DNA of 64,000 nt, taken from Planctomycetaceae bacterium. GTDB taxonomy: Bacteria; Planctomycetota; Planctomycetia; Pirellulales; Lacipirellulaceae. The notes beneath the pieces were generated by a model, which was given only the letters and a program-made list of their open reading frames with translations, had not been told where the DNA came from and did no database searches. Below are positions 1 through 64,000 of this stretch, piece after piece; position 1 is the stretch's first letter; each line of letters begins with the position of its first letter. The stretch is taken from the NCBI GenBank assembly GCA_003233055.1, contig QIKP01000011.1, positions 62,001 to 126,000 on the forward strand, written 5' to 3'. The position numbers were made by a program, and so were the translations under genes.

Positions 1-663
1 TTGGCCGTTCACGAGGAGAGCTGTTTCCTCCATGACCTCCGCCTCGACCAATTCGATGGCCCCTTTGGGTCCCCCCAATGGATTGTAGATCTCCTTCTTC
101 CACTTACGTCCCTTGTAGACTTGCAAGATCCTCGCCTCTGGATTGAGCTCGCTTCCCATCGATTTATTTTCGTGCCAAGGATACTCGACACGGTGAACGA
201 CATCGCCATATTGCAGTCGGAGGTGGATCATCCCTTCGCCAACTCGTCCTCTCATGCGCACTACGGAGGGAAGTTCGTTGATGCAAACGGTTGCGTCGAA
301 CAAAGAAAGATGGCCGAGCGAATCGAGAACCGTCCTGGTCCGCATGTCGATCCGAAGCCGATCGAATCCGTAGAGGAGCGTGGCCATCCAGCGCGGGGCT
401 AAGCGATCGAAGGGAATATCCTCGAGCAGAACCCGACTGTGAAGCTCCGTCGTCGAATCGACACCAGCCACGGCTTGACTAACCGCCCAACCGATCGGCT
501 TGCCATCCATGCTTACCTTCCAGCAAACCGTTTCATTCTTTTGGACCACCGTAGGAGGTGGGTCGCCGCGAAGAACCGTCGGCAGGATTTTGGCGCACAC
601 CAGCCAGGTCATCATGGAGCACCAGAGGAGCAGAACGACGCCGGTAAAGACTCGATTTCCCAT
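1..663 (-). CDS. secreted or membrane-anchored hypothetical protein, 3' end cut by window
   Basis: An open frame of 221 codons runs from an ATG at 663 down to the left edge without a stop, so the C-terminus is missing. The first residues (MGNRVFTG, then about 16 hydrophobic residues to position 24) form a signal peptide or membrane anchor. The rest is soluble, with no motif I recognise; it mentions neither CxxC nor HExxH patterns. The frame is preferred over the overlapping plus-strand frame because it has a clean export signal and reads through the edge. The function is unknown. Confidence 0.6.
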   Translation of the reverse strand, partial: MGNRVFTGVVLLLWCSMMTWLVCAKILPTVLRGDPPPTVVQKNETVCWKVSMDGKPIGWAVSQAVAGVDSTTELHSRVLLEDIPFDRLAPRWMATLLYGFDRLRIDMRTRTVLDSLGHLSLFDATVCINELPSVVRMRGRVGEGMIHLRLQYGDVVHRVEYPWHENKSMGSELNPEARILQVYKGRKWKKEIYNPLGGPKGAIELVEAEVMEETALLVNGQ

Positions 664-1132
664 GCGATGGCCTTTGGCGGTGACTTTGGTGCGTCTGGAT
701 CGCTCGCTAAATTCTCGCTTTCCCCATTCTAGCCGAAAACCACATTCAAATCGAGCGAGAGAGATTCCCGCCCCGTCGGTTTCGGCGTTGATTTCAGCGT
801 CGGGCGGGCGGGGCTCCATGAGCGTTCCGGGCGATCCTTCCGAACCGGCTGTCGAGATTTCCGGTCCCTATCGATTCGGATATTTGGAAGATGGCCGATG
901 AACCCTGACAACTCCTGGCAAGGTCTCGCCCGAGTGTCCATGATAGCATTGCCTTGGGCGAGCAAGAATGCGGTAACCCATTCCACTGAAACAAGTTGCA
1001 ATGCGTCTCAATTGCCTTTTGCCGATCCCGTCTCCGGCCATTGGGTTGCATTTCGGTCGTCCGCAGTGTAGGATGCCGTCTCTGGTTTGCTGAATTGAAT
1101 GGCTTCTCGATCTGCTTCACAGGAGGTATCGC
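664..1132. other. intergenic region, no gene recognised
   Basis: This 469-bp stretch separates a minus-strand gene from a plus-strand gene and should hold both promoters. The short open frames inside it have no recognisable domain, no ribosome binding site and unusual composition, and I take them as chance. I see no convincing repeat or RNA gene. Confidence 0.4.
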
Positions 1133-1390
1133 ATGCCTAGCTCAACTTATTTCGTGCAAGAATGCTCGACTTGTGGTCGCAATCTGCAAGTGCGCGTGGA
1201 ATACCTTGGCAAATCGGTCGTCTGCCAGCATTGTGGTGCCAACTTCGAGGCCCGCGATCCTTGCTGCGATGACGTCTTGGAGGCGGATACGAGCCTGTCG
1301 ATGCTGGAAAGGGCCGATGAGCTCATCCGGCAAAGCGGCATCAACCTCCAACAAGCAGCCTCCCGCGAACGGTCCTCCGGCGTCGTTTAA
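1133..1390 (+). CDS. small zinc-ribbon protein
   Basis: The 85-residue product carries two CxxC knuckles at Cys11/Cys14 and Cys31/Cys34, the spacing of a zinc ribbon, followed by an acidic tail of about 40 residues. It starts at an ATG with a strong ribosome binding site (AGGAGG, 8 nt upstream), which is rare in this window and supports the start. Zinc ribbons of this kind occur at the N-termini of planctomycete signalling proteins; here the ribbon is nearly the whole protein. It may bind DNA, RNA or a partner protein; the role is unknown. It converges on aroA. Confidence 0.75.
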   Translation: MPSSTYFVQECSTCGRNLQVRVEYLGKSVVCQHCGANFEARDPCCDDVLEADTSLSMLERADELIRQSGINLQQAASRERSSGVV

Positions 1391-1461
1391 TCGCGAGTGG
1401 AAAGAGCGTAGTGGAAATTTGCCGTCCATTCAGACCGCACCCTTAAGGCAAGTCGCTGCCT

Positions 1462-2793
1462 CTATTCGTTTGCCCCGCCGTCGTTTGCCCCGACCACCGT
1501 GGCCAGGTCTTGGAAGAAATCGGGATACGTCTTGGCCGTGCAGCCTGGGTCGAGGATTTGGACGCCTGGGATCTTGAGACCCGCAAGGGTTAGGCTCATC
1601 GCCATGCGGTGGTCGTCGTAAGTCTCGATGAGGGCTCGCCTCGGTGATCCTGGAACGATTCGCGGCCCCGGAATGATTCGGAGTCCCGCCTCTCGCTCTT
1701 CGACCACGGCCCCCAGCTTGCGGAGCTCGGTCGCCAGCGCGGTGATTCGGTCCGTTTCCTTATGGCGATTGTGTGCGACGCCGGTGATCTCGGTCGGCCC
1801 CTCCGCAAAGAGCGCCACGACCGCAATCGTTTGAACCATGTCACTCATCGCATTCATGTCGACACAAATCCCCCGAAGAGGCCGGCCACTCACCGTAATG
1901 GCGTTCTCCTTTCGATCGACCTGGCACCCCATTCGCTCGAGCAGGTCGACGATGGCCACGTCCCCTTGCAAGCTCTTGGTGTTGAGTCGGTCGACCGTTA
2001 CCGAGCCACCCACAATGGCCGCCGCAGCCCAGAAGTAGCTCGCAGCCGAGGCATCGGGTTCGACGGCATAATTGCAGCCCGTGTACTTTTGGCCGCCGGG
2101 GGACCCAAAGCGATTGAACGCCTCGTTGGTCTCCATCGATGCGCCAAAGGCCTCCATCACCCGCAACGTCATCCGGACATACGGCAGGGAGACGAGGGCT
2201 CCGTCGACGCTCATCTCCGTCGGCCCGTTCGCCAGAGGTGCGATCATCAGTAATCCGCTCAGGTACTGGCTAGAAATATTTCCGCGAACGGTCGCGACAC
2301 CCCCTGCCAGGCGATCCCCCTCCACGACGACGGGCGGGCATCCGTTACTCGATTCGGACCAAGCCTTGGCACCAAGCTGGTTTAAGGCCTCGAGCAAGTC
2401 TCCAATCGGTCGCTCGCGCATTCTCGTCACTCCATCGAGCCGATAGCGTCCTCCGCCTAGGGCAGCCAAAGCCGTTAAGAAACGGATCGTGGTGCCGCTG
2501 TTGCCAACCCATAGATCCGCGATCTTTTCGGGAATCTGGCCAGCACACCCTTCGACCTGGAGCGTTCGGCCATCGTTTTCTTCGGCAATCGATATCCCGA
2601 GCTCTCCGAGGGCATCGATCATCACCCGCGTATCGTCACTCACCAGGGCTCCCGTGAGGGTCGATTCCCCCTCGGCAAGCGCGGCGCAGATAAGAGCGCG
2701 ATTGGTGAGGCTCTTGGACCCTGGCGGGCAAATGGTCGCGTTGATAGGGCCGGCGACCGGCGCGATGGCTAAAGAGTCTTGCATTTCCCCCAT
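1462..2793 (-). CDS. aroA: 3-phosphoshikimate 1-carboxyvinyltransferase (EPSP synthase)
   Basis: The product transfers the enolpyruvyl group of PEP to shikimate-3-phosphate in the cytosolic shikimate pathway to chorismate. At 443 residues it has the family's usual length. Visible signatures are PPGSKSLTNRAL near residue 23-34 (catalytic Lys and Arg), GNSGTTIRFL, RMRERPIGDL, and the C-terminal TYDDHRMAMS. The start at 2793 or an in-frame ATG at 2784 are both possible; the second has a G-rich stretch just upstream. Chorismate is also the precursor for the MqnA reaction encoded 5.5 kb away, although the genes are not in one operon. Confidence 0.95.
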   Translation of the reverse strand: MGEMQDSLAIAPVAGPINATICPPGSKSLTNRALICAALAEGESTLTGALVSDDTRVMIDALGELGISIAEENDGRTLQVEGCAGQIPEKIADLWVGNSGTTIRFLTALAALGGGRYRLDGVTRMRERPIGDLLEALNQLGAKAWSESSNGCPPVVVEGDRLAGGVATVRGNISSQYLSGLLMIAPLANGPTEMSVDGALVSLPYVRMTLRVMEAFGASMETNEAFNRFGSPGGQKYTGCNYAVEPDASAASYFWAAAAIVGGSVTVDRLNTKSLQGDVAIVDLLERMGCQVDRKENAITVSGRPLRGICVDMNAMSDMVQTIAVVALFAEGPTEITGVAHNRHKETDRITALATELRKLGAVVEEREAGLRIIPGPRIVPGSPRRALIETYDDHRMAMSLTLAGLKIPGVQILDPGCTAKTYPDFFQDLATVVGANDGGANE

Positions 2794-3007
2794 TCTATGA
2801 CCGTTGGCGATACCAAAGAACCCTCCTCTCTATCTATTGTCGGCCCAAGCTTGGTGTCGGCCCAGGTTTCGATTCCACGTCGTACCGACAAGGCTCAGTG
2901 TGGGCAAATGCGGGCAAAACAGCTCCCGGTGCGACAGAGACACGAACGGACCGATACTGCTACAATGAGGGCCTCGCTCCTCTCGACAGGTCCTCAAGGA
3001 TTTCCCG

Positions 3008-3823
3008 TTGCGATTCAAGGCCATTCAGTACGTTGACTCGGTACCTACCGAGGTAGCCGATGCTCTCGCTCCGGAGGAAGCACTCCAAATAAGTATTAAT
3101 GGGAAGCCTTACACGCTCACCATGCGGACGCCGGGCGACGATAAATACCTGGCAGTCGGCCTGCTCTATACGGAAGATATCCTGCAGCAAAAAAGCGACC
3201 TCCTCCGGTACCGGGAACGGCCCTGCCTGGCGGAGGGGCATTTTTCGGTTGCCGAACTGGAAATTCCCGACCGCCTCGCCCGACGCCAAAAAATTTCGGC
3301 GAGAACTCTCCTAGCGAGTTCTTCTTGTGGCCTATGTGGAAAAACCGACGCAAGCGGCATGAATTACCCCCAAGAACCCCTCGAACACAATCTGCGATTC
3401 GACATCTCCCGACTGGGTGATTTGCTACGACAGATGCAAAATCGGCAGCCCCTTTTTCAGGCAACGGGCGGTTGCCATGCGGCGGCGGCTTTTACAACGG
3501 AAGGGAAATTGTTGTCCGCCATGGAAGACATTGGCCGGCATAACGCCGTCGACAAAGTGATTGGATACTTGTTGACGCATGATTTGCTCGACGACGCGAC
3601 GTTGATCCTCGTGAGCGGTCGGGTCTCGTATGAGATCGTGACGAAACTGTATGTTGCAGGGATTCCGTTCCTGGCCTCCGTCTCCGCGCCATCGACATTG
3701 GCGGTGGAACTGTGCAACGCGATGGGGATGACGCTCCTCTCGTTTTGCCGAGGCAATAAGGCGACCGTTTATTCTCACGATGCGTCCATCGTCGGGGCGG
3801 TCGAATGCGCGTCGTCAACCTGA
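3008..3823 (+). CDS. fdhD: formate dehydrogenase accessory sulfurtransferase FdhD
   Basis: FdhD carries sulfur from a cysteine desulfurase to the molybdenum cofactor of formate dehydrogenase. The 271-residue protein has the catalytic SSCGLCG pair (Cys near residues 107 and 110) and the family blocks TGGCHAAAAF and EDIGRHNAVDK. The start is a TTG (MRFKAIQY); no better in-frame start is seen. It lies 23 bp before the NADH-binding subunit of the formate dehydrogenase and is clearly the first gene of that operon, so the enzyme is probably sulfurated by its own dedicated FdhD. Confidence 0.95.
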   Translation: MRFKAIQYVDSVPTEVADALAPEEALQISINGKPYTLTMRTPGDDKYLAVGLLYTEDILQQKSDLLRYRERPCLAEGHFSVAELEIPDRLARRQKISARTLLASSSCGLCGKTDASGMNYPQEPLEHNLRFDISRLGDLLRQMQNRQPLFQATGGCHAAAAFTTEGKLLSAMEDIGRHNAVDKVIGYLLTHDLLDDATLILVSGRVSYEIVTKLYVAGIPFLASVSAPSTLAVELCNAMGMTLLSFCRGNKATVYSHDASIVGAVECASST

Positions 3824-3846
3824 CCGACCACAGAGAGAAGTAACCG

Positions 3847-5520
3847 ATGGCTGAGAATCTAAGCAAACTCTCCGGGCGGAAAGGCCTGGAGGAGAATCTG
3901 TTCGAAAACTTGGTCGGTGCGATCGGCCCCGCAGGGGCGAGTCCTGGGGCCCTCAAGCAGCTGGCCGACGACTATCACGTGGGCGAGGCAATCCCGTTCG
4001 GGACCGCGTCGTTCTACGACTTCTTGCGGCGCGATCATCTGACCAAGAAGGTCGTGGTCTGCAATGGCTCCAGTTGCCTCTGCGCCGGCACGCAAGATGC
4101 TCTCGTCGAACGGCTCGCCGGCAAGATGAACCCCGAAGAGATTGGCGAAATATGCTGTTTGGGGCGTTGCTACGAAAACGGGGCGTTTCAGTACGAGGGA
4201 AAAAACTATTCTGGCAACGCGATCGAGCAGTTGGACGCGATCCTCGACGGGGCCGCGTCCGAGCCGCATGGGCAGTGCCATGTCGACCAATATCATGTCG
4301 AATCAACGCTCGACCGACCGATGCTCACCGCGACATTCCCTGGTGTTGGCGACTACTACTCGTTGCTCGATCGGTTCCTCCAGCAACCGTCCGAAGTCGC
4401 ACTGAACGAAGTCCAAGCGTCGGGCCTTCGCGGTCGTGGCGGCGCGGGGTTTCCCTTGGGGCTCAAGTGGGATTCCTGCCGAAAAGAAAACGCCGACGAG
4501 AAGTACATTGTCTGCAATGCCGACGAGGGCGATCCCGGCGCGTACATCGACCGCTACCTCTTAGAAGAGCAGCCCCATCGCGTCCTCTTTGGGATGTTGG
4601 TGGCGGGCTACTGCGTCGGTGCGTCGGCGGGCGTGCTCTACATTCGCGCGGAGTATCCCCAGGCGCAGGAAGCGGTCGCCCAAGCGATTCGCGAGGTAGA
4701 AGAAGCAGGGTACGCGGGGGATGCGATCCAAGGGAGCCCGTTTAACTTCCGATTCAAGATCATTAAGGGGGCGGGTGCCTACATCTGCGGTGAGGAGACG
4801 TCGCTTCTCGCCTCGATCGAAGGCCGGCGACCGGAAGTCAGCGTCCGGCCTCCCTACCCGACCACCGAGGGCCTTTATGGAAAGCCAACGGTCGTCAACA
4901 ACGTTGAGTCGCTTGCCTGCATTCACTCGATCCTTTCGATGGGTGGGGAGGCTTTTGCGAAGATCGGTACGGAAAAATCGACCGGCCCCAAGCTGGCGAG
5001 TCTCGACGGCGCCTTCAACCGCCCCGGCATTTACGAAGTACCCATGGGCACCCCGCTGAGGGTGCTTGTCGAAGAGTTGGGCCAAGGCTTTCGCCGGCCG
5101 ACCAAAGCGATCCAAGTCGGCGGGCCGCTGGGCGGCGTCATCCCCTGCGAAAAGATCGGCGAGCTGACTTTTGATTTCGAGTCGTTCCAAAACGCCGGCT
5201 TCCTGCTCGGACACGCCGGCATCATCGGTATCCCCGACTCGATGCCGATGATCGAATACATGAAGCATCTTCTCCGGTTTTGTGCGGTCGAGTCGTGCGG
5301 GAAGTGCTTCCCCTGCCGACTGGGATCCGTCCGAGGCGAGGAGATGATAGGGCACGCCATCGAGGGCACGGCCAAGATCGATCGCCAACTGCTGGACGAC
5401 CTGCTCGAAACTTTGGAACTCGGCAGCCTGTGCGGTCTCGGTGGCGGAATTCCTCTGCCGATTCGCAATATCCTCGAGTATTTCCCCGAAGAACTCCGCC
5501 CTTATTTTGCAGGAAACTGA
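3847..5520 (+). CDS. formate dehydrogenase beta subunit, NuoE-NuoF fusion
   Basis: The 557-residue protein joins two subunits that are separate in most complexes. Residues about 1-145 are a NuoE-like thioredoxin-fold [2Fe-2S] domain with Cys pairs at CNGSSC (about 72/77) and CLGRC (about 103/107). The rest is NuoF-like: GRGGAGFP and NADEGDPGAY for NADH and FMN, GAGAYICGEET, and the [4Fe-4S] ligands SCGKCFPC plus a later Cys in SLCGLGGG. It should pass electrons between the catalytic subunit and NAD+. A GAGAAG ribosome binding site precedes the ATG. The next gene starts 3 bp after its stop. Confidence 0.93.
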   Translation: MAENLSKLSGRKGLEENLFENLVGAIGPAGASPGALKQLADDYHVGEAIPFGTASFYDFLRRDHLTKKVVVCNGSSCLCAGTQDALVERLAGKMNPEEIGEICCLGRCYENGAFQYEGKNYSGNAIEQLDAILDGAASEPHGQCHVDQYHVESTLDRPMLTATFPGVGDYYSLLDRFLQQPSEVALNEVQASGLRGRGGAGFPLGLKWDSCRKENADEKYIVCNADEGDPGAYIDRYLLEEQPHRVLFGMLVAGYCVGASAGVLYIRAEYPQAQEAVAQAIREVEEAGYAGDAIQGSPFNFRFKIIKGAGAYICGEETSLLASIEGRRPEVSVRPPYPTTEGLYGKPTVVNNVESLACIHSILSMGGEAFAKIGTEKSTGPKLASLDGAFNRPGIYEVPMGTPLRVLVEELGQGFRRPTKAIQVGGPLGGVIPCEKIGELTFDFESFQNAGFLLGHAGIIGIPDSMPMIEYMKHLLRFCAVESCGKCFPCRLGSVRGEEMIGHAIEGTAKIDRQLLDDLLETLELGSLCGLGGGIPLPIRNILEYFPEELRPYFAGN

Positions 5521-5523
5521 ATC

Positions 5524-8283
5524 ATGGCCTCCCTCCTTGTTTCGGAGCCAACCGCCCTCCTCGACGGCGTTGCTCTCCCGTTTGTCGAGGGCGAGACCCT
5601 TCTCGAATTCGCCGAACGGACCGGTGCGGAAGGAAAGGGCCCCGCCGATGCGATCCCCACGCTTTGCTACGACGCAAGGCTAAAACCATACGGTTCGTGC
5701 CGGGTCTGTTCCGTGGAAGTTGCTGCAAGCGCCGAAGGACCACGCCGTGTGGTTGCCGCCTGCCACACGCCCGTTACGGAGAACATGCATATCTTCACGA
5801 CTTCGGAGCGCGTCGATCGATTGCGGCGAAACATCGTCGAACTCGTGCTGTCGGACTATCCCGATGGCGAGACCCTCGATGGACCTTCCAAGGCATCTTC
5901 GAGTCACGGTTACAACGAGTTGCAAGAGGTAGTCGCCCAGGTCGGCCTCACGGAGGTCCGCTACCGCGCTGGTAAAAACCATCTTGACCAACCGAAGGAC
6001 GAATCGCATCCCTACATGCTCTCGGACCTCTCGAAGTGCATCATGTGCTATCGGTGTGTTCGTGCTTGCGATGAAATTCAGGGGGAGTTCGTGCTCGCGG
6101 CGCATGGACGCGGAATGGAGAGCCGGATCATCAAGGGAGCCGACCAGTCGTTTGCCGATTCCGACTGTGTTGCTTGCGGTGCTTGTTCGCAGACCTGTCC
6201 AACCGGTGCGATCTCCGACGTCTTTCGCGCGGCCCAGGTCGAGCCGGAGAAGACCGTTCGCACGATTTGCTCCTACTGCGGCGTGGGCTGCAATCTGGAC
6301 GTGGCCGTGGCGGATAACCAGATTCTTTCGATCGTTGCGCCGGAAACCGCTGCGGTCAATTATGGCCACACCTGCCTGAAAGGCCGCTACGCCTTTGGTT
6401 TTTACAATCACCCCGATCGGCTCTCCTCGCCCCTCATCCGTCGTAACGGTCAGCTCGAGGAGGCGACCTGGGACGAAGCCTACGACCTGATCGCAGAAAA
6501 GCTGAAAGGACTGGTGACCCAACAGGGGCCCGACTCCGTAGCGGGAATTTCTTCGGCGCGATGCACCAACGAAGAAAATTACCTGATGCAAAAGTTCATT
6601 CGGGCGGTTGTCGGGACGAACAACATCGATTGCTGCGCTCGTGTCTGCCATGCGCCGACCGCCTACGGGATGCAGCAGGCCTTTGGCACCGGAGCGGCGA
6701 CGAATTCGATCGACGACATCGCCGAGGCGGACCTCTTCTTACTCATTGGGGCGAATCCGCGAACGGGGCATCCGGTAACGGGAGCCAAACTCAAGCAGGC
6801 GGTGATGCAGGGAAAGACGCTGATTGTCATCGACCCGATGGAAAATGAATTGGCCAAGATGGCAACGTATCACCTCCAACTGCGGCCAGGCACCAACGTG
6901 GCGTTGCTCAATATGATGGCGCACTTCATCATTATCGAAAACGCCGTAGACCATGACTTCATCCAGAGCCGGTGCGAAGGGTATGAGGAGTTCGAAAAGC
7001 AAATTCGAGACCTCGACGTGACCGCCATGGAATGCCTCACCGGCGTGGATCGTGCGTTGGTCCAAGCGGCGGCGCTCGCCTACGCGGCTTCGCCACGAGC
7101 GATGGAGTTCCATGGCCTGGGCGTGACCGAGCATTCGCAGGGGAGCCAGACCGTGATGCTTATCGCCAATCTGGCGATGATGACGGGCAACATTGGCCGA
7201 CCAGGGGTCGGAATGAATCCGTTGCGTGGGCAGAACAACGTACAAGGTGCCGCCGACATGGGGGTCCAGCCGCATCAAGGGGCCGGCTACCTCGACGTGA
7301 CCGATCCGGAGAACCAACGCCGTTACACCGAGCATTATGGCCGGCCTGTCCCAGCGCATGTCGGCTACAAGATTCCAGAAATGTTCGAGGCAGCCAAGCG
7401 AGGAGATCTCAAGGCGCTCTGGATCATGGGCGAGGATGTGGCCCAGACCGATCCCAACGCCGAGCATGTTCGCGAGAGCTTGGAGTGCCTTGAATTGCTC
7501 GTGGTGCAAGATATTTTTCTCTCCGAAACAGCCAAGTTAGCCGACGTCGTGCTGCCCGCCACTTCGTTCCTAGAAAAAAGTGGGACCTTTACCAACAGCG
7601 AGCGCCGAGTCCAACGGGTGAATCAAGTGGTCGACCCGCTGCCTGGCACCAAAAGCGATGGCCAGATCATCATCGACATCATGAACCGGATGGGCTACGC
7701 GCAACCCGACTACACGCCTGACGGCGTCCTCCAAGAGATTGCAGCAATCGTTCCGTTCTTTCGCGGCGCGAAATGGGAGGAGTTGGGCGACAACGGCAAA
7801 CAGTGGCCGATCGTGGAAGATGGCAGCGATACGCAAATCCTTCACCAGGAGAGTTTTCAGCGAGGCAAAGGGCGGTTCCACCACTTTGACTTCGAGGAAA
7901 GTGCCGAAGTGGTGGCGAACCTTGGAAAGTTTCCCTTCATTCTAACGACCGGCCGCAATTTGGAGCATTACAACTGCGGCACCATGACCCGCCGAACCCC
8001 CAACGGGCAACTCGTCTCCGAAGATATCCTTTTAATCCACCCCGTCGATGCCAAAGCGAAAGCGATCGGCGAAGGCGACTTCGTTCGACTCGTTTCCGAT
8101 CGGGGGAACGTCCGGTTACGTGCCCAAGTGACCACGAGCATCAAACCCCGCACACTCTACACAACGTTCCACTTCCCCGAATTCATGGTCAACCGCGTAA
8201 CGAGCGACGTAACGGACAAAGAATCGCTCTGCCCCGAGTTCAAAGTCACGGCAGTCGACGTCGAGAAAGCCAATGGTCGATAG
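5524..8283 (+). CDS. fdhA: NAD-dependent formate dehydrogenase alpha (catalytic) subunit
   Basis: This 919-residue molybdopterin oxidoreductase oxidises formate to CO2. In order it has an N-terminal plant-type [2Fe-2S] domain, a His-Cys [4Fe-4S] segment with C-x2-C-x2-C, a further ferredoxin pair ending CVACGACSQTCPTGA, the TICSYCGVGC iron-sulfur site of the molybdopterin domain, and a C-terminal molydopterin-dinucleotide-binding domain (TTGRNLEHYN). The metal ligand is Cys375 in RVCHAP, so this is the Cys form and not a selenoprotein. The architecture matches soluble FdsA-type enzymes. It is translated directly after the beta subunit and is preceded in the operon by fdhD. Confidence 0.95.
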   Translation: MASLLVSEPTALLDGVALPFVEGETLLEFAERTGAEGKGPADAIPTLCYDARLKPYGSCRVCSVEVAASAEGPRRVVAACHTPVTENMHIFTTSERVDRLRRNIVELVLSDYPDGETLDGPSKASSSHGYNELQEVVAQVGLTEVRYRAGKNHLDQPKDESHPYMLSDLSKCIMCYRCVRACDEIQGEFVLAAHGRGMESRIIKGADQSFADSDCVACGACSQTCPTGAISDVFRAAQVEPEKTVRTICSYCGVGCNLDVAVADNQILSIVAPETAAVNYGHTCLKGRYAFGFYNHPDRLSSPLIRRNGQLEEATWDEAYDLIAEKLKGLVTQQGPDSVAGISSARCTNEENYLMQKFIRAVVGTNNIDCCARVCHAPTAYGMQQAFGTGAATNSIDDIAEADLFLLIGANPRTGHPVTGAKLKQAVMQGKTLIVIDPMENELAKMATYHLQLRPGTNVALLNMMAHFIIIENAVDHDFIQSRCEGYEEFEKQIRDLDVTAMECLTGVDRALVQAAALAYAASPRAMEFHGLGVTEHSQGSQTVMLIANLAMMTGNIGRPGVGMNPLRGQNNVQGAADMGVQPHQGAGYLDVTDPENQRRYTEHYGRPVPAHVGYKIPEMFEAAKRGDLKALWIMGEDVAQTDPNAEHVRESLECLELLVVQDIFLSETAKLADVVLPATSFLEKSGTFTNSERRVQRVNQVVDPLPGTKSDGQIIIDIMNRMGYAQPDYTPDGVLQEIAAIVPFFRGAKWEELGDNGKQWPIVEDGSDTQILHQESFQRGKGRFHHFDFEESAEVVANLGKFPFILTTGRNLEHYNCGTMTRRTPNGQLVSEDILLIHPVDAKAKAIGEGDFVRLVSDRGNVRLRAQVTTSIKPRTLYTTFHFPEFMVNRVTSDVTDKESLCPEFKVTAVDVEKANGR

Positions 8284-8295
8284 CGGGTTTTTGCG

Positions 8296-9156
8296 GTGGC
8301 GTGGATCGAGTATATTTCACCCATGCTGTTGCCCCGCTCTTCCATCGATTCGCCGCTCCGTGTTGGGGCGGTCTCGTACTTAAACTCCAAGCCGCTGGTG
8401 CGTGGGCTAGCCCAGGCGCTGCCGCATAGCCGGGTGACGCTCGATTTGCCCAGCCGGCTCGCCGACGATTTGATGGCAGGGGGGCTGGATGTGGCGCTGG
8501 TGCCGATCGTCGAGCATTTCCGGCAGCCAGGGACCCGGCTGATCTCCGATGCGTGCGTCGCCTGTCGTGGGCCGGTGCTGAGCGTGAAACTCCACTTCCG
8601 CACCGCACCAGCAAAGGTGCGCCGGCTGGCGCTCGACGAAGGTTCGCGCACGAGTGCGGCGCTTGCCCGTATTCTGCTCCGCAAACTGCATGGCGTTGAA
8701 CCCGAACTCGAACCCTTGCGGATGGACGACCGGCTGGAGCAAACCGACGCCGATGCGGTGCTGGTTATCGGCGATCGAGCCATGCAACCGCCCGGAAGGG
8801 ACTTCGGCGAGTCGTGGGACTTGGGCGACCGCTGGTGCCAGTGGACCGAGTTGCCCTTTGTCTTCGCCGCGTGGATCGCTCGCCCCAACTTGCTGGTCGG
8901 TATGGATTCGTTGGCACGCGCGCTCGAAGCAGTCCGCGACCAAGGTCTCTGCGATCTGGACCTCATCGCCAAGGAAGAGTCGACCCACCTTGGTTTGCCC
9001 GCAGACGCGGCGAAGAAGTATCTTTCCGAAAACCTTCATTTCATTCTTGGCCCAAGCGAACGGCGTGGCATGGAGCTGTTTGCCGGCTACTGCCGAGAGC
9101 TCGGTTTGCTGGACGCTTTCCCCTCCGATCCTCCACTGGCGGCTAGTTCCCCATGA
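8296..9156 (+). CDS. mqnA: chorismate dehydratase, futalosine menaquinone pathway
   Basis: MqnA dehydrates chorismate to 3-enolpyruvylbenzoate, the first step of the futalosine route to menaquinone. The product has a periplasmic-binding-protein-like fold with the family start VGAVSYLNSKPLVRGL and no signal peptide. The annotated start is GTG; an in-frame ATG at 8323 (MLLPRSS) gives a shorter protein that still has the whole domain and may be the true start. It lies 12 bp after fdhA and overlaps mqnC by 4 bp, so the two menaquinone genes are translationally coupled. Confidence 0.92.
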   Translation: MAWIEYISPMLLPRSSIDSPLRVGAVSYLNSKPLVRGLAQALPHSRVTLDLPSRLADDLMAGGLDVALVPIVEHFRQPGTRLISDACVACRGPVLSVKLHFRTAPAKVRRLALDEGSRTSAALARILLRKLHGVEPELEPLRMDDRLEQTDADAVLVIGDRAMQPPGRDFGESWDLGDRWCQWTELPFVFAAWIARPNLLVGMDSLARALEAVRDQGLCDLDLIAKEESTHLGLPADAAKKYLSENLHFILGPSERRGMELFAGYCRELGLLDAFPSDPPLAASSP

Positions 9157-10322
9157 TCGCTCACTCTTCCGAATACGATTCGCTCGCGACCTCCGACCTT
9201 CTCGACAAGGCCGTGGCGGGCGAAAGGCTGACGCCCGAAGAAGGGCTGAAGCTCCTCGAATGCAGCGACCTCGCGGCGCTCGGGCGCGCTGCCGATGCCG
9301 TGACGCGCAAGCTTCACCCCGAGCCGTACCGCACCTACAACATCGATCGAAACATTAACTACACGAATGTTTGCACCGCAGTTTGTGATTTCTGTGCCTT
9401 CTACCGCGGCCCTCAATCGACCGAAGGCTACGTGCTGCCGATCGAAGTCATTCTCGAAAAAATCAAAGAAACTGTCGCCCTGGGGGGCGATCAGATTCTA
9501 CTTCAAGGCGGACTGCATCCCAAGTTTCCCCTGGAATGGTACGAAGACCTACTCCGCGAAATCAAAAGCAACTACCCGCAGGTCAACATCCACGGCTTCA
9601 GCCCGCCGGAGATCTACCACTTCACCAAAATCTCGAAGCTCCCGCTGCAAACGGTCCTGGAGCGACTCCGCGAGGCAGGGCTTGGAAGCCTGCCTGGTGG
9701 GGGGGCGGAGATCTTGGTCGACCGCGTCCGAAAGGAAATCACTCGGGGCAAGGTCCTCTCCGAGGATTGGCTCGAAGTGAATCGCGTCTGGCACCAAATG
9801 GGGGGGCGAAGCACCGCGACGATGATGTTTGGCCATGTCGAAACGCTCGCCGAACGAATCGAACATCTCGAGCGACTCCGTGAGCTGCAAGACGAAACGG
9901 GCGGATTCACCGCCTTCATCTGCTGGACCTTCCAGCCCGAAAACACCGACATGGCCGAGACTCGCAAGGTCGGGTCGTTCGACTATCTCCGAACCAATGC
10001 CGTAGCCCGGCTCTACCTCGATAATTTCAACAACCTCCAATCGAGTTGGGTCACCCAAGGGCTCAAAATCGGGCAACTCGCCCTCCTCTACGGGGCGAAC
10101 GACATGGGGAGCTTGATGATCGAGGAGAATGTCGTCTCCGAGGCGGGGACCGTGCATCACTTGTCGCTGGACGATATTCGGGGGGCCATTGCCGAATTGG
10201 GCTACCAACCACGCCGGAGAAACGTGTTCTACGACTTGGTGGACGACTCGATGGGCGAAGAATCTGAGGGGATTCGGGCATCAGATCAATCTCCGTTGCC
10301 TAAACTGCCGATTGTAAGGTAG
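9153..10322 (+). CDS. mqnC: cyclic dehypoxanthinylfutalosine synthase (radical SAM)
   Basis: MqnC is a radical SAM enzyme that cyclises dehypoxanthine futalosine. The SAM cluster motif C-x3-C-x2-C lies in CTAVCDFCAFY near residue 74, preceded by YNIDRNINYTNV, which is the MqnC and not the MqnE version. LGGDQILLQGGLHP and the C-terminal TIM-barrel blocks also match. At 389 residues it has the usual length. The ATG overlaps the mqnA stop. MqnE, MqnB and MqnD are not in the window. Confidence 0.93.
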   Translation: MIAHSSEYDSLATSDLLDKAVAGERLTPEEGLKLLECSDLAALGRAADAVTRKLHPEPYRTYNIDRNINYTNVCTAVCDFCAFYRGPQSTEGYVLPIEVILEKIKETVALGGDQILLQGGLHPKFPLEWYEDLLREIKSNYPQVNIHGFSPPEIYHFTKISKLPLQTVLERLREAGLGSLPGGGAEILVDRVRKEITRGKVLSEDWLEVNRVWHQMGGRSTATMMFGHVETLAERIEHLERLRELQDETGGFTAFICWTFQPENTDMAETRKVGSFDYLRTNAVARLYLDNFNNLQSSWVTQGLKIGQLALLYGANDMGSLMIEENVVSEAGTVHHLSLDDIRGAIAELGYQPRRRNVFYDLVDDSMGEESEGIRASDQSPLPKLPIVR

Positions 10323-10356
10323 GCGCGGTAGTTTCTTCCCAGGTTGCGTTCCTAGC

Positions 10357-11184
10357 ATGATCGAAGCGGTTGGCCTCACGAAGGTGTACGACGACATGAA
10401 GCTCGGCCCCAGGGTCGCGCTCGATCGGCTCAACCTGTCTGCCGAGCCGGGGGAGGTTTTCGGCTTGCTAGGGCCGAATGGGGCTGGCAAAACGACGGCC
10501 CTCCGCATCTTTGGCACCCTGCTTCAGCCAACTGCTGGCATTGCCCGAATCAATGGCTTTGACTGCGCCTCGCAGCCGGAACTCGTTCGCCATCAGATCG
10601 GATACATCTCCGCTAGCACGGCGATCTACGATCGGATGACCGCTTGGGAAGTGGTCGAGTATTTCGGGCGGCTTCATGGGTTGAAGCCAAAACTGCTCCA
10701 GGAACGCATGGAAGACCTTTTCGATCGGCTCGGGATGAACGACATCCGCCAGGTCCTCGGCGGCAAGATGTCGACCGGCATGAAACAAAAAGTCTCGATC
10801 GCAAGGGCGTTGGTCCACGATCCTCCCGTGCTGATTTTTGACGAAGCGACCAACGGCCTCGATGTGCTGGTCGCACGGTCGCTCATGAACACCGTCAGCG
10901 AATTGCGTGACCAGGGGAAATGTATTATTTTTTCTTCCCACATCATGCGCGAAGTCGAGCGGCTTTGCACACGAATCGCCATCCTCCACCGCGGACGGGT
11001 GCTCGCCGAAGGGACCATTACCGACTTGCACTCCGAGTATGGGCACCACGACTTGGAAGAATTTTTCCTCGACTTAATCGAGCAAGAAGAAGCTCGGCGA
11101 CTCGCAACGAGTGAGTCGCCTGCCTATTCCCAGGGTACCGACTCTTCGTCTATCGTCGGCGCAGACCGGGAGTTCTCGCGATGA
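10357..11184 (+). CDS. ABC exporter ATP-binding protein, NatA type
   Basis: The 275-residue ATPase has Walker A GPNGAGKTT near residue 40, a signature region STGMKQKV typical of NatA-like ATPases in place of LSGGQ, Walker B LIFDEATNGLD and the switch His in SSHIMREVE. It overlaps the permease gene by 4 bp, so the pair forms one transporter. NatAB in Bacillus exports sodium; the substrate here cannot be told from sequence. It follows mqnC by 34 bp in the same direction and may share its transcript. Confidence 0.9.
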   Translation: MIEAVGLTKVYDDMKLGPRVALDRLNLSAEPGEVFGLLGPNGAGKTTALRIFGTLLQPTAGIARINGFDCASQPELVRHQIGYISASTAIYDRMTAWEVVEYFGRLHGLKPKLLQERMEDLFDRLGMNDIRQVLGGKMSTGMKQKVSIARALVHDPPVLIFDEATNGLDVLVARSLMNTVSELRDQGKCIIFSSHIMREVERLCTRIAILHRGRVLAEGTITDLHSEYGHHDLEEFFLDLIEQEEARRLATSESPAYSQGTDSSSIVGADREFSR

Positions 11185-13466
11185 ACTGGCGGAATGTCCA
11201 ACTCATTTGGCGTCGCGAGATTCGCGACCAACTCCGCGACCGGCGGACGCTGCTCGTGATCGGAGTGCTGCCTTTACTCATCTATCCGATGATGGGGATC
11301 GTCTTTCTCCGTGCAAGCCAGTTCATCCAGCAGCACGACGCCCGAGTGACGGTAATCGGCGCAGAACATTTCAAGGAGTCGGGCGATCTCCCCCCCCTAC
11401 TCGAGGGCGATCGATTCTCCGGAGCGTTGTTTTCGGACGCTTCCCAGATCGATAGGATTTCGGTAAACCGACTTCCAAGCAGTCCGAGCAACATCAAAAA
11501 TGTCCGGCATCTTCTCGCAGCCGGAGAGATCGATGTGGTGGTGGAATTTCCACCAGGGTTTGCGGAAAGTCTCGACGCGTTGCGACAGACGATCGAGGGT
11601 CGAGTAGGGGAAATCCCTCTTTCGGCCCGCCCGCCACCTCGCCCGGTGATCCTCTATGATTCTACGCGGGACGAGTCGAAGCTCGCGCAGACGCGCGTGC
11701 AAATTCTACTCGACCGCTGGGAGGGAAAAATTATCCGAGGCAACTTGGAAGCCGGGGCAATGCCGATCGAGGTGACCCAACCTTTTGTCATCGAGCCGGT
11801 CAACGTGGCAACCGACCAGCGACGCCAAGCCGTGATCTGGTCCAAGCTACTCCCTTTCATTGTCTTTATATGCGCTCTCACCGGTGCGTTTTATCCTGCG
11901 GTCGATCTGGTGGCTGGCGAGAAGGAGCGAGGCACGCTCGAGACACTCCTCACGAGCCCCGCGCAAAGGAACGAGATCGTCTGGGGAAAGTTACTGACCG
12001 TTATTACCTTCAGCATCGGTAGTGCGCTGTGCAACTTGGGGAGTATTGCCCTGACGGGGCGGCTGATCGTGCAACAGCTCAAGAGCCTTGGCCCGATGTC
12101 AGGGGTGGAGGCGTTGGAACCGCCATCGCTGCTGTCGATGGTTTGGCTTCTCTTAGCGCTCGTCCCGATGGCTGCCCTCTTTAGCGCCGCAAGCTTGGCG
12201 CTTGCCGCCCTGGCGCGCAGCACCAAGGAAGGGCAGTATTACCTCATGCCAATGTTCCTGGTCTGCATGCCCCTGATGCTCATGTCGCTCACTCCGGGGT
12301 TCGAGCTGAACCTGGGCACGAGCTTGATCCCCATTACTGGCATGGTCTTACTCGTGCAGGCGGCAATGGAGGGGGATCTCCTGCTCGCAGGTCGGTACCT
12401 TCTGCCGGTGGCATTGGTCACGGGAGCGTGTGGGTTGATTTCGATCCGCTGGGCGGTCGATCAGTTTAAACAAGAATCGATTCTGTTTCGCGATACCGAG
12501 AATGTCGGACTCATCGCCTGGGCCCGCTACGCCTACCGTCATCGCCCGGCGACCCCGTCGCTCGCCGCGGCGCTGGTCTGCGTTGTCTTTATTTTCCTCT
12601 CCCAGTTTGGAGTGCAATCCCTAGGGTTCGGCATGAGCACGACGGGGGACTTCGTGAAAATGGTGCTGGCCTCGCAAGCCAGCATCTTGCTGCCGGTGCT
12701 GCTGCTGACTTGGCTCTGCGTGCGCCAACCAAGGCGGACTTTCCTGCTTTCCGGGTCCCTGCCCTTCGGAACGATCGCCCTTGCGGTCCTCCTCGCGGTG
12801 GCCCTCGTCCCGGTCGGCACGAGGCTCATGGAGAGGCTTCTGGACCTCTTTCCACTTCCCGCCAGCTTCTTAGAATTCGCCCAACGGCTCGAAGAATCGA
12901 CCTCCGGCACGGCGCTATCTCTGGGGGGAGCCCTGCTGCTAATGGCCGTTTTGCCCGCGATTTGTGAAGAATTGGCGTTTCGGGGGTTTATTCTGTCAGG
13001 AATCCGGTCACGAATTTCCGTCGGATTGGCGGTCGTTTTGTCCTCAATTTTCTTCGGTCTAGCCCACTCAACTGCTGTCCACCAAACGATTTCCGCCACG
13101 CTGCTGGGGCTCGTTTTGGGGGCCCTGGCTGTAAAAACCGAACACATTTCGCCTTGCATCGCATTTCATATGAGTTACAACGGGTTACAACTGCTGCGAA
13201 GTCAATTCGCCAGCACACTCACAGATGCCGACCCAGGTGGCTTGTTTTTTCGGGCTACGGGGTCCCCAGTCGTCGGGGTTAGCTTTACGGCTCCGGCCGT
13301 TGCGGCGAGTGGGCTGGTCGCCTTTTTGCTCCTTTGGCAAATCGGCCGACTGAGTCACTGGCGATTGGGGCAGCAGAGACCAGACCGACCGCTCTCGGAC
13401 ATCACCGAGAAGACGGAGGGTCCCCACCTAACCGCCACTACGCCTGTCGAGAAATCGAGGGCGTGA
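11181..13466 (+). CDS. ABC-2 permease NatB type fused to CPBP (CAAX-type) intramembrane protease
   Basis: The first half of this 761-residue protein is a NatB/ABC-2 permease: one membrane helix near residues 27-47, a large extracytoplasmic domain to about 215, then a cluster of helices including AGEKERGTLETLLTSP, which marks the NatB family. After a linker, the last third is a CPBP family membrane protease with EELAFRG near residue 596, FFGLAHS and HMSYN, carrying the expected Glu-Glu, Arg and His residues. The fusion suggests that transport and membrane proteolysis or a protein-interaction function of the CPBP part are coupled. It starts inside the ATPase gene's stop. Confidence 0.9.
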   Translation: MNWRNVQLIWRREIRDQLRDRRTLLVIGVLPLLIYPMMGIVFLRASQFIQQHDARVTVIGAEHFKESGDLPPLLEGDRFSGALFSDASQIDRISVNRLPSSPSNIKNVRHLLAAGEIDVVVEFPPGFAESLDALRQTIEGRVGEIPLSARPPPRPVILYDSTRDESKLAQTRVQILLDRWEGKIIRGNLEAGAMPIEVTQPFVIEPVNVATDQRRQAVIWSKLLPFIVFICALTGAFYPAVDLVAGEKERGTLETLLTSPAQRNEIVWGKLLTVITFSIGSALCNLGSIALTGRLIVQQLKSLGPMSGVEALEPPSLLSMVWLLLALVPMAALFSAASLALAALARSTKEGQYYLMPMFLVCMPLMLMSLTPGFELNLGTSLIPITGMVLLVQAAMEGDLLLAGRYLLPVALVTGACGLISIRWAVDQFKQESILFRDTENVGLIAWARYAYRHRPATPSLAAALVCVVFIFLSQFGVQSLGFGMSTTGDFVKMVLASQASILLPVLLLTWLCVRQPRRTFLLSGSLPFGTIALAVLLAVALVPVGTRLMERLLDLFPLPASFLEFAQRLEESTSGTALSLGGALLLMAVLPAICEELAFRGFILSGIRSRISVGLAVVLSSIFFGLAHSTAVHQTISATLLGLVLGALAVKTEHISPCIAFHMSYNGLQLLRSQFASTLTDADPGGLFFRATGSPVVGVSFTAPAVAASGLVAFLLLWQIGRLSHWRLGQQRPDRPLSDITEKTEGPHLTATTPVEKSRA

Positions 13467-13495
13467 CCCCTCATTTTTCCAGGCTATTTTTCTAG

Positions 13496-14773
13496 ATGAT
13501 CCGAAACTCTGTACTCGAAAGAACTTCGACATTGGTGGCCCTTCGCGCCCGGGTTGTATTCCCTGTCTCTGCCCCTCCCATGATTGATGGGATCGTTCAG
13601 ATCGAAGGGGGCAAAGTCACCCAAGTCGGAACGAAGCCTCCCCGTGGCGTTCCCATTACCGAGCTAGGGGACGTCGCGCTTCTGCCAGGTTTGGTCAATG
13701 CCCACACCCATCTGGAATTGAGCGATCGGAAGAAGCGACTCGGCAAGGCAGGCATGAGCATGCCCGATTGGATCCGTCTGGTCGTGAACGAGCGGACAAC
13801 GCCCAAGAAAAAACTCGCCGCCGTCAACAAGGGGGCCGCCGAGTCACTTCGCCATGGTGTGACCACGTTGGGCGACATCGCGACCTACGCGCCGCACGAC
13901 GTCAACGAGGCACCCCAGTCGCCTCGTGCGGTACGATTTCACGAGGTGATTGGTTTCTCCCAAGCTCGCGCTCCTTCCGCGCATGGCGGGTTGGTAAAGA
14001 AACTCAAACTCTCCAAGGTCGAGGGGGCATCGGAACTCGATGGAACCCCCCTCGAAGGCGTAAGCCCTCATGCCCCCTACACCGTCTCCCCTCCCCTGCT
14101 CCGCAATCTGGTAGGAACCGCGGCAGAATGGAACATGCCCGTTGCTTTTCATTTGGCCGAGTCCAAAGAAGAACTCGAATTCCTGACGACAGGTGCGGGC
14201 GGATTTCAAGAAATCCTTGAAGAACGCAGCATGTGGGACCCCTGGGCCGTGCCACGAGGCTCCGCGCCGCTCGACTACTTGCGCATCCTCACCCGCGCTC
14301 CGAAGGCGCTGGTCATTCATGGCAATTATCTCGAGCGGAAGGAACTCGCTTTCCTAGCCCGACACCGCGATGCGCTCTCGTTGGTTTACTGTCCCCGCTC
14401 GCACGCCTACTTCGGTCACGATCCCTACCCGCTCGAAACGGCTTTGTCGCTCGGCGTTCGGGTTTGCCTTGGCACTGACAGCTTGGCGTCCAACCCGGAC
14501 CTTAGTCTGCTGGACGAGATGCGAGTCACCGCCGCACAGCATCCTCGCGTCCCGGCGGAGAAGATTCTCGAAATGGGCACCCTGGCCTCTTCTCACGCGA
14601 TGGGGCTCGGCCATTTGGTCGGCGCGCTATCGAGTGGGCGCTATGCCGACATGGCAGCCGTTCCCATTCCTCAAGGCGTTCCCGATGCGGCGGCCGACAT
14701 CCTTGCCGCGATCCTCGCGGATACCGCGCCCGTCTCGCAGGTCTGGCTCGGCGGCACCGCCATCGAGAATTGA
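13496..14773 (+). CDS. amidohydrolase, candidate aminodeoxyfutalosine deaminase
   Basis: The 425-residue metal-dependent hydrolase has NAHTHLELS (metal His pair), SPHAPYTVS, a further His in VAFHLAES, and the final metal Asp in LGTDSLASN. These are the marks of the TRZ/ATZ/cytosine-deaminase branch of the amidohydrolase superfamily. Members of this branch deaminate 6-amino-6-deoxyfutalosine in some bacteria, and mqnA and mqnC lie 3 kb upstream on the same strand with only the transporter between. The substrate is therefore inferred from context; guanine, S-adenosylhomocysteine or other aminopurine compounds remain possible. Confidence 0.75.
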   Translation: MIRNSVLERTSTLVALRARVVFPVSAPPMIDGIVQIEGGKVTQVGTKPPRGVPITELGDVALLPGLVNAHTHLELSDRKKRLGKAGMSMPDWIRLVVNERTTPKKKLAAVNKGAAESLRHGVTTLGDIATYAPHDVNEAPQSPRAVRFHEVIGFSQARAPSAHGGLVKKLKLSKVEGASELDGTPLEGVSPHAPYTVSPPLLRNLVGTAAEWNMPVAFHLAESKEELEFLTTGAGGFQEILEERSMWDPWAVPRGSAPLDYLRILTRAPKALVIHGNYLERKELAFLARHRDALSLVYCPRSHAYFGHDPYPLETALSLGVRVCLGTDSLASNPDLSLLDEMRVTAAQHPRVPAEKILEMGTLASSHAMGLGHLVGALSSGRYADMAAVPIPQGVPDAAADILAAILADTAPVSQVWLGGTAIEN

Positions 14774-14865
14774 TGCGAGAATGGATGGAGGTTGGCCAGC
14801 AAAGAGAGGTCGAAGAACGGTCCAAGAAAGTTGCTTGACGCCCTCCCCATCGCGGGCACCAGTCG

Positions 14866-15420
14866 CTAGCCATACGCTAGCTCGACCGCTTTGTAGAGCG
14901 TCTTGGTGCGGCGAAAGCCCAGGTGTCGATAGAGCCGTACTGCCTCTTTGTTCTGGGCGGTCACTTCTAGGTAGGCTCGCGGCAAGCCAGCCTGCTGGAA
15001 GCCAAGCAGGGTGGCCGCGACGAGCGCCGAGCCAAGGCCTCGTCCCCGGTGCAACGGAGTCACGCCAACATTCTGAATCCCGCCGTAGTGCCGATTGACT
15101 CGCATTCCTTGGATCGCACCGGCCATCTCTCGTTGGTTTCGGCTCGTGTATTCCACCAGCCAAGTTGCCTCGGGCATGAATCCCTCCTTGGTAACCATCT
15201 CTTCCATCAGCTTGCGGCAGCCTTCGACCTCGCCCAGGCAATCGAAGAGGTTCGAATCCAGTTCGTGACGAAAGCTCTGGTACTTGGTCTCGACATGATC
15301 TTCGAGCCGATCGGCGGACCAAGGGACAAGCTGGTAGCCGGTCGGCAGAGGCAGACTTGCAATCCTCCGGTAGTGGAGGTCCACCTCCATGCGATACCGC
15401 TTAAAGTAGGTGATACTCAT
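14866..15420 (-). CDS. GNAT family N-acetyltransferase
   Basis: The 184-residue product contains the acetyl-CoA binding motif A as GVTPLHRGRGLGSALV, followed by ARAYLEV-like strand and a C-terminal NKEAVRLYRHLGF, all standard for GNAT enzymes. I chose the ATG at 15420 (MSITYFKRY); the frame stays open to an upstream start at 15495, and an ATG at 15390 (MEVDL) is also possible. None has a clear ribosome binding site. The substrate is unknown. It is divergent from the metal transporter operon. Confidence 0.85.
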   Translation of the reverse strand: MSITYFKRYRMEVDLHYRRIASLPLPTGYQLVPWSADRLEDHVETKYQSFRHELDSNLFDCLGEVEGCRKLMEEMVTKEGFMPEATWLVEYTSRNQREMAGAIQGMRVNRHYGGIQNVGVTPLHRGRGLGSALVAATLLGFQQAGLPRAYLEVTAQNKEAVRLYRHLGFRRTKTLYKAVELAYG

Positions 15421-15738
15421 AGAAAAATGGGCCGTTGAAAGAACACCCTGGAAGGCCAAGACGAGGCGAACGTCGAACACCGCTCCCACCACCACTCCTC
15501 ACGAATGTACTGCCCCTCCGGCATGCCGTCAAACTTACTGAACCGCAATTCTACCTTCCAATGCGGCGGACAGGCATTGAAACAAATATTCGGGTTCTAG
15601 GGACGAGCCAAGACCGATCGGCTCCCCTCAACAAAGACGAGAGGGACTCCTCAATGGTTGACAACGTGCCGGGCGATCCGATAGGTTTTGATTAGTCAAA
15701 AAATCTCCCGTGATCCTTCGGCCCCTTGGTTCCTCCCT
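15421..15738. other. intergenic region between GNAT gene and metal ABC operon
   Basis: This 318-bp divergent region holds a perfect palindrome TTTTGA-N4-TCAAAA just upstream of the transporter start (listed separately) and a 10-bp palindrome CGGCATGCCG at 15519-15528. No gene is recognised in it. Confidence 0.5.
15686..15701. promoter_or_regulatory. palindromic operator candidate for an MntR/DtxR-type regulator
   Basis: TTTTGATTAGTCAAAA is a perfect inverted repeat with 6-bp arms and a 4-bp centre, 37 bp before the chosen start of the metal-binding lipoprotein gene. AT-rich palindromes of this size are typical MntR/SirR/TroR operators, and the operon encodes a Mn/Zn/Fe-type importer. The site argues against the longer start at 15688, which would lie inside it. 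Regulator identity is inferred; no free MntR gene is in the window. Confidence 0.5.
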
Positions 15739-16752
15739 ATGATAGTTCTCCGCCCACTGGCGATTCGGTCTCCGATTCTATTGCTTTGCCTCGTTGGTGC
15801 GGGATTCGCTGCCTCCCAGGGATGCGGAAAGGGGGACGATCCCGCTACTGGTTCTCACGGCGACTCCGACTCGCGAGAGGTATTTGCGGGCGAGCTGCCG
15901 CTCAAAATCGTCTGCACCACGGGCCAAATCGCCGACTCCATTCGACAGGTCGCCGGTCCGCATGCGGAAGTCACCGCGCTGATGGGCCCGGGCGTCGACC
16001 CTCACCTCTATCGCGCGCTCCCCTCGGACGTCTTGCAGCTCCAAGCAGCGGACATCATTTTTTACAACGGGCTCCATCTCGAAGGTCGGATCATTGAGAC
16101 GCTGGAGCACCTTGGCAAAAAGAAGCCGGTCGTCGCCGTGACCGCTCGATTGGTCGAGCGGGAGGACAAGCGGCTGCGACAACCTCCCGAATTCGTCGGA
16201 ATGTACGACCCCCATGTTTGGCATGACGTGCTGCTCTGGGCCGATTGCATCGACTACGCTGCGGAGCGTCTCGCCAAGTTCGATCCCGATCGGGCGTCCG
16301 ATTATACAAGCAACGCGACCACCTATCGCGACAAGCTGGACCAACTCCACCATTGGTGCGGTGAACAAATCGCAACGATTCCAGAACCAAGACGATTTTT
16401 AATAACAGCCCACGATGCGTTTGGCTACTTCAGCAAAGCGTATGGCCTCAAAGCGGTTGGTCTCAAAGGAATCAGCACCGAGGACGAAGTCGACTTCCAA
16501 CACATGGACGAAGTGATCCAGCTCTTGGTCAACCAGAAAGTCCCTGCGGTCTTCGTCGAATCGTCCACGGCGCCGCGAATCGTCGAGGCCTTGATCGAAC
16601 CTTGTCAGAAGCAAGACCACGAGGTCCGAATCGGTGGCGAACTCTACTCCGACGCCCTCGGCCCGGCCGACTCCGGCGCGGATACTTTCGAAGGGATGAT
16701 CCGAGCCAACGTCAAGACGATCGTCGCCGGCCTAAGTAGCGAAGAAAACTAA
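15739..16752 (+). CDS. metal ABC transporter substrate-binding lipoprotein (ZnuA/TroA family)
   Basis: The product captures a divalent metal outside the membrane. It begins with a hydrophobic signal ending at a Cys in AASQGC, a loose lipobox. Family metal ligands appear as GVDPHLY, DPHVWHD, ITAHDAFGYFSKAYGL and the C-terminal Asp region. There is no His-rich loop like that of true zinc-binding ZnuA proteins, which favours manganese or iron, though this is only suggestive. The ATG at 15739 gives a clean signal peptide; an upstream start at 15688 would add 17 residues and overlap the operator. First gene of a four-gene operon. Confidence 0.88.
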   Translation: MIVLRPLAIRSPILLLCLVGAGFAASQGCGKGDDPATGSHGDSDSREVFAGELPLKIVCTTGQIADSIRQVAGPHAEVTALMGPGVDPHLYRALPSDVLQLQAADIIFYNGLHLEGRIIETLEHLGKKKPVVAVTARLVEREDKRLRQPPEFVGMYDPHVWHDVLLWADCIDYAAERLAKFDPDRASDYTSNATTYRDKLDQLHHWCGEQIATIPEPRRFLITAHDAFGYFSKAYGLKAVGLKGISTEDEVDFQHMDEVIQLLVNQKVPAVFVESSTAPRIVEALIEPCQKQDHEVRIGGELYSDALGPADSGADTFEGMIRANVKTIVAGLSSEEN

Positions 16753-16762
16753 AGTCAAGAAT

Positions 16763-17563
16763 ATGTCCGTAGCTCCCTCCATCGCGTCGAAGAAAGTGGC
16801 CCCCACCACGGCGCTCGAAATCCATGATCTGACCGTCGCCTATCGGCACAAGCCGGTGCTGTGGGATATTGATCTGGAAGTGCCGGAAGGGAAACTGGCC
16901 TGCATCGTCGGGCCCAACGGAGCCGGCAAAACAACGCTCATCAAAGCAACGCTTGGCTTGGTGCCGCTCGCCAGCGGGAACGTCAAGATCTACGGTCGAC
17001 CTTACCGCGAGCAGCGGCATCTGGTGGGGTACGTGCCCCAAAGAGAGACGGTCGATTGGGACTTTCCCGTCACGGCGCTGGATGTGGTCAAGATGGGAAC
17101 CTACGGAAAACTCGGTTGGTTTCGCCGGCCGGGAGCACGCGAGCGGGAGTGGGCCCGCGAATGCCTCGACCAGGTGGAATTGGCGGACTTCGCTCATCGC
17201 CAAATTCGTCAGCTCTCCGGCGGTCAGCAGCAGCGCGTCTTCCTCGCCCGGGCGCTCGCCCAGGATGCCAAGGTCTATTTCATGGACGAACCGTTTGCCG
17301 GCGTGGATGCCGCGACCGAAGGGGCCATCCTTCGACTGTTGCAGGACCTTCGCTCGGCAGGCAAGACGGTGTTCGTGGTCCACCACGATTTGCAAACGGC
17401 GGAAGAGTATTTTGACTGGGTCATCCTGCTGAACATGCGATTGCTCGCCTGCGGCCCTGTGGAGACGACGTTCACCCGTGAGAATCTGCACAAAACCTAC
17501 GGGGGCCGCCTGACCATCCTTGACCAGGCGGCTGAGGCGGTGAGTCGCAGGAGTCCGGAATAA
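16763..17563 (+). CDS. metal ABC transporter ATP-binding protein
   Basis: This 266-residue ATPase has Walker A GPNGAGKTT, the signature QLSGGQQQRV, Walker B VYFMDEPFAGVD and the switch His in VHHDL. It belongs to the MntB/ZnuC/TroB group and also has the GYVPQRE and DWDFPVTALDVV blocks typical of that group. It lies 10 bp after the binding-protein gene and its TAA overlaps the ATG of the first permease, so all are coupled. Confidence 0.93.
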   Translation: MSVAPSIASKKVAPTTALEIHDLTVAYRHKPVLWDIDLEVPEGKLACIVGPNGAGKTTLIKATLGLVPLASGNVKIYGRPYREQRHLVGYVPQRETVDWDFPVTALDVVKMGTYGKLGWFRRPGAREREWARECLDQVELADFAHRQIRQLSGGQQQRVFLARALAQDAKVYFMDEPFAGVDAATEGAILRLLQDLRSAGKTVFVVHHDLQTAEEYFDWVILLNMRLLACGPVETTFTRENLHKTYGGRLTILDQAAEAVSRRSPE

Positions 17564-18891
17564 TGTTCGGTCCCTCGGTCGTCTGGAAGGTCATGCTGGG
17601 GGCGGCGTTGCTCGGCGCTGCCTCCGGATTCATTGGCACCTTCGCCGTCCTTCGTCGCCGCGCGCTCGTCGGCGACATGCTGGCTCACGCCGCGCTGCCC
17701 GGCATCTGTCTTGCCTTTTTGCTCGTCGGGTCGCGCGAGCTCTTCTCTCTATCCTTGGGCGCACTCGCAACGGGACTGCTGGGCGTGGTTTGTGTCGCCG
17801 CGATCGCCAGATGGACGAGGACCAGTCAGGATGCCGCCATCGGCATCGTCCTGAGTACCTTCTTCGGCGCGGGCATCGTGCTGCTAACGGTGATACAGAG
17901 CAATCCGACGGGGCACCAAGCAGGAATCGACACCTATCTGTTTGGCGAAATCGCCAGCCTGCAATCGCGAGACCTGGGAACCATTGGCATCACGGCCCTG
18001 ACCGTGCTGTTCTTGGTCTTGCTTGGATTCAAAGAACTCCAGGTGCTCTCCTTCGATCCCGAATTTGCCGCCGCCCAAGGGTGGCCCACTTTTTGGCTCG
18101 ACCTGGCGGTCATGACCATGGTGGCGGTGGTGACGACGATTGGCCTACCGATTTGCGGCGTGATCTTAATGGCAGCCATGCTCATCACTCCGGCTGTCGC
18201 CGCTCGATTTTGGACCAATCGCCTGGAGCATCTCCTAGCGATTGCCGCCCTGATCGGAGCGCTCGCCGGAGCAGGGGGCTGCCTGCTCGCCGCCCCCCAA
18301 TTGACCGCCACGATCGGCCTCGGTTGGCTTAGCTCCTCGCATGGCGTGCCGCCGGGACCGCTCATCGTACTCGCCGGCACCGCCCTGCTGATGGTCTCGA
18401 TGTTTTTCGCGCCAGAACGTGGCCTCGTCGCGAGAGCCTGGCGAGAGCGAAAACTCCGAGCCCGCATTGCCCAAGACCACCTGCTCAGGGCACTCTACGA
18501 ATTAGGAGAAAAAGAACCCGAGGCCCGCCCATGGATCGACCAACACCGGCTCATGCATCATGGCCACTGGACTCCCAGTACGGTTCCCTTTCGACTCTCG
18601 CAAGCGGACCGGAAGGGGTTACTGGAGCATCAAAGCAATCGTGTTCGTTTTACCGATCGGGGCCGGGCACTCGCCGCCAAGCTCGTTCGGACCCATCGTC
18701 TGTGGGAACTCTACATGGTGGAAGATTGGCGTCGGTCTCCCGAACTGGTCGACCGCAGCGCCGACGCCGTAGAACACTCGCTCCCGGAAGAAGTCGTCGA
18801 GCGGCTCGAAGCTTTATTGCAATCCGAGGGACGCTTGCCCGCGACGAGTTTGGGGGAAGTTCCCGAATCACCCCACCCTATTGAACCGTAA
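17563..18891 (+). CDS. metal ABC transporter permease fused to MntR/DtxR-like domain (1)
   Basis: Residues about 1-285 are an ABC-3 family permease with about eight membrane helices (motifs RRRALVGDMLAHAALPGI and GLPICGVILMAAMLITPA). Residues about 300-430 are a winged-helix plus DtxR/MntR dimerisation domain: FTDRGRALAAKLVRTHRLWE and the later EH pair in ADAVEHSL align with metal-binding residues of MntR (His77, Glu102 and His103 in Bacillus MntR). The cytoplasmic domain may sense imported metal and gate transport, or keep regulatory DNA binding. The next gene encodes a paralogue with the same fusion. Confidence 0.9.
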   Translation: MFGPSVVWKVMLGAALLGAASGFIGTFAVLRRRALVGDMLAHAALPGICLAFLLVGSRELFSLSLGALATGLLGVVCVAAIARWTRTSQDAAIGIVLSTFFGAGIVLLTVIQSNPTGHQAGIDTYLFGEIASLQSRDLGTIGITALTVLFLVLLGFKELQVLSFDPEFAAAQGWPTFWLDLAVMTMVAVVTTIGLPICGVILMAAMLITPAVAARFWTNRLEHLLAIAALIGALAGAGGCLLAAPQLTATIGLGWLSSSHGVPPGPLIVLAGTALLMVSMFFAPERGLVARAWRERKLRARIAQDHLLRALYELGEKEPEARPWIDQHRLMHHGHWTPSTVPFRLSQADRKGLLEHQSNRVRFTDRGRALAAKLVRTHRLWELYMVEDWRRSPELVDRSADAVEHSLPEEVVERLEALLQSEGRLPATSLGEVPESPHPIEP

Positions 18892-18897
18892 TGTTTT

Positions 18898-18919
18898 CCG
18901 ACGAGCCGTAGCTCGTCGG
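18898..18919. repeat. perfect hairpin CCGACGAGC-CGTA-GCTCGTCGG
   Basis: A 9-bp perfect inverted repeat with a 4-nt loop lies between the stop of the first permease and the ATG at 18947 of the second. It is followed by CTATTGG, similar to the CTATCGG tail of the hairpin at 35867-35893, so it looks like a member of a dispersed palindromic family. Within an operon it could limit read-through or protect the upstream mRNA. Confidence 0.6.
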
Positions 18920-18946
18920 CTATTGGTGCCTGCTTTCCAAAAAAAA

Positions 18947-20251
18947 ATGTTCCTTGCCCTGACCAATCCGTTCGGCCCCGACATGCTGCCGCTGCTTTTG
19001 CAAGTGGTGTTGCTCGCGTCGCTCGTGAACGTGTCGTGTGCGCTGGTTGGATCCTTCCTGGTGCTTCGCCGCATGAGCATGATGGGGGATGCTCTCTCCC
19101 ACGCAGTGCTCCCCGGGCTGGTGATTGCGTTTTTGTTTTCCGGTAGCCTCGGCGTGGTGCCAATGTTCCTCGGCGCGATTGCCGCAGGGATCGCCACGAC
19201 CTTTTTGACACAGGCATTGCACCAATATGGCCACGTCTCGACGGATGCCAGCATGGGAGTGGTGTTCACGTCGTTCTTCGCGGTCGGCGTGGTGCTGCTC
19301 AAGCGCTATGCGTCGAACGTGCATCTGGATGTTTCGTGCGTCTACGAAGGATCCCTACTCTGGCTGGCGATGGACACCGAGACCGTGGCTGGCTTGGAGA
19401 TTCCCCGTCAGGTGGCGGTCGTCTTGCCAGTGCTTCTCATCAATCTGGCCGTGATGACGCTGCTGTGGAAGGAATTTAAGCTCACGACCTTCGATGCGGC
19501 ACTCGCGACATCCATGGGATTTTCGGCACCCGTGATCCACTATTTGTTGATGGCACTGGTTGCGATGACGGCGGTGGCTTCGTTTCGGTCGGTCGGGTCG
19601 ATTCTGGTCGTGGCCATGCTCATTGTTCCGCCCGCCTCGGCGCAATTGCTGGTCCACCGCCTCGGGCCACTCCTCGCCGTGGCGTGCGCTATCGGCGTGT
19701 TCGTCGCGGCGGCGGGAGCGACCCTAGCGATTTGGCTCAACGTCGAACCACCCGGCATGATGGCAGTGGTGGCAGGTGTGGTTTATGGACTGACGGTGCT
19801 TTTTTCCCCGACCAGCGGCCTCCTTTCCCGCGCGCTCTTCCACCGACGAACAGCCTCCCGAATTCTTCGCGAGGACTTGCTCGCCATGCTTTACCGCGTC
19901 CACGAACACGACGCCGACCAGCGTCTCTCCTTGCACGAGGCGATCGACGCCGTGGGGGGCGGGGCGGCCGCGCGGCGTGCGTTCCGATCGCTACGTCGCC
20001 AGGGCGACCTCCGGCAAACCGTGGAAGGCCTCGCCCTCACCGACCAAGGCCGCGCCACCGCAAGCCAACTCGTTCGCACCCATCGCTTGTGGGAGACCTA
20101 CCTCGTCGAAGAACTGGGCCTCGCACTCGATCACGTCCACGAACCGGCTCACCGCATCGAGCACTTCATCGACGAAGAGATTCGCGAACAGTTGGCCAAG
20201 TCGCTCCCCCAAAGCGCCGAAGACCCCCACGGGCGTGACATCCCTGAGTAG
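18947..20251 (+). CDS. metal ABC transporter permease fused to MntR/DtxR-like domain (2)
   Basis: This 434-residue paralogue has an ABC-3 permease core (RRMSMMGDALSHAVLPGL; SVGSILVVAMLIVPPASA) and a C-terminal winged-helix and dimerisation region with RTHRLWETYLVEE and the EH pair in HRIEHFIDEE. I place the start at 18947 because the earlier frame start at 18881 would run through the hairpin and lacks a matching N-terminus. Having two such permeases suggests a heterodimeric channel, each half with its own sensor domain. A repeat island follows its stop. Confidence 0.9.
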   Translation: MFLALTNPFGPDMLPLLLQVVLLASLVNVSCALVGSFLVLRRMSMMGDALSHAVLPGLVIAFLFSGSLGVVPMFLGAIAAGIATTFLTQALHQYGHVSTDASMGVVFTSFFAVGVVLLKRYASNVHLDVSCVYEGSLLWLAMDTETVAGLEIPRQVAVVLPVLLINLAVMTLLWKEFKLTTFDAALATSMGFSAPVIHYLLMALVAMTAVASFRSVGSILVVAMLIVPPASAQLLVHRLGPLLAVACAIGVFVAAAGATLAIWLNVEPPGMMAVVAGVVYGLTVLFSPTSGLLSRALFHRRTASRILREDLLAMLYRVHEHDADQRLSLHEAIDAVGGGAAARRAFRSLRRQGDLRQTVEGLALTDQGRATASQLVRTHRLWETYLVEELGLALDHVHEPAHRIEHFIDEEIREQLAKSLPQSAEDPHGRDIPE

Positions 20252-20918
20252 GAACCACCCGCGGAATCCGACGCAAGAAAAACCACGAATCGGACGAATC
20301 ATCGCGAGCGATCAAGATTTGTTGGATTCATAAAATTCGTGGTTGCTATTTCCGACCGCGAACGACCCGCCCCTGTTTCTTTGCGCCTTGGCGTGAGGCT
20401 TACTCTCCAGGCGTTTGGGAGCCGGCAGCCGATTGTCTCACGCAAAGACGCGAAGACGCAAAGGAAGAAAAGAATTGGCCGCGGATAAGCCCAGATGAAC
20501 GCGGATATTCGGTGGGAGAACACTAATCAACGCTAATTTGATTAGCGAAGATTAGTGTTCCTCCCCTTGGCTCTTCTCACGCGAAGTCTCGATGCAACGA
20601 GGTAACCGTTCACAGAATCCGAGGCAGGGAAAACCACGAATTTCGACCGTGAACGACTCGCCCTTGTTTCTTTGCGTCTTGGCGCCTTTGCGTGAGGCTT
20701 ATTCTCCGGGCGTTGGGATCCGGGGATTTTTTAACGCAAAGGCGCGAAGACGCAAAGGAAGAAAGAAGGGGCCACAGAGAAGCGCATGGCTGGAGTTTGG
20801 GCCAAAACCAGCCACGGGTGTAGAAACAACAGGGCTGGAAGCCCGACCTACTGTGCCGGGAACGGTTACACCGAGTCACGTCGCGCTCGACCCGCCCTCT
20901 CGGTAAGAGGGAGGGACT
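20252..20918. repeat. palindromic repeat island 1 (667 bp, no gene)
   Basis: The stretch between the metal operon and nfo contains several stacked inverted repeats: AACCACGAAT/ATTCGTGGTT at 20281 and 20335; a TTTCTTTGCG-type arm at 20376-20397 paired with 20437-20470; a 20-bp arm hairpin at 20518-20560; and an outer GTAACCGTT/AACGGTTAC pair at 20602 and 20861 enclosing a second TTTCTTTGCG pair (20667-20696 with 20734-20764). A GGGCTGGAAGCCC hairpin lies at 20832-20844. Short open frames in it follow the repeats and are not genes. Motifs of the CTTTGCG and ACCACGAA kind are common in genomes of several environmental phyla. Confidence 0.75.
20518..20560. repeat. 43-bp hairpin, 20-bp arms with two mismatches
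   Basis: GAACACTAATCAACGCTAAT is followed by TTG and by a right arm that is its reverse complement at 18 of 20 positions. It is the strongest single stem in repeat island 1. Confidence 0.75.
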
Positions 20919-21779
20919 TTACCCCGCCACGAGACCGCGCAGCGTTCTCAGATTGACGACGTCCAGTTTTTCGCCCGCGTCGTTTTCTCCCTTGGGCGTT
21001 TCCAAATACATCGGCACCTTGCGAAACCGACGGTCGTTCATCAGATGGCGAAAGGGTTCGAGCCCCATCTCCCCTTTGCCAATCGCCGCGTGGCGGTCGA
21101 CGCGCGAGCCGAACGGCTTGAGGCTGTCGTTTAGATGAAACGCTTGGAGAAACTTGCGACCAACGATCTGGTCAAACTCCCGCATCGTCGCGAGGTACTC
21201 CTTCTTGGTTTCCATCGGATAACCTGCCGCAAAAACATGGCACGTGTCGAAGCAAACCCCAAGCCGGTCGGGGTCGCGAACCTTGGCGAGGATGTGACCC
21301 AAATGTTCGAATCGCCAACCAAGGTTCGAGCCTTGGCCCGCGGTCGTTTCGAGAAGTACCTGCGACTGGTTTCCCTTCGTCTGCTGGTGGACCTCGTTAA
21401 GCCCCTGGGCGATGCGCTCGATTCCTGCCGCCTCGCTGCTGGTGGTGAACGCACCGGGGTGGGCAACCAAGTAGGGGATGCCCAGTTTCTCGACACGCTG
21501 GAGCTCGATGACCATCGCATCGATCGACTTTTTCCACAATTCGTCGTTGGGGCTACCAAGATTGATAAGGTACGAATCGTGGGCGATCGGGTGGGTGATG
21601 CCAAGATCGGCAAGCGAGTCTTGAAAACGCTCGGCGTCGGCATCGGTCAGTTCTTTCCCTTTCCACTGGTTGTTGTTTTTGGTGAAAAGCTGCACGCAAT
21701 CGCATCCTACGGCCGCAGCCGCTTCGACCGCCTTGTAGTAGCCGCCCGCCATCGACATGTGGGCACCAAGCAAGTTCAT
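20919..21779 (-). CDS. nfo: endonuclease IV (AP endonuclease)
   Basis: This 286-residue enzyme cleaves abasic sites during base excision repair. Its family signatures are LLGAHMSMAGGYYKAVE at the N-terminus, QLFTKNNNQWKG, GVCFDTCHVFAAGY and AFHLNDSL with DRHAAIGKGEMG, which include the His, Asp and Glu ligands of the three zinc ions. Length is normal. It begins at ATG 21779 and is divergent from ndk. Confidence 0.95.
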   Translation of the reverse strand: MNLLGAHMSMAGGYYKAVEAAAAVGCDCVQLFTKNNNQWKGKELTDADAERFQDSLADLGITHPIAHDSYLINLGSPNDELWKKSIDAMVIELQRVEKLGIPYLVAHPGAFTTSSEAAGIERIAQGLNEVHQQTKGNQSQVLLETTAGQGSNLGWRFEHLGHILAKVRDPDRLGVCFDTCHVFAAGYPMETKKEYLATMREFDQIVGRKFLQAFHLNDSLKPFGSRVDRHAAIGKGEMGLEPFRHLMNDRRFRKVPMYLETPKGENDAGEKLDVVNLRTLRGLVAG

Positions 21780-22100
21780 CTGTTTTTTTCGGTTAAGAGG
21801 TGTAGGGAGGGAGAAAAGGCCCCTTCTGGACTCGCCGATATTACTTCCTCTCTTCCCCTTGCATGAATAGTGTTCATGCGTATACTCACCCGATAGCTAG
21901 GCCGTTTCCATCACGCTTACCGAGGGTTTTTGCCCTGGTTCCAGCCATTCACTCCCTGCCAGCCAGCCCCCTCCCGGCTAGCAAAGGCCCCTGCATCACT
22001 TGCCAAGAGGCGAGCGAGCCGGCGCTTGCGTTTTTGCAAGGCGATCTCCTAGAATCACCAGATTCCCCTTCCGCTCCCAACCGACCACGCGAGACACCCC
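21780..22100. other. divergent intergenic region nfo/ndk
   Basis: This 321-bp region contains an inverted repeat GCATGAA-N5-TTCATGC at 21861-21879 (7-bp arms), which could be an operator or a short hairpin. Nothing else was recognised. Confidence 0.4.
21861..21879. promoter_or_regulatory. inverted repeat GCATGAA-N5-TTCATGC
   Basis: Perfect 7-bp arms between two divergent promoters suggest a protein-binding site. No regulator can be named. Confidence 0.3.
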
Positions 22101-22559
22101 ATGCAACGTACGCTTATTCTCCTGAAACCTGACGCCGTCCAACGCCGCATGATGGGTCGCCTCGTCACCCGGTTCGAGGACAAGGGCCTGAATTTCGTGG
22201 CGATGAAGCTCATGCGAGTGACGCCAGAGCTCGCCAAACAGCATTATGCCGAGCACATCGAAAAAGGGTGGTATCCAACGCTCGAGGCATTTATTACCGG
22301 CGGTCCGGTCTTGGCAGCGGTCTTAGAAGGGCTCGAGGCGATCACCGTGGTGCGAGATATGCTCGGCGCGACCAGCGGGCTTGCCGCCGCTCCTGGAACG
22401 ATTCGTGGCGACTACAGCTCGAGCCGGCAGATGAACCTCGTCCATGGCTCCGATGGCCCAGAAGCGGCCGAGCGGGAAATCGCCCTCTACTTCCAAGCCT
22501 CGGAACTCTGTGACCATACGCCGACGATCGTCCCGTGGCTGCGCGCCGCGGATGAATGA
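22101..22559 (+). CDS. ndk: nucleoside diphosphate kinase
   Basis: Ndk equilibrates nucleoside di- and triphosphates through a phospho-His. The 152-residue product shows MQRTLILLKPDAVQRRMMG at the start and the catalytic His in the NLVHGSDG block near residue 116. Both length and motifs are standard. It is monocistronic, converging on the CheX-like gene 46 bp downstream. Confidence 0.96.
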   Translation: MQRTLILLKPDAVQRRMMGRLVTRFEDKGLNFVAMKLMRVTPELAKQHYAEHIEKGWYPTLEAFITGGPVLAAVLEGLEAITVVRDMLGATSGLAAAPGTIRGDYSSSRQMNLVHGSDGPEAAEREIALYFQASELCDHTPTIVPWLRAADE

Positions 22560-22605
22560 AAGGGAGTGCCTCGTCGGCACCAAGAGTCGTCGTACCGGGG
22601 GGACT

Positions 22606-23130
22606 CTACTGCCGCAGGAGCGAGATGCTGACCTGCATCAGACGGTCGCTGATCACGACGGCTTCTGGGTCTTCGGCCTCGAAGGTGACGCAGAGGAATT
22701 CGAGCCCCTTGGCGTAGGAGACCGAGTATCCGTTGCCCACCAAAACGGAAGGAACCGTGATTCGTGAGAACGACCACTCGCTACCGCCCAGCGCCGACTT
22801 GATGCCACCGACGACGAGGTTGGTGATCTCGCCTGCCCCGTCAACGACCTGCGAGGTCAGCTTGCCGTATTGCGTGTCAAGTAAGCCTTCCACGGCTCGC
22901 ACGGCAAAACGCTCGGACATGTTCAGATTCACGAAGCCCGAAACATCGCCGTGGACGCCTATCATGCCGGTAAGATTACCGACTTCGCTGATCGGCACGT
23001 GGGACATGCCGACGCAACTCACGGTGACGCCACACATGGTGAGTGCCGACTCCACCGAGCCGACGATGGCGTTGAGGAGTTCAGGGTTGATGGAAATTCG
23101 GGGGGCGACTTGCTCGGCCAGCGCGGACAT
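22606..23130 (-). CDS. CheX-like chemotaxis phosphatase family protein
   Basis: The 174-residue product resembles CheX/CheC/FliY: the block DGAGEITNLVVGGIK has the Glu-x2-Asn pair used to dephosphorylate CheY-P, and a second half with the SLL ending follows. I chose the ATG at 23130 (MSALAEQ) because GGAG lies a few bases upstream; the frame is open to 23172. No che or flagellar gene is in the window, so it may act on a stand-alone response regulator. The neighbouring sigma54 activator is co-oriented upstream. Confidence 0.75.
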   Translation of the reverse strand: MSALAEQVAPRISINPELLNAIVGSVESALTMCGVTVSCVGMSHVPISEVGNLTGMIGVHGDVSGFVNLNMSERFAVRAVEGLLDTQYGKLTSQVVDGAGEITNLVVGGIKSALGGSEWSFSRITVPSVLVGNGYSVSYAKGLEFLCVTFEAEDPEAVVISDRLMQVSISLLRQ

Positions 23131-23293
23131 TTGCAGGACTCCGGTGAATAACGAGGGAAAGAGGCCGCCCATCGATCGGGCGTGTCGCCCAAGTATGGGT
23201 TACGACTTGGTGGCAAGCGGCCTAGAAAAGAGGACCGCAGAAAGTGGGCCTCGGAATAGGTGGAATAACCGCTAGATTCGCGACAAACATCGA

Positions 23294-25339
23294 CTATCGC
23301 TTTGCGGCCTCACGGTAGCGATTCAGGTCGTAACGCTGAATTTTTCGGTCAAGCGTCGATCGCTCGATGCCCAAGACTGCTGCAGTTTTGCTTTTATTCC
23401 AGCCGGTCGACTGGAGTGTCGCAAGGACGTGCTGTTGCTCCATTTCGGCAAGCGAGCAAGGCTCAAAAACACGGAGCCCGGCGGAGCCCTCCAGACTGGC
23501 ATCGGTGTCTCCAGCCGTCTTAATGTTGGATAGGATCAGGTCATCGCAGTCGATGTATTCGCCACGGCTGAGGACCACCGCCCGCTCGATCACGTTTTTC
23601 AGTTCACGAACGTTACCAGGCCAGCGGTACCGCCGAAGCTCTTCGAGAGCGAGTGTGGAGAATCCCTTAATTTTTTGGCCCGTTTCGGTATTGAACCGAT
23701 GGAGGAAATACTGTGCGAGCTCGACAACATCCTCCGGCCTCTTTCGGAGTGGCGGAACGACAATTTCCAACACATGCAAGCGAAAGTAAAGGTCGCGACG
23801 AAAGCGGCCTTCGCCGACTTCCTTTTCCAGGTCACGATTCGTCGCGGCAATCACACGGACATCGGCCGAGATCGGCTCTGTCCCTCCCACGCGTTCGAAG
23901 GCATGCCCCTCTAGGACACGAAGAAACTTTGCCTGGATCGTTGGACTCATCTCGCCAATCTCGTCGAGCATGAGCGTTCCCTTGTTGGCCGACTCAAACT
24001 TGCCGATCTTGCGGTGCGTGGCGCCGGTAAACGCCCCTTTTTCGTGCCCAAACAGCTCACTTTCCAGAAGCGTTTCGGAGAGCGCTGCACAGTTGAGGCA
24101 GACAAAGGGCCCCTTGCGTCGCGGACTGGAAAAATGAACCGCCCGAGCGACCAATTCTTTTCCCACGCCACTTTCGCCGCGAATCAGCACGGTAGCGCGA
24201 CTCGGCGCCGCTTGGCCAATTTGTTGCTCGACATGGGCCATCGCTTGGCTTCCACCGATAATCTCGCTCTGGACCCCCAATTGCTCACGGAGCTGAACAT
24301 TTTCGTCCCGCACCAGATTCAGATTTTCGGACAATTCCTGCCGGCGGTCGAGGTTTTGCAGCGTCATGGACACGGTATCGGCCACCGCGAGCGTGAATTC
24401 CAGGTCATCGGGGCCGACCGGTTTCGCGGCATCAATGGAGTAGAGGTGCAAGAGCCCTAAGACTTGGCCTTCGACACGGATCGGTACGCAAATGACGCTG
24501 GTGGCAAGAATATCTCCGCTGGAGTCTCGCGCTCCGAGCTGGCTGTCGTCCATCACATTTCGGGCGAGCACTCCTTGCCCATCTCTGAGCACCGTCGCCG
24601 CGAGAAACTGACTAACCCGGTGGTACTTGGGCGCCGATTCGGCTCGCGAGACAATGACTTCGAGCGTGTCGAGCGTGCGTCCCCCTTCCGCATCTCTTCC
24701 CCGAAGCAGCATGCTACCCGCATCAATGGGGGTACTCTCGAAGAGCGCCGCCAGGGAGGTATTCGCTAGTGAAATGACGTCGGTCGTCTTGGCCAACTCA
24801 AAGGCAAGGCGACATAGTTTTGCCGCTTCCCGGCCCACCTTGGGAAGAGGCGACTCGCGAGAATCTCTCTGTTCCGGATCGGAAATTAAGAACTTGCTTT
24901 GCTCGCGGCGATGGGTAATTTGCGTCGGCTCAATGGGCTCGAACACGCTGTCGTCGTGGACGATCACCAGGGGATCGCCCACTTCCGTTTCGACGGACCG
25001 CGTCGAACGAATCACACTCGAAGAATCGGGGAACGCATGCGAGAGGTTATCGACAAAGGCCAAATGCGAGTTGCCTATGCGGATGATGTCCCCGGGCTTT
25101 AGCGAATAATCCTCCTCGACCGGCACGCCATCGATTTGGGTACCATTCCGGCTATCAAGATCGCGGAGCATCCACTTCGACTTGACTTGGAATATCTCGG
25201 CATGGTTGCGGCTGCACCGCTCATCTTTCACGACGATGGTACTGGTTGGGGCGCGGCCCACCGTTACCGACTCACCGTCGACAAGCCGAAAAACATCGGC
25301 CCATTTCGAGCCTTCGCGGATAACAAGGTAGGAAGTCAT
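23294..25339 (-). CDS. FHA-GAF-AAA+ sigma-54-dependent transcriptional activator
   Basis: The 681-residue protein has an N-terminal FHA domain ([18 protein letters not shown]), which binds phosphothreonine; a GAF domain at about 190-345; a central AAA+ domain with Walker A GESGVGKE, the sigma54-contact loop GAFTGA and Walker B MLDEIGEM; and a C-terminal Fis-type helix-turn-helix ([21 protein letters not shown]). It should activate RpoN promoters in response to Ser/Thr phosphorylation and a small ligand or partner. I chose ATG 25339 because the FHA domain begins there; an upstream frame extension to 25423 has no domain. The kinase at 31.5 kb is one possible input, but this is only speculation. 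Confidence 0.92.
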
Positions 25340-25813
25340 CGAAAGCGAGCGGATTCTCCAAAAGGCCCCGAGGGCGGCACGCGGGACCACGACTGTCCCG
25401 GAAACAACCGAACCGCCCCCCACTTCCAGCCTAGCCTCAATCGACCCCGACCATCAAGCCTTCGCGACCCGAAATGCCACTGACGCCCCGACTTAGGGAA
25501 ATAGGGGCCTCGACACTAACCGGCTGGCCTGGAACGACAGTTCCTCGGTTGCCTCCGGTCCTTGCGAAGGGGGAAAGGGCCCAGAAAACCCAGCCTATCG
25601 AACGAAACCGTTTGCCTAAACGTGCCTTAGCGATTATTTTAGAGTAGAGGAGACTCGCCCAGGCAACTCTCTTCCAGCAACCAACGCCAGTGCCCGGGAA
25701 ATCGGGAACGGAGCGTCTTGCTGCCTGTGCGACATGTATGAATCGAAGGACTCTACCAAGAGATTCCTGTTTTGCCGCTGCCCGCATGGGCGGTCGTCCC
25801 CCGGAGAGACAAG
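25340..25813. other. divergent intergenic region with weak promoter candidate
   Basis: A sigma70-like site TTGCCT (25612-25617), 17-bp spacer, TATTTT (25635-25640) faces the DUF1598 gene. Otherwise no gene or repeat is recognised in this 474-bp region. Confidence 0.3.
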
Positions 25814-27178
25814 ATGCAATTCCATGTTTTGGGCCGTCAACCGATCGTTACTCTGTGTGCTGTCGCAGTGGTCGTGCTTGTTTGTAACCAATCGGCATGG
25901 GCACAATTCGGCCGCAACAGCGCGGTTGGCGGCGTCGACATCAATGCCGAGGGGGTCTTGAGAAATCCAGAAGTCCATAATTCGGACCAACTGCTCCGAG
26001 TCTGGCAAAATGCCTTGGGCGACGTGCCGCAAAAATTTGACAAAAAAAGCGATCTGCGGTTTGTCTCCCTTCGTGGCCTCGAAGCGAGACTCGCGGAGAG
26101 CAACGCCGACGGAACGGACCCGTCTGACGAAGTCCGGTTCATGGCCGGGCTGCAACGCCTACAGTTTGTGCTGGTCTATCCCGAACAGGGCGACATCGTC
26201 GTGGCCGGGCCAGCCGAGGGTTGGCGCGTCGACGCATTGGGGAATGTCGTTGGGGAAACGTCGGGGCGCCCCGTACTGATGCTCGACGACTTCATGGCGG
26301 CCTTTCGTTCAGCCATCGATCGCCCCGGCGGGGGGATGAGCTGCTCGATCGATCCAACCAAAGAGGGCCTCGCTCGTGTCCAGCAAGTCGCCCGAAAGCT
26401 GACCGCCGGTGATGGCCCTCAGCAGGCGTCAAGGCGAATTGCCGAAGCACTTGGTTTCCAAACAGTAACGGTCTCGGGCGTCCCTGCGAGTTCCCACTTC
26501 GCTCGCAGCATGGTTGCGGCCGACTTTCGGATGAAACGGCTAGCGATGGGTTTTGAACCGGCACCGATCGATGGCATGCCTAGCTACCTAAAGTTGCTGG
26601 GGGGCCGCGGGGGAAGCGGAATGCAAAACATGCTTCCTCGCTGGTGGCTCGCCCCTGAATACGAACCGCTACTTCGGGATGAAAAAGGGCTCGCCTGGGA
26701 AATTCGCGGGCAGGGGGTCCAGTGTCTCACCGAAGAAGACCACGTCAACGCCGAAGGCCAGCGGAAACGCTCAGGCAAGGCGAGCTCCGCCGCTCAGCGA
26801 TGGGCCGACAGCTTTACCGAGAATTTTGAGGAGTTGGCCAACCACGACTCCTCCTTCGGCCAGCTCCGAAATGCGATGGACCTTGCGGTGGTCACCACGC
26901 TCATCGTTCACCACGGGCTTGCCGAGAATGTTGGCCTCCGAACGCCTTGGCTCTCCGGGAAGCAGGAGCTAGAGGAGCTGAACACTCCCAAGCAGGTCGC
27001 CACGCAAACGACCTTCATCAAGCAGCGAGGGCGATGGGTGATTAGTGCCTCGGGGGGCGTCCAAATCTTGCCAGGCGAGTCGCTCCAGAACGTCGAGACG
27101 ACGCCCGAGATGGCCGTTGCCACCGATCAAGCGGCCCGCATCGCCAGCGAAACCAGTTGGTGGTGGGACGCCAAGTAG
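25814..27178 (+). CDS. DUF1598-like secreted protein
   Basis: A 454-residue exported protein with a Sec signal peptide (hydrophobic stretch about residues 10-25, cut near SAWAQ). The following GVDINAEGVL, DFMAAFRSAID and SCSIDPTKEGLARVQ blocks resemble DUF1598, a family found almost only in planctomycetes. The start at 25814 is supported by GGAGAG 6 nt upstream; the longer frame from 25772 would spoil the signal peptide. Its role is unknown. It converges on the Gfo/Idh gene with only a hairpin between. Confidence 0.75.
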   Translation: MQFHVLGRQPIVTLCAVAVVVLVCNQSAWAQFGRNSAVGGVDINAEGVLRNPEVHNSDQLLRVWQNALGDVPQKFDKKSDLRFVSLRGLEARLAESNADGTDPSDEVRFMAGLQRLQFVLVYPEQGDIVVAGPAEGWRVDALGNVVGETSGRPVLMLDDFMAAFRSAIDRPGGGMSCSIDPTKEGLARVQQVARKLTAGDGPQQASRRIAEALGFQTVTVSGVPASSHFARSMVAADFRMKRLAMGFEPAPIDGMPSYLKLLGGRGGSGMQNMLPRWWLAPEYEPLLRDEKGLAWEIRGQGVQCLTEEDHVNAEGQRKRSGKASSAAQRWADSFTENFEELANHDSSFGQLRNAMDLAVVTTLIVHHGLAENVGLRTPWLSGKQELEELNTPKQVATQTTFIKQRGRWVISASGGVQILPGESLQNVETTPEMAVATDQAARIASETSWWWDAK

Positions 27179-27187
27179 CTAGTTTAC

Positions 27188-27204
27188 CGTAGCTTCACGC
27201 TACG
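27188..27204. terminator. short hairpin between convergent genes
   Basis: CGTAGC-TTCAC-GCTACG forms a 6-bp stem between the DUF1598 stop (27178) and the Gfo/Idh stop codon region (27200). It is placed to act as a bidirectional terminator, although no U-run is present. Confidence 0.4.
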
Positions 27205-29026
27205 CTGGTTTGCCTAGGTCCGAGCGATCGATCTCGGAGGCTTGCCTTGGATTCGAGCCATCGGGCGTGCTGTCGTCGGTCGGATCGAACCAACGGCCGT
27301 CGAATTCGATGCGCCGGTTTTCTGCCAGCGCGATGTTGGTGGTGAGCGCGATCACGGCGTCCGCCAAGGCAACCTTGGGGTGGCAATGGAGGGTCGTGGC
27401 CGGCTCGCCGTTCTGAATGCACCAAGCCCAGTGCTCAATCTCTTCACGGTAGCCTCGGCTAATGTCTTCGGGCAACTCAACCGCCACCGCAGCCGCCGCG
27501 CCACCTGTCTCGTAACTATCGAGGGCCGCCTCTTTTTCGATCTTCACGCTGGTACTTGCTCCGCCCCCTCCGAACAAATAGGTCTCGCTCTCGCGTTCGA
27601 GGATGAGCGTGCCGCTGGTGCCCATCACGATTTCGCCGTAGCCACCGTAACCATTGCCATTGATGGAGGAATAGGTCACACCGATTTTTTTGTTCGGATT
27701 GGCGATTTCCCCCTTCTCCGGATCGTCCTGCTTGTAATAACCTTTGGCCGGATATTCAAAGGTGCAGTAGACGTGGTCGTCGATGTCGCGGTTCGCCTCG
27801 TAGAGGTGCCGCCCGCCGACGCCGACGACGCTCAGCGGGTGGACCTTGGCTCCGCCGTCGAATTGGGAAGCGATAAAGATGCCGGCCGCGTCGAGTTGGT
27901 GGCTGCCGAGTTCTGCCATCAAGCCACCTCCGGTGCGGTCCCAAAGCCGCCAGCGGACGAGCTCCTCGAGTGGGGAACATTGGTAGCCACTCTCTTCGAG
28001 CGTCTTCGCCACGTAGCCGAAAGAGGCCGCATCGACGAAGGCATCTTCCATCAACGCATCGAGCTGCGCGAGGCATTTTTTCCAGCCTTCATGCTCTTTG
28101 CCGGTGATGCTCGGATTTTCGACCCGGGCTTTGACACTTTTGTGCTTGGAGATGACGCCATGCTCGACGAGGAATTCCTTGAAGCGGCGTTCGATCTCGG
28201 TGAAGGAGGGCGATCCTTTGGCCTCCTTGAGCTCCTTCTGAAGGGCTCGCTTGCCGAGATCAAAATCTCGCCCTGTAAATCCCGTCTCAGGCACAGGGGG
28301 CCGCCAACTGTCGGACGTACGGTGCCACTGGGCTCGAATGTGGTGGATATCGCCGATCACCCCTTGGCGAATCGTGTCCACCGCGTTGTCGTACAGCACG
28401 CTATAGTGCCGCTGGTGGCCGGTGGCGAGGAGTTTTTTCTCGGCCTCGGCCACGCGGGCCATCTCTTTGCACTGAGCGACGTTCCACGCCATGAGTTTTT
28501 CAGTCAGCACGTGCTTCCCCGCCAGCATCGCGTCGATCGCCGCTGCGGAATGAAGCCAGAGTGGCAAAGCGATGATGACCGCCTCGACATTCTCGTCGGC
28601 GAGCAGTTCGTCGTAGCCAGAGGTGTAAACCTTCACGTCCTTGCGGGCGTCGGCTTCGTTCTTCCAGCCTTTTTTCTTGCCGTAAATGTTGACGAGCCCC
28701 GGGCGGGCGGGCTGCATTTTGCTGGAGGGCCAGTCGCCGTTGAAGGCCCGGTGGATACTGGAGGGGCGAATATCGCAAATCGCGACAACATCCACAAAGT
28801 CGGGATTGAGCGCGCCGATCAGGACGTTCCCCTCGTCGCCGGTGCCGATGATGCCGATCTTCAGCGGCTTGTCGACCTTTTTGTAGTGGAAATAGGCCGC
28901 CCCCAAGCCCGCACCGCCTGCGACGACCAGCGCAGGAAGATCGACTAAGAAGTCGCGGCGTTTGATCTTGACCGCTTCTTGGTAGTTGGCTTTGCCCGCT
29001 TTTTTTTGTTCGTCGGTGAGATTCAT
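27200..29026 (-). CDS. Gfo/Idh/MocA family oxidoreductase with Tat-type signal
   Basis: The 608-residue protein starts with a cytosolic lead of about 22 residues, a twin-arginine KRRDFL, and a hydrophobic h-region, then a Rossmann NAD-binding motif GIIGTGDEGNVLI near residue 58. The block EKLMAWNVAQCKEM has the EK signature of Gfo/Idh enzymes, and a GGGLMAELGSHQLD block follows. It is about 200 residues longer than typical members because of an inserted helical section near 250-340. Planctomycetes carry many exported members that probably modify sugars or polyols. It is 69 bp downstream of the DoxX-like gene. Confidence 0.88.
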   Translation of the reverse strand: MNLTDEQKKAGKANYQEAVKIKRRDFLVDLPALVVAGGAGLGAAYFHYKKVDKPLKIGIIGTGDEGNVLIGALNPDFVDVVAICDIRPSSIHRAFNGDWPSSKMQPARPGLVNIYGKKKGWKNEADARKDVKVYTSGYDELLADENVEAVIIALPLWLHSAAAIDAMLAGKHVLTEKLMAWNVAQCKEMARVAEAEKKLLATGHQRHYSVLYDNAVDTIRQGVIGDIHHIRAQWHRTSDSWRPPVPETGFTGRDFDLGKRALQKELKEAKGSPSFTEIERRFKEFLVEHGVISKHKSVKARVENPSITGKEHEGWKKCLAQLDALMEDAFVDAASFGYVAKTLEESGYQCSPLEELVRWRLWDRTGGGLMAELGSHQLDAAGIFIASQFDGGAKVHPLSVVGVGGRHLYEANRDIDDHVYCTFEYPAKGYYKQDDPEKGEIANPNKKIGVTYSSINGNGYGGYGEIVMGTSGTLILERESETYLFGGGGASTSVKIEKEAALDSYETGGAAAAVAVELPEDISRGYREEIEHWAWCIQNGEPATTLHCHPKVALADAVIALTTNIALAENRRIEFDGRWFDPTDDSTPDGSNPRQASEIDRSDLGKPA

Positions 29027-29095
29027 CGTGGTGGTGGCAAGGGTTTAAGGGTGGAGAGGAATCAGCAGGGTAGAAGGGCATCGGGTGGAGAAAAA

Positions 29096-30139
29096 TCAGC
29101 TTTCGACTTTGCGGCCCCAGATCAGCCCATCCAGGCCAGCCCACGCGCCGGCTCCGATGGCAGCCAGCAAGAGGAGGGCAAGGACTTCAATGCCTTGGTA
29201 TCCGACGATTAGCTTCACGTTCGCGGCGATCCCTTCTACCCACGGGGGTTGGGTGGAAATAATCGACACCAGGAAGGCCGCCCCCGCGACTGCAGCGAGA
29301 CGCGTGCAAAAACCAACGATCAGGCAAACGCCCACGATCAACGTGAGCCACTTCACGAGGTTGTCGATGCGGTGAAGCGTCGTCGCTGGGTAGAGGACGC
29401 CGGAGGCTTGAGCGGCGAGTTCCGTTTGTTCGTCGGTGGGGAGCGCTGCGAGCGACTCATAGAAGCCCTCTTCGAGGGCCGCTACCTCCGCCACCCAGGG
29501 CCGGGGTATCGCTTCGACTTGAGCCTTCTTCGCCTTGATTCGTTCCTTGGCGAAAGGTGGGCTTCCGTTGGCGGCCTCCCTCTTCATCTCAGAAAGACGG
29601 CTCGCCTCATGATGGTAATCGGCCAAGTCGCCCCGGTGTTCTTCCATGAATCGGGCGAGCCGGTAGTAGGCATTGTTGAACTCGGCCTCGGAGGCTTGCT
29701 GCTGCTCGTCGCTGATTCCGGGCAGGCCTTGAAACTGCTTGACGACTTCGTACCAGTCACTGGCTACTTGCCCAGCCCACGGGCCATAGGCGTCTGTCGG
29801 GAAGGGAATATGTCCGACGCGATCGATTTTGGTTCGTTTTTTTCCAACGATCCATGCTTTGGTTTTTTTGTCGCGATCGAGATAAACCCGCTCGGACTCA
29901 AACGACTCACCCGGCGGCAAGGGGGAAAGAAGGTATTGGTCCCATTGATGCGGTAACGGCGCTTGCGATTGGTAGAAACCGGCAAGCGGACCACTCGCCG
30001 AGCGAAGAAATCCAGCCGAGCTGAAACTGGGATCGAGTTTATCGATTCCTGCAGTGAGGAACTGCACACCGATTAGCACGCGGAGCGCGACAAGAAACGC
30101 CACCCCGAAAAAACCCATCTGGTAATCACGTTTCGCCAC
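29096..30139 (-). CDS. DoxX-like membrane protein
   Basis: The 347-residue product has a membrane helix near residues 10-30 (LRVLIGVQFLTAGIDK), a soluble middle of about 190 residues with a helical Lys/Glu-rich part, then three to four helices (VKWLTLIVGVCLIVGFCTRLA and after), matching the DoxX/TQO small subunit pattern split by an insertion. It may pass electrons or serve as a membrane partner for the exported oxidoreductase downstream, with which it forms an operon. The function is not established. Confidence 0.75.
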   Translation of the reverse strand: MAKRDYQMGFFGVAFLVALRVLIGVQFLTAGIDKLDPSFSSAGFLRSASGPLAGFYQSQAPLPHQWDQYLLSPLPPGESFESERVYLDRDKKTKAWIVGKKRTKIDRVGHIPFPTDAYGPWAGQVASDWYEVVKQFQGLPGISDEQQQASEAEFNNAYYRLARFMEEHRGDLADYHHEASRLSEMKREAANGSPPFAKERIKAKKAQVEAIPRPWVAEVAALEEGFYESLAALPTDEQTELAAQASGVLYPATTLHRIDNLVKWLTLIVGVCLIVGFCTRLAAVAGAAFLVSIISTQPPWVEGIAANVKLIVGYQGIEVLALLLLAAIGAGAWAGLDGLIWGRKVES

Positions 30140-30386
30140 GTCAAGGCCTTTGCTAGAGATCGCCTACCTCCACGAGGCAGAAATTCCTCGTACTCTCGGC
30201 CAGTTTAGCAAAACCGCTTGGACGATACCACCGCTGGCGAACCGGCCGTATTCCAGGCATACTCGGGGCAAGAGGCGAGTTTACGTTCCGCTTCGATACG
30301 CGACTACTTAGGCGATCGGAGTGCGAGAACCTCTGGTCGGGTGATCGCTTCTACCTCACCTATCGAAAGAACAGAAGAAAATCCTC

Positions 30387-31355
30387 GTGAGAATCATCCT
30401 CTGCTATCCCGTCGAACCTCGGCACGTCGAGCAGATCGAGCGGGCAGCCCCGGGCGCGGAAGTCGTCGACGCCGGTCAGGAGAGGATCGCCCAGGAGCTA
30501 CTCGACGCGGACATCTATTGCGGCCATGCAAAAGTTCCAGTCCCTTGGGACGACGTCGTGAAGCAGGGCCGGCTGCGGTGGATTCAGTCGTCGGCCGCCG
30601 GCATGGACCACTGCCTCGTACCGCCCGTCGTCCGCTCCGACCTCGTCGTGACGAGCGCCTCAGGAGTGCTAGCCAATCAGGTGGCGGACCACACGATGGC
30701 TCTGCTCGCGGGCTGTTTGCGGAGCTTGCCTCGCTTCGATCGCGCCCGCCAAAAACGGGAATTTATCCGCAGGCCAACCCGTGATTTGCACGGAGCGACC
30801 CTTGGCATCGTCGGCTTGGGAGGCAATGGGCGGCGTCTGGCCCAAGTGCTGAGCAGCTTCCAAACGACCCTCTTGGCGACCGACTGGTTTCCTACAGACA
30901 AACCGGCGCATGTCGCCGAGCTGCTGGCAGCCGACCAACTCGATTCGATACTACCTCGACTCGATGCGCTGATTCTTTGTGCGCCGCTCACCGAGGCGAC
31001 CCGTGGCATGATCGACGCCCGGCGATTGGCCCTACTGCCTCCTGGGGCGGTGCTGGTGAACGTGGCGAGAGGTCCCTTGGTGGTGGAGGAGGCCCTCGTC
31101 GGTGCCCTGGAATCGGGGCACCTTTGGGGGGCGGGCCTCGACGTGACCGAGGAGGAGCCTTTGCCAAACGAGAGCCCTCTCTGGGACGCCCCCCACCTGA
31201 TCCTCACGCCCCACGTTGGGGGACAATCGGCTAGCCGCATTGATGAGATGACCCACTTCTTCTGCGACAATCTCCGTCGGTACCTCGCAGGGGAGCCGCT
31301 CCAGAACGTCGTGGACAAAAGGCTCGGTTTTCCAATCCGGTTATCCGATTCATAG
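30387..31355 (+). CDS. D-2-hydroxyacid dehydrogenase
   Basis: A 322-residue NAD(P)-dependent dehydrogenase. It has the Rossmann motif GIVGLGGNGRRLA near residue 140, the catalytic Arg in NVARGPLV, the Glu in EEEPLP and the His in LTPHVGGQ. The start is GTG (MRIILCYP); it is unusual only in that the N-terminal substrate domain is short. The substrate (glyoxylate, hydroxypyruvate or phosphoglycerate-like acid) cannot be read from sequence. Confidence 0.88.
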   Translation: MRIILCYPVEPRHVEQIERAAPGAEVVDAGQERIAQELLDADIYCGHAKVPVPWDDVVKQGRLRWIQSSAAGMDHCLVPPVVRSDLVVTSASGVLANQVADHTMALLAGCLRSLPRFDRARQKREFIRRPTRDLHGATLGIVGLGGNGRRLAQVLSSFQTTLLATDWFPTDKPAHVAELLAADQLDSILPRLDALILCAPLTEATRGMIDARRLALLPPGAVLVNVARGPLVVEEALVGALESGHLWGAGLDVTEEEPLPNESPLWDAPHLILTPHVGGQSASRIDEMTHFFCDNLRRYLAGEPLQNVVDKRLGFPIRLSDS

Positions 31356-31399
31356 CTCCTTCACCTGAAAAGGGAAGTTGCCAAGATCGCCAAGAAAAC

Positions 31400-31426
31400 A
31401 GCGGGAAAAAGCTGGGTTTCCCCGCT
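31400..31426. terminator. hairpin after the 2-hydroxyacid dehydrogenase gene
   Basis: AGCGGGAAA pairs with TTTCCCCGCT across an 8-nt loop with a single bulged base, 45 bp past the stop. It could end transcription before the kinase gene. A CCCCC-AA-GGGGG palindrome lies shortly downstream. Confidence 0.4.
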
Positions 31427-31533
31427 CCCTGGCAATCCAACCGGCGTGCGTGCCCCCCAAGGGGGATCGATAGGAGGGAAAATCACGCTAGACGATTCGC
31501 CTCGTTGCTATCTACAATCAAGGAGTGCAGACC

Positions 31534-32703
31534 ATGGGGAACGAGCACCTCCCGAGAAACCCAGCAGACCAACCGCAAGCCAGAACAGCATCCAAGATGG
31601 AAGACTCGACGACGATTCTCCAAGCCGCCAGGACGATCGGCTACGTGGAAGGGGAGCGAAGCGAAGAGGTGAAGGAGCTCTACGGCAGTTATTCTAGACT
31701 CACTCTTCAGGAAAAACTTGGTTGGACCGAGCATTTGCGGCTCAAGCGGCTGCTTGGGTCGGGAGGGCAAGGACTGGTCTTCTTGAGTGAGCGGCGCGGC
31801 TCCGACGGCTTTACCCTGCCTGTTGCGCTCAAGTTCTTTTCCCCGGAACGATTCGAGGACGTGCGGACCTACGAAGAGGCAATGAAGCGGATGGCGCAGG
31901 TCAATTGCCGGATCGCAAAAATCCAGCACGACAACCTGCTCGACGTTCAGAATTTTATCGAGCGGAACCGGATTCGCATCCTGGAGATGGAGTGGGTCGA
32001 TGGCTACGATCTGGAAAGCCTCCTCACTACGGCCATGCTCGAGCGAGCGCGAGGGCGGGTAAGTTCGAGTCGATGGGATTACATCAACAACGTGGTCGTC
32101 ACCCAAGGTCCGCTGCGGCCCCGATTGAAGGCAGGCATCGCGGTGGCAATTGTTCATGGGGTCCTCGCGGGGCTCGCGGCGCTCCACCGCGACGAAGTCG
32201 TCCATGGCGACATCAAACCTTCCAACATCATGGTCAAGCGGACCGGCCATCCGAAAATCATTGACATCGGTTCCGCCGTCGAGCTCGACAACTTGCCACC
32301 CCAGCGAACCTGCACTCCGCAGTACGTGGCACCAGAAATCCTCGATCGCGAGCATATCTCCCCACGATCCGATTTGGCGAGCGTCGGCTACGTGCTGGTC
32401 GAACTCCTCTCGGGCCGCCCGTTGTTTGCGGGGGCGACCAGCTTCAAGGAACTGATCAAGGCAAAGCGAACCCTTCCTCAACGGCTCGAAAAAATTCTGC
32501 CTGCCGAGGTGGCGGACAGCGAGCTCCTGATGACGATCTGCCAGCGACTGACGTCCCCCGACCCGATGCTCCGGTATGCGAGTGCCGAAGAGGCGCTGAC
32601 CGGTGCGGACGGGCTCTCCGAATTCCACCGGTCACTGATCCGAGGCGATCTGGCGAGTGAGTATGAAAACGAGATCCGGGTTTGGCTGGAAGAACTCGAC
32701 TGA
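31534..32703 (+). CDS. Hanks-type serine/threonine protein kinase
   Basis: The 389-residue cytosolic kinase has a glycine loop GSGGQGLVF, the ATP-binding Lys in VALKFFSPE, the catalytic loop HGDIKPSN near residue 224, the metal-binding Asp in IDIGSAV and the APE-like motif QYVAPEIL. The catalytic loop is HGD instead of HRD and the metal loop is DIG instead of DFG, both tolerated variants. There is no membrane helix or sensor domain. AAGGAG precedes ATG 31534 at a good distance, so I prefer it to the GTG at 31525. Confidence 0.9.
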   Translation: MGNEHLPRNPADQPQARTASKMEDSTTILQAARTIGYVEGERSEEVKELYGSYSRLTLQEKLGWTEHLRLKRLLGSGGQGLVFLSERRGSDGFTLPVALKFFSPERFEDVRTYEEAMKRMAQVNCRIAKIQHDNLLDVQNFIERNRIRILEMEWVDGYDLESLLTTAMLERARGRVSSSRWDYINNVVVTQGPLRPRLKAGIAVAIVHGVLAGLAALHRDEVVHGDIKPSNIMVKRTGHPKIIDIGSAVELDNLPPQRTCTPQYVAPEILDREHISPRSDLASVGYVLVELLSGRPLFAGATSFKELIKAKRTLPQRLEKILPAEVADSELLMTICQRLTSPDPMLRYASAEEALTGADGLSEFHRSLIRGDLASEYENEIRVWLEELD

Positions 32704-33342
32704 CGCATGGCTCAAGTGGTGAATCAATTTCTCCCAGGATGGCAGGAACGAGCTTGTTTTTAGGCTGCGGCTGCTAGCTCGGGCTTGCTGGCGTGAAAAT
32801 GGATTCTTCGAGGGAGCCCGTAACCGTTCACGGCCGGAAAAAAGGGAACCACGAATCGAACGAATCCGACGAATCACGGCAGACCAAGCTTGGTCGGGGA
32901 ACGGGCCCCGCAGCGGTTAAGGAAAAGACGAGAAAGATTGGCCGCAGATAATCGCAGATGCTTGGTTGGAGAAATGAAGCAGAAACTCCGGTTGCCCCCT
33001 TCGTCGCAAGATAAAACGAGGTCTCTTCTATCCGCACAAAATATCTGTGCTTATCTGTATCTGCGGCAATTCATAGGATTCGTTCGATTCGTCGGATTCG
33101 TGGTTCCTTCCTGCCTCGGCTTTCGTGAACGGTTACGTAGTTTGCCAACCGTTCCTTTGCGCCTTCGCGTCTTTGCGTCAGACAATTCCCGGCCCCGAAC
33201 GTCGAGAAAAAAAGCCACTCGCAAGCCTGTTCCTGCACTCATTTCTCCCTGCTGGCATTGACCGTCCCTCCACCAGATGGCACGCTAGGGGCTGCTACCG
33301 GTTGTCGGTTTCGCACCCTGCCCCTCCGAGAGGAATGGAATC
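32704..33342. repeat. palindromic repeat island 2 (nested inverted repeats, no gene)
   Basis: This 639-bp stretch holds a nested element at 32819-33137 (listed separately) and, downstream, one copy of the CTTTGCGCCTTCGCG-type motif at about 33158-33180 also seen in island 1. Open frames here follow the repeats and are rejected. Confidence 0.75.
32819..33137. repeat. 319-bp element of at least three nested inverted repeats
   Basis: The outer arms CGTAACCGTTCACG (32819-32832) and CGTGAACGGTTACG (33124-33137) are perfect reverse complements of 14 bp. Inside them, 32845-32876 pairs with 33076-33107 (GGAACCACGAATC arm, repeated GAACGAATC units). Inside those, GCCGCAGATA at 32941 pairs with TATCTGCGGC at 33058-33067. 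Together they can extrude a long cruciform or fold as a long RNA hairpin. The outer sequence recurs at 20602 in island 1, so this is a dispersed family. No coding capacity is seen. Confidence 0.85.
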
Positions 33343-34668
33343 ATGCGCGTCGTTTTCTTGCTAGCGTCGACCGCTGGGCTCTTGCCAGCGACTATTGGGC
33401 TTCTCCTAACCGTGGGGGGGCTGCCTAGTCTGACGGCCGTTGCCATCGCGCAAAGCGGCAGCCGCTACGATCCGATGCCCCGAAATGGCAGCCTTCCCAC
33501 ACCAGCTCACTCCGGTAATCACGACCACAACGATGCGGGCCACCCCCCAGCGGGCCGTAGCGCGACTCTCGATGGACGGGCCGATCGACAGGCCCATGGG
33601 CAGGAGAATCGCAGCACGTCCCGTGGCATGGCGGAACCGTCACGGCGCTCGGCGCAGCCCGCCGCGCGACAGCCCGCGTCTCCATTGAGCCGCCCCTATG
33701 GAGCAGCCGCAGCCACGCCCCCCACCACCTTGCGAGCTTCCGCCGGCACCGACTATGCCAATCGCCTGATGAAAGCGACGCTTACCGCCCAGTCGGGGAG
33801 CCGACTCACCGGATCCCCGATCGGATTGCCTGCCGTGGTGCGCTCGGCGCGCGACCGACAGGAGCAATCGCTGCGAATCAACGCCTACTGGGACCTTTGT
33901 AGCGCGGTAGCCGATTACTACCTGAGCCTCCATGAAGAGGGGGAACTCGAACGCCTTGCGGCACAATCGCCCCAGCTCTCCACGCCATTGCGGGCAGCGA
34001 TTTCCAAACTGAAGACGCGCCGCGACACGGCACTCACCGCCGCTCGCGCGACACAGCATCGCCTTGCTGCACTGATGCGCCAGAGCAACACCTCGCCGCC
34101 ATTGCCAGACGACCTACCTCATTGCGGAAGCTATCGCACGAAGTTTAGCCAGACATTTTCCGGGAACGGTCCGAAGGAAGCCTATGAGTTGCACCAACTT
34201 CTCCCCCTTCGCCATGCCGAGTTGCTAGGGGCCGCTCGTGCGGTTCAGCAGTCGGAGGATTGGTTCGGTCAGATTGTTCGCCGAGCGGGCACCGCCGAAG
34301 CGGCCGAAGGAGTGGTCAAGGCGCTCGAGCTCCATGCGCTCAACCGCCGGGCCTTCGTCCAGATTGCGCGCGACTACAACCGCCGCATCACCCGCTATAC
34401 CGAGCTGGCCCGTCCGGGAAAAGTGGGCTCCGACCGGCTTGTGGCGATGCTCATTAAGACCAATAGCAGGACAGCAACCAGAAACTCCAGGTCCTCTCCC
34501 CTACCGGGCCGCTCCTCCTCTTGGAACGCCCCTCCAGAGACCTTTCGAGACGCGCCACGTGACCTTGCCCCCCGTCTCGACGCGGAAGTCGTCCCAGCCG
34601 GCGCCATGATTGCCGAAAAGATGCCGCCGAGCGAGACCTCCGTGTTGCGAAAAGCAGTGGGCGGGTAA
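33343..34668 (+). CDS. secreted helical protein, weakly TolC-like
   Basis: A 441-residue protein with a signal peptide (residues 1 to about 32, ending AVAIAQ). The region 35-125 is low-complexity, rich in Arg, Gln, His, Ser and Pro. The remainder is predicted helical, with a YWDLCSAVADYYLS block and a C-terminal AFVQIARDYNRRITRYTELA block that faintly recall the helical hairpins of TolC-family outer-membrane factors, but the length is short and beta strands are not evident. I would not assign a function. GAGAGGAATGG upstream supports the start. Confidence 0.65.
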   Translation: MRVVFLLASTAGLLPATIGLLLTVGGLPSLTAVAIAQSGSRYDPMPRNGSLPTPAHSGNHDHNDAGHPPAGRSATLDGRADRQAHGQENRSTSRGMAEPSRRSAQPAARQPASPLSRPYGAAAATPPTTLRASAGTDYANRLMKATLTAQSGSRLTGSPIGLPAVVRSARDRQEQSLRINAYWDLCSAVADYYLSLHEEGELERLAAQSPQLSTPLRAAISKLKTRRDTALTAARATQHRLAALMRQSNTSPPLPDDLPHCGSYRTKFSQTFSGNGPKEAYELHQLLPLRHAELLGAARAVQQSEDWFGQIVRRAGTAEAAEGVVKALELHALNRRAFVQIARDYNRRITRYTELARPGKVGSDRLVAMLIKTNSRTATRNSRSSPLPGRSSSWNAPPETFRDAPRDLAPRLDAEVVPAGAMIAEKMPPSETSVLRKAVGG

Positions 34669-34673
34669 AATCG

Positions 34674-34782
34674 TTAGCCGGCGGGCTTGCCCCGCCACGT
34701 CGGCGCCTACGTCGCGTCTGCAATACCCGCCACGTTGGCAACACCCAGCGCGCAGGCACGATGGGGCAAGCCCATTGGCTAA
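34674..34782. repeat. inverted repeat upstream of dus
   Basis: The arm TTAGCCGGCGGGCTTGCCCC (34674-34693) is matched in reverse complement at 17 of 20 positions by 34763-34782. The 69-bp centre contains further short GC-rich stems. It fills almost the entire gap between the secreted protein gene and dus and shares the TTAGCC edge with the hairpin at 35867. Confidence 0.7.
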
Positions 34783-34801
34783 ACCTGGGATGAATTGTTC
34801 T

Positions 34802-35869
34802 ATGACTTCCGCTCTGGATGGCAATCGCATCGACGTGACTTCTACCCAAGCCGCCCCGATTTGGATTGGCAACCTCAAGGTCGATCCACCCATCTTGCAG
34901 GCACCGATGGCGGGGTTCACCAACTTTCCGTTTCGACAGATCGTGCGCGGGTTTGGCGGGGCAGGGTTGCTCGCCACCGAGATGGTCAACGCGAAGGGGT
35001 TTGTCTGGCTCGACCGGGAAAAGGCGATCCATCCCGACCGGCTTTGGGGCGTTGCTGACGAACCTCGCCCGTTGGCCGTACAAATTTGGGACAACGACCC
35101 GGCAACCCTCGCGGAAGTTGGCGCGCGATTGGCCCACGAATACCGTGTGAGCGTGGTCGACATCAATTTCGGATGCCCCGTGCGCCAAGTCACGCAACGG
35201 GCGCATAGCGGTTCGTACCTACTCCGCGACCCCGACCGCATGGGGGCGATCATCGAGCAAGTCGCCGCCGCCTGCGCGCCGACGCCGGTGACCGCAAAAA
35301 TTCGGCTCGGCTGCACGCGCGATCAAATCAACGCGATCGACATCGCCCAGGTTGTCGAAGGGGCTGGCGCTGCCGCGCTCACGGTGCATGGGCGAACGGC
35401 GGCCGATATGTTTCGAGGCGAGGCCGACTGGGACCAAATCTCGGCGATCAAACCCTACCTCCAGCGCATCCCGCTCATCGGCAATGGCGATCTCGATTCA
35501 CCCGAGAAAGTCGTTCAGGCATTCCAGCGTTACGAAGTCGATGGGGTGATGATCGCCCGGGCGTGCCTCCAACGCCCCTGGCTTTTTTCACAGGCCGCCG
35601 CCGCCCTGCGTGGCGAGCCGATTCCTCCCGAGCCAACGCTCGCCGAGCAGCGCCAGCTCCTGCGGGAACACTACGACTTGGTCTGCCAACGATTCGGCCC
35701 GGAGAAGGGGACCGTGCTGATGCGTAAATACGCTTGCTGCTACGCCCAAGGCCGTCGTGGGGCGCGAGACTTTCGCAAGCATGTCGCCAAGGTGACCACG
35801 CCGGCGGAATTTGTCACGGTGGTGGAGCAATATTTCCCGAAGGATTTTGCCACGAACGAGTCACCTTAG
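34802..35869 (+). CDS. tRNA-dihydrouridine synthase
   Basis: This FMN enzyme reduces uridines in tRNA D-loops. The 355-residue product has QAPMAGFTNFPFR, the catalytic Cys in NFGCPVRQVT, VTAKIRLG, TVHGRTA, and GNGDL followed by MIARACLQRPWLF, all expected for Dus. I chose ATG 34802; an in-frame ATG at 34790 is equally possible, but the frame upstream of it runs through the inverted repeat and is not coding. Which Dus subtype it is cannot be said, so no symbol is given. Confidence 0.92.
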   Translation: MTSALDGNRIDVTSTQAAPIWIGNLKVDPPILQAPMAGFTNFPFRQIVRGFGGAGLLATEMVNAKGFVWLDREKAIHPDRLWGVADEPRPLAVQIWDNDPATLAEVGARLAHEYRVSVVDINFGCPVRQVTQRAHSGSYLLRDPDRMGAIIEQVAAACAPTPVTAKIRLGCTRDQINAIDIAQVVEGAGAAALTVHGRTAADMFRGEADWDQISAIKPYLQRIPLIGNGDLDSPEKVVQAFQRYEVDGVMIARACLQRPWLFSQAAAALRGEPIPPEPTLAEQRQLLREHYDLVCQRFGPEKGTVLMRKYACCYAQGRRGARDFRKHVAKVTTPAEFVTVVEQYFPKDFATNESP

Positions 35870-35893
35870 CCGGACCGCGTGGCGGTCCGGCTA
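35867..35893. repeat. 12-bp-arm perfect hairpin containing the dus stop codon
   Basis: TAGCCGGACCGC-GTG-GCGGTCCGGCTA is a perfect inverted repeat; its first three bases are the TAG stop of dus. It may work as a terminator between converging genes, and it is followed by TCGG as in other members of the palindrome family in this window. Confidence 0.75.
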
Positions 35894-35930
35894 TCGGCAT
35901 GCGGAAGAGTCCCCTCCTTCGAGGATCACT

Positions 35931-37565
35931 TTACGTGCTCTCAAACTCGCCCGCCTTGTAGGATGCCCAATAGGCGTTGAGTGCCTGCTTAACTTTACCG
36001 CTCAATAGATAAAGCCCGATGAGGTTCGGTATCGCCATCGACAAGATCATCAGATCGCTAAAGTCGAGAACGTTTTTAGCGTCAATGACGGCACCCAAAA
36101 AGACGGCCCCAAGAAACAGCAAACGGTAGGGCAAAGAAGCTTTGTGGCCAAACAGGTACGTCGCACAGCGTTCGCCATAGTACGACCACGAGATCATGGT
36201 GGAATAGGCGAATAGCAACACTGCGACCCCGAGGATGTACGGGAACCAAGTAACGGCCGAACCGAACGCCATGCTGGTGAGTGCTGCCCCCTCTTTTCCG
36301 GCGACGATTTGCTGATTGGCGGGATCGATGGCGACACCAGAAATGACGATGACCAAGCCGGTCATGGTGCAGATCAGCACGGTGTCGATGAAGGGTTCGA
36401 GAAGAGCAACAATTCCCTCTCGTACAGGATACTCCGTTCTTGCCGCAGAGTGGGCGATCGCAGCGGATCCAACACCGGCTTCGTTGGAAAAGGCAGCTCG
36501 TTTAATTCCCAGCATCGCGGCTCCGATCGCTCCGCCGTAGATGCTGTCCTTCGCCCAGGCAAGCTGAAAAATCTCGGCGAAAGCGTCGCCAATTTTGTCG
36601 AAGTTCATCAAGATGATCGCTCCTGCGGTGAGCACGTAAACTCCGCACATCAGTGGAACAATCTTCTCGGCCGTAGCGGCGATTCTCTTAATTCCGCCGA
36701 CAATGACAATGCCCACCAGTGCCGCCATCACGAGTCCATAGAGCCAACGATAGTCATTCACGGTCGCCGCATCGACCTGAAACGCTCTTACGATGGCCTC
36801 GTTCACTGCCAGGCGAGACTGCGAAACTTGAAACGCGCAGCCACCACCAAAAGAAGCGCCAATGCAGAGCACCGAGAAGAGTCCAGCAAGGAATAGCCCC
36901 AACCGACCGAATCCTAGTTCCTCCAACCCAACCGACAAGTAACGCATCGGTCCACCCAGCACGTGGCCATCTTTCTCCACTTTGCGGTACATCTGACCGA
37001 GGGTACATTCCGTAAACTTGCTGCTCATACCAAACAGCCCGCAGAGCACCATCCAGAAAACGGCGCCCGGTCCACCAATGCCTACCGCCACCGCCACGCT
37101 GCCAATGTTCCCCAAGCCAACAGTCGCCGAAAGCGCGCTCGATAGAGCTTGGAAATGAGAGACCTCTCCATCGGTATCCTGGTCGTCCGTGTCGTCATAG
37201 TCTCCTTTCGTCACACGCACCGCGTGCCAGAATGCCCGGAAGTTGATGAAGCCCATCCTTAGCGTTAGGAAGACAGCCCCGAGCGCGAGCCAAACAACAA
37301 CGGCCGGCATGGCAACTTTCGCACCGAATAGTGGTCCGAGGTCGTAGAACAGGAACGTCGCCATCGGCCCGACGATGTACTCTCCAAACCAATGGTCGAC
37401 CGACTTCATCCAGCCTCCCTCCCCCCCCTGCTCTCTAGCTGCGGGGATAGTCTCCCCATTCGCCTCTTGGGCTGAGCTGGTTCCAGTGGCTAGGAATGTG
37501 ATCAGAACGAACGTGAGCAGGAAGGGCACGTACCGGCTAGCGGATTGGGTCGACAAGCGAAACAT
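35931..37565 (-). CDS. sodium:alanine/glycine symporter (AGCS family)
   Basis: A 544-residue secondary transporter that takes up alanine or glycine with sodium. It starts with a cleavable signal (cut near SSAQEA), an odd feature for AGCS, then a soluble linker and about ten helices. Family blocks are ALSATVGLGNIGSVAVAV, GPGAVFWMVLCGLFGMSSKF and SNEAGVGSAAIAHSAA. The start at ATG 37565 is set by GGAGG just upstream. A structured 5' leader and a good sigma70 promoter precede it (listed separately), so expression may be riboswitch- or attenuation-controlled. Confidence 0.92.
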   Translation of the reverse strand: MFRLSTQSASRYVPFLLTFVLITFLATGTSSAQEANGETIPAAREQGGEGGWMKSVDHWFGEYIVGPMATFLFYDLGPLFGAKVAMPAVVVWLALGAVFLTLRMGFINFRAFWHAVRVTKGDYDDTDDQDTDGEVSHFQALSSALSATVGLGNIGSVAVAVGIGGPGAVFWMVLCGLFGMSSKFTECTLGQMYRKVEKDGHVLGGPMRYLSVGLEELGFGRLGLFLAGLFSVLCIGASFGGGCAFQVSQSRLAVNEAIVRAFQVDAATVNDYRWLYGLVMAALVGIVIVGGIKRIAATAEKIVPLMCGVYVLTAGAIILMNFDKIGDAFAEIFQLAWAKDSIYGGAIGAAMLGIKRAAFSNEAGVGSAAIAHSAARTEYPVREGIVALLEPFIDTVLICTMTGLVIVISGVAIDPANQQIVAGKEGAALTSMAFGSAVTWFPYILGVAVLLFAYSTMISWSYYGERCATYLFGHKASLPYRLLFLGAVFLGAVIDAKNVLDFSDLMILSMAIPNLIGLYLLSGKVKQALNAYWASYKAGEFEST

Positions 37566-37697
37566 CACAACCTCCAGGGGGTAATTACTATTCGGTCTCC
37601 CGCACACTTTGGACGGGGCTTCTTGGACTGGGCTTCCTCCCATGGAGACGACCGATCCAGGGGTTACCCTGAGCAGGTGCTGCAGCGCTAGCGGAAA
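37566..37697 (-). ncRNA. structured 5' leader of the AGCS gene, riboswitch candidate
   Basis: The roughly 130-nt leader can form nested stems: GGGTAA (plus strand 37579-37584) with TTACCC (37664-37669); CGGTCTCC (37593-37600) with GGAGAC-GA-CCG (37644-37654); and inside it two short hairpins (CCCG/CGGG and TGGG/CCCA types). The outer stem ends close to the ribosome binding site at 37571-37577. Glycine riboswitches precede such symporters in other bacteria, but I do not see their conserved core, nor that of any other class I know. Only the pairing is observed; ligand control is inferred. Confidence 0.4.
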
Positions 37698-37703
37698 GCG
37701 GAA

Positions 37704-37732
37704 TTTATAACCTATAACCCTAATCCGTACAA
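37704..37732 (-). promoter_or_regulatory. sigma70-type promoter of the AGCS gene
   Basis: Read on the minus strand, TTGTAC (37732-37727), a 17-bp spacer and TATAAA (37709-37704) form a near-consensus -35/-10 pair. Transcription would start near 37697, giving the leader described above. Confidence 0.55.
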
Positions 37733-37781
37733 TGCTTTACGGTGATTTGGCATGTCCGTGGACCATTATTCAAATAGCCCC

Positions 37782-37809
37782 TTGTCAATAATAGCAAAAG
37801 CCTTACTAT
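37782..37809 (+). promoter_or_regulatory. sigma70-type promoter of the sufR-like gene
   Basis: TTGTCA (37782-37787), a 16-bp spacer and TACTAT (37804-37809) match sigma70 consensus in five and four positions. It faces the Fe-S regulator gene, 95 bp from its ATG. An ATTATT/AATAAT inverted repeat (37765-37770 and 37787-37792) overlaps the -35 box and could be an autoregulatory site. Confidence 0.5.
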
Positions 37810-37903
37810 AGGGGTGGAGAGATAATGTGGGTGTGATGGGATGCAGCCCGATCGCCACAGCAGTTCCACCCTGACAGACAGACAAGGCAGGAGTCCATTA
37901 CCG

Positions 37904-38533
37904 ATGTTGGCCGTTACCACCGAATCCGACAAGGCGCTCATCAATCTTCTCCGCAAGGTGGAGTCGGCGAGCATCAGCGATTTGGTCGAGGCCACAGGCG
38001 TCACCGCCACGGCGGTTCGGCAGCGGCTCACGCGGCTGATGGACGAGGGGCTCGTCAGGCGAGAGGAAGTCGTCCGCGAGGGGCGCGGGCGACCAAGCCA
38101 TCGCTACTTGCTCACCAAACAGGGCCATCGCGCGGCAGGCGACAACTACGCCGAACTGGCGGAAGTCTTGTGGACAGAGATTCGCTCGATCGAAGATCCC
38201 GAAATTCGGACCGGATTGCTGAAGCGAATTGCGATGCAGTTGGCCGCACGATCGGGAGAACTTCCAGGCAAGACCCTTGAAGACAAAATGAACCAGCTCG
38301 TTGCCCTGATGGGCGGTCGGCAAGTGCCGTTTGAGGTCGATACTTCGGGCAAGCTTCCCGTGCTCACGGCGGTTGCCTGCCCTTACCCGGAACTCGTGGA
38401 ACAAGACCGCAGCATTTGTGCGATGGAAAAGATTCTGTTTTCCGAGATGCTTGGCCAACCGATGCACCTAACCGACTGCCGACCGAATGGCGATACGTGT
38501 TGTTCGTTTGAGGCGAGCGTATCGGGGCGATAA
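37904..38533 (+). CDS. SufR-like Fe-S cluster-sensing transcriptional regulator
   Basis: The 209-residue protein has an N-terminal winged helix (SISDLVEATGVTATAVRQRLTRL, then GRGRPSHRYLLT wing) and a C-terminal region with Cys at ACPYPEL, SICAMEK, LTDCRPNGDTCC, the arrangement that holds an Fe-S cluster in SufR-type repressors. It heads a run of suf genes, so autoregulation and control of the suf genes is likely. I chose ATG 37904 (MLAVTTES), with GGAG upstream; the longer frame at 37841 adds no domain. Confidence 0.85.
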   Translation: MLAVTTESDKALINLLRKVESASISDLVEATGVTATAVRQRLTRLMDEGLVRREEVVREGRGRPSHRYLLTKQGHRAAGDNYAELAEVLWTEIRSIEDPEIRTGLLKRIAMQLAARSGELPGKTLEDKMNQLVALMGGRQVPFEVDTSGKLPVLTAVACPYPELVEQDRSICAMEKILFSEMLGQPMHLTDCRPNGDTCCSFEASVSGR

Positions 38534-38616
38534 GAAGTTCAAGACCGCTAGGTTCGCGGTCCGACGGGGGCAGAGACGCCCACTCACCACTCATTCCCTA
38601 ACTACTAATTTTCACA

Positions 38617-39237
38617 ATGCCTGAACCATGGATTGAAGGCCGTTTTGAAGAGAACGTCATTGTTACGTCGGTCGAACAAGCGGTGAACTGGGCTCGTCAG
38701 TCGAGTATTTGGCCCATGACGTTCGGTCTGGCGTGTTGCGCCATCGAGATGATGGCAGCCGGTGCGAGCCGATTTGATATGGACCGCTTCGGTGCTGGTG
38801 CGTTCCGTGCGTCGCCTCGTCAGGCCGACCTGATGATCGTTGCCGGCACGGTGACTTACAAAATGGCAAGCCGCGTCCGCCGGCTCTACAACCTGATGCC
38901 CGACCCGAAGTTTGTGATCGCGATGGGAGCCTGCACCGTGGGTGGGGGGCCTTATTTCAAGTATGGATACCACGTGGTGAAAGGCGTCGACCTAGTGGTG
39001 CCGGTCGACGTCTATGTCCCTGGCTGCCCACCACGACCGGAGTCACTTTTGGAAGGATTGATGCGAATCCAAGACAAGATCAACGGCCATCGCATAGCGA
39101 GCAAGAACGATTCCCCCGGCTTCTTTGGCCCGGGCAACAAGATGGAAGACGAATTGCCAATTCCGCACCATTCGGGCTACGTTGATGCTCCCGCGAACGA
39201 AGCACCGTTGTTCGATCACCAGAAAATTACCAGCTAA
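38617..39237 (+). CDS. nuoB: NADH-quinone oxidoreductase subunit B (NuoB), isolated copy
   Basis: The 206-residue product has all features of the N2 [4Fe-4S] subunit: the CC pair in [18 protein letters not shown], the Cys in [12 protein letters not shown], and [14 protein letters not shown]. Residue 170 onward is a non-conserved acidic tail. The gene lies between the SufR-like gene and sufC, 67 bp before sufC, with no other nuo gene in the window. It may supply Complex I from a distance, or another cluster-binding role. Confidence 0.93.
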
Positions 39238-39304
39238 CTTCCATGGAGCGCCCAGCCGAAGAGGCGGGGGCTAGTACGGGATAAACCAGAAAGCGAAACA
39301 GACC

Positions 39305-40138
39305 ATGACCGAGACCCTGAAAATCGCCGACCTGCATGTGGCCGTCGAAGGCAAGCCGATCCTGCGCGGCGTGAATCTGACGATCCGCCGCGGCGAGACG
39401 CACGCCCTGATGGGGCCAAATGGCTCTGGCAAAAGCACCCTGGGCAATGCCGTCATGGGGCACCCGAGTTACGAAGTGACCGGCGGCACGATCGAGCTCA
39501 ACGGCGAGAACGTCCTTGAGTGGGACGCTTCGGAACGGGCCCGGGCAGGCATCTTCATGGCGTTCCAGCGGCCCATGTCGATCCCTGGCGTCAAGATGGC
39601 CGACTTCCTTCGCCATGCCGCGACCAACGTCCGCAACCCTGACCGCAAGGAAGGGGCCGACCTGATTCCGATGCGGGAATTCCGCAAAGAACTCAAAGAG
39701 AAAATGGCCGACCTGCGGATGGACGTGGAGTTCGCCCGGCGTTACGTCAACGATGGCTTTTCGGGCGGCGAGATGAAGCGGGCAGAGATTTTGCAACTCG
39801 CCATGCTCCGCCCGAAGTTTGCCATTCTCGACGAAACCGACAGTGGGCTGGATGTCGATGCGGTCAAGCTCGCAAGCCAAAGCATCGCGCAAATTAGCCA
39901 AGAGACCGACAAGGGCCAAGAAATGGGCATCTTGATCATCACCCATCACGACAAACTGCTCGACCAGAACACGCCCGACTTCACCCATGTGATGCTTGGC
40001 GGCAAGATCGTCGAGACAGGCGGAGTAGAACTCGCCCGCGAGCTCTACACGGAAGGCTACGACCGGGTCCGCGCCGCCCATCCCGATGCGGCAAAATTAG
40101 AAGCCGAGTTGCAAGAGAACGATGCCGTTGCCGTTTGA
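39305..40138 (+). CDS. sufC: Fe-S cluster assembly ATPase SufC
   Basis: SufC is the ATPase of the SufBCD scaffold. The 277-residue protein has Walker A GPNGSGKST, the signature FSGGEMKRAEI, Walker B FAILDETDSGLD and the His of THHDK. It is slightly longer than usual, with a short C-terminal tail rich in Ala and Glu. It is co-oriented with sufB and sufD. Confidence 0.95.
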   Translation: MTETLKIADLHVAVEGKPILRGVNLTIRRGETHALMGPNGSGKSTLGNAVMGHPSYEVTGGTIELNGENVLEWDASERARAGIFMAFQRPMSIPGVKMADFLRHAATNVRNPDRKEGADLIPMREFRKELKEKMADLRMDVEFARRYVNDGFSGGEMKRAEILQLAMLRPKFAILDETDSGLDVDAVKLASQSIAQISQETDKGQEMGILIITHHDKLLDQNTPDFTHVMLGGKIVETGGVELARELYTEGYDRVRAAHPDAAKLEAELQENDAVAV

Positions 40139-40244
40139 ACCGAAAAGACGAGGGGGCATGGAAATGGCCCCAACCCAAACAACGAAACAAACGACAAATA
40201 ACTGATCCTTGGTGCGTTGCAAGCACCCCCCAAAGGAAACGACC

Positions 40245-41666
40245 ATGGCTACCGACGTACTACCAACCACCAACGCATCGACCGACAGCATTGGCGAAAT
40301 CAACAAATACAACTTCGTCACGCCGACCACTGGTGTGTTTAAAGCCCGCAAGGGAATCGACGCCGAGATCGTCGCCCAGATTTCTGAGATGAAAGGGGAG
40401 CCGGCATGGATGCGCGAGTTTCGGCTCGAAGCGTTCGAGATATTTGAGTCCAAGCCGATGCCAAACTGGGGGGGAGATATCAGTCTCGACTTCCAGGACA
40501 TCTACTACTATCTAAAACCGACTAGCGAGCAAGGCAAAACCTGGGACGATGTGCCGCAGGAAATTAAGGAGACTTTCGAGAAGCTCGGCATCCCCGAGGC
40601 GGAGCGGAAGTACCTGGCCGGTGTCAAAGCGCAGTTTGAGAGTGAGGTCGTCTACGGCTCACTCCAAGAAGACCTCGCCGAGAAAGGGGTCATCTTCACC
40701 GACACCGACACCGCCGTGAAAGAGCATCCCGACCTGCTTCGGGAGTATTTTGCCACGATCATCCCACCACACGACAACAAATTTGCCGCGCTCAACTCGG
40801 CGGTCTGGTCAGGCGGGTCGTTTATTTACATCCCTCCCGGCGTAAAAATCGAATTTCCGCTGCAAGCCTACTTCCGCATCAATGCCGAGAACATGGGGCA
40901 GTTTGAACGGACCCTGATCATCGTCGACGAAGGGGCCGAGGTTCACTACGTCGAGGGCTGCACCGCTCCGATGTACACGACCGAAAGCCTCCATTCAGCC
41001 GTGGTCGAAGTTGTCGTCAAGAAAAACGGGCGCTGCCGCTACACGACGATCCAAAACTGGGCAAACAACATCTACAACCTCGTCACCAAGCGGGCGATGG
41101 CCTATGAGAACGCTCTGATGGAATGGGTCGACGGCAACCTTGGCAGCAAGCTGACGATGAAATACCCCGCCGTTTACATGATGGAGCCTGGTGCTCGGGG
41201 CGAGATTCTTTCGATCGCCTTCTCGTCGACTGGCCAGCACCAAGACGCCGGCGCGAAGCTGGTCCACTGCGCTCCAAATACCTCCGGTCGGATCATCTCG
41301 AAGAGCATCAGCAAAAATGGCGGTCGCAGCAGCTATCGTGGATTGTGCAAAGTCGAAGATGGAGCGGTCGGCTCGAAAAGCAGTGTTGTCTGCGACGCAC
41401 TGATTCTCGATCCCGAGAGCCGAAGCGACACTTACCCATACATCGAAGTGGAAGAACGCGATGTTCAAATCGAACATGAGGCGAGTGTCTCGCGCATCGG
41501 CGAGGAGCAACTCTTCTATCTGATGAGCCGAGGACTGACCGAAGCCGAGGCAAGCTCGATGATCGTGAGCGGCTTCATCGAGCCGCTGATTAAAGAACTG
41601 CCGATGGAATACGCAGTAGAAATGAACCGACTGATCGAACTGCAAATGGAAGGCAGCGTAGGGTAG
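40245..41666 (+). CDS. sufB: Fe-S cluster assembly protein SufB
   Basis: SufB is the main scaffold subunit on which the cluster forms. The 473-residue product has [16 protein letters not shown]-like block (here [13 protein letters not shown]), EGCTAPMY, the [10 protein letters not shown] region and the C-terminal [21 protein letters not shown]. The start at ATG 40245 is supported by AAAGGAA upstream; an earlier frame start at 40209 adds 12 residues. Confidence 0.95.
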
Positions 41667-41695
41667 CTTGCTGACCCACGAAGGAGGAGAAACGA

Positions 41696-42247
41696 ATGTC
41701 GACAGAAGCAACCACGGACACCTTGATCGCCCAGCTTTACGCGGTAGACGGCAAGGCGGAGATCGTTGGCGGGAAAATCACAATTATGGGCCCAACCGGT
41801 GACATGCCAAGTAGTGCGGGTTTCGCCATTACAGTTAGCCTTTGCAATTTTTCCAAGATTCACGGCGGGCGCGCCTACACGGACAATGTGGCTTATGTCG
41901 TCGACCTGCCGCACCGAAAGTCGCTGAGCCCGGACTCCTCGTACTACACGGGCCCTCGCAGCCAAATGAAGTTTTTACCACAGGCACCCGACTTCGCCGC
42001 CGAAGTCCGTAGCGAGAACGACTACGGTTCCGCAGCCGAGCAGGCGATGACCGAAAAACGGGCGGACTACTTTGCCGCAGGCACCAAAGTGGTGTGGGAT
42101 GTCGACCTATTAAGCGACGACGCGGTCGTACGAGTCTATCGCAACGGCTCGACCGAGCCCGACGCCGTCTATTGCCGAGGTGAGTTGGCGGAATCCGAGC
42201 CCGCCGTGTCAGGCTGGACGATGCCGGTCGATGAATTATTTGAATAG
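41696..42247 (+). CDS. Uma2 family endonuclease-like protein (1)
   Basis: The 183-residue product matches the Uma2/DUF820 group: a PD-(D/E)xK-type core with PDFAAEVRSENDYGSA, KRADYFAAGTKVVWDVD and a C-terminal GVTF-free ending. These proteins are abundant in cyanobacteria and planctomycetes and have no settled role. It starts 29 bp after sufB with AGGAGGAG upstream. Its stop codon is the first three bases of the 90-bp repeat, so the gene and repeat may have arrived together. Confidence 0.8.
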   Translation: MSTEATTDTLIAQLYAVDGKAEIVGGKITIMGPTGDMPSSAGFAITVSLCNFSKIHGGRAYTDNVAYVVDLPHRKSLSPDSSYYTGPRSQMKFLPQAPDFAAEVRSENDYGSAAEQAMTEKRADYFAAGTKVVWDVDLLSDDAVVRVYRNGSTEPDAVYCRGELAESEPAVSGWTMPVDELFE

Positions 42248-42334
42248 AGCAGTGATCACTCGGATGTTCCGCTAAGGCAATCGTTTGACGCTGAAATAGC
42301 AGCGCCGTGACCGGAACATGCGTGTGCGGCTCGC
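42245..42334. repeat. 90-bp palindromic dispersed repeat, copy 1
   Basis: The sequence matches 49654-49743 at 89 of 90 positions (single difference T at 42286, G at 49695). It contains AGTGATCACT, an ATGTTCCG/CGGAACAT inverted pair and a CGCTG-N6-CAGCG hairpin, so it can fold well. It begins with the stop codon of the Uma2 gene and precedes sufD. Confidence 0.9.
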
Positions 42335-42367
42335 ACCGTGACCGGAACATGCGTGTGCGGCTCGCAC
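42306..42367. repeat. 31-bp tandem duplication
   Basis: Two identical 31-bp units (42306-42336 and 42337-42367) start with CGTGACCGGAACATG. The first is the right end of the 90-bp repeat, so the end of the element has been duplicated. The second copy at 49654 has only one unit. Confidence 0.9.
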
Positions 42368-42402
42368 TAAGAACGAAGTCAGAACACAGGACGACCCAAC
42401 GG

Positions 42403-43740
42403 ATGATGACAGCGACAGCCATCCAAGGCTTTACTCAAGTTGATTTTGATGCATTCCTTGCCCTGCGCGCCGAGGAACCGGCATGGCTTACAACATTACG
42501 TAAGGACGCATGGCAGCGATTCGAGGCACTCGACTGGCCCGCCCGCAACGAGGAGGAATGGTCGCGGACCGACATTCGGCTCTTCCACCTCGATAGGTTT
42601 GCGATGCCAACCACCTCGGACGTGGCACCTCCGCTTGCGCCTGGTTTGCTCACGCACGATGTCGATCTGGCTGGACAACTCATTGGCTACAACAGCCAAG
42701 CGGCGACCGAATCACTGGCGGAAGAAATTGCCAGCCAAGGCGTGTTGTTTGGTAGCCTCGACCGATTGGTCATCGAGCAGGGTGACTTGCTGAGGCCTTA
42801 TTTCGATCGGGAAGTGGTCAACCGATCGAAGGACAAATTCGCTGCCCTTCATGCCGCCTGCTGGAGCGGAGGAACGCTGCTCTACGTTCCTAAGGGGGTC
42901 GCCATGGAAAAACCTTTCCACGCACTCTCGGCACTAGGCGATGGTGGCATCGATCTCTCCAAGACCCTGGTCATCCTGGGCGACGGTGCCGAGGCGACCT
43001 TGCTCACCGAAACCGCCAGCACCTCCGAGACAGACTCAGGGCTCCATTGCGGTTCGATTGAATTGATCGTCGAGCCGGAAGCCAAGCTCCGTTACGTCAA
43101 CTTGCAGAATTGGTCGAAGGGCGTTTGGCATTTTGCGCACCAAAAGGCGACGGTCGATCGCAACGCCACGCTGCAATGGACCATCGGCGCGCTCGGTGCG
43201 AAGCTGGCAAAAGTCAACCAAGAAGTCGCTCTGACGGGGCCCGACGCCGAGGTGCAGGTCAACGGCGTGATGTTCACCGAGGGTCGGCAGCATCTTTCCT
43301 ACAATACTCACCAGCACCACCAAGCCCCTTACTGCCGGAGTGACTTGCTCTACAAGTCGGCCCTGCAAGATCGAGCTCGAACGGTTTGGCGAGGGATGAT
43401 CAAGGTCGATGTTGCCGCGCAGCGAACCGATGCGTATCAACGAAACGACAACCTGATGCTCGCACCGACCGCGCGAGCCGACTCGATTCCGGGTCTCGAA
43501 ATCGAAGCGGACGACGTCCGCTGCACCCATGGCAGCACGTCGGGTCGCGTCGACGAGTCGCAGGTCTTCTATGCCATGACTCGCGGTTTCACGCGCACCG
43601 AGGCAGTGCGGATGATTGTCGCCGGGTTCTTCCAGCAGGTCTTCGACCGGATTTCGATCGAGTCGGTCCGCGTGGCACTCGGCGAGGCGATCGCCCAGCG
43701 GGTGCAAGATTTGGATCAACCAACGCCTTCTGCCAACTGA
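42403..43740 (+). CDS. sufD: Fe-S cluster assembly protein SufD
   Basis: SufD partners SufB in the scaffold. The 445-residue product has NEEEWSRTDIRLF near the start, WSGGTLLYVPKGVAMEKPF, the beta-helix core and the C-terminal HGSTSGRVDESQVFYAMTRG with EAVRMIVAGFF. I chose ATG 42403 (MMTATAIQG) because upstream the frame runs through the tandem repeat. It is 10 bp before the Rieske gene. Confidence 0.93.
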   Translation: MMTATAIQGFTQVDFDAFLALRAEEPAWLTTLRKDAWQRFEALDWPARNEEEWSRTDIRLFHLDRFAMPTTSDVAPPLAPGLLTHDVDLAGQLIGYNSQAATESLAEEIASQGVLFGSLDRLVIEQGDLLRPYFDREVVNRSKDKFAALHAACWSGGTLLYVPKGVAMEKPFHALSALGDGGIDLSKTLVILGDGAEATLLTETASTSETDSGLHCGSIELIVEPEAKLRYVNLQNWSKGVWHFAHQKATVDRNATLQWTIGALGAKLAKVNQEVALTGPDAEVQVNGVMFTEGRQHLSYNTHQHHQAPYCRSDLLYKSALQDRARTVWRGMIKVDVAAQRTDAYQRNDNLMLAPTARADSIPGLEIEADDVRCTHGSTSGRVDESQVFYAMTRGFTRTEAVRMIVAGFFQQVFDRISIESVRVALGEAIAQRVQDLDQPTPSAN

Positions 43741-43750
43741 GCCACCCACG

Positions 43751-44077
43751 ATGCCCGATTTCATAGCTGTTGCGAGACCTTCGGACCTAAGCGATCCTGG
43801 ATCCCTGCTGGTCGAGGTCGAGGAAAGCCTCATCGTATTGATCCACGCGGGTGGCCAGTTTTATGCGCTCGACGACGTTTGCACGCACGATGGGGGGCCT
43901 CTGAGCAATGGCGAAGTCGACGTAGCAGGTTGCACGATTGCCTGCCCCAGGCATGGTGCGAAGTTTGACTTAGCAACCGGTGCCGCCAAGACGATGCCGG
44001 CGACGAAACCGACCCTCGCTCACGAAGTGAAGGTGGAAGAGGGGCAAATTTGGGTTCGACTGTCCGGCCAAGATTGA
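43751..44077 (+). CDS. Rieske-type [2Fe-2S] ferredoxin
   Basis: The 108-residue soluble protein has the Rieske ligands CTHDGG and CPRHGAKFD. Similar non-haem-oxygenase-type ferredoxins sit in suf operons of Actinobacteria, where they may supply electrons for cluster assembly or repair. The ATG at 43751 begins right at the domain; the longer open frame upstream overlaps sufD and is discarded. Confidence 0.93.
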   Translation: MPDFIAVARPSDLSDPGSLLVEVEESLIVLIHAGGQFYALDDVCTHDGGPLSNGEVDVAGCTIACPRHGAKFDLATGAAKTMPATKPTLAHEVKVEEGQIWVRLSGQD

Positions 44078-44108
44078 TTGGAAGCCTAATAGGGCGTATG
44101 CTAGAAGT

Positions 44109-44705
44109 ATGATGTCTGCTGCAAAAAAGCTGAACAGCCTAACGGTCGACGAGTACCTAGCCGGTGAAATGGCTTCCGAAACGAAGCACGAATACCTGGG
44201 GGGAATCGTGCATGCGATGGCTGGTGCGAGCAATCGGCACAACCTCATCGAAAGCAATACGCTCGTCACTCTTTCTAACGGCCTGCGAGGCAAACCCTGC
44301 GGGGTATGGAATTCCAACACGAAAATTCGTGTTCAACTTCCGACGCAGACTCGTTTTTACTACCCCGACACATCGGTAGTCTGCCAGGAGAACCCAGACG
44401 ACGACACTTACCAGGACCTGCCAGTAGTGATTGTCGAGGTTTTGTCGAAAAGTACGCGGCGGACGGACGAAGTCGAGAAGCAAGAGGCCTATCAAACGAT
44501 TCCAAGCCTCCGCGTCTACCTGCTTGTCGAGCAAGAGTCTGCCGAGGTAACCGTTTATCGGCGGACAGAGGAAGGATTTGAGAAAGAGGTCTACACTGGA
44601 ATCGACGCGACGATTCCTTTAGCCGAAATCGATACCGAATTGGCACTCCTGAACATTTACGACGGCGTTACGTTTTCGCCAGAACCTGACCACACGCTTC
44701 GCTAG
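44109..44705 (+). CDS. Uma2 family endonuclease-like protein (2)
   Basis: The 198-residue protein is a full Uma2/DUF820 member: LTVDEYLAGEM, the HEYLGGIVHAMAG block, FYYPDTSVVC, PVVIVEVLSKSTRRTDEVEK (Asp, Glu and Lys of the nuclease-like core), YQTIPSLRVYLLVEQ. It is a different subtype from the first Uma2 gene 2 kb upstream. It stands alone with 30 bp gaps in the suf series. The role is unknown. Confidence 0.85.
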   Translation: MMSAAKKLNSLTVDEYLAGEMASETKHEYLGGIVHAMAGASNRHNLIESNTLVTLSNGLRGKPCGVWNSNTKIRVQLPTQTRFYYPDTSVVCQENPDDDTYQDLPVVIVEVLSKSTRRTDEVEKQEAYQTIPSLRVYLLVEQESAEVTVYRRTEEGFEKEVYTGIDATIPLAEIDTELALLNIYDGVTFSPEPDHTLR

Positions 44706-44751
44706 CAATCCCACCAAGGCTTACTCAGATTTCGAGGCCGGAGACTCCAAC

Positions 44752-45069
44752 ATGCCAATTGCTGAAGACACCATTCGCGAAGCGCTCAAAGAGGTCATTG
44801 ACCCGGAGCTGTTTGTCAATATCGTCGACCTTGGTTTGATCTACGAGATCAAGCAGATGGAAGGGGACGAGGGGGCCAACAACGTCGAGGTGGCGATGAC
44901 ACTCACGAGCCCCGCCTGCCCCGCAGGTCCGCAACTGGTTGCCCAATCGAAAGAGGCGGTGGCGAAACTCGAAGGGGTCGACGAGGTGGCGATCCAACTC
45001 GTCATGACCCCGCCTTGGACGCCCGACTGCATGACCGAAGACGCACGCGACCAACTCGGGATATTCTAG
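44752..45069 (+). CDS. SufT/MIP18-type Fe-S maturation factor (DUF59)
   Basis: The 105-residue product matches the DUF59/PaaD-like family: VIDPELFVNIVDLGLIYEI, the LTSPACPAGP Cys motif and the VMTPPWTPD block. Such SufT-like proteins help mature Fe-S enzymes. It is the last suf-type gene, and the C1-cofactor genes follow after 12 bp, so it could be cotranscribed with them. Confidence 0.9.
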   Translation: MPIAEDTIREALKEVIDPELFVNIVDLGLIYEIKQMEGDEGANNVEVAMTLTSPACPAGPQLVAQSKEAVAKLEGVDEVAIQLVMTPPWTPDCMTEDARDQLGIF

Positions 45070-45081
45070 CGGGAGCGCGAC

Positions 45082-46077
45082 TTGCAAATTTTTGTTTACG
45101 AGTGGGTCCATGGTGGCGGTTTTTTGGATCGTGACGAATCGCCGCCGGCGTCGCTGCTTCGCGAAGGATCGGCGATGCTTCTGGCAGTGGCGAAAGACTT
45201 CTCTCGCCTCGATCAAGTCACGGTAAAGACTCTCGTCGAGACCCCCCTGCCCTCGCTGGCGGGCTCGCCAACCAAGGTCGAATCGGCCGCCGCACGCGAC
45301 AAGGCTTTCGACCAATTGGCAGCCTCTTGCGATGCGACTCTCCTCATTGCACCCGAGTTTGAGGGAATATTGCTGCGGCTAGCGAGTCGAGTGAGCGAGT
45401 TAGGAGGCAGGCTGCTTTCGCCCGGGCCGGAGTTCATTGCCATCGCCAGCGACAAGCACGAGACCGCCATCCGGCTCCATGCCAAGGGCGTGAACGTACC
45501 GGAAGGGATTGTCCTCATGCCAGGCGAACGGTCCCCCGACTCGTTCCGCTACCCGGCGATTCTTAAACCGATCGACGGCGCTGGCTCGATAGGAGTCGAA
45601 CGATGGGACCAACCTGGTTCAACCCCTACGGCGGCCGGCGCGTATCGGTTGGAGCACTTCGTCGAGGGCACTCCGGTAAGCGTCGCGGTTGTTTGCGGAC
45701 CAAACAAATGCGTGCCGCTTGCCCCCTCTTCTCAGCGTCTCGACAATCAATTTGCCTACGAGGGAGGCTCGCTGCCACTGGCCGACGACTTGCAGAAACG
45801 GGCAACATCGCTCGCACTAGAAGCCGTCGAAGCACTGCCCGAGAGGGTTGGCTACGTCGGTGTCGACATGGTTCTTGGCGAATCCAAAGAGGGCTCAGGC
45901 GACAAGGTGATCGAAATCAATCCTCGCTACACGACCTCTTACGTCGGCCTGCGCGCGGCGACCCGGCACAACCTTGCAAAACTGGTCCTTGATCTGTCGA
46001 ATGGAGAGCCGGTCTCGCAGCCCGAGTGGGAACGCGCTGTGGAATTCGACGCTACGGGCGAAATACGAGAGCGGTAA
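45082..46077 (+). CDS. ATP-grasp enzyme, MfnD-like (tyramine-glutamate ligase type)
   Basis: The 331-residue protein has an ATP-grasp fold: N-terminal pre-grasp domain, ILKPIDGAGSIGVERW glycine-rich ATP loop, RLEHFVEGTPVSVAVV, and a C-terminal VIEINPRYTTSYVGLR with the metal-binding Glu and Asn. Archaeal MfnD ligates glutamate to tyramine in methanofuran synthesis. The next two genes resemble MfnF and MfnE, which supports the assignment, though the ligand itself is inferred. The start is TTG with GGGAG upstream. Confidence 0.75.
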   Translation: MQIFVYEWVHGGGFLDRDESPPASLLREGSAMLLAVAKDFSRLDQVTVKTLVETPLPSLAGSPTKVESAAARDKAFDQLAASCDATLLIAPEFEGILLRLASRVSELGGRLLSPGPEFIAIASDKHETAIRLHAKGVNVPEGIVLMPGERSPDSFRYPAILKPIDGAGSIGVERWDQPGSTPTAAGAYRLEHFVEGTPVSVAVVCGPNKCVPLAPSSQRLDNQFAYEGGSLPLADDLQKRATSLALEAVEALPERVGYVGVDMVLGESKEGSGDKVIEINPRYTTSYVGLRAATRHNLAKLVLDLSNGEPVSQPEWERAVEFDATGEIRER

Positions 46078-46092
46078 CGTCTGGAGAACTTC

Positions 46093-47091
46093 ATGCGGTG
46101 GATCGGCATTGATGTTGGCGGAGCGAATCTCAAGCTGTCGGACGGCCGCGCCTTCGCCCAGTCTCAACCCTTCGCTCTCTGGAAACATCCCCAACAACTG
46201 GCCGATGCGATTCGGACAGCGCTGGCTCAGTCGCCGCCACACGACGCGGTCGCAGCGACGATGAGCGGCGAGTTATGCGACTGCTACGAAACCAAGGCGG
46301 AGGGAGTACAGCAGATCGCAAGTTCGTTGGCAGACGCCGCTGGAGATCGGCCCGTTTTCTTGTATGGCCTGGAGGGTGCCTTTCACCAACCGAGCGCTGC
46401 TTCCGAGAAACCACTTCTTTTTGCAGCCAGCAACTGGCATGCCTTGGCACGGATAGCGGCCACCTACCTTCCCGATCAAACGGGGCTCGTTGTCGACATG
46501 GGTTCGACCACGACCGACATCGTGCCGGTGGTCTCCGGAGAGGTGGCAACCGAAAGCCAAACCGATACCGAGCGGCTGCTGGCGGGCGAACTCGTTTATA
46601 CGGGCATCGGGAGAACACCCGTTTGTGCGGTCGTCCACCAACTTCCCTACCGCGGCAGGGAATGTCCGGTGGCGGCCGAGTTTTTTGCGACGACCGAGGA
46701 TGTTTATTTCTTGCTTGGCACCGCGCGCCAACCGACCGAAGCGCGCGGCGCGGACGGGCGTGCAATGATTCAACAGTTTGCGGTCGATCGATTGGCACGG
46801 CAAATCGGTGCCGACCGTTCTACATTTACTCTCGAAGACGCACTCGTGGCGGCCGAGCACGTCCGTGATTGCCAACTGTCGCGAATCAACGCAGCCATCG
46901 ACCTGGTTACGAAAGACGAGCCATGCCATGCGATTCAGTCGGGAAGTGGCGAGTTCCTTGCCGCGAAATCACTTGCAACGCGAAACGACATTCTTTCCGT
47001 CACGTCGCTTGCCGAACAGCGAAATCCGGAACTTAGCGGCTGCGCCGCAGCCGCTGCGGTTGCCGTTCTGGCGGCGGAGCAGCAACCATGA
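46093..47091 (+). CDS. hydantoinase/oxoprolinase-like protein, MfnF-like
   Basis: The 332-residue product belongs to the hydantoinase A/oxoprolinase (ASKHA-fold) group linked to tetrahydromethanopterin C1 transfer: GIDVGGANLKLS at the start, LVVDMGSTTTDIVPV in the middle, and GCAAAAAVAVLA at the end. MfnF joins the furan and tyramine-glutamate parts of methanofuran. GGAG upstream of ATG 46093 supports the start. It is followed by MfnE with a 4-bp overlap. Confidence 0.8.
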   Translation: MRWIGIDVGGANLKLSDGRAFAQSQPFALWKHPQQLADAIRTALAQSPPHDAVAATMSGELCDCYETKAEGVQQIASSLADAAGDRPVFLYGLEGAFHQPSAASEKPLLFAASNWHALARIAATYLPDQTGLVVDMGSTTTDIVPVVSGEVATESQTDTERLLAGELVYTGIGRTPVCAVVHQLPYRGRECPVAAEFFATTEDVYFLLGTARQPTEARGADGRAMIQQFAVDRLARQIGADRSTFTLEDALVAAEHVRDCQLSRINAAIDLVTKDEPCHAIQSGSGEFLAAKSLATRNDILSVTSLAEQRNPELSGCAAAAAVAVLAAEQQP

Positions 47092-47732
47092 GCGAGACGA
47101 ACAGCCAAGTCCTAAAAGTCGGTGGTAGTTTAGTGACACAGCCAGATTTCGTTGCAGCCCTGCGTGCGTGGCTGAAGGCCCAGCAGCGCACCGATCCAGC
47201 TCGCCACTTTGTTCTGTTGGTCGGTGGAGGGGTACTTGTCGACGGACTTCGCCAACTCGATTTGACACATCCGATGAGCGAGGAAATCGTTCACTGGCAT
47301 GCGATCGACCTCATGGAATCGCTCGGAAGAATCGTCGGCGGGTGGCTCCCAGAGATCGAGATAACTTCTGATTTCGTCGTTGCCCAAGAAAAGTGTCGCC
47401 AGCCTGGCGTGACACTCCTGCTCGCGACCGATTTTTTGCGCCAGGTCGAACCCTCATTGCCTGGCAACCCGCTTCCCGCTGGTTGGCACGTGACAAGCGA
47501 TTCGATCGCCGCCCGGGTAGCCATCGGCCTCGACGCGGGAACGCTGACCCTTCTCAAGTCGATGAGTGCCGATCCCGCCACGGTTGGCGGCGATTGGCGG
47601 CGAGCCGCCGAGGTCGGCCTCGTCGATTCCTTCTTCCCCGAAGCCGTGCGGGGCATCCCGCAGGTAAAATGGGCCACCCTCCCAAGCATGGGCGAGCCGA
47701 CTCGCGTTTGTGACTCCAAGCCGAATTCTTGA
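47088..47732 (+). CDS. amino-acid-kinase-fold protein, MfnE-like
   Basis: The 214-residue product has VGGSLVTQPDF and LVGGGVLVDGLR near the start and HVTSDSIAARVA plus LLKSM later, matching the amino acid kinase fold. MfnE phosphorylates an aminomethylfuran alcohol in methanofuran synthesis. The small size and the operon with MfnF/MfnD-like genes fit this. A general carbamate or uridylate kinase is less likely because these blocks differ. Confidence 0.8.
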   Translation: MSETNSQVLKVGGSLVTQPDFVAALRAWLKAQQRTDPARHFVLLVGGGVLVDGLRQLDLTHPMSEEIVHWHAIDLMESLGRIVGGWLPEIEITSDFVVAQEKCRQPGVTLLLATDFLRQVEPSLPGNPLPAGWHVTSDSIAARVAIGLDAGTLTLLKSMSADPATVGGDWRRAAEVGLVDSFFPEAVRGIPQVKWATLPSMGEPTRVCDSKPNS

Positions 47733-47771
47733 CACCCCTTCGACGGACCGATTACCATAAGGCCTCTACTG

Positions 47772-47781
47772 CCCCCCCCCC
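47772..47781. repeat. poly-C tract of 10
   Basis: Ten consecutive C lie about 107 bp before the ATG of the secreted prenyltransferase-fold gene. Such tracts are prone to slippage and could alter promoter spacing if within a promoter; that is untested. Confidence 0.7.
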
Positions 47782-47888
47782 GGCGGAGTCCCTACGCTCT
47801 GCCGCTTAGCCGATGAACGCTTGGCGTCGCAGCCTCTGCTGGAGTGCCAAACGGTGACGATGGACCATCACTTCAAGGAGTTCGCGCC

Positions 47889-49508
<1,620 letters not shown>

Positions 49509-49510
49509 CG

Positions 49511-49535
49511 CCTCGCCTCGCCTCGCCTCGCCTCG
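49511..49535. repeat. (CCTCG)5 microsatellite
   Basis: Five perfect copies follow the TGAT array by two bases. Two different microsatellites side by side are unusual in bacteria. Confidence 0.9.
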
Positions 49536-49653
49536 CAAACGCCCAGTTCGCACGCAGGTAAGCCCCGTCGGGTATGAACACGGCCGAAACGAGCCGACTG
49601 GCCCTTTCGTTTCGCAGGTCCTTGGTTCTTTGGCATCCGCCAAATATACTACT

Positions 49654-49743
49654 TAGAGCAGTGATCACTCGGATGTTCCGCTAAGGCAATCGTTGGACGC
49701 TGAAATAGCAGCGCCGTGACCGGAACATGCGTGTGCGGCTCGC
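49654..49743. repeat. 90-bp palindromic dispersed repeat, copy 2
   Basis: This copy is 89/90 identical to 42245-42334. It ends 26 bp before the first gene of the ExbB/ExbD operon, so it is close to, or within, the operon's promoter or leader. Confidence 0.9.
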
Positions 49744-49769
49744 CCAGCCCCTCGACCTGATTGTCCACC

Positions 49770-50648
49770 ATGAGCATCGCCACCGATCGCACGACGATGC
49801 CGGCTACCGCCAAGCACCACTATCGCCTGGAAGTTAACTCGTTCGACCGGACGACCAGCCTGCTCGTCTCGCTGCTCCTTTTGATTGGCACCACCGTTAC
49901 GGTGATGGTCATCGTCTTCTTATTCCGGACCTTTCGCCCTGAGCAAGAGCCTGCCAGGTTGATCCCGATTAGCAAGCCACGTGGCGAACCGATCAAGGGA
50001 TACGAGGAAGAGATCGAGCCCCCCGGGCTGGAAGACGCCCCCGAAGATGTACCGCCGCAACTTCAAGAGACGCTGAAGGAACTCACCAACGCCATCACCA
50101 ACAAGACGGCCCTGCTCGCCAACGAGAGTTTCGTTGCCGACACCCTCGCGGGCAAGGGTGCCGGCCCTGGCAACAAGAACTACGATGGCGACGGCGGCGA
50201 GGGAGGCACCGACCCTCCTAAAGAACTCCGTTTCGAAGCCCGATCGGACGCTGACTATGCCGCGATGATTGACTTCTTTGGCGGCGAACTGGGGGTGCTC
50301 GATCGCCGCGCAAACAAAATCTACTATGCGTCGAAGTGGAGCCAAGCGAAGCCAATACTTCGTGAGGGAAATCCCGGGGATGAAAAGCGATTCTATTTCC
50401 GAGCAACCGGCCCTCCCCTCCTGCCGATCGAGGTGCGACTGGCGAGGAAAGCCAAGATCATGAAAGCGGGCGCACTCCTCCTCGTGTTTTATCCTGACAA
50501 GGTCGCACACGACATCTACGCCAAAGAACAGGCCAGGGCACGCGAATTCGGAAGAACGAAGCTGGAAGAGATTGACCGCACCGTTTTTCGAGTGGAGAAG
50601 AAAGGTCGCATCTACAGGTTCAGCGTCGAGGATCAAAGTTACTTTTAA
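49770..50648 (+). CDS. membrane-anchored protein at head of ExbB/ExbD operon
   Basis: The 292-residue protein has one membrane helix at about residues 31-56, then a Pro/Glu-rich linker, and a soluble C-terminal domain (about 140-292) with FFGGELGVLDRRANKIYYAS and IRLARK-type blocks. The topology is like that of ExbD/TolA-type partners: short cytosolic end, one helix, long periplasmic part. I know no named family. Start at ATG 49770 is preferred over the TTG at 49761. It lies 67 bp before the ExbB-like gene. Confidence 0.7.
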   Translation: MSIATDRTTMPATAKHHYRLEVNSFDRTTSLLVSLLLLIGTTVTVMVIVFLFRTFRPEQEPARLIPISKPRGEPIKGYEEEIEPPGLEDAPEDVPPQLQETLKELTNAITNKTALLANESFVADTLAGKGAGPGNKNYDGDGGEGGTDPPKELRFEARSDADYAAMIDFFGGELGVLDRRANKIYYASKWSQAKPILREGNPGDEKRFYFRATGPPLLPIEVRLARKAKIMKAGALLLVFYPDKVAHDIYAKEQARAREFGRTKLEEIDRTVFRVEKKGRIYRFSVEDQSYF

Positions 50649-50715
50649 CTAGCCACCCCCTGTTTCGGACGATACCACGACCCGTTATCACAACCATTAG
50701 CAACCGCGAGACCCG

Positions 50716-51348
50716 ATGGACATACTTTTTCAGATCGTAGGCCTTATGGTTTATATTGCCCTTGGGCTCCTTGCCTTGTGGGGAGCCTTTTGTGCAGTCC
50801 TCGTCTGGCGGCGTGTCGGACAGGTCCGATTCGCAGACGAGGAGGACCAAGACGAATTCATTGCTGAACTCGACACCCATCTGGCTCCGAAAGACTTCGA
50901 AGGCGCACAAGCACTTTGCCAAGACGATCGTCGGGCACTGCCCCAACTGGCGCTCTTTGGTGTGGAGAATCGTGAGCTCGGCATCCGCAAGCTGCAAGGC
51001 CGGATTTGGGAGCGGTTTCAGCAGGACGTGCTGGCCGATATCGAGCACCGGCTGAGTTGGGTGGCAACCGTGGTCAAAAGCGCCCCGATGGTCGGCCTCT
51101 TTGGCACGGTGCTCGGCATGATGGGGGCGTTTCGCGGAATTTCCGAAGGAGGGGCCGATGTCGACCCAGGAGCCATGGCGGGCAACATCATGCTTGCCCT
51201 GATCACCACCGCTTGCGGACTCGCCATTGCGGTCCCCCTGCTGATCGTCACCAACGCCATCGTCGTTCGTATTCGCAAGATGGAAGAACTGGTCGGCATT
51301 GGCATCACACGTCTCATCGAATTGCTCAAAGCGGTCGTCGGACGATAA
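50716..51348 (+). CDS. MotA/TolQ/ExbB-type proton channel protein
   Basis: The 210-residue membrane protein has helices near residues 5-30, 110-135 and 155-180, and the family block APMVGLFGTVLGMMGAFRGI with GNIMLALITTACGLAIAVP. These proteins form a proton channel with ExbD/TolR to drive work at the outer membrane. The two genes directly after are ExbD-like, so they probably make one motor. No TonB or TolA is recognised nearby. Confidence 0.93.
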   Translation: MDILFQIVGLMVYIALGLLALWGAFCAVLVWRRVGQVRFADEEDQDEFIAELDTHLAPKDFEGAQALCQDDRRALPQLALFGVENRELGIRKLQGRIWERFQQDVLADIEHRLSWVATVVKSAPMVGLFGTVLGMMGAFRGISEGGADVDPGAMAGNIMLALITTACGLAIAVPLLIVTNAIVVRIRKMEELVGIGITRLIELLKAVVGR

Positions 51349-51368
51349 CCACGGAAGCCCTCCCGCAG

Positions 51369-51893
51369 ATGTCCATTAACGATACACTCGACTCGGTCAT
51401 TCTCAAACGGCCAGACGATAGTCTCCTCGACCACGAGGACGACGATTTCGTTCGTCCGCCGAAGAAAGCGCTGGAAGAAGACCTCGAGATGGACATCACG
51501 CCGATGATCGACATCACGTTCCTTCTACTAATTTTCTTTTTGGTAACCTCCCGCCCGGATGAAACTACCTCCATCCACCTACCCCGTGCGCAGCATGGCG
51601 CTGCGGTGAGCCAGCGATTCTCTACCCTGTTTTCGATCGCCAAAGGGGGGCTCGACAGCGCTCCGATTTACGAAGGGGATGGCAAAAAACCCGACAAGAT
51701 CATGTCGACCGATCCCGAGGTTCGAAATGCACGGATTAAAGAATTGATCGAGACCGGTCTTCGGGAGGGAAAGAAGGACGTCGTCCTCAAAGGGGACCGT
51801 GGGGTCCTCTGCCGCGACATCCATGGCCTCCTCCAGGCGGTCTCGAAGGTCGACGGCATTACCATCAACCTCGGCGTGTTTGAAGCACGGTAA
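51369..51893 (+). CDS. ExbD/TolR family protein (1)
   Basis: The 174-residue product has a cytosolic acidic lead, the single helix MDITPMIDITFLLLIFFLV with the conserved proton-path Asp, and a periplasmic domain to the end. Start ATG 51369 sits 20 bp after the ExbB-type gene. The longer open frame from 51006 overlaps that gene and is discarded. It probably assembles with the second ExbD-like protein. Confidence 0.92.
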   Translation: MSINDTLDSVILKRPDDSLLDHEDDDFVRPPKKALEEDLEMDITPMIDITFLLLIFFLVTSRPDETTSIHLPRAQHGAAVSQRFSTLFSIAKGGLDSAPIYEGDGKKPDKIMSTDPEVRNARIKELIETGLREGKKDVVLKGDRGVLCRDIHGLLQAVSKVDGITINLGVFEAR

Positions 51894-52012
51894 GCAACAA
51901 AGACCAGAACCAGACTCCCCTTTCTGACCGTAAAGAAAGGCTCCCTCACAACTCCCCCATTTCCTGGCCTTCCCCCAACCTCTCCCTGTAGGGAGACCGA
52001 TGATCAAACGAC

Positions 52013-52510
52013 ATGGCAACCGATACCCTCGAAAACGACGACCTCCCTCCTTTCGCGCAGCCGCCTCGAAAGAAGCGAACCGACGACGAACTTGACATGA
52101 CGCCGATGGTCGACGTCACGTTCCTACTGCTGATTTTTTTCATGGTGACGGCCGCCTTCGCTCTGCAAAAGGTTTTGGAGGTGCCGCCTGTAACCGAAGA
52201 CGAGGTCTCCAATCAGCAGGTAGAGGAAATCGAGAAAGACTCCATCGTGGTCCGTATCGATGCGGACAACGTCTTCTGGATCGGTGGCCCCCTTTGGACC
52301 GAAGAGCAGAAGGCGGTCACGTCGCTCAACATGCGGGCCAAGGTTCGCGAAGCGCGCGAGGGAGGCCCGGCGGGCCGCGGGCCCTCGAAAATGATGGTCG
52401 AAGCCCATGAGGAAGCAGTCTTTGAAAAATTAGTCGACGCCCTCGACGCCGGCTCTGCGGCATCGATCAACGAGATACGCCTAGCGATCGTAGAAGATGA
52501 AGAGTTTTAG
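52013..52510 (+). CDS. ExbD/TolR family protein (2)
   Basis: The 165-residue product has LDMTPMVDVTFLLLIFFMV, again with the proton-path Asp, and a short periplasmic domain with a cysteine-free core. It is divergent from the first ExbD, so the channel may contain two different ExbD subunits. It lies 119 bp after the first. Confidence 0.92.
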   Translation: MATDTLENDDLPPFAQPPRKKRTDDELDMTPMVDVTFLLLIFFMVTAAFALQKVLEVPPVTEDEVSNQQVEEIEKDSIVVRIDADNVFWIGGPLWTEEQKAVTSLNMRAKVREAREGGPAGRGPSKMMVEAHEEAVFEKLVDALDAGSAASINEIRLAIVEDEEF

Positions 52511-52525
52511 TTGTCGTTATATTTT

Positions 52526-52548
52526 GCCGGGGCCCAGGACGGCCCGGC
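52526..52548. terminator. GC-rich hairpin between ExbD2 and the beta-propeller gene
   Basis: GCCGGGGCC (52526-52534) pairs with GGCCCGGC (52541-52548) over a 6-nt loop, 16 bp after the ExbD stop. No U-run follows. It may reduce read-through or stabilise mRNA. Confidence 0.35.
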
Positions 52549-52584
52549 TCACCCAACGGTCCCCCAGTCCCCTATTCGAATCCC

Positions 52585-55500
52585 ATGACTGCTGAAGAGT
52601 TGATAGACGCCCTTCAAGCCAAAGCGTTGCTGTCGGACGCGATGCTCGAAAAGCTTCGTCAGAAGACAGCCACTGGCGGCAAGTCGCTGACCGCCAAGTC
52701 GCTTGCGAGCTTCTTGATTGACAAAGGGCATCTTAGCAAACACCAGGCCATGGCCGCGCTCGCCCCGACCGGAAAAACCACGGCCGCCCCTCCAGCCGAA
52801 CCCGCGCCAGTACCGAAAGAGCCGGTACCGAAAGAGCCAGTACCGTCGCCTGTTAAGTTGCCAGGCGATGAATTACAAGACCTCAGCAGTTCGGCCGAAT
52901 GGAGCCTCGACAAAGAAGGGGGATTTCCCGAGGCACCCGCCGAACAACCAACTACTAACAAGTCGAAAAAGAAGAAAGGCACGAAAGGAAAAAAAGGGGA
53001 CGAATGGGATTCGCCTCTGCTCCTAATTGGTGGCGGCTCGCTGATGCTCTTGTTGATCATCGGCGGCGTGGTCGGGTACATCATGAATGCCGAAGGGGCC
53101 GACAAAACACTCGCTCAAGCTCGCACGGCCATGGACGAAGGCTCCTATGGGAATGGAATTGCCAACTACGAAAAATTCGTCGAAAAGTGGCCTCACCATG
53201 CCGACTTCAGCACCGCACGAGTCGAGCTGGCCATGGCGAGGATCCGCCAAACCGTGGAAATAGGTAACGCCTCCTTGGCCCTGAAGGCAGCTACCGAAGA
53301 ACTGCACGCCATCGACGAGGAATCCAACTTCAGTGACGCGCAGGAGCAGCTCAGCGACTTGCTGCCTCGCATCGCTCGTTCTCTTGCCGACCAAGCCGAG
53401 GCGAGTAAAGAATTGGCCCAAACCAATACGCTCTTCGAACAAGCTAAGACCGCGCTCGGCATGACGAATAACACCAAGTACGTCCCCAAGTCGCGCCGCG
53501 ACAAAACCGAACTCGAAGGCATTCGCCAAACGATCGACCGCATCGCGCGGCGGCAGCAGTCTCGCACCGACTTGCAGGAGGCCTTGGCAACCATCGAAAC
53601 GGCGGTCGGGGCCGGTGACACTCAATCAGCCTACGCTACCCAGAAGGTGCTGGTCGACAAACATCCTTCTCTTCTCGGCAACGCGGAGTTGGCCGAGGCG
53701 CTGGCCCATATCTCTCAAGCGGAAAGCAAGAGTATTCGATTTGTGAAAGAACCGATCGAGGCGAAAACCGACGACCCGAATTCCTCCATCCTTGCGACCC
53801 TAGCGATCGCCAATCTCCGCCAACCAGGTAACGCCCCGGTCCAAGGCGCGTTTTGTGCCCAGGTCAGCGGAGTGGCTTATGGCTTGGACACCAGCAATGG
53901 CAAGCTCCTCTGGCGAAGGTACCTCGGCCCGACCGTCGACCAAATCTACCCGCAGACAGTGGCAAGTGACCTGTTACTTGTCGAGTGGAATCCAACCAAG
54001 GGTGACCAGCAGCGGCAGGCACTCCTGCGTGTCGACGCGACGACGGGCAAACTAAAATGGCGGCTGGAACTCGACGATCACATCGCAGAGCCAGTCGTGA
54101 GTGGCGATCGAATTTACCTCTCGGGTGCGTCGGGAAAGCTGCATCTCGTCGAGGCCGATTCTGGCACCCGCACCGGGTACGTGCAGTTTCCCCAGCCGCT
54201 CGAGTCGCCACCGGTCGTCCGCGAGAAGACAGGGAAGCTCTACGTCACGGGGGAGCATTCGAGCCTTTACACACTCTCGACCGAAGACCTTTCCTGCACG
54301 GGCGTTTTCTACACCAAGCATCCACGAGGATCGATTGTTGCCGCTCCGATTGTTGCGATCGACAAAGCGATCGTCGTCGAGAACGATGGCCTCGAGACTT
54401 GCAAGCTTCGCCTTTTTTCCCTGGACAACGACGGAAACATCATCGAAGCGCTCGTCGAGCGCCGCCTGGAAGGGAGGGTGGTCCGTCAGCCACAGGTCGA
54501 AGGGCGACGCTTCATGGCAATCACCGACCGCGGTCGCATCACGCTCTACGAAGTCAGCCTAGGAACCGACGGCGAGCCCCTGACGATGCTGGCAACGCGC
54601 GCTGCGAGAGGAGGGACTCCGTTCGTCCGATTTGGTGCCGTCGACGGTGGAGACCTCTGGCTGGCGGAAAACACCCTCACCAAATACGCCGTCGCACCAA
54701 CCGGAAACCGCCTCTCCGTGCAAGAGCTCGTCGGCGACTACAGTCGATCGCAGTTCGTCACACCTTTGGAAATTCGGAACAACGTGCTGCTATTCGCTCG
54801 ATCGCGAAGGGGCCGCGCAGGGTTCACGGTCACCGCCGCCGATACCAAGACAGGGAACGCCTACTGGCAGTCGGACATCGGATCGCCTGCGGCGGGAAAC
54901 CCGCTCGCGTCTACTTCCCCCGTGGCACTACTCGAAGCCGACGCCAACGGCCAGGTCTACCTCTTCGACCGCAATACATTGCGATCCCGAGTCCAAAACA
55001 ACGCACTCCCTGCCCCGACGAAACAGGAAGCAGCAGCCCTTTTCGATCATTCGATTCTGGTCGATGGCGGCGCAGCAGTCTTTTCGTCGGTTGGATCGGA
55101 CCAGGTCCTTCTCTACAGCCCTTCCGCCTCCCAACCACTCTCCAGGAGCCGCCTGCCCGGCCCGCTCGCCTGCCCCCCTATCCCGTTTGCCAAGGGCTGG
55201 ATCGCGCCCCTTTCGGTCGGTCAGGTCTTCCTCTTGGATAGCAAGTCGGGAAAGCCGATCGCCGCACCGTTCCAGCCAAAGTTACAACCGGGCCGGACCA
55301 TCGAATGGCTCTCTGCTGGCGTTGCGGAACACGACCGATTCGTTATTTCGGATGGAATTGAAAAAATCTACCTCGTGGAATGGCAACAAGGCAACAAGCC
55401 GGCACTCGTCGCGGTAGGCGAAGCAGCGGTCGGGCCCTCGCCGCTGACAACAGCGATTGTTGTGCTTGGCAACCTCGCTTTTGCCGGGACCGACGATGGC

Positions 55501-55884
55501 TGGCTCGCGCAATTTCAATTGCCAGGGCTCGACGCCGGCGAGCGGATCAAGCTCGGTTCGCCCGTCGTCTGGGGGCCCTACAGGGCCGGCAACCACGTCG
55601 TCCTTCGTACCGAACGGGGGGACTTGGTGGCCATCGACGCCCAAGGGGCCAAGGCATGGAGCGTTCTCGCTCCCCCCTCCCCTTTCGCCGGTCCGCCGCT
55701 AGCGGAAGGAGAGTTGATCGTCGCTACCCAAAAAGGGACCCTCCTGAGAATCGATCGGAAGACGGGTCGCGAGGCCGGCCGGGTCGACATTGGACAACCG
55801 ATTGCCAGCGGCCCGGTGATCCTAGGGAAAAACATCGTCGTGGCGGCCCACGATGGCACCCCTTTAGTCGTGGAGACGCCGTAG
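52585..55884 (+). CDS. membrane-anchored PQQ-type beta-propeller protein, 1099 residues
   Basis: Domains in order: a cytosolic helical domain (about 1-60, LSDAMLEKLR, LIDKGHLSKHQAM) like those on planctomycete kinases; a Pro/Glu/Lys low-complexity linker with PVPKE repeats; a Lys-rich stretch and one membrane helix at about 143-168; a TPR-like helical part (170-390); and a long beta-propeller with PQQ-type repeats (VYGLDTSNGKLLWRRY, ATTGKLKWR and others) from about 400 to the end. The propeller should lie in the periplasm. The PQQ cofactor is not implied. It is the largest protein of the putative envelope system. Confidence 0.8.
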   Translation: MTAEELIDALQAKALLSDAMLEKLRQKTATGGKSLTAKSLASFLIDKGHLSKHQAMAALAPTGKTTAAPPAEPAPVPKEPVPKEPVPSPVKLPGDELQDLSSSAEWSLDKEGGFPEAPAEQPTTNKSKKKKGTKGKKGDEWDSPLLLIGGGSLMLLLIIGGVVGYIMNAEGADKTLAQARTAMDEGSYGNGIANYEKFVEKWPHHADFSTARVELAMARIRQTVEIGNASLALKAATEELHAIDEESNFSDAQEQLSDLLPRIARSLADQAEASKELAQTNTLFEQAKTALGMTNNTKYVPKSRRDKTELEGIRQTIDRIARRQQSRTDLQEALATIETAVGAGDTQSAYATQKVLVDKHPSLLGNAELAEALAHISQAESKSIRFVKEPIEAKTDDPNSSILATLAIANLRQPGNAPVQGAFCAQVSGVAYGLDTSNGKLLWRRYLGPTVDQIYPQTVASDLLLVEWNPTKGDQQRQALLRVDATTGKLKWRLELDDHIAEPVVSGDRIYLSGASGKLHLVEADSGTRTGYVQFPQPLESPPVVREKTGKLYVTGEHSSLYTLSTEDLSCTGVFYTKHPRGSIVAAPIVAIDKAIVVENDGLETCKLRLFSLDNDGNIIEALVERRLEGRVVRQPQVEGRRFMAITDRGRITLYEVSLGTDGEPLTMLATRAARGGTPFVRFGAVDGGDLWLAENTLTKYAVAPTGNRLSVQELVGDYSRSQFVTPLEIRNNVLLFARSRRGRAGFTVTAADTKTGNAYWQSDIGSPAAGNPLASTSPVALLEADANGQVYLFDRNTLRSRVQNNALPAPTKQEAAALFDHSILVDGGAAVFSSVGSDQVLLYSPSASQPLSRSRLPGPLACPPIPFAKGWIAPLSVGQVFLLDSKSGKPIAAPFQPKLQPGRTIEWLSAGVAEHDRFVISDGIEKIYLVEWQQGNKPALVAVGEAAVGPSPLTTAIVVLGNLAFAGTDDGWLAQFQLPGLDAGERIKLGSPVVWGPYRAGNHVVLRTERGDLVAIDAQGAKAWSVLAPPSPFAGPPLAEGELIVATQKGTLLRIDRKTGREAGRVDIGQPIASGPVILGKNIVVAAHDGTPLVVETP

Positions 55885-58214
55885 TGCTCCAACCCCCAAC
55901 CCAACCACGAAGCCGGGCAATGGCATCGCTACTCTTTGCACTAGCGCTTAGCTCCTCGCTGCTTGCGCAAAAGGATGAAGACGCGGACCTCGGTCCTCTC
56001 TTCCAGCAACCGCCGCACGACCGGGTGGTCCTGAAGAGCGGCGAGTCGTTGGAAGTGCAAACGCTTCGTTTCCAAGGATCTGGACGAAAAGTCCCCTCGC
56101 CCTTCCCCCTGGCCGGTTCGCTCGACGTGCGACTCTACGAGTCGAAAAACGCGGCCGCCGTTTATCAAGTGCCCTGGAACGCGATCGTCCGGATCGACCT
56201 CTTCGAGGACCTGGTCCTTCAAGAGGCGCAGCAGCTTACCCAGAAAGGGAAATTCGACGAGGCATACGGTTTTTTAGGGCACCTTTTGCGAGTCGCCCCG
56301 AAGACTCGCGGCCTTGACGCCGAGGTCCATCGCTATCTGCAAGCGAACGCCGGTGCCGCCTTCCAAGCAGGGGAGTTTGACCGCGCGCTAGCCATCTTGG
56401 GCGGCCTGTACGAGCGAGCCCCCCAGGCGAAAGGTTTGGAGCGCGCCGTCGACGTGGTCGCGGGAAAAATCATCGAACAATACCTGCAAGAGGCCAAGTT
56501 TCGATCGGCTCGGATGACGCTCGATGTGGTCGAGCGAAACTTCCAAGGACTGCCCGTCACGGTCGTCTCGAAATGGCGGCAGCAGTTCGAGCAATCCGCC
56601 CGAAAGAAAATGGCCGAGGCGAAACAGCTCGCCGAATCGCATAACTATCTCGCCGCACGCCAAGCCCTTTCCCAAGCGATCGGAGTCTGGCCCGAGAGCG
56701 CCGGGGCCCTGGAACTCCAAACCCGAATCCAGCGAGAGCATCCGATCGTCCGAGTCGGCGTCGCCGAGCGCGCGCCGCTTCGGCCAACCGAGCGCCTCGA
56801 TAGCTGGGCCTCGTCACGAGTTGCCGGGCTGGTCCGTCCGACGCTCGTGGAGCTTCGCGATTATAGTACGGACGGGGGTGTCTATCGCTCGTCGGTCGCC
56901 CAGATCGATATCGACGACTCGGCGAGGGGGCTGACGATCATGCTGGCCGATCCCCCTTCGGGCGACTGGCTATCGACAGGCCTCGGCGCTTCGAGTTTGG
57001 TGAGACTCCTTATGGCTGTTACCGACCGGAGTAACCCTACCTACCAGCCTCTGCTCGCCGACCTACTCCAACAAATCGATCTCGAGATCCCCTCCAAGGT
57101 CCGAATCGTGTTGACGCGGCCCCACGTGCGTCCCGAAGCCCTGCTGACGTTTCCGCTGCCGGCCGAACTGATCGCCATCAGCGATCGGGGCCGTTACGAC
57201 CAGGTGGAGAATGAATCCGAAAACCATGCCGCCGTCGTCCGATTCGTGGCTCAAGGGACGAAACACCGCGCCATTGCAGAAATCCATGAAGTTCCGATGG
57301 CGAACGACGACGACGCTGTCGCCGCGTTAATTCGGGGCCAGATCGACGTGATCGACCGCGTCCCCCCCTGGCAGTTGTCACGCCTTCGAGCAGCTCCCGG
57401 AGTGACGGTCGATTCCTACCGCCTGCCAACGCTCCATGCGATCGTCCCTACGGGGCGCTCCCCCCTGACGAGCGAGCGCGAGTTTCGCCGCGCCGTTGGC
57501 TATGGAGTCGACCGGGTGCGCATTGTCCGCGATGTTCTCCTTGCAGGTGGCGAGGAGCGAGGTTTTCAAGTCATCAGCGGTCCGTTTCCAGCAGGCGTCA
57601 GCTTGGACGATCCGATTCGCCGCGGCTACAACAGCCAAATCAAACCTCGCGTCTACGACCCTTACATAGCAATTGTCCTGGCGTCGGCCGCTTGGGCCAG
57701 CGCACAAAAACGAGGGGGCGTCCAAGAGCCGAGCGAGACGCTCCCGACGCTCCAGTTAGGGCACTCCGCCGATCCAATCGCCCGGACTACCTGCCTCGAT
57801 ATCGCCAAGTCGCTTAGCGCCATCGATATTCCGATCGAATTGGTCGAGCTATCCACCGAAGAACTTCTCGACGCGAAAGACAAGGTCGATCTGAAGTATG
57901 TTGAACTGGCTGTCTGGGAACCGGTGATCGATGCACGCCGCCTTCTCGGTTCCGGCGGACTGTTGGGCGAAACGAGTGACTTCATGTCGGTAGCGCTCGA
58001 TCGCCTCGACAAGGCCCGAAACTGGAACGAGGCGACCTCCCAACTGTTTGAAATCCATGATGTCACGCACTCCGATCTGCCGCTCCTCCCGCTCTGGCAG
58101 ACGATCAACTACTTCGCCTACCGAAACGAAGTCCGAGGTATTTCGGAACGACCCATCCGGCTTTACCAAGACATCGGCCACTGGCAAATCGAATTCCGTT
58201 CGGAGCAACCTTGA
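55884..58214 (+). CDS. secreted protein with solute-binding (SBP family 5-like) domain
   Basis: Residues about 13-27 (ASLLFALALSSSLLAQ) form a signal peptide. A GTG overlapping the previous stop (55884) gives a signal with Arg residues before it; the ATG at 55920 is the other option and gives 764 residues. The next 250 residues are TPR-like. The C-terminal half has features of the extracellular peptide-binding family 5 (TLHAIVPTG, EFRRAVGYGVDR, DLPLLPLWQTINYFAYRN). There is no matching permease gene, so the fold may have been recruited for a non-transport job. Confidence 0.7.
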   Translation: MLQPPTQPRSRAMASLLFALALSSSLLAQKDEDADLGPLFQQPPHDRVVLKSGESLEVQTLRFQGSGRKVPSPFPLAGSLDVRLYESKNAAAVYQVPWNAIVRIDLFEDLVLQEAQQLTQKGKFDEAYGFLGHLLRVAPKTRGLDAEVHRYLQANAGAAFQAGEFDRALAILGGLYERAPQAKGLERAVDVVAGKIIEQYLQEAKFRSARMTLDVVERNFQGLPVTVVSKWRQQFEQSARKKMAEAKQLAESHNYLAARQALSQAIGVWPESAGALELQTRIQREHPIVRVGVAERAPLRPTERLDSWASSRVAGLVRPTLVELRDYSTDGGVYRSSVAQIDIDDSARGLTIMLADPPSGDWLSTGLGASSLVRLLMAVTDRSNPTYQPLLADLLQQIDLEIPSKVRIVLTRPHVRPEALLTFPLPAELIAISDRGRYDQVENESENHAAVVRFVAQGTKHRAIAEIHEVPMANDDDAVAALIRGQIDVIDRVPPWQLSRLRAAPGVTVDSYRLPTLHAIVPTGRSPLTSEREFRRAVGYGVDRVRIVRDVLLAGGEERGFQVISGPFPAGVSLDDPIRRGYNSQIKPRVYDPYIAIVLASAAWASAQKRGGVQEPSETLPTLQLGHSADPIARTTCLDIAKSLSAIDIPIELVELSTEELLDAKDKVDLKYVELAVWEPVIDARRLLGSGGLLGETSDFMSVALDRLDKARNWNEATSQLFEIHDVTHSDLPLLPLWQTINYFAYRNEVRGISERPIRLYQDIGHWQIEFRSEQP

Positions 58215-59665
58215 GCTACTCCATAACCCTACGAAACAGACGATACAGCGGGGCCCTCCTGTGGCTCCTTCTCCTCCCTGGCTGGCACTCGGTCTCCGAT
58301 GCCGCGAGCGTCGATCGCTACTGGGAATTGTCCCCCTATCGGGTCCAAGTCGAGGTAAGCCTACAGACTTCGGCCCTCGTCAAGCAGCGATTGCAGGCCG
58401 AACTCCCCCACTTCCTCCGGCGGCGGGCAAGCATCGCGATGGGACCACTCTGGAGACTCACCGTCGAACCAGCGCCGCTAGGTGCTGCGCGGCGAGCCGA
58501 CCCCAAGAGGCTTGGTCGGAAGACCGAGGAGCAATTGGCCGAAACGAGACGACGATTTGACAAGGCCTTTCTGCTGGTCGTGCGCGAGGGCCCCCTAGGG
58601 ATGGTCGTCTCAGCCCAAGAATATGACTGCTTGCTCGAAACCTGGGGGCCGATCGTTACTGGCGAATCGAGTGACTTGCGAAGCCTCTACGAGCTCTGCT
58701 TTTCGCGTCTCACCCGCGCGTTCACTCCGATGGCCCAGTTTAGCGTGATCCGCGAGACGCCCAATCAGGTCGAGCTTCGCTTCCGAGGATCGGCACTCCC
58801 TCTCGTATCACACCAGGCCAAAGGGGGAAACCTGGGACAAATCTTCCGGCCCGTCTTGCGGCGGACCAACCGCGAAGGGCAGCCGGTCGAAGGGGGGATC
58901 CAGCCGGTCGCTTGGACTTACCTCCGTGTCGATCCAGTGAAATCGATGCCGACTTCCAAACCGACAACCGCCACGATACATAGCCACACGGCCCGGCCCT
59001 TTGGACTCCGTCGCCGAGGCCGTGTTGACCAGTTAGCTACACTCGTTCGCGCCGGCCAAGAGGAGACTCACCTGCGACTCCACGCCCGCGACCAAAAGGA
59101 CATCCCCCTTGGCGGGTTCTTGGTCTACCAGCGGAACGTCGGCCAAAAGGAGCCGAAACTAATCGGCAAGACCAATCGTAACGGAGTCGTCACGATTCCT
59201 AGAGGCGAGACCTCCATCCAAATCGTTTTGGTGCAGAGCAGCGGCCAGTGGATTGCGAAGATTCCCGTCGTTCCTGGTTCCGATCGACGGGTCGAGGCCC
59301 CCCTGCTCGACGACCGCAAGCGGCTCGAAGCGGAGGCGAAACTCACCGCGATTCGCGAGGAACTGATCGACATCGTCGCCCGCCGCAATATTCTCGCCGC
59401 TCGAACGAGGATCAAAATCAAGCAACACGACCTGGAGGGGGCACGCGCCCTGGTCAAGACTTTGGAGCGGCTTCCAACCGCATCGGAATTCGAGCAGCGC
59501 CGCATTCGTAAGCAAGAGCGGCTCATTCAGAGCAAAGACCGACGTGTCCAAGCCCGCATCGAAAAGCTCTTCAGTGAGACCCGCGCCGTCCTTGCCGAGT
59601 TCCTCACCCCTGGCTTGGTGCAAGAACTCAAAGGCGAAATCGCCACCGCCACCGCCCAGCACTAG
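58211..59665 (+). CDS. secreted hypothetical protein, last gene of envelope operon
   Basis: The 484-residue product has a signal peptide (to about residue 31, SVSDAAS). The N-terminal half is mixed alpha/beta; a middle segment (residues about 285-340) looks like a beta-rich domain; the C-terminal 100 residues are charged helices (RLEAEAKLTAIREELIDIVARRN region). Start TTG overlaps the preceding TGA by 4 bp, so it is coupled to the SBP-like gene. I recognise no family. The stop is 20 bp from tsaD, which converges. Confidence 0.7.
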   Translation: MSYSITLRNRRYSGALLWLLLLPGWHSVSDAASVDRYWELSPYRVQVEVSLQTSALVKQRLQAELPHFLRRRASIAMGPLWRLTVEPAPLGAARRADPKRLGRKTEEQLAETRRRFDKAFLLVVREGPLGMVVSAQEYDCLLETWGPIVTGESSDLRSLYELCFSRLTRAFTPMAQFSVIRETPNQVELRFRGSALPLVSHQAKGGNLGQIFRPVLRRTNREGQPVEGGIQPVAWTYLRVDPVKSMPTSKPTTATIHSHTARPFGLRRRGRVDQLATLVRAGQEETHLRLHARDQKDIPLGGFLVYQRNVGQKEPKLIGKTNRNGVVTIPRGETSIQIVLVQSSGQWIAKIPVVPGSDRRVEAPLLDDRKRLEAEAKLTAIREELIDIVARRNILAARTRIKIKQHDLEGARALVKTLERLPTASEFEQRRIRKQERLIQSKDRRVQARIEKLFSETRAVLAEFLTPGLVQELKGEIATATAQH

Positions 59666-59685
59666 CCCGACACAGCGTCACCGAA

Positions 59686-60711
59686 TCACGTTCCAACCCG
59701 CTCCAACCCTGGGTGGATATCGAGGTCCAGTTCCTCGAACTTGCCCTCTTTCCAGCGTTCGATGGCGATCGCCCCCATCACGGCATTGTCGGTGCAAAGA
59801 TTCATGGGCGGGATGAAGAGATCGTAGCCCCCAGCTTTTGCCGATTGCTCGAGCCGCTCGCGTAGCCGGTGGTTGGCCGCGACGCCACCACCGACGCAGA
59901 GTGTTCCGTAGCCCGTTTGCGTGAGTGCGAGTTCCGCTTTACCCACAAGGCAATCGACGACCGCCTCTTGGAAACTGGCAGCGGTATCAGCAATGGTTTG
60001 CTCGTCGAGTTTGCGTCGTTCTTCCAGTTTACCGGTGCCATGGGTTTGGTACCGTACCGCCGTTTTTAGTCCGCTGAAACTAAAGGCAAGTCGCGTCCGG
60101 TCGGCAAGCAACGGACGAGGGAATTTGTATTTGTGAGGGTCCCCCCCCTTTGCCACTCGGCCGATTGCGGGACCACCAGGATAGGGGAGTCCCAGCAAGC
60201 TGGCCACTTTGTCGAACGCCTCGCCGGCTGCGTCGTCGATCGTCCCTCCAAGCGGCGTAAAATCGGTCGGTCCCTCGCAACGATAAATATTCGAGTGCCC
60301 GCCACTCACGATCATTCCAACACAGGGAAACACCTCTTGCCCGCTCGCCATTTTGCAAGCGTAGACATGCGCCTGCAGGTGATTGACCGCCAGCAACGGC
60401 AGGTCCAGCGCGAGGCAAAGCGATTTGGCCGCCGTGAGTCCAACGAGCAACGATCCCGAGAGTCCCGGCGTGTTGGCCACTGCCACAGCGTCCAAATCGG
60501 CAAGCGTGAGGCCTGCCTGGCTTACCGTCTGCTGGATGACTGGCAAGATACTCTCGACATGCGCTCGCGAGGCGATTTCTGGCACCACGCCGCCGAACCG
60601 CTGATGCAGTGATTCCTGCGAGGCGACGACCGACGCGAGGACCTCCAATTCGTCGGTGACGACAGCGGCTGCCGTCTCGTCGCAGGTCGTTTCAAGCGTT
60701 AAGAGATTCAT
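59686..60711 (-). CDS. tsaD: tRNA N6-threonylcarbamoyladenosine synthase subunit TsaD
   Basis: TsaD transfers the threonylcarbamoyl group to A37 of ANN-reading tRNAs. The 341-residue product has LTLETTCDETAAAVV, the metal-binding His pair in VNHLQAHVYAC (with Gln in place of the usual Glu, as in some relatives), GMIVSGGHSNIYR, and CVGGGVAANHRLRE. Length and motifs are normal. It is minus-strand and converges on the operon to its left. Confidence 0.95.
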   Translation of the reverse strand: MNLLTLETTCDETAAAVVTDELEVLASVVASQESLHQRFGGVVPEIASRAHVESILPVIQQTVSQAGLTLADLDAVAVANTPGLSGSLLVGLTAAKSLCLALDLPLLAVNHLQAHVYACKMASGQEVFPCVGMIVSGGHSNIYRCEGPTDFTPLGGTIDDAAGEAFDKVASLLGLPYPGGPAIGRVAKGGDPHKYKFPRPLLADRTRLAFSFSGLKTAVRYQTHGTGKLEERRKLDEQTIADTAASFQEAVVDCLVGKAELALTQTGYGTLCVGGGVAANHRLRERLEQSAKAGGYDLFIPPMNLCTDNAVMGAIAIERWKEGKFEELDLDIHPGLERVGT

Positions 60712-60822
60712 GGAAGGCGTTCCTGCGAAAGCCTATAGGGTAACAGAATCTCCGGCTGGAATCACTCCTCCGATCGACGCGTTTCGTCGTGATCAACGTT
60801 GGGGCATTGCCCTGGGTAAGGC

Positions 60823-61977
60823 TCAATAGTCGTACCAGATCGCCCCGCCAAATTGTTGCTCCGACTCGTTGAAGAACTGGTAGGAGTTGCTTTTGCCCGC
60901 CAAGAATTGGAAACCGGTGCGGAAGAGACTGCCGGTCTCGCCTCGCCAAAGCCAACCGACCTGGGCCGTGTAGTCGCCACCAAAATTGCTCTCCTCGCGG
61001 AGGTGGGCATTGGTCGCAAAGAAGGGGGTGCCGCGGCTTCCCGTCGGACCAGGTTGGGAGTACTCCACGCCAAACTGAAACTCCCACGGCTCCGCGCCAC
61101 CATCGGCAAAGAAGGCGTAGCCCGTCTCCCCGTAGAGCCGCCAAGCGGGCGAGGGGTTGAACGACGCACCAAAGAGGATCGCGTCGCGGACGTAGTTCTT
61201 TCGGATCACACCAGGGGTTCGTTCGATCAGCTCATCCCCCAAGTGCGAGCTAAGATGATAGTAGGCCATCTTGTACTGCCACCGACCCCAACCGTAAGTG
61301 AGCGGCACACCGAATCGAAAATCGGAGGCATCCACATCGCTATTCTGGTCCCTGTTGAGTCGCACGAGCGCGGCGCCTTCGATGTCTAACTGCCATCCCT
61401 CGGGCTTCTGCGGGTTGCCATTGCCGTAGCGCCAGATGCCGCGCCGCCCGCCAAGGGTGACATCCCACAAGGTTTGGTTGCTGGAGGTCTCCTGAAACAT
61501 GTTGAGCTGCATCCGCGACTCGCGCGGGCCCGCTTGGTAGCTCCGGTAGATGAGCCCGTCCGGCATGATTTCCGTTCGCCAGTTCCCGCACGAGGGCCCG
61601 CCTCCCGCAGGAGGGTAGCAGGGCGCGTCGTCGGCGTAGTACTGCGAGAGCAATAAGTCGGCGTCGACCACTTCTCCATCCGAGACGATCCAGGTGGCAC
61701 CCGGTGACGGCACGCCGTCCGCCACCGCAAACGCCTCGGCCGAGACCCTTTGCTGTCCGAGCGCCAGTGCTTCCGAAAAAGGCGCTCCCGAAAAGAGAAT
61801 GGCCACCGCAAGGATGGTCCGTCGGAGACCAAGGACAAACGACGGGAAACAAGTTGGATGGGCACGTGAAGCGATCAAAGGTAGTCTCGGAGCGAAGGTT
61901 GCGAGGTGTACTCTGACTCTTATCGTCCGCAACAGGCTTGTAGATCGATTTGGCAGGGTACTGAAAACAAAAAACAA
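60823..61977 (-). CDS. DUF1207-like outer-membrane or envelope protein
   Basis: A 384-residue protein with an N-terminal hydrophobic signal (the region around residue 45-70; the true start may be downstream). The blocks LGGRRGIWRYG, YYHLSSHLGDE, WEFQFGVEYS, FFATNAHLREE and GGAIWYDY are those of DUF1207, common in planctomycetes and predicted to be a beta-barrel. Its role is unknown. The start is uncertain: an in-frame ATG follows the signal region, and no ribosome binding site was found. Confidence 0.8.
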   Translation of the reverse strand: MFFVFSTLPNRSTSLLRTIRVRVHLATFAPRLPLIASRAHPTCFPSFVLGLRRTILAVAILFSGAPFSEALALGQQRVSAEAFAVADGVPSPGATWIVSDGEVVDADLLLSQYYADDAPCYPPAGGGPSCGNWRTEIMPDGLIYRSYQAGPRESRMQLNMFQETSSNQTLWDVTLGGRRGIWRYGNGNPQKPEGWQLDIEGAALVRLNRDQNSDVDASDFRFGVPLTYGWGRWQYKMAYYHLSSHLGDELIERTPGVIRKNYVRDAILFGASFNPSPAWRLYGETGYAFFADGGAEPWEFQFGVEYSQPGPTGSRGTPFFATNAHLREESNFGGDYTAQVGWLWRGETGSLFRTGFQFLAGKSNSYQFFNESEQQFGGAIWYDY

Positions 61978-62225
61978 GCAGAATAGCGATACCGACTACG
62001 TCTAAGTTGTGTAGTACCAACAACTTCGTGAAATTACGATTTTGGCGTCCTGGTCCGGTTGCATTAAACTGGTGTAACTTGTTTGCATCGGTAAAATGGA
62101 GAAGCAAGCAGTGCAGGCGCTAGCAATGTTCCAGCGCCGACTCCGACGCTGGATCGAGAAAGGCCGACGCTTGGGGGAATCGATTCTCCTCCAGTTCGAC
62201 AACGAATTTAACACGGAGAGTTACC

Positions 62226-62537
62226 ATGGTATTACTAGAAATGAGCATCGTGCCGATAGGCAAAGGGGAAAGTGTGAGCCACGACGTCGCGAAGTGTGTC
62301 GACTTGGTCGATCAAAGCGGCCTCGCCTACGAGCTGCATTCGATGGGCACGATCGTGGAAGGGACGCTGGATGAAGTGCTGGCACTACTGCACCTTTGCA
62401 TCGAAGCCGTGTCGCAGGATAACGACCGGGTCAGCTGCTCCGCGAAGCTCGACTACCGCAAGGGAGCAAGCGGTCGGCTGCGGTCGAAGGTTGCTAGCGT
62501 CGAGCAAAAGCTCGGGAAGGAATGCAAAAGTGATTGA
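62226..62537 (+). CDS. thiamine-binding protein, MTH1187/YkoF family
   Basis: The 103-residue cytosolic protein has the small ferredoxin-like fold of MTH1187: EMSIVPIGKGESVSHDVAKCVD and YELHSMGTIVEG, which in relatives bind thiamine or HMP. GGAG 11 nt before the ATG supports the start. It converges with the YjbQ gene at a distance of 15 bp; both families are tied to thiamine. Confidence 0.85.
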   Translation: MVLLEMSIVPIGKGESVSHDVAKCVDLVDQSGLAYELHSMGTIVEGTLDEVLALLHLCIEAVSQDNDRVSCSAKLDYRKGASGRLRSKVASVEQKLGKECKSD

Positions 62538-62552
62538 GGCGCCAATGGCCAG

Positions 62553-62975
62553 TTACTCCCCAATGATTTTCACCAGCACACGCTTTTTTCGGCGACCGTC
62601 GAATTCGCCGTAGAAAATTTGCTCCCAGGGGCCGAAGTCCAGCATCCCATCGGTCACCGCCACCGTTACCTCGCGCCCCATGATCTGCCGTTTGTGATGG
62701 GCATCGGCGTTGTCCTCGCCGGTCCGGTTGTGGTGGTATCGTTGAGGCGACGCATCGAAGGGGGCCAACTCTTCGAGCCATTTTTTGTAATCGTGCAATA
62801 GGCCTGGCTCGTCGTCGTTGATGAAGACACTCGCGGTGATGTGCATCGCATTGACGAGGCAGAGGCCTTCGCGAATGCCACTCTCCGCTAGCGCTCCTTC
62901 CACCTCGGGCGTGATGTTGACGAACTCCATCCTGGCGGGGAGTTGAAACCAGAGTTCTTGGCGATGCGATTTCAT
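62553..62975 (-). CDS. YjbQ family protein (secondary thiamine-phosphate synthase-like)
   Basis: The 140-residue product matches UPF0047/Yjb[33 protein letters not shown], the [21 protein letters not shown] His cluster and [13 protein letters not shown]. YjbQ has a weak thiamine-phosphate synthase activity in E. coli. The ATG at 62975 has GGAGG upstream; the longer open frame to 63122 overlaps the next gene and is discarded. Confidence 0.88.
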
Positions 62976-62997
62976 CCGAATAGCCTCCAGTCCCCTT

Positions 62998-63525
62998 CTA
63001 CTCTCCACAGCCGCAACTCTTGCCACCGCAGGGAGGAAGTCGGCGGATTTCCCATTGATACTTACATCGGGTAACTTCGTAGTCTTCGCTATCAAGCGTC
63101 TGGACGCAGCGAACTTCCCCACAGCGTGGCTTCAGGCAGCCACAATCGTTTCCGCAAGAATCACAGCACCCGCGACCTGGCTTCTTTTGGAGACAACGAA
63201 AGAGCGTGAGGCCGGAACCTCCTTCCGCCCAGGGGCAAACGACCTTCGGAACACAGATTTTCTCGCATTTCACTTTCCAGCACGATTCCTTCTCCGTCAC
63301 CTCTTCAACCGACGAACAGCAAACGTCCCGGCCACGGCAACTCCTGCACGCGGCACGATAGGCGTCGCCGCAGTCGGTCAAGTCGCAACACTCAGCCTCC
63401 GATGATCCATAGGGAAAGTCCGCTCCATCGCCGGGCGACGACGGTTCATGCTGAGCCAGCGTGATGGAAGCCCCTAGTGAAAGCAGAGCAGCCGCGACAA
63501 GCGAGAGAGTAAGGTTATTTTTCAT
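62998..63525 (-). CDS. Cys-rich secreted protein
   Basis: A 175-residue protein with a clear Sec signal (cut near TLAQHE). The mature part holds about 27 Cys, many as CC, CxxC and CxC pairs ([28 protein letters not shown]), typical of cell-surface proteins of planctomycetes that are held by disulfides. The function is not known; wall or matrix structure is one guess. It is upstream of yjbQ on the same strand, 22 bp away. Confidence 0.75.
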
Positions 63526-63645
63526 GGATCAAGAGGCTGCTAAAGGGGCTCGCCATGAAAGGTGGATTGGGCGAGAGGGACGGAACGAAGGAGCAGGAGA
63601 GAGTGTTCATTTCCAGAGCAAGCGACGACGTTGCCAATAGCGATG

Positions 63646-64000
63646 CTAAAAATCGACCATGAATCGCGTTCCAAAAAGGTGGTAGTCTCCGGAGTCGATG
63701 CCACCTACCGCGTTCAATCCATTCGCTTGGATGTCGCCATAGATATAGTTGAATTGCACTCGAGCCCATGGGTTCCAGTGCCAATTGACGCCGGCCGTGA
63801 AGCTCTGGCCGATGCCCCCCTGGATGTCGTCGTCGGCTAAGTCGAGCATCGAGTAGCGGGCGGCAATCTGCCACGCACCCCAGCCACCTCGCACCCCATC
63901 GCTGCAGGTGTCGACGAGGAAGAAGTTCTCAAAGGGTTCGACACGACCAAGCGTGCCCGTTCGGCGCACCCACGGGATATGCTCTCCGGTAAGGAAGTAG
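63646..64000 (-). CDS. porin, phosphate-selective OprP/OprO-like, C-terminal part
   Basis: The frame enters from the right edge (YFLTGEHIPWV) and ends at 63646, so only the last 117 residues are present. FLTGEHIPW, the alternating strand pattern and the final Phe (MVDF) are outer-membrane barrel features, and FENFFLVD matches the phosphate-selective porin family. Specificity cannot be judged. The 5' part lies outside the window. Confidence 0.75.
   Translation of the reverse strand, partial: YFLTGEHIPWVRRTGTLGRVEPFENFFLVDTCSDGVRGGWGAWQIAARYSMLDLADDDIQGGIGQSFTAGVNWHWNPWARVQFNYIYGDIQANGLNAVGGIDSGDYHLFGTRFMVDF

Follow-up and report, generated by a model that had tools for sequence, protein, structure and literature searches.

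The window, a stretch of 64,000 nucleotides from the genome of a Planctomycetaceae bacterium (contig 3, bases 62001-126000; assembly of 2.78 Mb in 79 contigs, 90% complete), contains a protein-kinase gene (31525-32703) and a neighbouring gene at 33343, and the 639-bp intergenic gap between them holds a nested inverted repeat at 32742-33236. The features of this repeat, and those of a second region of the window called island 1, are as follows.

32727-32735, no strand: left copy of the direct repeat ATTTCTCCC, a putative 9-bp target-site duplication (5 of 6 paired copies have direct repeats at the equivalent position)
32742-32756, plus strand: left outermost inverted end (level T), GCAGGAACGAGCTTG, where the homology between copies starts
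32819-32832, plus strand: left arm of level O, CGTAACCGTTCACG, the outer arm of the original prediction, supported by arm pairing and genome matches
32848-32874, plus strand: left CACGAAT word array, ACCACGAAT-cga-ACGAAT-ccg-ACGAAT, with the same grammar as around GxxExxY genes
32941-32959, plus strand: left CGCAGAT word array of the inner level, GCCGCAGAT-aat-CGCAGAT, a word that also brackets GxxExxY genes (for example at locus L415)
33041-33067, minus strand: right array of the inner level, ATATCTGTG-CTTATCTGT-ATCTGCGGC
33078-33104, minus strand: right CACGAAT word array, ATTCGT-tcg-ATTCGT-cgg-ATTCGTGGT
33124-33137, minus strand: right arm of level O, CGTGAACGGTTACG
33154-33179, minus strand: CGCAAAG-type array, CCTTTGCG-CCTTCGCG-TCTTTGCG, outside level O and inside level T
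33222-33236, minus strand: right outermost inverted end (level T), CAAGCCTGTTCCTGC
33241-33249, no strand: right copy of the direct repeat ATTTCTCCC
20282-20343, no strand: island 1, short gene-less CACGAAT hairpin
20522-20560, no strand: island 1, CACTAAT/CGCTAAT word hairpin, read by eye
20602-20869, no strand: island 1, another level O element, within which lie two CGCAAAG arrays and a single ACCACGAAT

The original prediction described three nested arm pairs within 319 bp, and all three were found where it had placed them. The outer arms (32819-32832/33124-33137) matched at 14/14 positions, the middle arms (32845-32875/33077-33107) were 87% identical over 31 nt with a perfect 16-nt core, and the inner arms (32936-32950/33058-33072) were 87% identical over 15 nt. 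The proposed extent was too short, because copies elsewhere in the genome stayed homologous outwards beyond the 319-bp limits, up to a fourth arm pair (32742-32756/33222-33236). In several copies the homology began exactly at its left end (32742), and the 9-bp direct repeat borders this pair on both sides. The element thus has four levels and spans 495 bp. Nor are the middle and inner arms simple perfect stems: each is built from short words in an array, and the spacers of the two sides are out of register (CGA and CCG on the left; CCG and CGA on the right when read in reverse complement). The folding energy was far below that of shuffled sequences both as RNA (z -7.8) and as DNA (z -6.4), with 0/100 shuffles as low for either, and none of the Rfam 15 covariance models matched the window at its gathering score.

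A comparison with related genomes showed that the element is an insertion between the protein-kinase gene and the next gene. The two genes are neighbours in at least 14 relatives, and in three same-genus genomes the first likely start codon lies well under 100 bp past the kinase stop, a gap that is approximate since the start codons are likely ones. Independently of start codons, the distance to a homologous residue was 464-665 bp shorter in these three genomes. The same gene pair is thus found in related genomes without the element.

The copies of the two outermost levels were counted by pattern and similarity searches of the genome. The level T ends have the sequence GGGTGCAGGAACGRGCTTG; the left end had 10 matches, and there were 6 paired copies, 5 of which were bordered by direct repeats (8, 9, 9, 10 and once 21 bp) located 3-6 nt outside GCAGG. 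Level T is short, multi-copy and bounded by terminal inverted repeats with a target-site duplication, as a MITE is, and the paired copies, with their inverted ends and direct repeats, make a MITE the best reading of it, one that brought the other levels of the element to this site. The nested word arrays inside it, in contrast, are not the terminal repeats of a known transposase. Among the loci read, no transposase-sized interior and no parent IS were found between paired level T ends. The edge of level O, GTAACCGTTCAC, gave 217 matches with at most one mismatch in the 2.78-Mb genome compared to 14 for a reversed control, and is therefore not random. The matches enclosed various interiors, and long copies elsewhere in the genome were 72-82% identical. 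The identical edge around differing inner modules, both at these loci and in island 1, bears out the proposal of a modular family. Arms outside palindromic pairs would, by the original prediction's own account, refute it, and the outcome was mixed: many arms were paired within 650 bp (about 30 pairings among the loci read), but single decayed arms were also common. A target-site duplication for level O was considered and rejected, as there was no excess over mispaired flanks and one clear 8-bp case (L013). Neither the level O arms nor the level T ends fit the words that make up the inner levels.

These words follow a common rule. The middle arms consist of CACGAAT words with variable bases between them, the inner arms of CGCAGAT words, and a CGCAAAG array adjoins; all three fit one heptamer, C-R-C-N-R-A-K, repeated about three times per arm. 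The motifs ACCACGAAT, GCCGCAGATA and CTTTGCG, which had been presented as separate entities, are variants of this one spaced-heptamer grammar. In the arrays the words are fixed and the spacers variable, with the words 9-10 bp apart, about one helical turn. The window holds six CRCNRAK triple arrays compared to a mean of 0.1 in shuffles, and a CACGAAT triple was present in 35/392 genomes of the phylum while the reversed pattern was found in none of them. Together with the folding of the element, these counts refute chance or a simple-sequence artefact as an explanation, to which we give next to no weight. As predicted, the motifs recur in many environmental bacteria: array matches came from many phyla, and by record title the CACGAAT triple was also found in Bacteroidetes, Verrucomicrobia, Chloroflexi, Acidobacteria, Spirochaetes, Nitrospiria and others. 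At the cross-phylum CACGAAT loci the nearest partner array faced inward in 73 cases and outward in 7. The loop was at most 150 bp in 63 of the 73 inward pairs, so most of these are gene-less hairpins. Near a match in a verrucomicrobial locus (L102, 6782-6809), the loop of a CACGAAT hairpin contains another hairpin of words (ACGGAG/ACAGAG), and nesting is therefore not peculiar to the present genome. CACGAAT triple arrays were also seen in 104 stretches of viral-catalogued contigs (L216-L295 and beyond), some of which may be host DNA.

The motifs had been said to lack a described function. A search with the motif sequences found nothing relevant in the open-access literature, and to that extent the statement stands; the arrays nevertheless bracket one gene family with high specificity. 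When the proteins encoded near the cross-phylum arrays were clustered, one small recurrent protein was found directly beside the arrays, namely GxxExxY (TIGR04256/PF13366). We gathered 101 PF13366 loci blind to their flanks, in order of search score, with 50 from genomes chosen for holding a CACGAAT array and 50 from a phylum set not so chosen; the sampled genes came from Planctomycetota and many other phyla. An inverted repeat scoring >28 across the flanks was present at 87/100 GxxExxY genes and at 0/183 positions shifted within the same loci, and the bracketing arms were CRCNRAK-type arrays close outside the gene. A stricter detector found CRCNRAK arrays on both sides of 73/99 GxxExxY genes, compared to 0/118 control positions, 0/28 S23 genes and 0/30 Y1 transposase genes. 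The CACGAAT word itself brackets GxxExxY at L166, L364, L389, L404 and L417. We therefore regard it as almost certain that the arrays are the ends of GxxExxY units.

The two also occur together across genomes. Among 392 genomes of the phylum, PF13366 was found in 33/35 carriers of CACGAAT arrays and 151/357 others (Fisher p 6e-10), and in 120/153 carriers of CACNRAG arrays and 64/239 others (p 4e-24), both tests treating genomes as unrelated. Of 50 genomes from a wide range of phyla, selected solely because they carry a CACGAAT array, 45 likewise had PF13366. The remaining 33 of the 153 CACNRAG-array carriers had no PF13366 match (G346, G336, G347 and 30 others), and one PF13366-free carrier has an assembly rated 100% complete and 37 arrays. 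In all, 184/392 sampled Planctomycetota genomes, about half, hold the family, which also occurs in many other phyla. One locus in viral contigs (by a single peptide pattern) and 8 of 72,556 plasmid records suggest that GxxExxY is mainly chromosomal. The only PF13366 match of the present genome lies on contig 10, outside the window, and its words end in G (CGCAGAG/CGCGGAG) and are not CACGAAT. The CACGAAT arrays of the window are thus without a cognate gene in the assembly; this gene was lost, is missing from the 90% complete assembly, or was never present in the genome.

A rival explanation sees the element as one of the usual MITE or REP-type palindromes, mobilised by a RAYT or an IS transposase, with the word arrays as no more than its stems and GxxExxY as a passenger. 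The inverted ends and direct repeats of level T fit such an origin, the genome has four Y1 transposases, and RAYT-REP systems are known in Planctomycetes (PMC3733652). The 30 Y1 genes without arrays on both sides came, however, from array-rich genomes, and many Y1 genes bear GC-rich REP-like repeats of their own. A REP tag, GTAG or CGTC, was not found beside the palindromes, as level O begins with GTAACC and the word arrays with ACC or GCC. RAYT/IS200 was rejected as the driver, since the Y1 genes have other repeats. This explanation accounts for level T but not for the bracketing of 73-87% of the GxxExxY genes or for the covariation between word and protein described below, and we consider it unlikely. 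Two Y1 transposase genes of the present genome (L043 and L044, RAYT-like) are accompanied by GC-rich palindromes, GAGCCGGGTCG... and GCGAGCCGGGAGCG..., which are unrelated to the word arrays. The GxxExxY units do resemble REPtrons and TIRtrons (a RAYT with REP palindromes or long inverted repeats) in that a small gene is bracketed by inverted palindromes and in that many gene-less intergenic copies occur in many phyla. They differ in that the protein is PD-(D/E)XK nuclease-like instead of an HUH transposase, and in that the ends are spaced-heptamer arrays with no GTAG tag.

The word in the arrays covaries with the protein between them. Words end in G in 41/44 cases when the protein ends in ..NFN, and in T in 19/27 cases when it ends in NFG or NFA. 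On a protein tree built from few columns and with many weak forks, the last base of the word changed 3 times compared to 18.5 times with shuffled labels (0/500 as low), and the Mantel correlation between word and protein was 0.38. Units from one genome fell into different clades with matching words (in G491, L407 is T-type while L356 and L410 are G-type), and thus the word follows the protein and not the host. Co-inheritance of gene and arms explains this covariation as well as recognition of the word by the protein does.

The boundaries of the unit were revealed by pairs of related loci. L344 and L388, at different places in one genome, share 94.7% identity across 455 bp and are unrelated beyond that; the similarity stops 42 bp upstream of the gene and about 60 bp downstream of it, at the arrays or shortly outside them. 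L323/L331 and others showed the same pattern. L325/L329 and L328/L332 were, in contrast, alike over the whole 3.3 kb, as vertical inheritance predicts. Copies that are alike only between the arrays show that the gene and its arrays form a discrete unit of about 450 bp, and the median length of the GxxExxY units was 454 bp. The gene-bearing units had no target-site duplication at a consistent place, with a slight excess of 8-mers without a fixed offset, and so the chemistry of movement is not readable from them.

The lengths of these units recall the intervening sequences of 23S rRNA, and the arrays might act at the level of RNA, as long stems that are cut by RNase III or that end transcripts and are tolerated in the way such intervening sequences are, with GxxExxY as a co-opted resident. 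The window element folds strongly as RNA, some GxxExxY units run on into A-tract/T-tract stems resembling terminators, and RNase III excises intervening sequences that are about as long (428 nt, one ORF; PMC4990558). The S23 genes (PF05635, L422-L451), which belong to intervening sequences, are also bracketed by inverted arrays (21/29 compared to 2/87 controls). Yet the words are kept better than the pairing: when one arm of a unit was compared with the other, the words showed 95% identity and the spacers 66%, both figures being inflated by the selection of arms on alignment score. A stem function also requires neither a heptamer grammar shared across phyla nor a word tied to a nuclease clade. 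We consider a role at the RNA level rather doubtful, though less so than movement by an IS transposase or a RAYT. S23 elements and GxxExxY units are alike in size (about 430-450 bp), in their inverted ends and in carrying a single small ORF. The S23 protein, a four-helix bundle, is unrelated to GxxExxY, and the heptamers of its arrays stand in tandem, for example AGCAGAG or TGATTGC, without the CRCNRAK spacing, so that 0/28 share the GxxExxY grammar. S23 and its arrays form a second pairing of gene and array with a different grammar. The one S23 gene of the present genome (L428, contig 25:22917-23234) lies outside the window and has AGCAGAG tandem arrays.

GxxExxY is under purifying selection, with a dN/dS of 0.07-0.23 in unsaturated pairs, and its invariant residues include G..G.LE..Y as well as D and E.K. 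A structure predicted from five sequences reached a pLDDT of 90.6 and a pTM of 0.84, with the five models ranging from 46 to 91. Its best structural match was Cas4 SSO0001 (Z 10.4, rmsd 3.1 over 98 residues); matches below Z 8, among them the Hjc resolvase at 7.4, were not counted toward function. The model thus assigns GxxExxY to the PD-(D/E)XK fold and makes it nuclease-like, a fold that by itself says nothing on activity. With Cas4 and lambda-exonuclease-like PD-(D/E)XK proteins it shares the fold and the D-ExK residues, but no solved structure related to it by sequence was found and its nuclease activity is putative. No description of its function was found in the open-access literature, where the name GxxExxY occurs in two papers, each time in passing, and the family accessions add nothing on function.

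The purifying selection, together with fixed words and variable spacers at about one helical turn, would also suit arrays that selection keeps at many loci as sites bound by a regulatory or chromosome-organising protein, with GxxExxY regulating or cutting there for the host. The patchy presence of the arrays (either type in 155/392 genomes of the phylum, with 1 to 485 copies per genome) and the copies that move as units suit mobile DNA better, and host binding sites appear improbable.

The window element is very probably composite, made up of derivatives of GxxExxY units that lack the gene. Its inverted CRCNRAK arrays have the leading CC on the outside, as in the units, and there is no gene between them, for which reason it is a gene-less derivative and not a full unit. 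In the model that we propose, the starting point would be the gene-bearing unit of about 450 bp, with inverted word-array ends around the gene of the PD-(D/E)XK protein GxxExxY. Gene-less copies of such ends would make up the CACGAAT arms of the middle level, the CGCAGAT arms of the inner level and the adjoining CGCAAAG array. GxxExxY would recognize its cognate array and cut it, probably when the array has been extruded as a hairpin or has folded into one as a single strand. The palindromes formed by the arrays would spread, preferring the loops of existing hairpins, and this preference would produce the nesting. The outer MITE, with its inverted ends and direct repeats of about 9 bp, would then have brought the nest to the site. 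Cutting, the chemistry of movement and the targeting of loops are steps that we infer from the arrangement of genes and arrays, and it is about as likely as not that the arrays are moved by the nuclease acting on them. The reading as a whole, namely nested gene-less GxxExxY derivatives that were carried by a MITE and whose arrays spread by means of the nuclease, is the one we favor, with some reserve.

If so, a repeat grammar found across phyla and an orphan nuclease family would be joined into one testable system, GxxExxY would gain a role that can be tested, and there would be a route by which nested palindromes of this type may originate. Somewhat more tentatively, with the odds slightly against it, the GxxExxY units may form a separate class of mobile elements, in which a Cas4-like PD-(D/E)XK nuclease reads inverted arrays of a degenerate heptamer, with the clade setting the word, and which spread across distant phyla without a known transposase, leaving gene-less palindromes that nest within each other. 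The mobile element might then be of a new kind, and the nuclease a new one that reads sequence. By their description, the TAACTGA heptamer repeats of Beggiatoaceae (PMC4679880) are similar in being clustered intergenic direct 7-mer repeats, but they are mostly direct, without palindromic pairing, and no linked nuclease is described.

Two other repeats were observed in the window. A 90-bp repeat at 42245-42334 and 49654-49743 (99% identity), which is also found beside an IS200-like transposase in L041, is probably another small mobile family. At 49465-49508, a (TGAT)n run of at least 44 bases adjoins the end of a gene.
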